From a virus: DNA of 28,636 nt. The notes under the pieces were generated by a model. The model made no database searches and was not told the origin of the DNA. It saw nothing but the letters and a program-made list of their open reading frames with translations. Of the stretch, positions 1 to 28,636 are shown in pieces; the first letter of the stretch is position 1; each line of letters starts with the position of its first letter. Location of the stretch: IMG/VR virus record IMGVR_UViG_3300021403_000045, positions 1 to 28,636 of that record; one strand, given 5' to 3'. The translations under genes and the position numbers were made by a program.

Positions 1-563
1 GACCCGGCGGTCACGGTCACGTTGACGGTGTACGGCGTCGGGGAGATGATCGTCCCGGTGTCATCGAACGCGGGCGATCCGTCCACGACCACGTACCAGG
101 TGCCGGTGCCGGGGATCGTCGCTGTGAACGGCGTTCCCGTGTGCAGGGTGTAGTTGACGTTGCCGTCACCGACCCCGTATCCGGATATCCCGGTCCGGTC
201 CCGCTCGTCGTCGGAGATGTCCATGTACGCGAGCATCGTCCCGCACCGCCCGTCCGGGGACCACGGACCGTCTACGGACTCGACGGGAGGTATGGCGCAC
301 GGGTAGGTGTCGGTGATCGTGACCGACAGGGTGGTGCCCTTGGTGGCGTAGAACTTGTAGTAGTCGTTCTCGCCGCCGTTGGGCCAGTCGCCGTTGACCG
401 CATTGTTGACGAGCGTGCCGCTGAACGCCCCCGCGCTGGTCAATGGGCAAGCGGTAGTCAATGTGTAGTTAGCCCCGCAAGATCCGTCTGCCAGCGCTGA
501 CGATGCTGTGGTCGCAGCTCCTAATGCCACCACTGCTGCCAGTGGCAGGAATAGCTTCTTCAT
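1..563 (-). CDS. Secreted protein with PPC-like beta domain, cut by the left edge
   Basis: An open frame begins at ATG 563 and runs off the left edge with no stop, so the C-terminus is missing. The first 26 residues form a classical Sec signal peptide: MKK, a hydrophobic Ala/Leu/Val core and an A-L-A cleavage site before Asp. The mature part is rich in Thr, Gly and Tyr and contains an ENDYYKFYA stretch, a T-L-S-V-T-I strand and a T-W-Y-V-V-V-D-G strand. This layout is like bacterial pre-peptidase C-terminal (PPC) beta-sandwich domains; that resemblance is inferred. The start is supported by GAGGAGG seven bases upstream and by the repeated phage leader motif. It is the last visible unit of the minus strand and has its own promoter cassette. 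An extracellular or envelope location is likely; the function is unknown. Confidence 0.75.
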   Translation of the reverse strand, partial: MKKLFLPLAAVVALGAATTASSALADGSCGANYTLTTACPLTSAGAFSGTLVNNAVNGDWPNGGENDYYKFYATKGTTLSVTITDTYPCAIPPVESVDGPWSPDGRCGTMLAYMDISDDERDRTGISGYGVGDGNVNYTLHTGTPFTATIPGTGTWYVVVDGSPAFDDTGTIISPTPYTVNVTVTAG

Positions 564-567
564 TTGA

Positions 568-619
568 CCTCCTCGGTCGTCTTGACCCAGGACTAACGCA
601 AGATGTTCGCTAGAACTTC
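568..619 (-). promoter_or_regulatory. Promoter-operator cassette upstream of the left-edge secreted gene
   Basis: Read on the minus strand: a GCGAACATCTTGCG element (597-610), an adjacent -10-like TTAGTC (591-596), and the leader motif CGACCGAGGAGG (568-579) just before ATG 563. The CATCTTGCG half matches the cassette upstream of the HTH gene at 16464-16478. The -35 position (614-619, GAAGTT) is weak. The element is assigned by comparison with the other copies in the window. Confidence 0.6.
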
Positions 620-645
620 CGTTTTCCAGTGCGCCGCGAATCGCG

Positions 646-1365
646 CTAGGACCACAGGCGCTGAGCGGTCGTCTCCTCGGACTCTGGCTCTGGCTCGGGC
701 AGCGTCTCGGGCGCTGGCTCGATCTCGCCAGCTATGGCACGCGGCAGAGACTCACGGATGTCGCCGCCATCACCGGGACACTCATCACCCAAGCACGTCC
801 ATTTGGGACGCTGGCGGCGCGCGAACAGTTCCAGCCACGACTCCGGGTAGTGGCTTTCAACGTGCTCCTGAAACTTCTCCGGCTTCGCGGAGTGCTTGAG
901 ACGTAGGGCCTCGAAGGCGTTCTCGTTCTCGTCGCCCCCCAAGATGATGTTGCGCTCGTGCGTGCGGATCGCCGGGACTCCGGGGCTACGTGCCAGGAGG
1001 ATCGGATCGGCTGCTCCGCGATACCAGAACCCTGGTCCAAACGCGAGCTTGCCGTTCGAGGTGCGCTTGACCCAGTAGAGCGCAGTTACGTAGTTGAAGC
1101 CCCACGCCTTGATCAGGTCCAGGGCGGCTGGGATGAACGGGCCGGTGGTCCAGAGGAACAGGTAGCCGTGGACCGCCTTGCCGATGGGCAGGGCAGCGAG
1201 GGCCTCCAGTGACATCGGCTCGTAGTGGTGTTCGCGCTCGCTGGCGCTGGCGGTGTAGCCGTGCAGCTTGCCGTGGCTCGATGCGCGCTGGTACGGCCAC
1301 GGCGGGTCGATTACTACGGTGCGGTAACGGGGACGACCGTTTGTCGCCCCCGTTAGATCGCTCAC
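646..1365 (-). CDS. MT-A70 family DNA adenine-N6 methyltransferase
   Basis: This 239-residue protein carries the MT-A70 catalytic signature DPPW at residues 20-23, followed by aromatic residues, a central LFLWTT strand typical of the class, and a conserved HSAKPEKFQEHVE-type segment near residue 160. The family transfers a methyl group from S-adenosylmethionine to N6 of adenine. In phages such enzymes often act as orphan methyltransferases that protect DNA from host restriction; that role is inferred here. The start is GTG at 1365, overlapping the stop of the upstream GHKL ATPase gene as GTGA, which implies translational coupling. The last 40 or so residues are a Glu/Pro-rich tail unlike the catalytic core. 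No cognate restriction endonuclease is visible nearby. The target sequence cannot be read from the protein. Confidence 0.88.
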   Translation of the reverse strand: MSDLTGATNGRPRYRTVVIDPPWPYQRASSHGKLHGYTASASEREHHYEPMSLEALAALPIGKAVHGYLFLWTTGPFIPAALDLIKAWGFNYVTALYWVKRTSNGKLAFGPGFWYRGAADPILLARSPGVPAIRTHERNIILGGDENENAFEALRLKHSAKPEKFQEHVESHYPESWLELFARRQRPKWTCLGDECPGDGGDIRESLPRAIAGEIEPAPETLPEPEPESEETTAQRLWS

Positions 1366-3485
1366 GCTGCTGCTTCCTCCACGTCCGCTTCCGCGATCTC
1401 CACCAGACCGTCAAGGACACGCCGCTCGTGATCCCACAGCCCGAGCAGGTACCCGGTCAGCGCCGGGGGCGAGAAGATCGTCTCTCGATCTTTGCGGCTG
1501 ACGGCTAGCTCACGGTTGCGGCACTCAGCCAGTCGGTGACCGAGCTTCGTCAGTGCCGAGCGCTCCAGCACCTCACGGAGCCTGCGCTGGACCTGGGTCG
1601 GTGTTTGCGTCTGCTCGCACAGCTCCGCATACCACTGCTGTACCCACCAGTGGTGCCAGTTGAGTTTCAGCATGCCACGCTGGTCATTCGCGTCGCTTGG
1701 CTCGTCGTAAATGACTCCCCAGGTTTTCAGGTCCTCCGGCCAGTCCTCGGCGTTCTCCACCCACCTGCACATCGGGTGCTTCGGCCTCTTGTCGGCAACC
1801 TTGTCGGTCTGCTTGCGCTTGCGCGTGATCGTTTGCTTCTTCTCACCGACTTGCTTACCGCCGCCCTTTTGCGGCGGCTTGCGCGTCGTCTCGCCGTCGC
1901 CTGGCGGGTGAGTCTCGCCGGGGTTGACAATGGGGCCACGCTTGCCGTTCCGTTCCCCCGGCTCGGTCCCTGTACCGGTGACCACGGGTACCGTCTCCGT
2001 GATCGTCTCCGTAACCGTGCGCGTTTTCGTCTTCTTGAACCTGGCCTCGATCTTCTCCCACCAGGAGTTGATACGCCGATCATTGAAGGAAACGGACGTG
2101 TCCTGCGCGTCGCGAGCGCGAATCCACTCGACCAGCTTTGGCGGCATGTTCTTGCGGAACGCTGCGGCCATCTCGTGCCACGGCAGGTCGATGTTGTTGC
2201 CGAAGCGGTCCACCGCGAACACGTCCTTGCGGCCACTGCCAACCCATACGCTGCCCTGTGATTGGCCACCGAACTTGAGCGGGATGAGACGTACCCACAC
2301 GCTTTCACGCGCTGCCGCATGTGACATTCCGAACTGTCCGTATGGATCGCCCTGCAACTTTGGGTAAATCTCGTCGTGGAAGTCGAGAAAGATGACGCCC
2401 TTGCGCCGTGCCTGGAAGTTCAGCTTGCGGGCCTGCACGCCCTCGGGCAGCGTTCGGATGTAGACCTCTGCCTTGAACGGGACAACGCAGTCAGGGTACG
2501 TCTTGGAGTCCTGCTCGATTGTCGCCAGTGTGTCGTCGGCGTCACCCTCGTTTGTGCTGGACATCTTGTGGATGATCTCGCGTAGGCCGTCAATCCGACG
2601 GTAACCCCACTGTTGCGAGCCGCCGAAAGTCACCGCCGTCTCACCGGGCTTGAAGCCGTAGGACTGGAAGTCGAACTGGAAGTTGCCCCCAGGAACGCCC
2701 CAGTACAGCTCCATATCTTCCGGGAACTCCCAGAAGCGCGCGTTCAGATATTGGCCAAACGCCCACCGGGAGTAGACCCACTCGTTCTTCGCCGGGTCGA
2801 ATATCTGCTGTGTCGAGTAGTAGGTGGAGTCCGTCAGTGTTTTTCCGCACTCCACAATGACGGTGGCACTCTCGGGCACCTGCCGGTTGAACTTCGGGTT
2901 ATCGAACGCGGACTCCCACACTTCAAGGATGTTGAGGCCATCAACCACCAGGGCGGGCGTGACCTCAATGCACGCAACGGATTCGGCCAGATAGTCCTCG
3001 CCGTCCTCGTCCTCCTCGATGATCTCGAAGCTGCGCAGACCCCCCTGGTCGTCCTGCACGTCCCATACGGAAAGGTAGGGCGCGTCCTGCCCGGCTGCTT
3101 TGGAGATGATGTAGAGGCCCGCCGGGTTGTCCATCCCGTTCGCCAGGATCAGTCCCTGGCCGTGGTTGCCTGCGAAGACCTCGGTCGGTTTGCTCGACAT
3201 GCCGTGGTTGACCAGCAGGCTCACCATGTCGTTGTGGTGCATCCCTGACGAGGAATCGACATGCACGCGACGGAACACGGGATTGCCGTATTCGTCCCGT
3301 AGGGTCCTGGCTCCCACCTTCTCAACGTCGGCGACGTAAACCGACGTGCGCCCCAGCACGCGGTGCTCGATGCTGTTGACAACCGGTTCGCGCTTGCCCT
3401 GCTCGGGTTCGAGCGCCGCGTTGTCGCGCATCATTGTGCGCGTTTGGTCCCGTGGGTCTGTTCGTACAGCGAACTCTCTGCTCAT
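1362..3485 (-). CDS. GHKL-fold ATPase, possible B-type partner of a type IIB topoisomerase
   Basis: This 707-residue protein starts at ATG 3485, eight bases after AAGGAG; an upstream in-frame ATG at 3527 lies in the promoter cassette. Motifs of the GHKL (gyrase/Hsp90/histidine kinase/MutL) ATPase fold are visible: a possible N-box around N37-SIE, a G1-like D77-SSSGM, and a G2-like G106-NHGQG, followed by NPAGLYIISK. This order matches phage Hsp90-like and MORC-like ATPases. A middle region carries mixed alpha/beta segments. Residues of about 500-590 are a Thr/Glu-rich then Lys/Arg-rich linker, and a Trp-rich C-terminal domain follows. It is co-transcribed with the MT-A70 methyltransferase, and a separate TOPRIM/Spo11-like protein is encoded at 6894-7904. 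An ATPase subunit acting on DNA is a reasonable inference; the N-box and exact relationship need a profile search. Confidence 0.72.
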   Translation of the reverse strand: MSREFAVRTDPRDQTRTMMRDNAALEPEQGKREPVVNSIEHRVLGRTSVYVADVEKVGARTLRDEYGNPVFRRVHVDSSSGMHHNDMVSLLVNHGMSSKPTEVFAGNHGQGLILANGMDNPAGLYIISKAAGQDAPYLSVWDVQDDQGGLRSFEIIEEDEDGEDYLAESVACIEVTPALVVDGLNILEVWESAFDNPKFNRQVPESATVIVECGKTLTDSTYYSTQQIFDPAKNEWVYSRWAFGQYLNARFWEFPEDMELYWGVPGGNFQFDFQSYGFKPGETAVTFGGSQQWGYRRIDGLREIIHKMSSTNEGDADDTLATIEQDSKTYPDCVVPFKAEVYIRTLPEGVQARKLNFQARRKGVIFLDFHDEIYPKLQGDPYGQFGMSHAAARESVWVRLIPLKFGGQSQGSVWVGSGRKDVFAVDRFGNNIDLPWHEMAAAFRKNMPPKLVEWIRARDAQDTSVSFNDRRINSWWEKIEARFKKTKTRTVTETITETVPVVTGTGTEPGERNGKRGPIVNPGETHPPGDGETTRKPPQKGGGKQVGEKKQTITRKRKQTDKVADKRPKHPMCRWVENAEDWPEDLKTWGVIYDEPSDANDQRGMLKLNWHHWWVQQWYAELCEQTQTPTQVQRRLREVLERSALTKLGHRLAECRNRELAVSRKDRETIFSPPALTGYLLGLWDHERRVLDGLVEIAEADVEEAAA

Positions 3486-3490
3486 CACTT

Positions 3491-3536
3491 CTCCTTGGTC
3501 GGGTTTGTGTAACCAAGGATAGCACAAGATAGAGGC
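3491..3536 (-). promoter_or_regulatory. Promoter-operator cassette of the GHKL ATPase operon
   Basis: On the minus strand: element GCCTCTATCTTGTGC (3522-3536), -10 box TATCCT (3516-3521) with an extended TGC just before it, and leader motif CCGACCAAGGAG (3491-3502) ahead of ATG 3485. CCTTGGT at the -10/start region can pair with ACCAAGG of the leader motif. This is the only copy with A in place of the usual G in ACCGAGG, and the pairing base upstream is changed accordingly. Confidence 0.7.
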
Positions 3537-3569
3537 TTATGCGATCCGGCCAAGGTAGCGAGGCGTGAG

Positions 3570-5654
3570 CTAGGCCGAGTGCCCGTTGCCGTTGGCGGAG
3601 GCTGAGGCTGAGGCTGCGACGAGCATCTCGTCCACCAGATCGCCGATCTCCTCGTCCCACATTCCCATCAGGCGACCCATGCGCTGCTCCTCGGACTCGT
3701 CCTCCGCCGCTTCGTACACCTGCCCCTGGTTGTCCTGGTAGTTGGAGGAGAACCCCTGCGCGCCGTACGGGTTCTGGTTGTCCGGGCCTTCGCCTGGTGG
3801 CTGCTCCCCGGCGACGTACTCGCCGCCACCGAACGGGTTCGGACCGGGTGGAATCAACGGCGGCTGCCCACCACCTGGTTGGGAGTTGCCAGCGCCAGCT
3901 TGGGCCATGCTCGCGGCGACCATCGGATCGACGTAGCCCTCGGGGAGGATGCGCTCGACGGCGGCGGCGGGGTCGGCCACGTCGAGCCCCTGGCCGAGCG
4001 CGATGCCAAGCAGCGCGCGGCTGAGTTCGAGGTTCGTGTTGTTCGGATCGAACGTGCGGGCAAGGTTCGCGATGCTGGTGATCAGGTCGGCCATCGCGCG
4101 CTTGAGCGGGTTCGGCATCGCAAACTCGTAGCCAAGGTCGCGCTCGGTTTGTTTCTCGTCCTGCGTCTGGCCGCTGTAAGCCTCTGTCAGCTCCTCCGAT
4201 CCTGTTCCGGACGTGGGGTCCGTCATCGCCAGCGGAGGCTCCTGCTGCGCCGGAGCGGGCGGTGTGACGCCATCTCCGCCGGGGACCTGCTCCCCCGGTT
4301 TCTTTGACTTCAGCAGCGCGCGTTCTTCCTCGGTCAGCTCGGTCGGTAGGCGTCCGGAGTCCACGGCGCGTTGGATCACCCTGTCGGTGAACGTGCGGAA
4401 CAGTCCCTCGAACAGTTCCTGGAACGCCTCGACCTTCTTGATCACCGGCAGCTCCAGTGACGCGGCGGTCGCGAGGTTCGCGTTGGACTGGTCACCGAGG
4501 TAGTGCTGCGGCCACGTCGCCGAGCTGATTTGGGAGCGGATCATCTGCGCGTCCTGCTGTGCTGCTGCTGCCTGGGTTGGGACGGAGAACGGTTCGGTGG
4601 TGATCCCCTCGGACTCGTAGAGCATCGACGCTGGGCGTGGGCCGGGGAGCACCACTCCAGCGGTCGGGTCGTCCATCGAGGTCGCGGCGAGGCTGGAGGT
4701 GCGCGAGATCGCTTTCGCGGCCATCTTCGCGACCTGCTGCGGGGAGCCCTTGACGGTGCGGCGCATGATGAACGCTGCCGCTGCCTGGGTCATGTCCACC
4801 CGCGCGGCCATGAAGTCGTTCAGCGCGGCCATCCACTTCACAATCCGGCGCATCGCGGGGATGCCGAACACCTGCTCGGAGCCCTTGTTCATCGCGATGT
4901 GGTAGACGAGCCCATCGCCGAGCTTCTCCGCCGGGCAGGTCGGATCGTCGGTCATGAGCTTGCCGGTCGCGGAGTCGGTCGCGGCGAGCGACTGGTAATA
5001 CTGCACGACGGGGTTGCCGGACTGTTGCAACGGAACCGACGTTTTCAGGCTCACGCGGTCCATCGTGTAGTCCCACTGGTAGTCGCGGCGACGGGCGACG
5101 TAGTACAGGACACGCAGCCGGTTTTGGGAGTCGCGTACCGCGTCCTCCACGAGGTCGTGGTTCAGGATGCCGAGCTTGACCTTCCCGTCGTCCCCCTCGA
5201 AGAACAGGATGAACAGGTTGCTCTGGAGCACAAGGTCGGTGCAGAGCGCGACCTGCGCGGGGAACGTGGTCAGCGCCGCCTGGTTGTCCGGATCGGCCCA
5301 CGCTTCGTCTATGACCTCCTGCACCTTGTCGTCGGCAGCCTTGGGTTTCGGGACGCCGCGTCCAAAGATGAACTGGCAGGACAGGTCCACGTTCGCTCCG
5401 GCCACCGGGTCTTGAATCCAGACCATCCGGGCTTGCGCGGCCATCTTGCGACGCTCGATGGCTTTGACCTCCTGCGGCTGACCGCCCATCTGATCGAGGA
5501 CGTAATAGCCGAGCATGTCCAGCTCTTTCTGCATCGCCCGGCGTTCCACGTCCGACGCTTCAAGCAGTTGGAGCCGGTCTTGGTCGATGACCGTTTTGCC
5601 GGTGCGGTCCTCAACAGCTTCTTGGAGCCGTCCGATCAGCCCGTCACGTGGCAT
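3570..5654 (-). CDS. Phage portal protein
   Basis: This 694-residue protein has the size and character of a tailed-phage portal: the dodecameric ring at the capsid vertex through which DNA is packaged and to which the tail attaches. Supporting features are an N-terminal helical region, a segment near residues 160-190 with LVLQSNLFILFFEGDDGKV, the pattern seen in many siphovirus portals, a central region with an ATSMDDPTAG loop, and a long Pro/Gly/Gln-rich C-terminal tail ending in Ala/Ser/Gly repeats. The start at ATG 5654 overlaps the end of the preceding small gene by 11 bases. It is the last gene of the operon that begins at 8215 or further upstream. It lies about 6.7 kb downstream of the large terminase, an unusually wide separation, with small unknown genes and a TOPRIM protein in between. 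No protease, scaffold or capsid gene follows in this window. Confidence 0.8.
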   Translation of the reverse strand: MPRDGLIGRLQEAVEDRTGKTVIDQDRLQLLEASDVERRAMQKELDMLGYYVLDQMGGQPQEVKAIERRKMAAQARMVWIQDPVAGANVDLSCQFIFGRGVPKPKAADDKVQEVIDEAWADPDNQAALTTFPAQVALCTDLVLQSNLFILFFEGDDGKVKLGILNHDLVEDAVRDSQNRLRVLYYVARRRDYQWDYTMDRVSLKTSVPLQQSGNPVVQYYQSLAATDSATGKLMTDDPTCPAEKLGDGLVYHIAMNKGSEQVFGIPAMRRIVKWMAALNDFMAARVDMTQAAAAFIMRRTVKGSPQQVAKMAAKAISRTSSLAATSMDDPTAGVVLPGPRPASMLYESEGITTEPFSVPTQAAAAQQDAQMIRSQISSATWPQHYLGDQSNANLATAASLELPVIKKVEAFQELFEGLFRTFTDRVIQRAVDSGRLPTELTEEERALLKSKKPGEQVPGGDGVTPPAPAQQEPPLAMTDPTSGTGSEELTEAYSGQTQDEKQTERDLGYEFAMPNPLKRAMADLITSIANLARTFDPNNTNLELSRALLGIALGQGLDVADPAAAVERILPEGYVDPMVAASMAQAGAGNSQPGGGQPPLIPPGPNPFGGGEYVAGEQPPGEGPDNQNPYGAQGFSSNYQDNQGQVYEAAEDESEEQRMGRLMGMWDEEIGDLVDEMLVAASASASANGNGHSA

Positions 5655-5838
5655 GTTTGGGCACCACGACCCGCCAGCCTTCGAGGTGTTTGCCGGGGAC
5701 GCATTCGATCTCGCCGTCGCGGGCGTCTTCGATCACGGCCTGTCCGCCTTCAGCGAGGTCGAGCACGTAAACGAGGGTCTGCTCATTGGTCAGGTACAGG
5801 CGAGGTTCTAGCGGTCGTGTTCGCGGTCCGACAGCCAC
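5644..5838 (-). CDS. Small protein of unknown function upstream of the portal gene
   Basis: A 64-residue protein starts at GTG 5838 with AGGAG about eight bases upstream. It overlaps the gene before it by 31 bases and the portal gene by 11, typical of tight phage packing. The sequence is mixed hydrophobic and acidic (LVYVLDLAEGGQAVIEDARDGEIECV) and may form a small beta domain. No family is recognised. It could be a capsid-assembly accessory because of its position, but nothing in the sequence proves that. Confidence 0.5.
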   Translation of the reverse strand: MAVGPRTRPLEPRLYLTNEQTLVYVLDLAEGGQAVIEDARDGEIECVPGKHLEGWRVVVPKHAT

Positions 5839-6185
5839 CGGTCGCGCTCCTGTGCGTCGAGTGCCATCGCGAGCCCCTGCTCACGCTCACGATCTTCGGG
5901 GTGTCCGGCGGTCAGGTCACCCCGGCGGTTCAGTAGCGGCCGGACTGTTCTGCTGGCCAGCAGCGCTTCGCGGTCGGCCCGCCAGGCTGGGCAGGACTGG
6001 TAGCCCTGGTCGTTGAAGCAGTACGCCGCGAGCGTCACGGGATCGTGGCGGCTGTCGATCACGTCGCTGGTGATTCGGCAAGCGCACCCCGTGCCCCCGG
6101 CTGCTTCTGCCACCAGGGAGGCTGCGGGACACGGGGGTTCGTTCGGACGGGGAACGACGATGCGCTCGTACTCCACGAGCCCCAC
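5808..6185 (-). CDS. Cysteine-containing hypothetical protein
   Basis: The frame gives 125 residues from GTG 6185; GTG 6176 (three codons later) is an equally good start because AAGGTGGGG lies just upstream. The N-terminal half holds PPCP, GCAC, YC and SCPAW, a spacing that could bind a metal ion or form disulfides. The C-terminal third is a charged helix rich in Arg, Glu and Asp. It sits between two unrelated small genes with a 34-base gap on its upstream side. No family is recognised. Confidence 0.5.
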   Translation of the reverse strand: MGLVEYERIVVPRPNEPPCPAASLVAEAAGGTGCACRITSDVIDSRHDPVTLAAYCFNDQGYQSCPAWRADREALLASRTVRPLLNRRGDLTAGHPEDREREQGLAMALDAQERDRWLSDREHDR

Positions 6186-6219
6186 CTTACCGCCGCTCCG
6201 GGCGTTCCCCGCAGGCGAG

Positions 6220-6477
6220 CTACTGGTAGCGGTGCAGCGCCTCGGCGGCGATCTCAGCGAACCAGCCGGGACCGCCCTCGTGGTCCTCTTTCATGATGCG
6301 CTCCAGCGCGACACGAAAGTGGTCACGCTCGACGGTGAGCTGGTCGATGCCGTCCGCAAGCCGTTCGGCGTCCATCAGCGACTCCCCACCGTCGCAGTAG
6401 GCGTGGGTGCCCTCCGGACCGTCGGCGTAGTGCCGAACTCGTGCCAGCACATCAGCGAGCGTCTCCGGTTCCCGCAT
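6220..6477 (-). CDS. Hypothetical helical protein
   Basis: An 85-residue, largely helical and acidic protein with no recognised family. ATG 6477 is chosen because it gives an 11-base gap after the preceding stop; GTG 6510 would add 11 residues and overlap the upstream gene. Neither start has a clear Shine-Dalgarno sequence. The middle (AERLADGIDQLTVERDHFRVALERIMKE, shown here only as a helical trait) has heptad-like spacing and may be a short coiled coil. It is part of the TOPRIM-portal operon. Confidence 0.5.
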   Translation of the reverse strand: MREPETLADVLARVRHYADGPEGTHAYCDGGESLMDAERLADGIDQLTVERDHFRVALERIMKEDHEGGPGWFAEIAAEALHRYQ

Positions 6478-6488
6478 GGGCAGAAACT

Positions 6489-6752
6489 CTACGTGGCTTC
6501 GGTTGCCCACTGGTCGTGCAGCTTCTCCAGCTCGCGGGGCGGGAGTTGGCGCACGTCACGACCATTGCTCTCGGCCTGTTCCTGTAGCCAGTCGAGGAAC
6601 GCTTGCGCGAGGTCCTCGGGCGAGTCGCCGTTCTCGGCACGGTGAAAGATGGGACCGAACGCCCAGTCGGTCACGCTGTCGAACAGGCAGGCGATTTGGC
6701 GTTCGTAGCCGTAGTCGCCCTGTTCGTGTCCCACCAGAATCCTCAGTCCCAT
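6489..6752 (-). CDS. Hypothetical acidic protein
   Basis: An 87-residue protein starts at ATG 6752, one base after the stop of the upstream gene (TGAGATG), with AAGGGGG as ribosome binding site inside the upstream gene. An earlier in-frame start at 6809 is rejected because it would bury the upstream gene. The N-terminus begins with a beta-like GLRILVGHEQGDYGYE segment, followed by aromatic and acidic helices. No family is recognised. It is translationally coupled within the TOPRIM-portal operon. Confidence 0.55.
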   Translation of the reverse strand: MGLRILVGHEQGDYGYERQIACLFDSVTDWAFGPIFHRAENGDSPEDLAQAFLDWLQEQAESNGRDVRQLPPRELEKLHDQWATEAT

Positions 6753-6753
6753 C

Positions 6754-6897
6754 TCAGGCCCCCTTGTCGATTTCGATGTTGTCGGCTCCGAGCGCCAGCA
6801 GCTCGCCAATGAGCCGTTCGTACTCCTCCTCCGACATGCCGGTCGCCACGTCTTCGGGTTCGTCAGGGTAGTAGTCGAAGGAGACGCGCACGGTCAT
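6754..6897 (-). CDS. Small acidic protein coupled to the TOPRIM gene
   Basis: A 47-residue protein starts at ATG 6897, overlapping the stop of the TOPRIM gene as ATGA. It begins MTVRVSFDYYPDEPEDV and is strongly acidic (net negative), with a predicted central helix. The ATGA coupling argues for co-expression with the TOPRIM protein. Whether the two proteins interact is unknown. Confidence 0.55.
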   Translation of the reverse strand: MTVRVSFDYYPDEPEDVATGMSEEEYERLIGELLALGADNIEIDKGA

Positions 6898-7904
6898 AGC
6901 GCGTCCCCGTTCAGGTCCTTGACGATCTCCGTCCACCGTTCGGACGCGAGACGCAGCAGCCGCTGTCCGTCCTCCTCACGTTCGCGTGCTGCCTCCCAGG
7001 CGTCCTCCTCGATCAGGCCCTCCACGTGCTCGCGCACGAGCGCTGAGAGCACGTCTGGTGGGAGCGCGTCCAGCTCCCAGCTTTCGTAGCCGTACTCCTC
7101 GACGTACCCTGCCGAGCGTGAGTCCGACAGCTTCGCGGGGTTCGGTGGCGGGTCGTACTCGGTGATCTGCGCCATCGTCAGCGCGATCCGGCGAACCTCG
7201 AAGCGGTCGAGCGCCTCGGTGATCCACTGGCCGATGGTCGCCTCCCGGTTCATGCTGCTCAGTTCTTTGAACCCTGGGTGCTGCTTGATCTTGTGGCGGG
7301 CGTAGTCGGAGCTGATGAACAGACGCAGGCGGTCTTCGATGTCGCGGGTCATGTCGATCCCGGACGGGTCGTGGTCGCCGAGGTGCAGGACGGTCACGTT
7401 CTTGCCGTCGATGATCGGGGTCAGCAGCCGCTGGCTGGCAGCCCACATCTCTGACTGGCTGGTGTAGCCACGGCAGGAGAAGTACGGCACGTCGAGTTCG
7501 TTGCAGACGCGGGTGATCACGCCCACGAGCGCGTCTTTCTCGATCCACACTTCCACGTAGTCGTTCTGCTGCTCCCACAGCGACACTTTGAAGCTGCGGG
7601 CGGTCGCTTCGATGATGTTCGCCGGATCGTCCCAGTGGGTGATCGAGCGGACGTTGCGGGTGCGATCCACGATGTGATCCCAGTCGATCCGACCAGCCAG
7701 CCGGGCGTCGTTGACAATCGACCCGAGCCGCTTGTAGGACCGCTCGTTGTTCGGGATCAGATCCCTCGAAACGAACTGGTAGTAGAGCTGTCGGAGTGTC
7801 AGGTCGTAGCCCTGCTGCTCGTAGTCAACGAGGATCTGGTTGGCCTGGCGGATCGTTTCCAGTGTCTCGGCGCTGAAGCGTTTGGTGTCGTAGGCGATCC
7901 TCAC
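6894..7904 (-). CDS. TOPRIM/Spo11-like protein, candidate Topo mini-A type
   Basis: This 336-residue protein starts at GTG 7904, overlapping the upstream stop as GTGA; the longer frame upstream is only the shadow of another gene. Residues 36-60 (LTLRQLYYQFVSR, then PNNERSYKRL) form a winged-helix segment with an R-x-x-Y-Y pattern like the catalytic tyrosine region of Topo VI A/Spo11; Y41 or Y42 is the candidate. A TOPRIM domain follows: E122 in VEVWIEKDAL and the D177-x-D179 pair in HLGDHDPSGIDM. These are the metal-binding residues of type IIB topoisomerase A subunits. The length is close to that of an A subunit without its B partner, as in the Topo mini-A group of mobile elements. The only ATPase candidate in this window is the GHKL protein at 1362-3485. 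DNA cleavage or topoisomerase activity is inferred. Confidence 0.78.
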   Translation of the reverse strand: MRIAYDTKRFSAETLETIRQANQILVDYEQQGYDLTLRQLYYQFVSRDLIPNNERSYKRLGSIVNDARLAGRIDWDHIVDRTRNVRSITHWDDPANIIEATARSFKVSLWEQQNDYVEVWIEKDALVGVITRVCNELDVPYFSCRGYTSQSEMWAASQRLLTPIIDGKNVTVLHLGDHDPSGIDMTRDIEDRLRLFISSDYARHKIKQHPGFKELSSMNREATIGQWITEALDRFEVRRIALTMAQITEYDPPPNPAKLSDSRSAGYVEEYGYESWELDALPPDVLSALVREHVEGLIEEDAWEAAREREEDGQRLLRLASERWTEIVKDLNGDAL

Positions 7905-8215
7905 GAGGTCACGCCCCACGGACCGTTGCGGAAGCACGACGCGCGGTACGCAACCTCGCCGATCTCGTCGCAGTACACGTCGCGCTGCTCGCCCTTGATC
8001 CAGACCTTCGCTTTGCGCCTGAAGACGCGGCGGACGACGTAGGTGTCGTTCCAGTCGAGGTCCACAGTGACGCTGTAGCCAGCGCCGACGGGGAGGGTGA
8101 TCCCGGTCGCGCGGCGCACAATCCTGCCACCACTGATCGCGAGCAGGTTCATCCGCCCGATCTGCTGGATCGTTTGCTGAACGTCGCAGTCGCGGAACTC
8201 TTGGGTGGTGCTCAT
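7901..8215 (-). CDS. Conserved-looking phage protein of unknown function
   Basis: A 104-residue protein starts at ATG 8215 with GGAGAC six bases upstream in the leader motif. An in-frame start at 8254 lies upstream of the leader motif and is rejected. It contains QQIGRMNLLAISGGRI and a DTYVVRRVFRR strand, a pattern I recall from small phage proteins of unknown function in actinophages; I cannot name a family. It reads as a compact beta-rich domain. Its stop overlaps the GTG of the TOPRIM gene (GTGA), so the two are likely translated together. Confidence 0.65.
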   Translation of the reverse strand: MSTTQEFRDCDVQQTIQQIGRMNLLAISGGRIVRRATGITLPVGAGYSVTVDLDWNDTYVVRRVFRRKAKVWIKGEQRDVYCDEIGEVAYRASCFRNGPWGVTS

Positions 8216-8391
8216 CTTTGTCTCCTCGGTCGATGCGCAGCCTTTTGGCCGCACCCAAAGACTAGCACATATCGTGCGTCAGAGGTTTTCCAGACGTTCC
8301 ACGCCCAGATCGCAAACCCGCCTGCGACCAGGACCACGCAGAACGTGATCACGCCAAGCAGGACGTAGCCCATCACGACCACCGCGTCCAT
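8212..8391 (-). CDS. Small single-pass membrane protein (59 residues)
   Basis: An open frame of 59 codons from ATG 8391 ends at a TGA that overlaps the ATG of the next gene (ATGA). Residues 7-31 are a continuous hydrophobic stretch (GYVLLGVITFCVVLVAGGFAIWAW) that would span a membrane, followed by Lys/Arg-rich C-terminal residues. The start overlaps the end of the upstream gene by 19 bases. The 3' half also contains the promoter-operator cassette of the next operon, so part of the C-terminus may be constrained by DNA function. There is no strong Shine-Dalgarno sequence, so translation is likely coupled, if it occurs. Confidence 0.5.
   Translation of the reverse strand: MDAVVVMGYVLLGVITFCVVLVAGGFAIWAWNVWKTSDARYVLVFGCGQKAAHRPRRQR
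8222..8287 (-). promoter_or_regulatory. Promoter-operator cassette of the TOPRIM-portal operon
   Basis: On the minus strand: GCACGATATGTGC (8265-8277, near palindrome), -10 box TAGTCT (8259-8264) with TGC before it, a possible GCGGCC-AAAA-GGCTGC hairpin, and leader CGACCGAGGAG (8222-8232). The -35 position (8282-8287) is poor. The cassette lies inside the 3' part of the 59-residue membrane protein frame. Confidence 0.65.
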
Positions 8392-8570
8392 CGTGTGACG
8401 GGATCGTCCGACGGCACCACTCGCGTGTCACGCACGAGCACCCAGCGGCGCTTGAGATCCTGAACCCACGCTTCGGCCTCCGAGCGGGTCGCGAACCGCA
8501 GCGTGTTCCCCGCCCACTTGCCGCTGTCGTCGGCGATGACCTCTGGCTTCCAGCTTCTCGGGTCGGGCAT
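8373..8570 (-). CDS. Small hypothetical protein (phage KWAGNxLRFAT type)
   Basis: A 65-residue protein starts at ATG 8570, overlapping the previous stop as TAATG. It contains GKWAGNTLRFATRSEAEAWV, then RRWVLVRDTRVVPSDDPV, a pattern I have seen in many small phage proteins of unknown function. It probably forms one helix packed on a small sheet. No activity can be assigned. Confidence 0.65.
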   Translation of the reverse strand: MPDPRSWKPEVIADDSGKWAGNTLRFATRSEAEAWVQDLKRRWVLVRDTRVVPSDDPVTRWTRWS

Positions 8571-9526
8571 TACCTCACGAACTCCCAGGCTCTGGTGGTG
8601 TCCTTGAACGGTCCCTGTCCCTTGACGTGCGGGCGAACCCACACCTGCCGTGGGCCGTCCTTGGTGTGCCTGACCGCCCAGTAGCCGTGCACGAGAAAGC
8701 TGACGTTGTAGTGCCGGTCGGTTTCGTCGCTGTCGCCGACGGACCGCTCGCGGCGGAGCTTGATGACGTTGACGTTCGGGTGGTCGAGGTTGAGTCGGCG
8801 TTTGAGGTCGCGGCGGATGCCTCGCGGTGCCTTGTGCGCGACCGGCACGAGCTGTTGGCTAAGTCGCCACAGCACCTGGATCGTTGCCTCCTGCTCACGG
8901 GCGCGGCGGATCACCTCGCCTGGACTGTCGTCATCGTCGGCGATGTCCAGGTGGCTGGTGACGGTGTTGTCCTCGCTCGGGAGCGTGCCCCACGTCCACT
9001 GGTAGTAGTGCGCGAGCCCAAGCGGACCGTTACGACGCCACCAGTCGCGCACCGCGTCGGACATCGGTGTCGGGTCGTCGTCTATGTGCGCGTACAGGCT
9101 GATCCAGAAGCAGCCGCTGGTGTCGTCGTCGCCGATGATCGAGGTCCACGCGAGCGCGCGCATGGGTTGCTCTGAGTCCAGTTCGTTGTGGAGGTACAGC
9201 GGGCTGGACAGCAGGCAGAACCCGGTTGGCACGAAGGCGTCGGAGCCGAGCACCGGCTCTGGTTTCCAAGTGTCGCGGGCGTGGTTGATCAGCTCCGCGA
9301 CCTCTGGGGCGATCCAGCACGGTTCGGCTTCGCTGAGGGTCAGCAGTTGCATCTGGACCAGGAAGCCGGATGGCATCTCCGCGCCGGGTTGGTGCTGCGC
9401 GTTCATGCGCTGTTCGGTGTCGGCCAGGACCCGCCGTCCGTCGTAGGAGCGGGTGAACTCCAGCAGGCGTGCCTGTTGGAGCATCGCGTCCTCCCACCGG
9501 CCGTAGGGGGTCGCGGTGGACATCAC
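8570..9526 (-). CDS. Hypothetical protein with WxRPHVKG C-terminus
   Basis: A 318-residue protein. GTG 9526 and ATG 9523 are both possible starts; the first overlaps the upstream stop as GTGA. The N-terminal two thirds are acidic and rich in Trp. The C-terminal third carries an INVIKLRRERS-like strand, then a basic block ending W-V-R-P-H-V-K-G. I recall similar C-termini in actinobacterial and phage proteins of unknown function. No catalytic motif is evident. It is the largest gene of the 10558-8212 operon. Confidence 0.65.
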   Translation of the reverse strand: MMSTATPYGRWEDAMLQQARLLEFTRSYDGRRVLADTEQRMNAQHQPGAEMPSGFLVQMQLLTLSEAEPCWIAPEVAELINHARDTWKPEPVLGSDAFVPTGFCLLSSPLYLHNELDSEQPMRALAWTSIIGDDDTSGCFWISLYAHIDDDPTPMSDAVRDWWRRNGPLGLAHYYQWTWGTLPSEDNTVTSHLDIADDDDSPGEVIRRAREQEATIQVLWRLSQQLVPVAHKAPRGIRRDLKRRLNLDHPNVNVIKLRRERSVGDSDETDRHYNVSFLVHGYWAVRHTKDGPRQVWVRPHVKGQGPFKDTTRAWEFVR

Positions 9527-9783
9527 GGGTTGGGTGCCGCGACCGCGCCGGAGTCGGCGTGAACCCAGGTGGTGCCTTGGCCTCCTGGTACCGCCTTGAT
9601 GCGTGCGCCACAGATCGTGCAGTGCTCGTTGTCTTCGCGCGGCGTGGCTTTGTGGACCCTGGCTTGCGGCGGTTCGCTGCCGGTAAGGCCGGTGCGTGTC
9701 TCCAGTGCCGTGGCGATGCGTTCCAGCGCCTTGGCGATCCGTGAGATGTCGCCGAACATCTTGGCTTCGTATCCGGTGGTCAT
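9523..9783 (-). CDS. Hypothetical protein with CxxC near the C-terminus
   Basis: An 86-residue protein starts at ATG 9783, overlapping the upstream stop as ATGA. The first 30 residues are an amphipathic helix (SRIAKALERIATALE). Residues near 55-60 hold C-T-I-C-G, a possible half zinc site, but I see no second Cys/His pair except H in WVHADSG. No family is recognised. It is translated between a small membrane protein and the 318-residue gene. Confidence 0.6.
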   Translation of the reverse strand: MTTGYEAKMFGDISRIAKALERIATALETRTGLTGSEPPQARVHKATPREDNEHCTICGARIKAVPGGQGTTWVHADSGAVAAPNP

Positions 9784-9914
9784 GAGACGGTCACGATCAG
9801 CGCTGCGGCGACCATCAGGAAGGCGGTCGCGAAAGCGACGATGGCGATGCCGTAGGCAACGTCGTCGGAGGTCAGGAACCAGTCGATGAACTGGTGGAAG
9901 CGTGAGTCGGTCAT
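9780..9914 (-). CDS. Small single-pass membrane protein (44 residues)
   Basis: An open frame of 44 codons from ATG 9914 is tied to both neighbours by ATGA overlaps, which is strong evidence that it is translated. Residues 20-42 are hydrophobic (GIAIVAFATAFLMVAAALIV), giving one membrane-spanning helix with the short polar N-terminus outside the membrane core. No function can be named. Confidence 0.65.
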   Translation of the reverse strand: MTDSRFHQFIDWFLTSDDVAYGIAIVAFATAFLMVAAALIVTVS

Positions 9915-10558
9915 AGCTGCGGTCCTTCCGCGATGGCGTCATTCGCGGCGTCGATTGCGGCCTCGCGGCGCTCCTGGCGCTTCTCCTCCAGCCAGTCGGC
10001 GAAGTCCTCGGGGTCGGTCGGTTTGCCTGTCTCGTCGTACACGCTGCCCTCGTACTCGTTGAGGAACTCGTCTTCCTCGGCGTCGGGGTCGTCCAGGCTC
10101 TCGATGTCGTCGGCGGCGGAGTCGAGGGTGTCGGCGGCGGACTCGCATTCGTTGGCCTTGTCGCGGATCTCCTCGCTCTGGGTTGTCTCGTGCCCGAAGC
10201 CGGACTCGATGTTGTCGGCAGACTCGCCGTAGCTCTCGCTGGCTTCGCGCACACCCTCGGCGAATCCACGGACGATCTCAGCGAGGTCGATCAGTCCCAG
10301 GCCCTCGCCCTTTGCGAGCGCGTCCTCGGCGGTTTCCTGCGCGAGGTAGATCGTCTGGAGGTGCGGGCTGGTGGTCTGATCGGACGGTCGGACCGGGCAG
10401 TTGGAGCAGAAGTTCTTGCGCTGGCTGTAGGTGCCGATGCGGCTCGCGAACCACTTGTAGCTGTCGCCCGGCTTGATCTCGGTGCCGCACTTGACGCAGG
10501 TGCGGTTGCGGCCATCTTTGCGCCCCTTGGCGCTCTTTACGTACGTGACGCGAGCCAC
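9911..10558 (-). CDS. Zinc-ribbon protein with acidic C-terminus
   Basis: A 215-residue protein starts at GTG 10558. It begins MARVTYVKSAKGRKDG, then C-V-K-C-G and a later F-C-S-N-C pair, a four-cysteine zinc ribbon within the first 55 residues. The region around YKWFASRIGTYSQRK is typical of a zinc-ribbon protein that I recall as widespread in actinophages and related phages. Residues 100-200 are highly acidic and helical (Glu, Asp, Ala, Ser repeats), with a final Glu/Arg-rich helix. A DNA- or RNA-binding role is plausible but unproven. It heads its own operon behind a promoter cassette. Confidence 0.72.
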   Translation of the reverse strand: MARVTYVKSAKGRKDGRNRTCVKCGTEIKPGDSYKWFASRIGTYSQRKNFCSNCPVRPSDQTTSPHLQTIYLAQETAEDALAKGEGLGLIDLAEIVRGFAEGVREASESYGESADNIESGFGHETTQSEEIRDKANECESAADTLDSAADDIESLDDPDAEEDEFLNEYEGSVYDETGKPTDPEDFADWLEEKRQERREAAIDAANDAIAEGPQL

Positions 10559-10570
10559 GGTGCACTTCCT

Positions 10571-10620
10571 TTCCTCGGTCGGTTTTGGCTAAGCGTAGCA
10601 CAGATCGTGCGCTACGCCTA
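10571..10620 (-). promoter_or_regulatory. Promoter-operator cassette of the zinc-ribbon operon
   Basis: On the minus strand: -35 TAGGCG (10615-10620), 17-base spacer holding GCACGATCTGTGC (10598-10610), -10 TACGCT (10592-10597) with TGC before it, and leader CCGACCGAGGAA (10571-10582). Confidence 0.72.
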
Positions 10621-10631
10621 GCCAGGCCGCA

Positions 10632-11003
10632 TCACACGCAGGTCTTGTCCAGAGTGCGTTCGGTGATGATGCCGTACTGGTCTTTGTGTACTTGGACGTT
10701 CGCTATGCACCACTCAGAGTTCTTGTCGTAACTGTTGGTCCAGTGGTCCCACCGGGTCCACGTACCGCTCTCCTCGACGGTGCACTGGATTGTGTATCTG
10801 TCGAAGCGAGTGCAAGCGTCCGGGCCGTTGTCTACGGATCGCTTTGTCGAGATCGTGTCCCGCTCGTGCGGCAGCGTCCAGATTGCTGCCGACCATGCCT
10901 GCACCCTTGCGTTGCGCATGGCCAGCGGCGACATCTGCGCTTGCGCCAGTGCTGGTATCGCTAGCAGGAGCAGCAGCGCCGCTCCGAGGATCGCTCGTTT
11001 CAT
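10632..11003 (-). CDS. Small secreted protein
   Basis: A 123-residue protein starts at ATG 11003, four bases after the upstream stop. Residues 1-22 are a signal peptide (MKRAILGAALLLLLAIPALAQA, here named by its traits: basic start, Leu-rich core, A-x-A site). The mature part contains about four cysteines, Trp-rich stretches (TWTRWDHWTNS) and ends near TCV. The cysteines suggest disulfides outside the cytoplasm. It is the second of two tandem secreted genes. No family is recognised. Confidence 0.72.
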   Translation of the reverse strand: MKRAILGAALLLLLAIPALAQAQMSPLAMRNARVQAWSAAIWTLPHERDTISTKRSVDNGPDACTRFDRYTIQCTVEESGTWTRWDHWTNSYDKNSEWCIANVQVHKDQYGIITERTLDKTCV

Positions 11004-11007
11004 GTGG

Positions 11008-11367
11008 CTACCAGCTCTTGAGCAGGTCTGCGTTACCAGCGCGCCACTCCAGTCCGGCACCACCATTGATGGTGTGGGCGTTGATGATCACGCCGTACCG
11101 GAGGTGCGTTCGGCCTTGAGTCATCGTGGACTTGGCGTAGCAGGAGTAGTAGATCCCACTGTCGTGCGCGCAGCGCACCTTCACATAGTCGAGCGTGAAG
11201 CCCTCCTCTGCGACCTTGAGGCGGTTACCCACCGTTTGGGCGTACTGCCTCTGCACCACCTTGGTGACAGCAGCAGTGGGAGCTGCCGCCTGTGCGGCGG
11301 TTGTGATGACGACTGCGGGTACGGCGATGGTCAGCGCTGCCGTAGCAGCAACGATGTACTTCTTCAT
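11008..11367 (-). CDS. Small secreted protein
   Basis: A 119-residue protein starts at ATG 11367 with GAGGAG seven bases upstream. It has a Lys-Lys start, a hydrophobic core (IVAATAALTIAVPAVV) and an A-Q-A-A type cleavage region. The mature part starts with AAPTAAVTKVVQ and contains VRCAHDSGIYYSCYAKS, two cysteines likely to pair. Such small secreted proteins are common in Actinomycetota, and a similar domain may be host derived. It is the first gene of a two-gene secreted operon. Confidence 0.72.
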   Translation of the reverse strand: MKKYIVAATAALTIAVPAVVITTAAQAAAPTAAVTKVVQRQYAQTVGNRLKVAEEGFTLDYVKVRCAHDSGIYYSCYAKSTMTQGRTHLRYGVIINAHTINGGAGLEWRAGNADLLKSW

Positions 11368-11373
11368 GAGGTT

Positions 11374-11418
11374 CTCCTCGGTCGGTTTGGGTAGCGGTGG
11401 TCACCGCTCGTCGGTGTC
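11374..11418 (-). promoter_or_regulatory. Promoter region with a different palindrome, upstream of secreted genes
   Basis: On the minus strand: TTGACA (11413-11418), then a 16-base palindrome AGCGGTG-AC-CACCGCT (11393-11408), then leader CCGACCGAGGAG (11374-11385). The palindrome has seven-base perfect arms and does not match the GCACA-type element, so a different regulator or a structural role is possible. The -10 is unclear (CGCTAC at the right spacing). Confidence 0.5.
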
Positions 11419-11453
11419 AACTGGTGGCACCGACGGCCGGGGACGACGTGGGT

Positions 11454-11666
11454 TTAGCTTCGGTTCCGGCCGTGCGCAGTGATGTAGGCCACCGCGTCAT
11501 CGCTGGTCGCGAAGCCTGGGCGGGCGTAGTCGAACGGCGGTGCGGTCGTGTAGACGTACGCGGTCCACGTGCCTGCCTTGGGGATGCGGACTGCGTAGCC
11601 GATGGCTTTGCCGTCTCGGCTGACACCGATCCGCTTTCCGCGTGTGACTGTCGTGATTGTGGTCAT
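11454..11666 (-). CDS. Small hypothetical protein
   Basis: A 70-residue basic protein starts at ATG 11666, overlapping the upstream stop as ATGA. The N-terminal half reads as beta strands (ITTVTRGKRIGVSRDGKAIGYAVRI) and the C-terminal half as a helix (SDDAVAYITAHG). No family is recognised. It is the second gene of a two-gene unit. Confidence 0.6.
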   Translation of the reverse strand: MTTITTVTRGKRIGVSRDGKAIGYAVRIPKAGTWTAYVYTTAPPFDYARPGFATSDDAVAYITAHGRNRS

Positions 11667-11917
11667 GCTGCTTCGGTCCTGGTCTGGCCGTAGTCGTCCA
11701 CGTAGACGTAGGTCAGCGCGTCCTCGAACCGTTGGCTGTGGCCTCGGTTGATCAGGATGGTCGCTTCGGGGTTGCTCGCGAGGTAGTTGCGGGCGGTCTT
11801 CAGGGCGGTGCGTTTCGTGTCGCACTCTTTGACGACGACGCTCTCGAAGTTCCCTTCGGTGTTCTGGACGCCGTATTGGTCGATGACCACGAACGTCGTC
11901 TTGTCTGTCTCGGTCAT
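11663..11917 (-). CDS. Small hypothetical protein
   Basis: An 84-residue protein starts at ATG 11917, five bases after GAGGAG of the leader motif. It alternates strands and helices, with a C-terminal YVYVDDYGQTRTEAA. No known motif is visible. It heads a two-gene operon. Confidence 0.62.
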   Translation of the reverse strand: MTETDKTTFVVIDQYGVQNTEGNFESVVVKECDTKRTALKTARNYLASNPEATILINRGHSQRFEDALTYVYVDDYGQTRTEAA

Positions 11918-11922
11918 TGCTT

Positions 11923-11968
11923 CTCCTCGGTCGGGACTTGCTCTACGAGCTTAGCACACGTCTAGTGT
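11923..11968 (-). promoter_or_regulatory. Promoter-operator cassette of the 84-residue gene
   Basis: On the minus strand: ACACTAGACGTGT within 11954-11968, -10 TAAGCT (11948-11953) with TGC before it, a short GCTC-GTA-GAGC hairpin, and leader CCGACCGAGGAG (11923-11934). The element touches the stop codon of the upstream gene, which ends at 11968. Confidence 0.65.
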
Positions 11969-12192
11969 TATGCGTCTACGAGTTCGACGTGGGTCAGCGG
12001 ATCGACCCAGCGGCTGATGACACGCAGGCCGTTTGGCACTGGCTGCACGTCGAGACGTTGGAGGATCACGGGACCGTCCTGGTACCCGTCGCGGACGGCG
12101 ACGGTTTCGTAGAGCGCGCGACCTCCGACGATGCGGATGTACTGGTCGCCGTCGTAGCCGATCAGGTCGAATGCGGTGGTCGGGTCAGTCAT
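11968..12192 (-). CDS. Small hypothetical protein
   Basis: A 74-residue protein starts at ATG 12192; this ATG overlaps the 3' end of the upstream 34-codon gene, whose stop lies five bases further on (ATGACTGA). A start at 12213 is rejected for this reason. The sequence alternates beta strands (YIRIVGGRALYETVAV, VILQRLDVQPV) and looks like a small beta barrel or sheet. No family is recognised. Confidence 0.6.
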   Translation of the reverse strand: MTDPTTAFDLIGYDGDQYIRIVGGRALYETVAVRDGYQDGPVILQRLDVQPVPNGLRVISRWVDPLTHVELVDA

Positions 12193-12289
12193 CGTCGTCG
12201 CCGTCCATCTCATCGAGCCAGCGGTCGCGTTCGTCCTGCTCGGTCCACTCGGCGTCGGTGAGGATGCGGTTCTTGTTCGGCTCGTCCAT
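12185..12289 (-). CDS. Very small acidic protein (34 residues)
   Basis: An open frame of 34 codons starts at ATG 12289, seven bases after GAGGAG. It begins MDEPNKNRILTDAEW and ends in a run of Asp/Gly, with a charged helix between. It is the first gene after a very clear promoter cassette and overlaps the next start. Both facts support that it is real. No function is known. Confidence 0.65.
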   Translation of the reverse strand: MDEPNKNRILTDAEWTEQDERDRWLDEMDGDDDD

Positions 12290-12295
12290 CGTGTT

Positions 12296-12348
12296 CTCCT
12301 CGGTCGGGATCATGAACCGAGCATAGCACACGATGTGCGTCTAGTCTA
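12296..12348 (-). promoter_or_regulatory. Best example of the promoter-operator cassette
   Basis: On the minus strand: -35 TAGACT (12343-12348), a 17-base spacer containing the palindrome GCACATCGTGTGC (12326-12338), -10 TATGCT (12320-12325) preceded by TGC (extended -10), and leader CCGACCGAGGAG (12296-12307). CTCGGT next to the -10 can pair with ACCGAG of the leader. The -35 overlaps the stop codon of the terminase gene. Confidence 0.8.
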
Positions 12349-14100
12349 TTCGTCCCAGTCGTATCCGTCGGCGAGGGTTCCCAACCCGTTGCCGGTGTCT
12401 TCATCGAACGTGTAGGACCCGTCGTCGCGGCCGGGGCTGTACTCCCCGCCGTTGGTGTCGTGGAGGGTGGAGCGCTCGAACCCGAGTTCGGTCATGTCGT
12501 CAATGCTGGTGATCTCCTCGTGGCCGACCTGCTGGCGTATCCAGAAGCACTCGTTCGCGACGAGGCAGTAGGTCAGGGCTTGCATGAAGTCATCGGGGCC
12601 GTCGGCGCGGTAGAGCACCTTGACCCTGCCTACGTCGTCTTGTTCGACGGAGCGGACGTTGGAGCACATCTGTGCGACGAACCCCTCGGGCAGGTTTTGG
12701 GGGAGGTATTCGCGTTGGGAGCGGATGCGTTCCTGGGCGGCGTCTATCGCTTCGGTGCGGCGGACGCTCGCGCGGCGTTGGATGTCGTCCACAGCGAGCA
12801 CGTCCTTCTGCGTCTCGGAGTAGTTGACGATGAACACGCGACCGGCGAAGCGGTTCGCGAACGCCGACGCGAGACGGCCTTCGGGGAGATGGTCGATCCC
12901 GGCCATGTTCACCCGGAAGCGGTCCATCAGCTTCGCGAGGTCCTCGAAGCTGTCCACCAGCCCGACGTACAGGGCGCGGCCCTGGGTGTCTGAGAGCTGC
13001 TCGGAGATCCAGACGTTCAGCGCGCGGGTGCTCGCGACATCGACGCCCATCATCACGGGGTTGCCTTCGACGTAAGACTGCTGCTGGGTGTAGTCGCGTT
13101 GGGCGGCAGCGAGCATCGCGGCGGTGAGACGTGCACCTTCGGCTTCCCACGGTTCCCCGAGGTCGCGGTTGTAGAACACCTGGCGGCGGTACGCGACCTG
13201 CTCACGTGACGCTTTGATCAGCGTCGGCATGATGCTCTCGCTCGGGAGCATCAGCTTGGTGACGTGGTAGCCGCGCGTGTCACGGTCGGGGTAGGTCGCG
13301 ACCCACTCGCCGTTGGCGACGTTCAAGGGACCGCGACGGCACTGAGAACACACCCTGCCGCCACGGTCCAGGTCTATGTTCTCAGCCCACTTCAGCGATT
13401 GCCAGACTCCGCAGAACTCGCAGCGGACGGTCCATTCGCGCTGGTCGGTTTTGCCGAACTCCTTGTGGATGCCGTGCTCGGAGATCGTTGGGAATCCAAC
13501 GCGGCGGATCAGCCCGAGGGAGTCCTGCCCGCCGACGCGACGTTCGGCTATCGGGATGTGCGCTTGGACGAGCAGGTCGTGCTCATCGAGGCACAGCGCG
13601 TCGGCGTCAATCGACTCCAGTCCGGCCTCGGCCTCGGACCCTCGGAAGTAGCAGATCCCGAGCCCCACGCTCTTGAGGGTCTTGTTCATCACGGATGCCG
13701 GTGGGACGCGGGTGCGTAGGTACTCGCCGAGGATCAGCGGTTTGATCCGACCGTCGGAGAAGTCCAGGAGCTGACGTTCGCGGGGGAACAGGTACAGCAC
13801 CCGTGCGCCGTGCATGTCGGCCCAGCACAGCGCCCAGCGGACCAGCCAGGCGCTCAGTCCGAGCTGGGTGGCTTTCATCACGACGACCTCTTTGTCATCG
13901 AACCCCTGCTCGTACAGCTCGCGTTGGAACGGCCAGCGCGCAAAGTCGAGCGGACCCTTGGATTCGGGAACCTTGATCGCCCAGTCCAGGAAGCTCGCGC
14001 GGCGCTGTTCCTGGGCGGCGATGTCGGATTGGAGCGCGTCGAGGAAGGCGTCGGTGACGCTCATCTTGAAGCTGCCACGCGGATCGGTTTTGAGGCTCAC
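12346..14100 (-). CDS. Terminase large subunit, GpA-like
   Basis: This 584-residue protein is the ATP-driven packaging motor and genome-cutting nuclease. It has a GpA-type ATPase region: an adenine-binding FQ (WPFQRELYEQ), a Walker-A-like KATQLGLSAW near residue 75-85, and a Walker-B-like DADALCLDEHD near 165-175. A zinc-ribbon insert (CEFC ... CSQC) lies near 215-245, as in GpA-like terminases. The nuclease half begins with MGVDVAS, with Asp residues later in AGIDHLPEGR and DDFMQALTY. GTG 14100 is chosen because it overlaps the upstream stop (GTGA); ATG 14064 would remove 12 residues. It follows a zinc-finger protein and the probable small subunit. After it comes a new promoter cassette. Confidence 0.9.
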   Translation of the reverse strand: MSLKTDPRGSFKMSVTDAFLDALQSDIAAQEQRRASFLDWAIKVPESKGPLDFARWPFQRELYEQGFDDKEVVVMKATQLGLSAWLVRWALCWADMHGARVLYLFPRERQLLDFSDGRIKPLILGEYLRTRVPPASVMNKTLKSVGLGICYFRGSEAEAGLESIDADALCLDEHDLLVQAHIPIAERRVGGQDSLGLIRRVGFPTISEHGIHKEFGKTDQREWTVRCEFCGVWQSLKWAENIDLDRGGRVCSQCRRGPLNVANGEWVATYPDRDTRGYHVTKLMLPSESIMPTLIKASREQVAYRRQVFYNRDLGEPWEAEGARLTAAMLAAAQRDYTQQQSYVEGNPVMMGVDVASTRALNVWISEQLSDTQGRALYVGLVDSFEDLAKLMDRFRVNMAGIDHLPEGRLASAFANRFAGRVFIVNYSETQKDVLAVDDIQRRASVRRTEAIDAAQERIRSQREYLPQNLPEGFVAQMCSNVRSVEQDDVGRVKVLYRADGPDDFMQALTYCLVANECFWIRQQVGHEEITSIDDMTELGFERSTLHDTNGGEYSPGRDDGSYTFDEDTGNGLGTLADGYDWDE

Positions 14101-14330
14101 CCGTCGATCTCCCTCAGGTGCTGCTCACAGTAGTTCTCGCGCGGCAACGCCAGCTCCGGGCAGTCGGTCGCCTCGCAGCGTTTGTGCGGTGAGCGTTTGC
14201 CGGTGCGTCGCCACGAGACGTTGCTCTCGTTGATCTCGACAGCCATCGCGGCAAACTGGTTGCGGTGCTCCGCGCAGAAGCGGGAGCCCTCAGCCCGCTC
14301 CGTTGAGCACCTGGGGCTGCTGCACCGCAT
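14097..14330 (-). CDS. Two-finger CX4CX10CX2H zinc protein between the terminase genes
   Basis: A 77-residue protein from ATG 14330 contains the same motif twice: C3-x4-C8-x10-C19-x2-H22, and later C-x4-C-x10-C-x2-H near the C-terminus. The identical spacing points to an internal duplication and two zinc sites. Between them lies a basic stretch (WRRTGKRSPHKR). It overlaps the small-subunit gene by 41 bases and the large-subunit gene by four. A role in DNA recognition or packaging is suggested by position only. HNH endonucleases often sit here in phages, but I see no HNH motif. Confidence 0.65.
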   Translation of the reverse strand: MRCSSPRCSTERAEGSRFCAEHRNQFAAMAVEINESNVSWRRTGKRSPHKRCEATDCPELALPRENYCEQHLREIDG

Positions 14331-14877
14331 CGCTTCGGAGCGCGTCGAGGATCGCGCGCTTCATGTCCGGGGTAGCTCCCTGTTCGGTCAGGACGGTCAC
14401 CAGCCGGACGGCGAGGGTCTGTACGTCGAGTTCGAGACGTAGGGTGCCGAGGTCGTGCGGGAGGATGCCGGTTGCTTGCATCAGCTCGGCGGCTCTGGTG
14501 GTCGCGGCCATCTGCGCGTTGATCGCGGCGATCTTGGTCATGTCGGTCGCGGTCGCGTCGGCGACCTCGGCGAGCTGCTCGACCCAGCTTTCCATCCGGT
14601 CGAGCATCGAGTGGACGATGCTGATGGGATCGCGGCCCTGGTAGGTCGTCTGGTTCTGCTCACGCCATTTCCCGTAGATGTCCTGGCACTGGCGGACGGT
14701 CAGGTCGTACTTCGCTGACAGGTACGCCCAGCCTTGGCCGCGCAGCTTGTCGCGGATCAGCTCGGTGTTGCGCGCTTCGCGCTCGGGTTCGGTGAGCCCC
14801 GGTTTGCGCCCGTGCTTGCGTTCCTCCGCATCGGTCATGTCCTCAATCGAGCGCTTGTCGTCCGCCTCGTCGGCCAT
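14290..14877 (-). CDS. Probable terminase small subunit
   Basis: A 195-residue helical protein directly upstream of the terminase block. Residues of about 45-75 contain a helix-turn-helix-like segment (WAYLSAKYDLTVRQCQDIYGKW), and the rest is long helices with TTRAAELMQATGIL and VRLVTVLTEQG, as in oligomerising small subunits. The N-terminus is acidic (ADEADDKRSIED). Small subunits recognise packaging sites on phage DNA. The call rests on position, size and the HTH-like segment, since this family diverges quickly. Confidence 0.65.
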   Translation of the reverse strand: MADEADDKRSIEDMTDAEERKHGRKPGLTEPEREARNTELIRDKLRGQGWAYLSAKYDLTVRQCQDIYGKWREQNQTTYQGRDPISIVHSMLDRMESWVEQLAEVADATATDMTKIAAINAQMAATTRAAELMQATGILPHDLGTLRLELDVQTLAVRLVTVLTEQGATPDMKRAILDALRSDAVQQPQVLNGAG

Positions 14878-14898
14878 CAGGCGGATCGTATCGCCGTG

Positions 14899-15309
14899 CT
14901 ACCGGCGGGACTGAAGCCAGGCTTGGCGTTGCTCGACGCGCTCGCGCTCGCGTTCGCGTTCGCGTTTGGTGTCGTCACCGAGTTCGACCCCGAGCCCGCA
15001 GCGTCGGCACAGGCCGCGTGGGGCGTCGTGACCGAAGTTCTCGCAGGTGACTTTCGCGGCCATCGCCTGGGGCATTCCGGCGTGACCGTCAGCGGGTTGG
15101 TTGCAGACGGTGCAGACGCCGTAGGAGGTGCCCTCGCCGGATGACTCGAAGCGCATCATCGCGCCGTGGCAGGTGCTGCCGCCTCGGCGTTGAGCGAGGT
15201 AGAACGACAGTGCGCGGTACTGCTCCAGCGCTTCGTCGTCGTATCCGTGGAAGTCGGCGATCTCCGTCTTGAGTTGGTCGAAGCGGTCGTCGTCGGGCAC
15301 GTCAGCCAC
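14899..15309 (-). CDS. Cysteine-rich hypothetical protein with RE repeat
   Basis: A 136-residue protein with several Cys/His pairs: STCHG, VCTVCNQPADGH, TCENFGH and CRRCG. One or two zinc sites are likely. Residues 115-125 are an Arg-Glu repeat (RERERERE), encoded by a simple repeat of CGCGAG-like triplets around 14941-14970, which can vary by slippage. No family is recognised. It lies four bases downstream of the DUF5662 gene, and the small terminase gene follows after 21 bases. Confidence 0.62.
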   Translation of the reverse strand: MADVPDDDRFDQLKTEIADFHGYDDEALEQYRALSFYLAQRRGGSTCHGAMMRFESSGEGTSYGVCTVCNQPADGHAGMPQAMAAKVTCENFGHDAPRGLCRRCGLGVELGDDTKRERERERERVEQRQAWLQSRR

Positions 15310-15312
15310 GTC

Positions 15313-15825
15313 TCACTCCTCGTTGCGCCATCCCGCTGGGGTTTCGCCGGGCTCCAGCCAACCCATTCGCAGGGCGGTGTTCCACAGCAGCCGGTAGAAC
15401 TCGACGCCGTATCCGAACCGCTCGGCGTTCTGCGCGATGGAGCGCGAGAGGCTTCCGTTCTCGTGGCGCAGGGTCGCGGCTTTCCAGTCGGCGAGCATCT
15501 CGATCACCTGGATCAGGTCCATGTCCGCGATCCCGTGCTGCCAGTGCTCCGGGTGATGGTCGTTCTCGGCGTAGTGGTGGTTCAGACCGTCGCCCATCCC
15601 AACCAGAAACTGCTTGTACTCGTCGCTGCCGTACGTGCTAGCCGCGAGCTTGGGGGTGAACTGGTCGAACGTCTGCTTCTCGGGGTCCCGGAGCTTTGAG
15701 GCGTCGTGCACAGCCGCGCGGTGACGCAGGTCTTCGACCACCTGGTTGATCAGGGAACGCACCTGGTCGATGTGCACGAGCGTGTCAGAGGCGCTGTCGT
15801 ACGGCTCCTGCTCAACGTCGCCCAT
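15313..15825 (-). CDS. DUF5662-like phage protein
   Basis: A 170-residue protein whose motifs match what I know of the DUF5662 family of phage proteins: H-I-D-Q near residue 18, then AVHDASKL, YGSDEYKQFL, NHHYAENDHHPEHW and EMLADWKAA. The many conserved His and Asp residues suggest a metal site, like an HD-type hydrolase, but the activity is unknown. It overlaps the previous gene by one base (TAATG). It is a helper gene of the packaging block. Confidence 0.8.
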   Translation of the reverse strand: MGDVEQEPYDSASDTLVHIDQVRSLINQVVEDLRHRAAVHDASKLRDPEKQTFDQFTPKLAASTYGSDEYKQFLVGMGDGLNHHYAENDHHPEHWQHGIADMDLIQVIEMLADWKAATLRHENGSLSRSIAQNAERFGYGVEFYRLLWNTALRMGWLEPGETPAGWRNEE

Positions 15826-16124
15826 TAGAACGGTTCGACCGGCTCGACCTTCAGCTTCGTGATCGTTTCCTTGCGTGTGCGGATCGCTTCTGCCCAGCTA
15901 CGGGCAGGGACAGCACGCCACACACCTTCGCGGTCTTTCGCAACTTCGGAGATGGCGCTGGTGCGAATCGTGGCGTTCGTGGTGCCAGCCTCGACCCATC
16001 CGATCACGGTGTTGCCCTTGTCGTCCTGAAGCTCGCGCTGCTCCAGGACCACGTACTCGGTTGCCTGGGCGGCACGCCCGTCGGTCTTGCCGTTCGTTTT
16101 GGCTGCCGCTGCCTTGGTCGCCAT
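15825..16124 (-). CDS. Hypothetical beta-rich protein
   Basis: A 99-residue protein starts at ATG 16124, overlapping the stop of the HTH gene (TGATG). The N-terminus is low complexity (Ala, Lys, Gly) and basic. The rest forms beta strands (YVVLEQRELQDDKGNTVIGWVEAG) and ends with a basic helix. No family is recognised. Confidence 0.65.
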   Translation of the reverse strand: MATKAAAAKTNGKTDGRAAQATEYVVLEQRELQDDKGNTVIGWVEAGTTNATIRTSAISEVAKDREGVWRAVPARSWAEAIRTRKETITKLKVEPVEPF

Positions 16125-16450
16125 CAGCTTGCCACCGGGGTGCGGCGGCGGCGCTTCGGCTTCGGTGCGGGCTCGGGCTCAGGCTCTGGGTCGTCGGCCT
16201 TGAGGTTGCGGCGGTTTGCTTCTACCCACTCGCGCATCTTCTCGATGTCCTTCCGGTGCCAGATCGGGGTTGCGGATAGCCTGGCCGCTGTCGGCGGCAT
16301 CACACCGCGTTTGATCCAGCGGCCGATGCGGGGTCGCTCGACTCCGAGGAGTTCTGCAACCTCAGCGGTTCCCACAACGTCGAGTTGACGAACCTGTTTC
16401 GGTTGCTTTGGCCTCGGGGGAATGTGCCCGTTCCTCGTGGTGCTACTCAT
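16124..16450 (-). CDS. MerR/excisionase-like helix-turn-helix protein
   Basis: A 108-residue protein has VVGTAEVAELLGVERPRIGRWIKRGVMPPTAARLSATPIWHR, the winged helix-turn-helix of MerR- and Xis-like proteins (approximate residues 24-65; motif given by its traits A-E-V-A-E-L-L-G-V, R-I-x-R-W, and I-W). A Pro/Glu repeat and a basic RRRR tail follow. ATG 16450 lies seven bases after the -10 box, which would give a leaderless transcript. ATG 16495 overlaps the upstream stop (ATGA) and would add 15 residues on read-through mRNA, so two starts are possible. It heads the packaging operon and may regulate it. Confidence 0.72.
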   Translation of the reverse strand: MSSTTRNGHIPPRPKQPKQVRQLDVVGTAEVAELLGVERPRIGRWIKRGVMPPTAARLSATPIWHRKDIEKMREWVEANRRNLKADDPEPEPEPAPKPKRRRRTPVAS

Positions 16451-16457
16451 GCCTCCC

Positions 16458-16486
16458 AGCATAGCGCAAGATGGGCGCTTATGTAC
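16458..16486 (-). promoter_or_regulatory. Promoter-operator element giving a possible leaderless mRNA
   Basis: On the minus strand: GCGCCCATCTTGCGC (16464-16478) and -10 TATGCT (16458-16463), seven bases before ATG 16450. No CCGACCGAGGAG leader is present. The CATCTTGCG part matches the cassette at 597-610. Confidence 0.65.
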
Positions 16487-16491
16487 GGTGG

Positions 16492-16665
16492 TCATGGTGT
16501 GCGCTCAGGGCGGTCTAGGCCGACTGCCAGCTCGATCTCGCCGAGTGGGATCGCGAGGCGTCGGCAGAGTTCCATCAGCTCGGTGCGGTGGGCGTCTGCC
16601 TGTCTGTAGAGCGCGTGCGCGTCGCGGAGCGCTCGGAGGGCTGCCTCCTGCGCTTCTTCGCTCAT
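16492..16665 (-). CDS. Small helical protein
   Basis: A 57-residue protein starts at ATG 16665, overlapping the upstream stop as ATGA. It is almost entirely one or two helices (EEAQEAALRALRDAHALYRQ). No motif is visible. It is the second gene after the divergent promoter. Confidence 0.58.
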   Translation of the reverse strand: MSEEAQEAALRALRDAHALYRQADAHRTELMELCRRLAIPLGEIELAVGLDRPERTP

Positions 16666-16832
16666 CGGATCGTCACTTTCAGGATGCCGCCCTCCTGGGC
16701 GGCGGCGCTCGACTCCACGCCACCTGCGACGTAGACCTTCACGTCCTCGCGCACGTCTTCTGGTGGGCATCCGTAGGCCAGCATCCAGGCTTCTGGGTCC
16801 ACCTCAATCGAGAGGGTCACTCGTACGTTCAT
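16662..16832 (-). CDS. Small protein behind the divergent promoter
   Basis: A 56-residue protein starts at ATG 16832; its leader carries CCGACCGAAAAG, a weakened form of the phage motif. It begins with NVRVTLSIEVDPEAWMLAYG and ends with a strand (GGILKVTIR); such strand-helix-strand small proteins occur in phages. No function is known. Confidence 0.6.
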   Translation of the reverse strand: MNVRVTLSIEVDPEAWMLAYGCPPEDVREDVKVYVAGGVESSAAAQEGGILKVTIR

Positions 16833-16840
16833 ACCTCGTC

Positions 16841-16880
16841 CTTTTCGGTCGGTTCGCCACATGGTAGCGCACGACGTGCG
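16841..16880 (-). promoter_or_regulatory. Leftward half of the divergent promoter region
   Basis: On the minus strand: palindrome GCACGTCGTGC (16869-16879) beside a -10 TACCAT (16861-16866), then leader CCGACCGAAAAG (16841-16852). The palindrome is shared with the rightward promoter. Confidence 0.62.
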
Positions 16881-16937
16881 TCAGCCGGTGCTACACTGTT
16901 AGCACGAGGCAAGGGCCTCGACCCCCCGACCGAGGAG
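16869..16937 (+). promoter_or_regulatory. Rightward half of the divergent promoter region
   Basis: Palindrome GCACGACGTGC (16869-16879), then -10 TACACT (16892-16897) with TGC before it, and leader CCGACCGAGGAG (16926-16937). The -10 itself lies inside an inverted repeat GTGCTA-n6-TAGCAC (16888-16905). GAGGC-AAGG-GCCTC (16907-16920) can fold, and CCTCG can instead pair with CGAGG of the leader. A promoter driving the ArdC-like gene is likely. Confidence 0.65.
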
Positions 16938-16946
16938 GCAGTTCAG

Positions 16947-17813
16947 ATGGCAACCAAAGCAAAGACGAAGTTCTCCGACGAGGAGAAAGCCGCCTATCTA
17001 CAGGCGCAGCGCGAGAAGGCGCAGGAGCAGTTCGAGAGCGCCGTCGCGTCCCTGCAATCAGAGGAAGGCTTCGCGGCGTGGTTGAACGCGCGGGCGAAGT
17101 TCCACGACTACTCGTTCGCGAACACCATGCTGATCATGGTCCAGTTGCCGGAGGCAACACGGGTCGCGGCGGCGTCGGTGTGGCGTGAGCTTGGCCGCTA
17201 CCCGGCGAAGGGCTCGCATGCGCTGCGGGTGTTCGCTCCGATCACCTGGTACGTCCCGTGTGACGAGGGTGATCAAGGCGCGCGGTGGAACGAGAAGAAG
17301 AAGCGGTGGGAGCGCAAGATCGCGAAGTTCAAGCTGGTGCCGGTGTTCGACGTGTCCCAGACAGCGGGGGATGATCTCCCAGAGCCGCCGCAAGCGGTGG
17401 CGTTGGAGGGTGACTCGCACGCGCACCTGGAGCCTGCGTTGCTGGCGCTCGCTGGCGAGCTTGGTTACACGGTCGCTGACGAGCTGCTCAGCGATGGTGT
17501 CGGCGGCTATTGCGATGCGCAGGCGAAGCGGATCGCGATTGCTGGCGGGCAGTCCCCGAACGCTCGCGTGCGGGTGTTGGTTCACGAGATCGCGCACGCG
17601 CTTGGTGTGAGCTACAAGGACTACGGTCGGTCTGCCGCCGAGTCGATTGTGGAAGCGGCGACATTCATCGTGCTCGCGGGGCAGGGGTTCGATGTGCAGG
17701 TCGCGTCGGTGCCGTATGTCGCCGGTTGGGCAGGGCAGGATGGTGTCGAGAAGCTGCGGCGGTTCGCGGAGGTCATTGACGAGGTGGCGCGCAAGATCGA
17801 GCGGGCGCTGTGA
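16947..17813 (+). CDS. ArdC-like antirestriction protein with metallopeptidase motif
   Basis: This 288-residue protein has two parts. Residues of about 20-110 match the ArdC N-terminal ssDNA-binding region: F-H-D-Y-S-F-A-N-T-M-L-I, QLPEATRVAAASVWRELGR and a KGSHALRVFAP strand. The C-terminal part carries a zincin motif, H213-E-I-A-H217, followed by helices with AESIVEAATF, as in ArdC metallopeptidase-like domains. ArdC-type proteins protect incoming DNA from host restriction. ATG 16947 follows GAGGAGG by nine bases. It is the first gene of the rightward operon, a position that suits an early, entry-phase function. The N-terminal 20 residues are basic and Lys/Ala rich. Confidence 0.85.
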   Translation: MATKAKTKFSDEEKAAYLQAQREKAQEQFESAVASLQSEEGFAAWLNARAKFHDYSFANTMLIMVQLPEATRVAAASVWRELGRYPAKGSHALRVFAPITWYVPCDEGDQGARWNEKKKRWERKIAKFKLVPVFDVSQTAGDDLPEPPQAVALEGDSHAHLEPALLALAGELGYTVADELLSDGVGGYCDAQAKRIAIAGGQSPNARVRVLVHEIAHALGVSYKDYGRSAAESIVEAATFIVLAGQGFDVQVASVPYVAGWAGQDGVEKLRRFAEVIDEVARKIERAL

Positions 17814-17986
17814 TGGGTGAGCGGATCGTGGGGGAGCACTTCAAGTCGGACGGCACCCCGAAGCGGAAGTTCAAGACGCTCCAGGCTGCTGAGCGTCATT
17901 CGCAGCGCTACCGGCTGCACGACAAGCTGATCTACCGCTGCGAGTTCTGCGGCGCGTTTCACTTCGCGACTCGTAGGGGGCGGTGA
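17813..17986 (+). CDS. Small basic protein with CxxC
   Basis: A 57-residue protein starts at ATG 17813, overlapping the previous stop as TGATG, and ends overlapping the next start in the same way. It is basic and ends with Y-R-C-E-F-C-G-A-F-H-F, a C-x2-C-x3-H that could form half of a zinc site. Residues 20-35 form a basic helix. A nucleic-acid-binding role is possible. No family is recognised. Confidence 0.6.
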   Translation: MGERIVGEHFKSDGTPKRKFKTLQAAERHSQRYRLHDKLIYRCEFCGAFHFATRRGR

Positions 17987-18666
17987 TGGCACAGCGACGT
18001 TGGGAGTGCCCGCGCTGCGAGAGCGGGCTGTTGGCTCCAGGCAGGATGCGCCGGGATGACACCCGGCGTTTCTGTCTGTCGTGTTCAGCGAAGACGGGGC
18101 GGTTAGTCGAGCGTGTCTGTCCGGCACTTGAACGCCAGCGCGAGCAGGCCAAGACCGAGCGCACGGCCCGCGCCACTGCTCAGCGCGCGAAACAGCGCGA
18201 CCGGTGGCTGGTATCGCTGGTGGATGCCGGTGGTGTCGAGCGTCAACTTGATGTCCGCGCTGAACTGCGCAGGGCTCTGACCGACATGGGTTATTTCGAT
18301 GGCTGGGCACGCGGGCATAAGCCCACGATGGACGACTTGAGCGTCACGATTCGGCGGGGCGGCAAGCGCTACCACACGGGTCGTGCTGTTGTCGCCGGGT
18401 TCAAGGTGTGGTTCACGTTCGGTTCGGGCGCGAGCTACGAGTCCGGGATGAAGGTCGTGTACCACGAGGCTGCTCACCTCGCTTCGCCGCCCGGCTCGGG
18501 TCATGATGCCCAGTTCCATCGCATCCTCGCGGAAGCGTTGCAGAAGCGTTGGCCTTGGCTCGTGTACGGCTCTGTGAACCCGCGTCAGCAGGGTGGGTGC
18601 TGGGCGATGGGGCAGCGCGTGGTCGATCAGATGGAAGCGCGCGTTCGAGGCGGCGGCTCCCTCTAA
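17986..18666 (+). CDS. SprT-like zinc metalloprotein with N-terminal zinc ribbon
   Basis: This 226-residue protein begins with C-P-R-C and C-L-S-C, a zinc ribbon (residues of about 8-33). A basic helix follows (QREQAKTERTARATAQRAK). The C-terminal half has H160-E-A-A-H164, then HDAQFHRIL, which matches the zinc site of SprT-like metalloproteases (HExxH and a third ligand His further on). SprT-family proteases act on DNA-protein crosslinks; in phages the role is not known. ATG 17986 overlaps the upstream stop; GTG 17983 is possible. It is co-transcribed with the ArdC-like gene, which also has an HExxH motif. Confidence 0.75.
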   Translation: MAQRRWECPRCESGLLAPGRMRRDDTRRFCLSCSAKTGRLVERVCPALERQREQAKTERTARATAQRAKQRDRWLVSLVDAGGVERQLDVRAELRRALTDMGYFDGWARGHKPTMDDLSVTIRRGGKRYHTGRAVVAGFKVWFTFGSGASYESGMKVVYHEAAHLASPPGSGHDAQFHRILAEALQKRWPWLVYGSVNPRQQGGCWAMGQRVVDQMEARVRGGGSL

Positions 18667-18674
18667 AGCTAACC

Positions 18675-18743
18675 TTGGCTAAGCACACGACCTGTGCTAT
18701 GCTGTGGGTACGCCCGAGATGTGGGCGCAATCCGACCGAGGAG
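18675..18743 (+). promoter_or_regulatory. Promoter-operator cassette upstream of a secreted gene
   Basis: -35 TTGGCT (18675-18680), 17-base spacer containing GCACACGACCTGTGC (18683-18697), -10 TATGCT (18698-18703) with TGC before it, a CGCCC-n7-GGGCG hairpin (18711-18727), and leader CCGACCGAGGAG (18732-18743). This is the best plus-strand copy. Confidence 0.78.
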
Positions 18744-18749
18744 TTCATC

Positions 18750-19070
18750 ATGAAGAAAAGGTTCTTTGCTGCTGCGGCAGCGTTGGCAGTCGTCGGGTCC
18801 GTGGCGGTCCCGGCCATTTCACAGGCCGCTCGGATCTCATACTGCACAGGCGGCGATCCGGCGATCCAGGTCAGCGATCACACAAGCTGCGGGTTTGCGA
18901 TCAACGCGGTTGATCACGCCTACCAGTACGGCCTGTCGCGCAACGCCTGGATCTACTCGCCTGTGACCCACCGGGGTTACTGGCTGACATATCGGACGAA
19001 CTGGTACACGGGGAACGTCACGGTGACCGGCCAGAACGGCATCTGGATGCGGTTCTACTACGGGAACTGA
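18750..19070 (+). CDS. Small secreted protein
   Basis: A 106-residue protein starts at ATG 18750, seven bases after GAGGAG. A signal peptide (MKKRFFAAAAALAVVGSVAV, then A-I-S-Q-A-A) is clear. The mature domain has two cysteines (SYCTGG and TSCGFA), then SPVTHRGYWLTY and VTVTGQNG. The order T-S-C-x-F-A, S-P-V-T-x-R/G-x-Y and V-x-C/V-T-G-x-N is a pattern I recall from small secreted proteins of Solirubrobacter-like actinobacteria, which suggests a host origin. No function is known. Confidence 0.78.
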   Translation: MKKRFFAAAAALAVVGSVAVPAISQAARISYCTGGDPAIQVSDHTSCGFAINAVDHAYQYGLSRNAWIYSPVTHRGYWLTYRTNWYTGNVTVTGQNGIWMRFYYGN

Positions 19071-19082
19071 AGGGAGGCAGCG

Positions 19083-19271
19083 ATGAGCTACGAGCGTCCG
19101 CGTGTTGAGACGCGGGTTGATGAGCACGAGGGACAGTTCTTCGTTGCCACGTCCACCGATGGTGTGGCGTGGTATCCGGTGAACGTTCCGTTCCCTACGC
19201 GCGAGGCAGCGAAGCGGGTTGCGGTCGCGATCCGTGTTGCCGCGCTCGCACGGTTCGAGGTGACGCGATGA
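19083..19271 (+). CDS. Small hypothetical protein
   Basis: A 62-residue protein starts at ATG 19083 behind a strong AAGGGAGG site. It reads as strands (QFFVATSTDGVAWYPVNV) plus a C-terminal helix (REAAKRVAVAIRVAALARF). No family is recognised. Its stop overlaps the start of the next secreted gene as ATGA. Confidence 0.68.
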   Translation: MSYERPRVETRVDEHEGQFFVATSTDGVAWYPVNVPFPTREAAKRVAVAIRVAALARFEVTR

Positions 19272-19699
19272 AGCGGGTGATCGTGGCGGTGGTGGCGGCG
19301 CTGATACTTGGCGTCGTCACTGCGGCGCAAGCAGCGAGCGCGCCTGCTGTCGCCATCGAGCTGTTTGGCGGACCTTTCGAGGTCCAGCCAGCCGCGCTGA
19401 CGCTTTCGGGTGATGGTGCGTTCTTCATCGCCGGGGTGGGACCTCGCTACGGCCAGATCACGTGGGACTACTGGAACTCCACGTCGGCGTCTGGGACTGG
19501 CGTAGCCTGGGCGGATGACTGTCGTCCGGACTGTGCTGATGGAACGCATCACGGCTTCCGGGTGCATCTCTGGCTGTGGCGTCCCGCGCTGCTGAACGGC
19601 CGGACAGCGTTCACGCGAATGAAGATCGTGTACCTCCACAACGTTCCGGTTCACGGGCGCAGGGTCACGTTCTGGTACTACCGCGATGGGTGGCGGTGA
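19268..19699 (+). CDS. Secreted protein, first of a tandem paralogous pair
   Basis: A 143-residue protein starts at ATG 19268 (ATGA overlap). The signal peptide is MKRVIVAVVAALILGVV-type with AAQAA as the cleavage region. The mature domain has TLSGDGAFFIAGVGP, an ITWDYWNS strand, D-D-C-R-P-D-C-A-D-G, and L-L-N-G-R-x-x-F-T-R-M-K. The order (strand, W-x-x-W/Y, DC-x-x-C-A-x-G, then R-x-Y/F-T-R-L) resembles a secreted family common in soil actinobacteria. It is a paralogue of the next gene. Likely extracellular, with one disulfide. Its function is unknown. Confidence 0.78.
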   Translation: MKRVIVAVVAALILGVVTAAQAASAPAVAIELFGGPFEVQPAALTLSGDGAFFIAGVGPRYGQITWDYWNSTSASGTGVAWADDCRPDCADGTHHGFRVHLWLWRPALLNGRTAFTRMKIVYLHNVPVHGRRVTFWYYRDGWR

Positions 19700-20160
19700 T
19701 GAGCCGCGCGATCAGGCTACTTCTTGTGATGCTGGCACTGCTCGGTGTCGCCTCCACTGCGGCGCGAGCAGCGCGACTGCCTACGGCCCCCACCGGGACG
19801 AGCGCCACTTGTTGCTACCTGACCCACCCAGCGCAAATCCGCCCTGGGTTAGGCGGGACGTTTGTGTTCGGCGGCATTGGCCCTCACTTGGGCAACATCG
19901 ACTGGACCTACTGGAACGCCAAGTCGGCGGCTGGCACAAGCATCGGTTGGCAGGGCAGTGATTGCGACCAGAGCGGCTGCGGTGCATGGCGCGGTTGGCG
20001 GGTGCGGCTGTGGCTGTACCATCCGGTACTGCTGAACGGCCGGTGGAACTTCACGTCGCTGAAGTTCGCGTACCGCAACAACGTCCCGAAGTACATGGCA
20101 AGGGACGTGTACTTGGTCTGGAACCAAGGGTTCTGGCGGGACGACGCAAGCCGGTCATGA
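19699..20160 (+). CDS. Secreted protein, second of a tandem paralogous pair
   Basis: A 153-residue protein starts at ATG 19699, overlapping the previous stop (TGATG). The signal peptide is MSRAIRLLLVMLALLGVAST-like with A-R-A-A. The mature domain repeats the layout of its neighbour: a GGIGPHLGNIDWTYWN strand, SDCDQSGCG, then G-W-R-V-R-L-W-L-Y and V-L-L-N-G-R-W-N-F-T-S-L-K. The two proteins align over about 100 residues, so they arose by tandem duplication. Extra cysteines (TCCYL) lie near the start of the mature chain. Its function is unknown. Confidence 0.78.
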   Translation: MSRAIRLLLVMLALLGVASTAARAARLPTAPTGTSATCCYLTHPAQIRPGLGGTFVFGGIGPHLGNIDWTYWNAKSAAGTSIGWQGSDCDQSGCGAWRGWRVRLWLYHPVLLNGRWNFTSLKFAYRNNVPKYMARDVYLVWNQGFWRDDASRS

Positions 20161-20429
20161 ACCGCGAGCAGGCCAAGAAGCAGCGTCAGAAAGCGTTCGA
20201 GCGGCTGGCCGGGGGGTCAGCCGCTCGCGTTGACGCGCTGCTGCACGCCATCACAGTTGCGCAACTAACGACCGACCTCGAAGTTGGATCGTTGCGCAAA
20301 GTTTTGATCGCGGAGTACGAGAGCCACCTGTATCACCAGGCTCGCGCGGATGGTGCGGAGCACCAGGCAGCGTTGGGAAAGTCCCGGCAGGGGCGCAAGC
20401 AGGTGGACGCGCTCGCGGGGTGGACGTGA
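20157..20429 (+). CDS. Small hypothetical helical protein
   Basis: A 90-residue protein starts at ATG 20157, overlapping the previous stop as ATGA. It is basic at its start (NREQAKKQRQKAFERL), then helical, with no signal peptide, unlike its neighbours. It ends in basic residues and GWT. No family is recognised. Confidence 0.62.
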   Translation: MNREQAKKQRQKAFERLAGGSAARVDALLHAITVAQLTTDLEVGSLRKVLIAEYESHLYHQARADGAEHQAALGKSRQGRKQVDALAGWT

Positions 20430-20584
20430 TCAGAAGGACGTGGGTGCTCGTCCTGGTCTGGGTGGCCATCGGCTCCCGGACAGTTGAGCGGATGCGGTTC
20501 GTGCTGGGGCTCGCGCTGTCGGCGGGGCTGGTGCTCGGCGGCTGCTACGGGTACGCGCTGCTGCGCTCGACCGGGCTGGCCTGA
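20426..20584 (+). CDS. Small membrane protein (52 residues)
   Basis: An open frame of 52 codons starts at GTG 20426, overlapping the previous stop as GTGA. Two hydrophobic stretches are visible (residues of about 5-15 and 24-46), with a basic loop between. L-V-L-G-G-C at 35-40 has a lipobox-like look but sits far from the N-terminus. It is the last gene of the operon before the terminator. A holin-like or membrane-accessory role is possible; nothing proves it. Confidence 0.55.
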   Translation: MIRRTWVLVLVWVAIGSRTVERMRFVLGLALSAGLVLGGCYGYALLRSTGLA

Positions 20585-20592
20585 TCCGAGGT

Positions 20593-20632
20593 GACCGGTC
20601 CCGACGGGTTCAAGATCGGGACCGGTCTTTCT
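20593..20632 (+). terminator. Intrinsic terminator of the ArdC/secreted operon
   Basis: A perfect 12-base stem GACCGGTCCCGA (20593-20604) and TCGGGACCGGTC (20616-20627), with an 11-base loop, is followed by TTTCTCC. It lies nine bases after the last stop. It fits Rho-independent termination of the plus-strand operon. Confidence 0.85.
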
Positions 20633-20650
20633 CCTCGGGTAAGTGGGGTG

Positions 20651-20785
20651 CTACTCGTCCTGGTCCGGGTCCGAGGGCTCCGGCTGGGTGGGCTCAGGCG
20701 CTGGCGTTTCGGTGTCGCCCGTGTCGCCTGTGTCCGGGACGGTCGGGTCTGGGGCGGTCGGGTCCGTCGGGTCTGTGGTGCTCAC
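20651..20785 (-). CDS. Very small Thr/Pro/Asp-rich acidic protein
   Basis: An open frame of 44 codons from GTG 20785, with GAGGAG seven bases upstream in an ACCGAGGAG leader form. The sequence is low complexity: T-D-P-T-D-P-T, then D-T-G-D-T-G-D-T, then P-E-P-T-Q-P-E-P, ending in acidic residues. Repeats in the DNA (GGGTC-type triplets) suggest slippage. It lies downstream of the RusA-like gene, separated by 26 bases. No function can be inferred; it may be a disordered peptide. Confidence 0.4.
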   Translation of the reverse strand: MSTTDPTDPTAPDPTVPDTGDTGDTETPAPEPTQPEPSDPDQDE

Positions 20786-20811
20786 AACGCTCTCCTCGGT
20801 AGTGGGGGGCT

Positions 20812-21387
20812 CTAAGCGCTCAACGCTAGCTGGTCGGCGGGTGTTCGTGCAGTCTCCCCAAGCTGTGCTGTGAGCGTCCACACGCGGATCTCAGCGCCCT
20901 CAGGCTCACCAGGTTCGGCGAAGACCTTCTCCACGTGGGTGGTGCAGTTGCGGGAATCGTCGCGCCACACCACGCCGGTCAGCGCGTCCTCGGTGGAGCG
21001 CATCAGCTTTGTCGCGTCCGGCGCGGTCGCGGGGTACATCGGTGCGCTCGGGAGCAGCAGCCCACGGTTTCGACCTTGACCGTAGTGCCCCGGTCCACGT
21101 TTGCGGATCAGGGTGACCTCGACGTACAGCGGCCCGTCCAGCAGCTCAGCTCCGCCCATCGCTTCGTGCCCGGCCTTGGCGACGGCGGAGCGCCAGTGCT
21201 TACCACCCTCACCACTGTTGTCACGCACGAACGTTTTGATTTTGCCTGTTTCGTCGGTGACAGGAATCTTGGTGCCGTTGGGGCCTTTGCGGTAGATCAC
21301 ACCTGTGTCTTTTGAGCCACCGGGGGCGCAGCGACCCAGGACGCGGATCTCGACATCAGGTTCGCGGTCTGGCTGTTGGATGCGCAT
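20812..21387 (-). CDS. RusA-like Holliday junction resolvase
   Basis: A 191-residue protein has the order expected of the RusA family: a strand region L-Y-V-E-V-T-L-I-R-K-R, then P-D-A-T-K-L-M-R-S-T-E-D-A-L-T-G-V-V-W-R-D-D, which carries the conserved Asp residues of the active site (P-D-x-x-K, D-A-L, W-x-D-D), then a V-E-K-V-F-A-E strand. RusA cleaves four-way junctions in recombination intermediates. The N-terminus has an extra basic and Gly-rich stretch. The start at ATG 21387 lies nine bases after the winged-helix gene, so the two are probably co-transcribed. Confidence 0.85.
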   Translation of the reverse strand: MRIQQPDREPDVEIRVLGRCAPGGSKDTGVIYRKGPNGTKIPVTDETGKIKTFVRDNSGEGGKHWRSAVAKAGHEAMGGAELLDGPLYVEVTLIRKRGPGHYGQGRNRGLLLPSAPMYPATAPDATKLMRSTEDALTGVVWRDDSRNCTTHVEKVFAEPGEPEGAEIRVWTLTAQLGETARTPADQLALSA

Positions 21388-21396
21388 GCTGTGAGT

Positions 21397-21792
21397 CTAC
21401 GGATCGAGGTGGATGCCTCCGAAGAACGTTTGACCGGCGTCCGTCAACTCCCACGTTTCGTTCATCACACCCGCGCCCACACCAGGTCGCGTAAGCCCAG
21501 TCTTCTGCACCAACGGCGGGTCGTAGCGCACCGTTGGTGCTCCGGGTCCCAGCTCGTTCAGTCGCGGCGACACCGAGGACCGGTCCACCCCCAGGTGATC
21601 AGCAATCTCGCGGGACGATGCTTCCCCGAGCACGCCGAGCGCTACGAGCACATCCCGGCGCGAGCGGGACTTGTCAAGACTCGGGTTCAGCGCTGCTTGG
21701 CGAGCTGTCTGAGGGTCAGCGGTGCGGACAGCACCAGGGCCGCTCAAGTCCGGTCCGTCGCTGGGATTGCGCGGTCGGTGCACCAATCTCAT
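21397..21792 (-). CDS. Winged helix-turn-helix regulator
   Basis: A 131-residue protein has a MarR-like winged HTH: R-S-R-R-D-V-L-V-A-L, then A-S-S-R-E-I-A-D-H-L-G-V-D-R-S-S-V-S-P-R-L-N-E-L-G (residues of about 45-75), then a wing and W-E-L-T-D-A-G-Q. GGAGGAG lies eight bases before ATG 21792. It is the only gene here, besides the HTH protein at 16124-16450, that clearly looks like a DNA-binding regulator, so it is a candidate for the phage-wide operator. A leader with CCGACCGAGG lies about 70 bases upstream. Confidence 0.72.
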   Translation of the reverse strand: MRLVHRPRNPSDGPDLSGPGAVRTADPQTARQAALNPSLDKSRSRRDVLVALGVLGEASSREIADHLGVDRSSVSPRLNELGPGAPTVRYDPPLVQKTGLTRPGVGAGVMNETWELTDAGQTFFGGIHLDP

Positions 21793-21860
21793 GGCACGAC
21801 TCCTCCTCGTCGCGTAGTTCCTTCAGGCATCGAGGTTTGGCGACCACACCGAACTCCTCG

Positions 21861-21885
21861 CCTCGGTCGGTGGAGCGCGATCCTA
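21861..21885 (-). promoter_or_regulatory. Probable leftward promoter and leader of the winged-helix gene
   Basis: On the minus strand: -10-like TAGGAT (21880-21885) and leader motif CCGACCGAGG (21861-21870), about 70 bases before ATG 21792. The long gap between leader and start is unlike the other copies. Divergent to the promoter of the gene at 21967. Confidence 0.45.
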
Positions 21886-21916
21886 CGCCTTTGGGTCGCG
21901 TTACGTCTGCTGCCAA

Positions 21917-21959
21917 GCACGTGTTGGGCGCTACCATTCTGGGTACCCCCGACCAGGAG
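21917..21959 (+). promoter_or_regulatory. Probable rightward promoter-operator cassette
   Basis: GCACGTGTTGGGCGC (21917-21931), a degenerate operator, then -10 TACCAT (21932-21937) and leader CCGACCAGGAG (21949-21959), eight bases before ATG 21967. Confidence 0.55.
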
Positions 21960-21966
21960 AGACAGC

Positions 21967-22332
21967 ATGAGCAACTCACGTCGCCGACGGCGAGAACATC
22001 CCCTCGGCGAGATTGGCCGAGCCCCAGACATCGCGCCCTACCACGCCTGCATTCGCTGCTGGAAGGGCGACACCGAACGTGGGTTCATCGTCCAGGGCGA
22101 CGCGGAGTTCATGGCCGCAGCAATCCACGTGTTCGCCGAACTCGGGATGGACGAGGCGTTGGGAGTCGCGCAGCACGTGTTCCGGGAGCGCGGTCAGGAC
22201 TTCGACTCGCGGCCCGTGAACGTCGTCCGCCTGTGCCGTGGGGGCGCGAAGAAAACCGGCGCTCGGGTGTACTCCGTCTCCACGTTGGCTGAGGGTGGGG
22301 AATTCCCCGGCCTCATGCAACCAGACGACTGA
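21967..22332 (+). CDS. Hypothetical protein
   Basis: A 121-residue protein starts at ATG 21967 with AGGAGAG seven bases upstream; the long frame upstream is rejected. It begins with a strongly basic stretch (SNSRRRRREHP), then helices (MAAAIHVFAELGMDEALGVAQHVF) and a beta strand (GARVYSVSTL). Two cysteines (C-I-R-C) and one more in RLCRGG are present. No family is recognised. The basic N-terminus could bind DNA or RNA. Confidence 0.62.
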   Translation: MSNSRRRRREHPLGEIGRAPDIAPYHACIRCWKGDTERGFIVQGDAEFMAAAIHVFAELGMDEALGVAQHVFRERGQDFDSRPVNVVRLCRGGAKKTGARVYSVSTLAEGGEFPGLMQPDD

Positions 22333-22488
22333 GCCTCTAAGCAAACCCACCTGTGGACCACGGCAAAGCCGCGCGTAGGCTCTTAGCTGGCTGCTACTCG
22401 GCAGCGAACCTAGGTGCCACGCCAGGGGCCGATTCCCAGTAAAGAAAGACCCCCGGCGGGCACCGTAAACCCAAAGGAGGGCTCACCG

Positions 22489-22944
22489 ATGAGCCTACCC
22501 TCGGCTGGCGGCGCAGCTCCAAACGGATCGTCCTCGGCGCAGCGACTGGCTTACAGGCAACGGCATGCAGCAGCGGACAAACGCGAGCGGCGCGAGCGCG
22601 TCGATGCGCAAACCCCGGACGAGAACACGCGACGGCGACGCTACTACGACAGCCTGTCGTGGGCACGACACTCCTGCTGCGTCTGCGACAACCCGCGTTA
22701 CGTTTTGCATCACGGGGCATATCGCGTCCCGTGGCCCAGGGAGATCGGGGTGATGGCACCACTTTGCCCCTACCACCACGAGCTGTTCCACGTCGAGCAA
22801 TGGCCGCGCCTGAAACGCGCCGGGTTCACGCTCACGCAAGCGACGCTGTTCATCGCCGTCCACGGCCACGGCGGACAGCTATTCCTCGCAGCCACCGCTG
22901 GCGCATCACCCCAACTGTCCCTCCTCGACCAGGAAGCAAGCTGA
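22489..22944 (+). CDS. HNH-like endonuclease
   Basis: A 151-residue protein starts at ATG 22489 behind AAAGGAGG. It contains C-C-V-C-D-N, then L-H-H (histidine pair), Y-R-V-P-W-P-R-E, and later P-L-C-P-Y-H-H-E-L-F-H, the zinc and catalytic residues of HNH nucleases (C-x-x-C, H-H, C-x-x-H-x-x-x-H). Such enzymes nick or cut DNA and often help packaging or homing in phages. The N-terminal 45 residues are basic and disordered. It overlaps the next gene by one base. Confidence 0.8.
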   Translation: MSLPSAGGAAPNGSSSAQRLAYRQRHAAADKRERRERVDAQTPDENTRRRRYYDSLSWARHSCCVCDNPRYVLHHGAYRVPWPREIGVMAPLCPYHHELFHVEQWPRLKRAGFTLTQATLFIAVHGHGGQLFLAATAGASPQLSLLDQEAS

Positions 22945-23174
22945 TGACTGACGTGATCGACACCTGGCTCACCCCCCAAGACGCGCTCAACATCTGCGAA
23001 GAAGTCCAAACCACCCTCGCGAGCATCATCACCACCGAAGCCACCGAAGGCAGACTCTGGACCGGCCCAGCAGCACCCCTCTCAGACGCCTGGGCCAAAC
23101 TCATCTACATCGAGGAGCACCTACGCCAACTCGCCCACCACCCCCAATCCACAGGGTTCGAGGACAACGGCTGA
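22944..23174 (+). CDS. Small hypothetical acidic protein
   Basis: A 76-residue protein starts at ATG 22944, overlapping the stop of the HNH gene (TGATG). It is acidic, helical, with D-T-W-L-T-P-Q-D-A-L-N-I-C at the start. No family is recognised. Confidence 0.62.
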   Translation: MTDVIDTWLTPQDALNICEEVQTTLASIITTEATEGRLWTGPAAPLSDAWAKLIYIEEHLRQLAHHPQSTGFEDNG

Positions 23175-23188
23175 CCGAGAGCGCACTG

Positions 23189-23205
23189 CCCCCCACGACG
23201 GGGGG
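23189..23205 (+). terminator. Hairpin after the HNH operon
   Basis: Six-base GC stem CCCCCC/GGGGGG with a five-base loop, 15 bases after the stop of the 76-residue gene. There is no T-run, so termination is possible but weak. Confidence 0.4.
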
Positions 23206-23236
23206 ACAGCACTCAACCACAGGGACTGAGGAATCC

Positions 23237-23341
23237 GTGTGCCGAGATGCCACGAGAGTCAAACGCGCCCAGGTCTGCCTTTACCGCTCCTCTCGCGCTG
23301 CCTGGCCCAAGGGCCAACAGGACGGGAACATCTGGGGATGA
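23237..23341 (+). CDS. Possible tiny protein (34 residues)
   Basis: A GTG at 23237, five bases after GAGG, opens a 34-codon frame (VCRDATRVKRAQVCLYRSS and on). It is basic and its stop overlaps the ATG of a second tiny frame. The coupling is suggestive, but codon content is not distinctive, and this stretch may be non-coding. Confidence 0.25.
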   Translation: MCRDATRVKRAQVCLYRSSRAAWPKGQQDGNIWG

Positions 23342-23451
23342 ACCCCTTCCGGCTCATCGGTGCCGGTTACGCAGAACCACGACTATCACGACTGGCAGCA
23401 TCCTCGGGGGTCCACTCGGATCTCTGCCCTGATGTCCGTGGGAGGCGCTAG
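23338..23451 (+). CDS. Possible tiny protein (37 residues)
   Basis: An ATG at 23338 overlaps the previous tiny frame's stop (ATGA) and opens 37 codons (MNPFRLIGAGYAEPRLSRL and on). There is no independent ribosome site. It could be chance. Confidence 0.2.
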   Translation: MNPFRLIGAGYAEPRLSRLAASSGVHSDLCPDVRGRR

Positions 23452-23526
23452 GGTCTGATGCCTCCTTGGGCTCGTTGTTGGTTCTCCGTGGTAGGAGTGG
23501 TAGGAGCTTCAGGGCAGATTCTCTCC

Positions 23527-23565
23527 GTGGCCCAGGTGTCCTTCTGCACCTGGGCCACGCTGTTT
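23527..23565. terminator. Strong hairpin between convergent operons
   Basis: A perfect 12-base stem GTGGCCCAGGTG (23527-23538) and CACCTGGGCCAC (23547-23558), with an 8-base loop, is followed by GCTGTTTCT on the plus strand. It sits between the plus-strand HNH operon and the minus-strand primase-helicase gene (stop at 23566), so it can stop transcription from both sides. Confidence 0.82.
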
Positions 23566-25353
23566 CTACTCATCGAACATCGCGACCGGCAACTGATAAC
23601 GCCGATCCATCCGACCCTCGCACCCATCGTGCGTCACCCCAGGAATCCCCTCCAACGCATCCCGGATCGTACGGATCTTCGGAGCTTTGTCCGCAGGCCA
23701 CATGTCCTGGAGGTCGTACGCGGTCAGGGGTTTGTCTGCTTGCTTCAGCAACCCGTGGATCACCTCGCGAGCGTTCAGACGCTTGGGTTTGACCGCGCGA
23801 TGAAACCCCGTCAGCCGGTCGAACATCACACCCCACTTCGAGTTGACCGGCATCGTTTCCGCGACCTCGCCGTCGCGATCCTTCCACAGATGGAACAGGG
23901 AGAACGCGCCATCCTCCGCTGTCTGCGGGCGCTCCAGGCCAATCAGGATCTCAGCTCCCCACTGGTAGGCCGAGCTGCCGAACAGGTCGTGCGGGGACAG
24001 CGACTGGCGGGCGTTGGGTTTGCGGCAGTGCATCGGTAGCAGCAAAGCGAACCCGTAGCGCTCACGCCAGTCATCGAACCGGCGCATCAGCTCCGTCGCG
24101 GCCTGCGTGTCGTTCGGATCGCCACGGTGCAGCTTGTACAGCGGATCGGCGAGCACGATGTCGTACCGGCCCTCCACAAACGTCTTCTCCATGAACTTGA
24201 TCGCGTCTTGATCAGAGTCGAGCGCGAGCCCGTCCGGGACACGGAGATACTGGACGTTGGGATTTTCCTCCAGACCCGTTTCGCGGAGCACACGTTTGAT
24301 GCTTTTGGTGCCCTGCTCCACGTCCACGATCAACGCTTTGAGCCCACCCCGGCCATGCCAGTGCGAGTCGAGAAAGTCGGTGCCCTTCACCGCGCTCGCG
24401 ACCATGTGCATGGTCAACGTCGTCTTCCCATGCCCCGTGTGCCCGCCGATCACGACGCGGTACCCACGGAAGATCAACGGCCCGAGCAAGTATCCGTCCG
24501 CGTTGGGGTCGGGTAGTCGCATCACCTCAGGCGCAGTCAGGATTTGAAGACGCTCCCTTCGAGTTTCACCGGCCGGAAGGAGCTGCCCGAGCTTGAGCCC
24601 AGCTTGCACGTGGTCGGTCACGTCCTTGCCGACGGCGGGCTGAAGCATCGTCACGTTCGCGCCGACAGCTTCGAGGGAGCGTTGGACCTGTTCGGCGTGC
24701 TCCTGGCCGTGGCGTTTGCCGGTTTTCGGGTCTTCAAGGTCTACGTCCTGGATGATCGCGACCTTCGCGCCGCGCAGCACCGCGCTGTACTCCTCACGCC
24801 ACTTCCCAGCCCCACCGGGGCACGTTGTCGCGATCTGCTGCTTGGCCTCCAACGTGTGCACGTCCCGTTCGCCCTCCACGATCACGATGCCCTTCCCGGC
24901 CTTGACCGCCTCGATCACCTGCGGGAGGCGGTACAGCACCCGGCGCACATCCCCGAGCGTGTACTCCCAGCCGCCGTTCCCGTTCGGTCGGCGTTGTCGA
25001 AACCCCTTCGGGACGGTGCGTTGCACCTGGAACAGCAGCCTGCCGTCCTCGTCCACGTAGTCGTAGCTTTCGACCACTCGGCGTTGGACGGGCTTGGCGG
25101 GTTCACTGTCGCTGCTGGGCTCGAACATTTCGGTCAGGGGAATGTGGAGCGCGGCGGCGATCTCATCGAGCGTGCATCCGGCGTGGCAGAACACGAGCGC
25201 GCGACCATCATGCCCTTCGCCGAGGTGGAAGCTGGGGTTGCGGTCTTCGTGGGCGGGGCAGAGCGCATCCCAGCCGCGTTGTTCGTTGCCTCTGGGGTTC
25301 AGGTCAAGCGCCCAGAGGTGGGCAAGCACGCGGTCAACGGCTTTAGAGGGCAT
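23566..25353 (-). CDS. Bifunctional primase-helicase
   Basis: This 595-residue protein joins three parts. An N-terminal zinc finger (C32-P-A-H35-E-D, then C56-H-A-G-C60) is of the DnaG/CHC2 type. A TOPRIM-like region has E160-G-E and D203-V-D205, as in primase metal sites. A RecA/RepA-type ATPase has a Walker A near G304-HTGHGKT311, a L-I-V-D-V-E strand and a V-L-A-D-P-L segment. Such proteins unwind DNA and make primers for phage replication. ATG 25353 has GGAGAGG eight bases upstream; the frame reaches 25413, but that start lies inside the palindrome upstream. It is the only gene of its unit. Its stop faces a strong hairpin. Confidence 0.88.
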   Translation of the reverse strand: MPSKAVDRVLAHLWALDLNPRGNEQRGWDALCPAHEDRNPSFHLGEGHDGRALVFCHAGCTLDEIAAALHIPLTEMFEPSSDSEPAKPVQRRVVESYDYVDEDGRLLFQVQRTVPKGFRQRRPNGNGGWEYTLGDVRRVLYRLPQVIEAVKAGKGIVIVEGERDVHTLEAKQQIATTCPGGAGKWREEYSAVLRGAKVAIIQDVDLEDPKTGKRHGQEHAEQVQRSLEAVGANVTMLQPAVGKDVTDHVQAGLKLGQLLPAGETRRERLQILTAPEVMRLPDPNADGYLLGPLIFRGYRVVIGGHTGHGKTTLTMHMVASAVKGTDFLDSHWHGRGGLKALIVDVEQGTKSIKRVLRETGLEENPNVQYLRVPDGLALDSDQDAIKFMEKTFVEGRYDIVLADPLYKLHRGDPNDTQAATELMRRFDDWRERYGFALLLPMHCRKPNARQSLSPHDLFGSSAYQWGAEILIGLERPQTAEDGAFSLFHLWKDRDGEVAETMPVNSKWGVMFDRLTGFHRAVKPKRLNAREVIHGLLKQADKPLTAYDLQDMWPADKAPKIRTIRDALEGIPGVTHDGCEGRMDRRYQLPVAMFDE

Positions 25354-25407
25354 GGCAGAACCTCTCCGGTGGAGTGAAGATGTGGAGCGCAGCCCTCCTC
25401 CCACGGA

Positions 25408-25422
25408 GCACACGTCGTGTGC
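25408..25422. promoter_or_regulatory. Perfect operator-like palindrome upstream of the primase-helicase
   Basis: GCACACG-T-CGTGTGC is a perfect inverted repeat with seven-base arms and the cleanest copy of the window's operator family. It lies 55 bases before the ATG at 25353. No clear -10 follows on the minus strand, and no CCGACC leader, so it may be a pure operator. Confidence 0.65.
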
Positions 25423-25499
25423 TGTGAGCTAGCGGTGTTTGGAACCTACCGCGCATGGCCCCCGCCTGCAATCCGAAGTTCCCGCTCTTTGCGGAGGTT

Positions 25500-25862
25500 T
25501 TATTCGGCCGGTTCGGCGGAGAGCACCAGACCGTGATGGCGGCGCTCAGTCCCAACCCGGAACCCCCGGTCTTTGATCGGAGGGAAAGCGACGTACTCGA
25601 CCTCGATCTCCAGGACGACCCTCACACGGTCACCTTCGTGGAACTGTCCGTCAACGCGCAGCGATGGCACGGCCCCGAGCTTCAGGGTCGAGAACGCCAG
25701 GTTGTACTCGGAGCCAAGATCGAAGGTCAACTGTTGCTGGCTGCCTGGAAGCGCCGACCCTTCGAGGGTGTCCGGCTCCATGTCCTCGATGGACACGAAC
25801 TCGCTGTCTGGTTGATCGCCGTTCAGTGGCTGCTGCTGGTCTGCGTTCTTCTTCGTCGCCAT
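25500..25862 (-). CDS. Hypothetical protein upstream of the primase-helicase
   Basis: A 120-residue protein starts at ATG 25862 with GGAGAC upstream. The start has Lys/Gln-rich disorder (MATKKNADQQQPL), then acidic residues, then a beta-rich part: Q-L-T-F-D-L-G, S-T-L-K-L-G-A-V-P, and V-R-V-V-L-E-I-E-V-E-Y-V-A-F. Its first half overlaps the upstream HNH frame by 212 bases in another reading frame. A single-stranded-DNA-binding or similar small beta domain would fit the genome position, but no family is recognised. Confidence 0.62.
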   Translation of the reverse strand: MATKKNADQQQPLNGDQPDSEFVSIEDMEPDTLEGSALPGSQQQLTFDLGSEYNLAFSTLKLGAVPSLRVDGQFHEGDRVRVVLEIEVEYVAFPPIKDRGFRVGTERRHHGLVLSAEPAE

Positions 25863-26229
25863 CGCTGTCTCCAGGCTCGTTGGTGGATGAGGGCAGCCCT
25901 GGCGCGGGGTAGTAGCGGGCGATCCACCAGTCGAGGTCCAGCTCGTTGATGAACTGGACGTTCTCAGCAGTCAGTTTCTGGCGCGGAATCCGTCGCAGCG
26001 CGCTGGTGTGGCGCGAGTGGCATAGCTCACAAAGTGGCATACCGCAGCGGGGGTCCCAGAACAGTGATCTGACGTTCAGACCACGGTCGCGTGCGACCCG
26101 GCGCAAACGTTCGCGGCTGATGACATGGTGGCCCTGTTTGGCCCTTCTGGAGCCGCACACAGCGCAGGGACGTGCCGGACGACCAACCACCCTTCGATGC
26201 CACTCGTGTGCGCTTAGCGTGTCGCTCAC
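25651..26229 (-). CDS. HNH endonuclease with a long overlapping C-terminus
   Basis: The frame gives 192 residues from GTG 26229. Residues 22-70 contain the HNH signature: C22-x-x-C25, H34-H35-V-I-S-R-E, then C-G-M-P-L-C-E-L-C-H-S-R-H. The region from residue 123 to the stop is read out of frame with the 120-residue gene, and its sequence there (Arg/Gly/His-rich) looks like a shadow. The functional domain may end near residue 130. HNH enzymes nick or cut DNA. The start has weak ribosome binding. The gene is divergent to the exonuclease operon. Confidence 0.7.
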   Translation of the reverse strand: MSDTLSAHEWHRRVVGRPARPCAVCGSRRAKQGHHVISRERLRRVARDRGLNVRSLFWDPRCGMPLCELCHSRHTSALRRIPRQKLTAENVQFINELDLDWWIARYYPAPGLPSSTNEPGDSDGDEEERRPAAATERRSTRQRVRVHRGHGAGHPRRVGASRQPATVDLRSWLRVQPGVLDPEARGRAIAAR

Positions 26230-26318
26230 GCGCTCTGACGGGTGGTATCGGGGGGTCGGGTCGGTCGGGACATTCTCGGCACCATACGCTGATCTGCGAC
26301 GGGTGCGGGAAACGAGTT

Positions 26319-26365
26319 TTGATGCTGTCCGGCGTGGGTGGAATGATCCTTAGACCCGACCGAGG
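26319..26365 (+). promoter_or_regulatory. Promoter and abutting leader of the recombination operon
   Basis: -35 TTGATG (26319-26324), 17-base spacer, -10 AATGAT (26342-26347), then CCGACCGAGG (26356-26365) directly touching ATG 26366. If this motif acts as a ribosome site, GTG 26372, six bases after GAGG, is the better start. No GCACA-type operator is visible. Confidence 0.6.
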
Positions 26366-27580
26366 ATGACTGTGCAGCTCCCCTATCCGAAGGCGCTCGA
26401 AGCCTTCCCGACCGTCCGTCAGAGCGTGCTGTCGCGCTTTGATGAGTGCGGGTTAGCGAGCAAGTTGGATCAGCAACTCCGGAAGTCGTGGTCGGACGCG
26501 GCGTCGGGCCGGGGGATCATCTGGCACCGCGCGGCAGCGAAGATGCTGCGGGAGATGGCGGCGCACGGCGAGGATTCCATCGAGGTGGATGTCGCGCTCG
26601 CGATCCTCCTCGAAACGTTGCGTCAGGACGACGTGCCGGTCGAGGAGCTGGTGAACATCCCGATGCGCGAGATCGCTGATCTGGCGTGGATGACGAAGAA
26701 GTTCGCGGGCGAGACGCGGTGGAACATCGCCGGGCTGGTGGACATCGAGCAGCGGCTGTCGTGGACGGTCACCTACCCCAACCCTCACGGCGGGTTCGTG
26801 GACCGGGAGATCACCGGCCAGCTCGACGCACTGTTCGCCGAGGGTGTGGAGCTGGATCGCGGGGTCGTGATCGACTACAAGACGGGGTGGTGGCTGCCAC
26901 CGCCGTCGGAGATCAGCGAAGGCGGGTTCTTCCAACAGCGGTTCTACGGGCTGCTGGTGTTGCGCAACCACCCGACGTTGAACTCGGTGACGTTGCGGGA
27001 GTTCTACCCGCGCTACTCCCAGCCGCGCGAGGCGACGCTGTACCGCGATCAGCTTGACGAGATCGAGGAGGCGGTCACCGCGCTCGTGGAACGGTTCGAC
27101 CGGTCCTTCGAGGAGGACCAGTGGAGCCCGTCGCCGGGGAAGCACTGCTCGTACTGTCCGCGTCCGACGGCGTGTCCGATCTTCCCGACCGCGCGGCGTT
27201 CCGGGCGGATCTCCTCGATGGAGGAGGCTGGGACGGTCGCGGCGCAGGTGCTGGTCGCCGAGGCGGCGATCAAACAGAACAAGGAGGCGCTGAAGGCGTG
27301 GGCGAGCGAGCACGGCCCGATCCCTGTCCGTGACGCGAAAGCGGACCGTGTGTACGGGCATCGTGTGACGCGGCGTGTGGAGCGTCCCACTCGTGAGCAG
27401 ATGGAGCGGGCGATTCAGACCGGCGAGACGCTGGATGACTTGTATCGTGAGACAGTGAGCACCAGGTTCGAGATTCACATTCCGAAGCCTGACCTGGAGC
27501 CCGAGGAAGACCCGGATTTGCTGGAGCGACTGGAGCGCTCGATAGCGCTCGCCAACGAGAGGAAACAGGACGATGGCTAA
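26366..27580 (+). CDS. RecB/Cas4-like Fe-S exonuclease, partner of RecT
   Basis: A 404-residue PD-(D/E)xK nuclease. Counting from ATG 26366, H54 (G-I-I-W-H), D154 (T-G-Q-L-D-A-L-F), and D170-Y-K172 (V-V-I-D-Y-K-T-G) form the catalytic set, and Q190-x3-Y194 is the usual RecB-type helper. C28 near the N-terminus and C261-x2-C264-x5-C270 in the C-terminal part are placed like the cysteines that bind an iron-sulfur cluster in AddB and Cas4 proteins. Such enzymes resect DNA ends for annealing. GTG 26372 may be the true start, giving 402 residues. The gene overlaps the RecT gene by eight bases. The C-terminus is an acidic helix. Confidence 0.86.
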   Translation: MTVQLPYPKALEAFPTVRQSVLSRFDECGLASKLDQQLRKSWSDAASGRGIIWHRAAAKMLREMAAHGEDSIEVDVALAILLETLRQDDVPVEELVNIPMREIADLAWMTKKFAGETRWNIAGLVDIEQRLSWTVTYPNPHGGFVDREITGQLDALFAEGVELDRGVVIDYKTGWWLPPPSEISEGGFFQQRFYGLLVLRNHPTLNSVTLREFYPRYSQPREATLYRDQLDEIEEAVTALVERFDRSFEEDQWSPSPGKHCSYCPRPTACPIFPTARRSGRISSMEEAGTVAAQVLVAEAAIKQNKEALKAWASEHGPIPVRDAKADRVYGHRVTRRVERPTREQMERAIQTGETLDDLYRETVSTRFEIHIPKPDLEPEEDPDLLERLERSIALANERKQDDG

Positions 27581-28496
27581 GACCGAGGTACAGCCAGAAC
27601 CCCCAGAGAAGTACGAGCCTGAGCCGAGCAGCCAGGTGGTGCGGCTGCCGATGCCGTTGACGACACCGGCACGATTCGGGTTCGATAACGAGCAGCTCGC
27701 GTTGATCAAGCAGACCGTCGCGCGGGGGGCGGACACCCCGGCGCTGCTGATGTTCCTGGAGCTGACAGCACGCTACAAGCTCGACCCGTTCGCGGGGCAG
27801 GTGTATCTCGCGAAGATGCCGGGGCGTGACGGGGAGCCGCCGAGCTACAAGACCATCGTCGCCAGGGACGGGCTGTTGGTGATCGCGAACCGTTACGAGA
27901 CGTTCGGGGGGATGGAGGGCGACGTGATCTACGCCTCCGACATCATCGCCCGCACCCCGCAGGGGTTTGTGCACACGTACGCGCCGATTGAGGCGGAGCA
28001 GCGGATGAAGCAGCAGATCATCGGGGCGTGGTGCCGCGTGTTCCGGGAGGGTCGCGTGCCCACGTTCTTCTTGGCGAAGCACGCCAGCTACAAGCGTGGC
28101 AACAAGAGCTGGGGCAACTACCCCGACGCGATGATCTTGAAGGTCGCCGAGAGCATGGCGTTGCGCAAAGCGTTCTCGATCACCGGGCTGATCCCCGAGG
28201 ATGAGATCGGTGCGCGGTATGACGAGGAGCGCGGTGGGATCGTGGAACAGGAGCCCGTTTCCCAGGAGCCGGACTGGGGCACCGACCCGGATCTCGCGAA
28301 GCGGTTGCAGATCGCGTTCGCGGAGGCAAACCGGGTGCGGCCCGGCAGCTTCCTGCCGCAGAAGATCCGGTTGACGCTCGCGGGGGTTGATCAGCTCAAG
28401 CGGACCGAGATTCTTCAGCAGGTCGTTGACTTTGTGCTTCGTAACGGTGGTGAGATCCCCATTGAGGGCGAGGTCGTTGAGGAAGTATCCGCGTAA
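27573..28496 (+). CDS. recT: RecT/Bet-family ssDNA annealing protein
   Basis: This 307-residue protein contains the family hallmarks: L-I-K-Q-T-V-A-R-G near residue 45, L-E-L-T-A-R-Y-K-L-D-P-F-A-G-Q-V-Y-L-A-K-M (D-P-F is the family core), an I-V-A-R-D-G-L-L region, and E-S-M-A-L-R-K-A-F near residue 205. RecT/Bet proteins anneal single strands and, with an exonuclease, carry out phage recombination. ATG 27573 lies inside the end of the exonuclease gene with AGAGGA upstream. The N-terminus is Pro/Glu-rich and disordered. The C-terminus is acidic and ends in V-S-A. Confidence 0.9.
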   Translation: MAKTEVQPEPPEKYEPEPSSQVVRLPMPLTTPARFGFDNEQLALIKQTVARGADTPALLMFLELTARYKLDPFAGQVYLAKMPGRDGEPPSYKTIVARDGLLVIANRYETFGGMEGDVIYASDIIARTPQGFVHTYAPIEAEQRMKQQIIGAWCRVFREGRVPTFFLAKHASYKRGNKSWGNYPDAMILKVAESMALRKAFSITGLIPEDEIGARYDEERGGIVEQEPVSQEPDWGTDPDLAKRLQIAFAEANRVRPGSFLPQKIRLTLAGVDQLKRTEILQQVVDFVLRNGGEIPIEGEVVEEVSA

Positions 28497-28538
28497 GGTG
28501 GGCTCCGGCGTCCACCTGGTGGGTAGTGGGTAGCGCCA

Positions 28539-28566
28539 GCCGTCCCCGGCCACCACGGCGGACGGC
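28539..28566. repeat. Inverted repeat after the recT gene
   Basis: GCCGTCC (28539-28545) and GGACGGC (28560-28566) form a seven-base stem around a 14-base loop. There is no T-run, so this is not a confident terminator. Confidence 0.4.
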
Positions 28567-28613
28567 ACCAGTAGATCCGGTCTGTCTGATTCACGGCAAG
28601 CGGTGGAGCGAGC

Positions 28614-28636
28614 ATGAGGGCGGTCGCTGCTTGTAC
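28614..28636 (+). CDS. Start of a gene cut by the right edge
   Basis: ATG 28614 lies six bases after GGTGGAG and opens a frame (MRAVAAC) that runs off the right edge. Only seven codons are visible. The site is well placed to start a gene, but nothing more can be said. Confidence 0.35.

Follow-up and report, generated by a model that had tools for sequence, protein, structure and literature searches.

Topo Mini-A proteins are truncated homologues of Topo VI-A and Spo11 encoded by phages and archaeal viruses, with the protein of Pseudomonas phage NP1 as the exemplar (PMC7614492, PMC8185306), and in the literature covered here no biochemistry, activity or partner is described for Mini-A itself. 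In Topo VI, the stalk and hairpin of Top6B bind the winged helix of Top6A (PMC13040014), while the 5Y-CAP-like domain of MksG, a TOPRIM nuclease, is devoid of a candidate tyrosine (PMC10123090). Phage rIIA proteins, in turn, combine a GHKL domain with a variable C-terminus, a layout described as a counter-defence system that is poorly understood (PMC7824862).

The window analysed here, meaning the whole stretch of DNA under study, is a linear, GC-rich IMG/VR fragment of 28.6 kb, in which Pfam and PHROG searches identified terminase (terL), portal, primase, exonuclease and RecT genes. An earlier note, made from the letters of this DNA, had proposed that a Mini-A-like protein and a protein with GHKL motifs might constitute the two subunits of a split type IIB topoisomerase. 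Both reading frames were confirmed where the note had drawn them, on one (minus) strand with the portal gene between them (Table 1). The GC3 values of the two genes (0.80 and 0.87) are coding-like, as in the other genes, and a strong Shine-Dalgarno sequence precedes the ATG of the GHKL gene. The small gene upstream of Mini-A likely starts at the ATG at 8215 behind GAGGAG, its reading frame being open from 8254. As detailed below, we consider it probable that the window carries a stand-alone Mini-A and an unrelated, orphan GHKL-MT-A70 accessory cassette, which are near each other by position only.

Table 1. Positions of genes, catalytic codons and motifs in the window that bear on the Mini-A and GHKL proteins
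Feature	Position	Strand	Remark
MT-A70 DNA adenine methyltransferase gene	646..1365	-	Pfam MT-A70 E 2.4e-19; PHROG E 6e-45
GHKL-motif protein gene, orphan	1362..3485	-	707 aa; motif test, no homologue found
GHKL G2 box, G106-x2-G109-x-G111	3153..3170	-	sequence motif
GHKL G1 box, D77-SSS-G81-M82	3240..3257	-	middle glycine of DxGxG is serine
GHKL N box, E33-x3-N37	3375..3389	-	sequence motif
Promoter- or operator-like motif TGTGCTATCCT before GHKL gene	3516..3526	-	motif search
Portal gene, between GHKL and Mini-A genes	3570..5654	-	PHROG portal E 6.3e-23; 69-90% identity in nearest relatives
Topo Mini-A gene	6894..7904	-	336 aa; GTG start overlaps stop of upstream gene
Codons of D177-H178-D179, TOPRIM DxD	7368..7376	-	D177 and D179 invariant in 74 sequences
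Codon of E122, TOPRIM glutamate	7539..7541	-	invariant in 74 sequences
Codon of Y42, likely catalytic tyrosine	7779..7781	-	invariant in 15- and 74-sequence alignments
Small gene directly upstream of Mini-A	7901..8215	-	GTGA overlap with Mini-A; homologues in relatives L004 and L019
Promoter- or operator-like motif TGTGCTAGTCT before small gene/Mini-A pair	8259..8269	-	one of 8 window copies

Judged by its sequence, the putative TOPRIM protein is a genuine Topo Mini-A, ordinary and well conserved, and the family assignment made in the earlier note holds. The protein matched PHROG phrog_6247 ('DNA topoisomerase') with an E value of 2.7e-111, shares about 43% identity over 87% with the Mini-A of phage NP1, and resembles NP1-type proteins also in its short size, its Y/E/DxD residues and its being phage-encoded. 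Relatives were found by tblastn in 70 phage records, and a search of viral contigs recovered at least 569 viral stretches that encode them. What sets the window protein apart is that about 35 extra residues (about 198-233) are inserted between the TOPRIM elements, a feature found in a 15-sequence alignment only in near relatives besides the window protein itself.

The catalytic residues were examined across 74 Mini-A homologues, in which Y42, E122, D177 and D179 are invariant; the three acidic TOPRIM residues stand where they had been claimed to be. Both tyrosines that the earlier note had placed in a winged-helix segment are present as well, but only Y42 is retained throughout, whereas Y41 is replaced by phenylalanine in the close relatives L002 and L003 in the 15-sequence alignment. 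Y41 was therefore discarded as the nucleophile, and Y42 is the likely one. A loss of the tyrosine among homologues, which the earlier note had named as an outcome that would refute its proposal, did not occur. The AF2 model of Mini-A reached a pLDDT of 91.9. Foldseek alone returned no match to it at E 0.001 or better, and VIA-align, run on the candidates proposed by Foldseek, matched its TOPRIM part to MksG (8b7f, Z 11.0), Topo VI-A (Z 10.6), JetD (7til, Z 10.3) and Spo11 (Z 8.5). The predicted TOPRIM domain accordingly fits the JetD/MksG nucleases of Wadjet/MksBEFG systems; unlike MksG, however, Mini-A has an invariant tyrosine before the TOPRIM domain, and none of the window proteins that were searched could be recognised as SMC-type. 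The combination of TOPRIM and catalytic tyrosine is shared with the A part of Topo VI and Topo VIII, and by analogy with the family Mini-A would be expected to cleave DNA.

The second protein carries all three GHKL motif blocks, of which one is degenerate, reading DSSSG where DxGxG is expected. The motifs D77-SSSGM and G106-NHGQG reported previously are both present, and the protein also has a lysine in an SSK motif (SSK99), which reads SSK as in rIIA proteins. The ordered pattern E-x3-N ... D-x3-G[MILV] ... [ST]xK ... GxxGxG arose in 0.015% of shuffles of the protein. It was matched, among 2098 ORFs of at least 200 aa from the flanks of Mini-A genes and from comparison loci (about 1.5 Mb), only by the window protein and by six phage rIIA proteins that had been fetched as GHKL comparators. 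Since the ordered motif is rare in shuffles and specific among these ORFs, we regard the GHKL call as sound, with one box degenerate, and the protein as a candidate ATP binder. It is at the same time an orphan, with no match in Pfam, PHROG, NCBIfam or PDB and no relative in any collection searched, whether phages (up to E 10) and plasmids were queried with tblastn, viral and genome contigs were scanned for peptide patterns, or the SSK/GxHGQG core was sought as degenerate DNA. Single-sequence AlphaFold yielded a barely informative model (pLDDT 35) with helices at 602-706.

The stop of the GHKL gene overlaps the GTG start of the MT-A70 gene by 4 nt (1362/1365). In the nearest relatives of the window, terL, Mini-A and portal are retained with 64-90% identity, but the GHKL gene was not found where the closest relatives were searched (whole records behind L002-L005 and L019, and flanking loci), and the MT-A70 gene is absent from 6 related records. 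Because the two genes overlap and are both absent from relatives, they resemble an accessory cassette that follows the portal. The GHKL protein is probably a lineage-specific accessory protein, encoded together with MT-A70 in a two-gene cassette behind the portal, whose function would be related to host conflict or DNA modification and whose layout would roughly resemble that of rIIA. The region behind the portal in relatives was found to hold a collagen-like repeat protein of 595 aa directly behind the portal (L004:14630-16417), multi-domain proteins of 2006 and 1312 aa with repeated 'LHPRGRGGKWI' segments (L005:12261-18281 and L017:10075-14013, respectively), and, behind the portal of a close relative, a 237-aa protein (L017:8885-9598) whose glycine-rich C-terminal motif GIGATRSQGFGAF recalls RAMP/Cas7-type folds.

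Two tentative explanations of the GHKL protein itself deserve to be weighed. On the one hand, the GHKL and MT-A70 proteins might work as one ATP-dependent module for DNA modification or anti-restriction, with the ATPase helping the methyltransferase to reach or load on DNA. This possibility, which we advance with caution, is favoured by the 4-nt overlap of the genes, by a promoter-like motif of their own and by the fact that relatives which have the rest of this genome region in common lack both; nevertheless, the pair has been seen only once, and in none of 11 viral loci with distant MT-A70 relatives did the vicinity contain an ORF with the GHKL pattern or one convincingly related to the GHKL protein.

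On the other hand, the protein could be a very divergent member of the rIIA type, with an N-terminal GHKL ATPase, a C-terminal part that varies, and a role in host conflict or counter-defence, which we hold to be possible though somewhat doubtful. Motif order is the same as in the six phage rIIA proteins and motif spacing is similar, as is the length (707 vs 725 aa), and phages very commonly encode relatives of rIIA (2866 records). In a single hhalign comparison, residues 30-159 aligned to the GHKL domain of rIIA so that the motif blocks fell nearly in register (E 0.0084), but the hhalign probability against the six rIIA proteins was just 4.8%, and no significant sequence match, including to a PHROG rIIA family, was obtained. 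The Pfam profile HATPase_c_3 (PF13589) picks up all but one of the six rIIA proteins (E <= 0.00017) but not the GHKL protein, which is therefore not simply an rIIA. The neighbourhood differs as well, as rIIB follows rIIA in four loci (L098-L101), whereas the GHKL gene is followed by MT-A70, which it overlaps.

The proposal that the GHKL protein serves as a B-type subunit, binding Mini-A and giving ATP-driven strand passage or controlled cleavage, appears, by contrast, very improbable. Both genes do occur in one fragment and on one strand, all GHKL motif blocks are present together with the rIIA-like SSK lysine, as motif blocks would be in the B part of Topo VI or Topo VIII, and the helices at 602-706 of the pLDDT 35 model could superficially recall the stalk and hairpin of Top6B. 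In contrast to Topo VI and Topo VIII, however, the genes are non-adjacent, the G1 box is degenerate, and neither an H2TH nor a transducer domain was detectable by Pfam at E 1 in this orphan protein of low model confidence. The GHKL gene is moreover linked by overlap to MT-A70, with no such link to Mini-A.

Co-occurrence of the two genes across phages, the check that the earlier note had called for, was not observed, as far as it was measurable, in the nearest relatives or in 50 Mini-A phage records, which speaks against this proposal. The GHKL protein occurred in 0 of these 50 records, an absence that, like the others, is not proof because the window and IMG/VR records may be fragments. HATPase_c_3 was found in one of the 50, a 242-kb record, in a count that could miss GHKL proteins as divergent as that of the window; because Pfam does not see the latter, other divergent B-like proteins could likewise be missed, for which the motif scan of the flanks makes up only partly. 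The 242-kb record (L072) encodes a 518-aa HATPase protein (L094:358-1914) that has no PHROG match and is not a recognised rIIA. Taken as a sequence comparison, these searches leave the split-topoisomerase proposal without comparative support. A variant in which the Mini-A of this particular phage has recruited the GHKL protein as its lineage-specific B-like subunit seems to us just as improbable, although, if true, it would be the first case in which an ATPase partner is assigned to a Mini-A.

The two genes had also been described as standing behind the same promoter cassette. A common motif, TGTGCTANNCT, indeed precedes the GHKL gene and the small gene upstream of Mini-A, but with one mismatch allowed it has 8 copies in the window against 2.4 expected. 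Because of these 8 copies it is more likely a promoter or operator used generally by the phage, and a common promoter tying GHKL to Mini-A was thus rejected. Separately, an imperfect palindrome, CGCACGATNTGTGCTA, lies at 8262-8281 and 10595-10614 with further copies, several of them before genes; it has 8 sites at up to 3 mismatches against 0.8 expected and may represent a repeated phage operator or promoter.

We return to the reading of a stand-alone Mini-A next to an unrelated GHKL-MT-A70 cassette. Mini-A lies among replication and recombination genes in several annotated phages: in NP1 its neighbours include primase, ligase, RNase H, ThyX, Sak4 and a Cas4-type exonuclease, in RDJL it is near a DNA polymerase, and in Delta near ThyX. 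Among 93 Mini-A loci in viral contigs, the commonest recurring neighbour (9 loci) is a 603-aa protein with a Walker-A-like motif, a putative helicase, and the recurring neighbours listed include no GHKL family. We propose that Mini-A is probably a stand-alone enzyme of the Topo VI-A/Spo11 type, likely a dimer, in which Y42 and a Mg-binding TOPRIM site (E122, D177 and D179) would serve to open phage DNA on both strands, and which would act in phage replication or recombination with no ATPase subunit of its own encoded by the phage.

Among phages, this relative of Topo VI-A and Spo11 is widespread, and a tempting candidate for the ATPase partner of Mini-A fails the co-occurrence test. This outcome suggests that Mini-A works by itself or together with host factors, while the orphan GHKL-MT-A70 pair offers a small lead on phage DNA modification.
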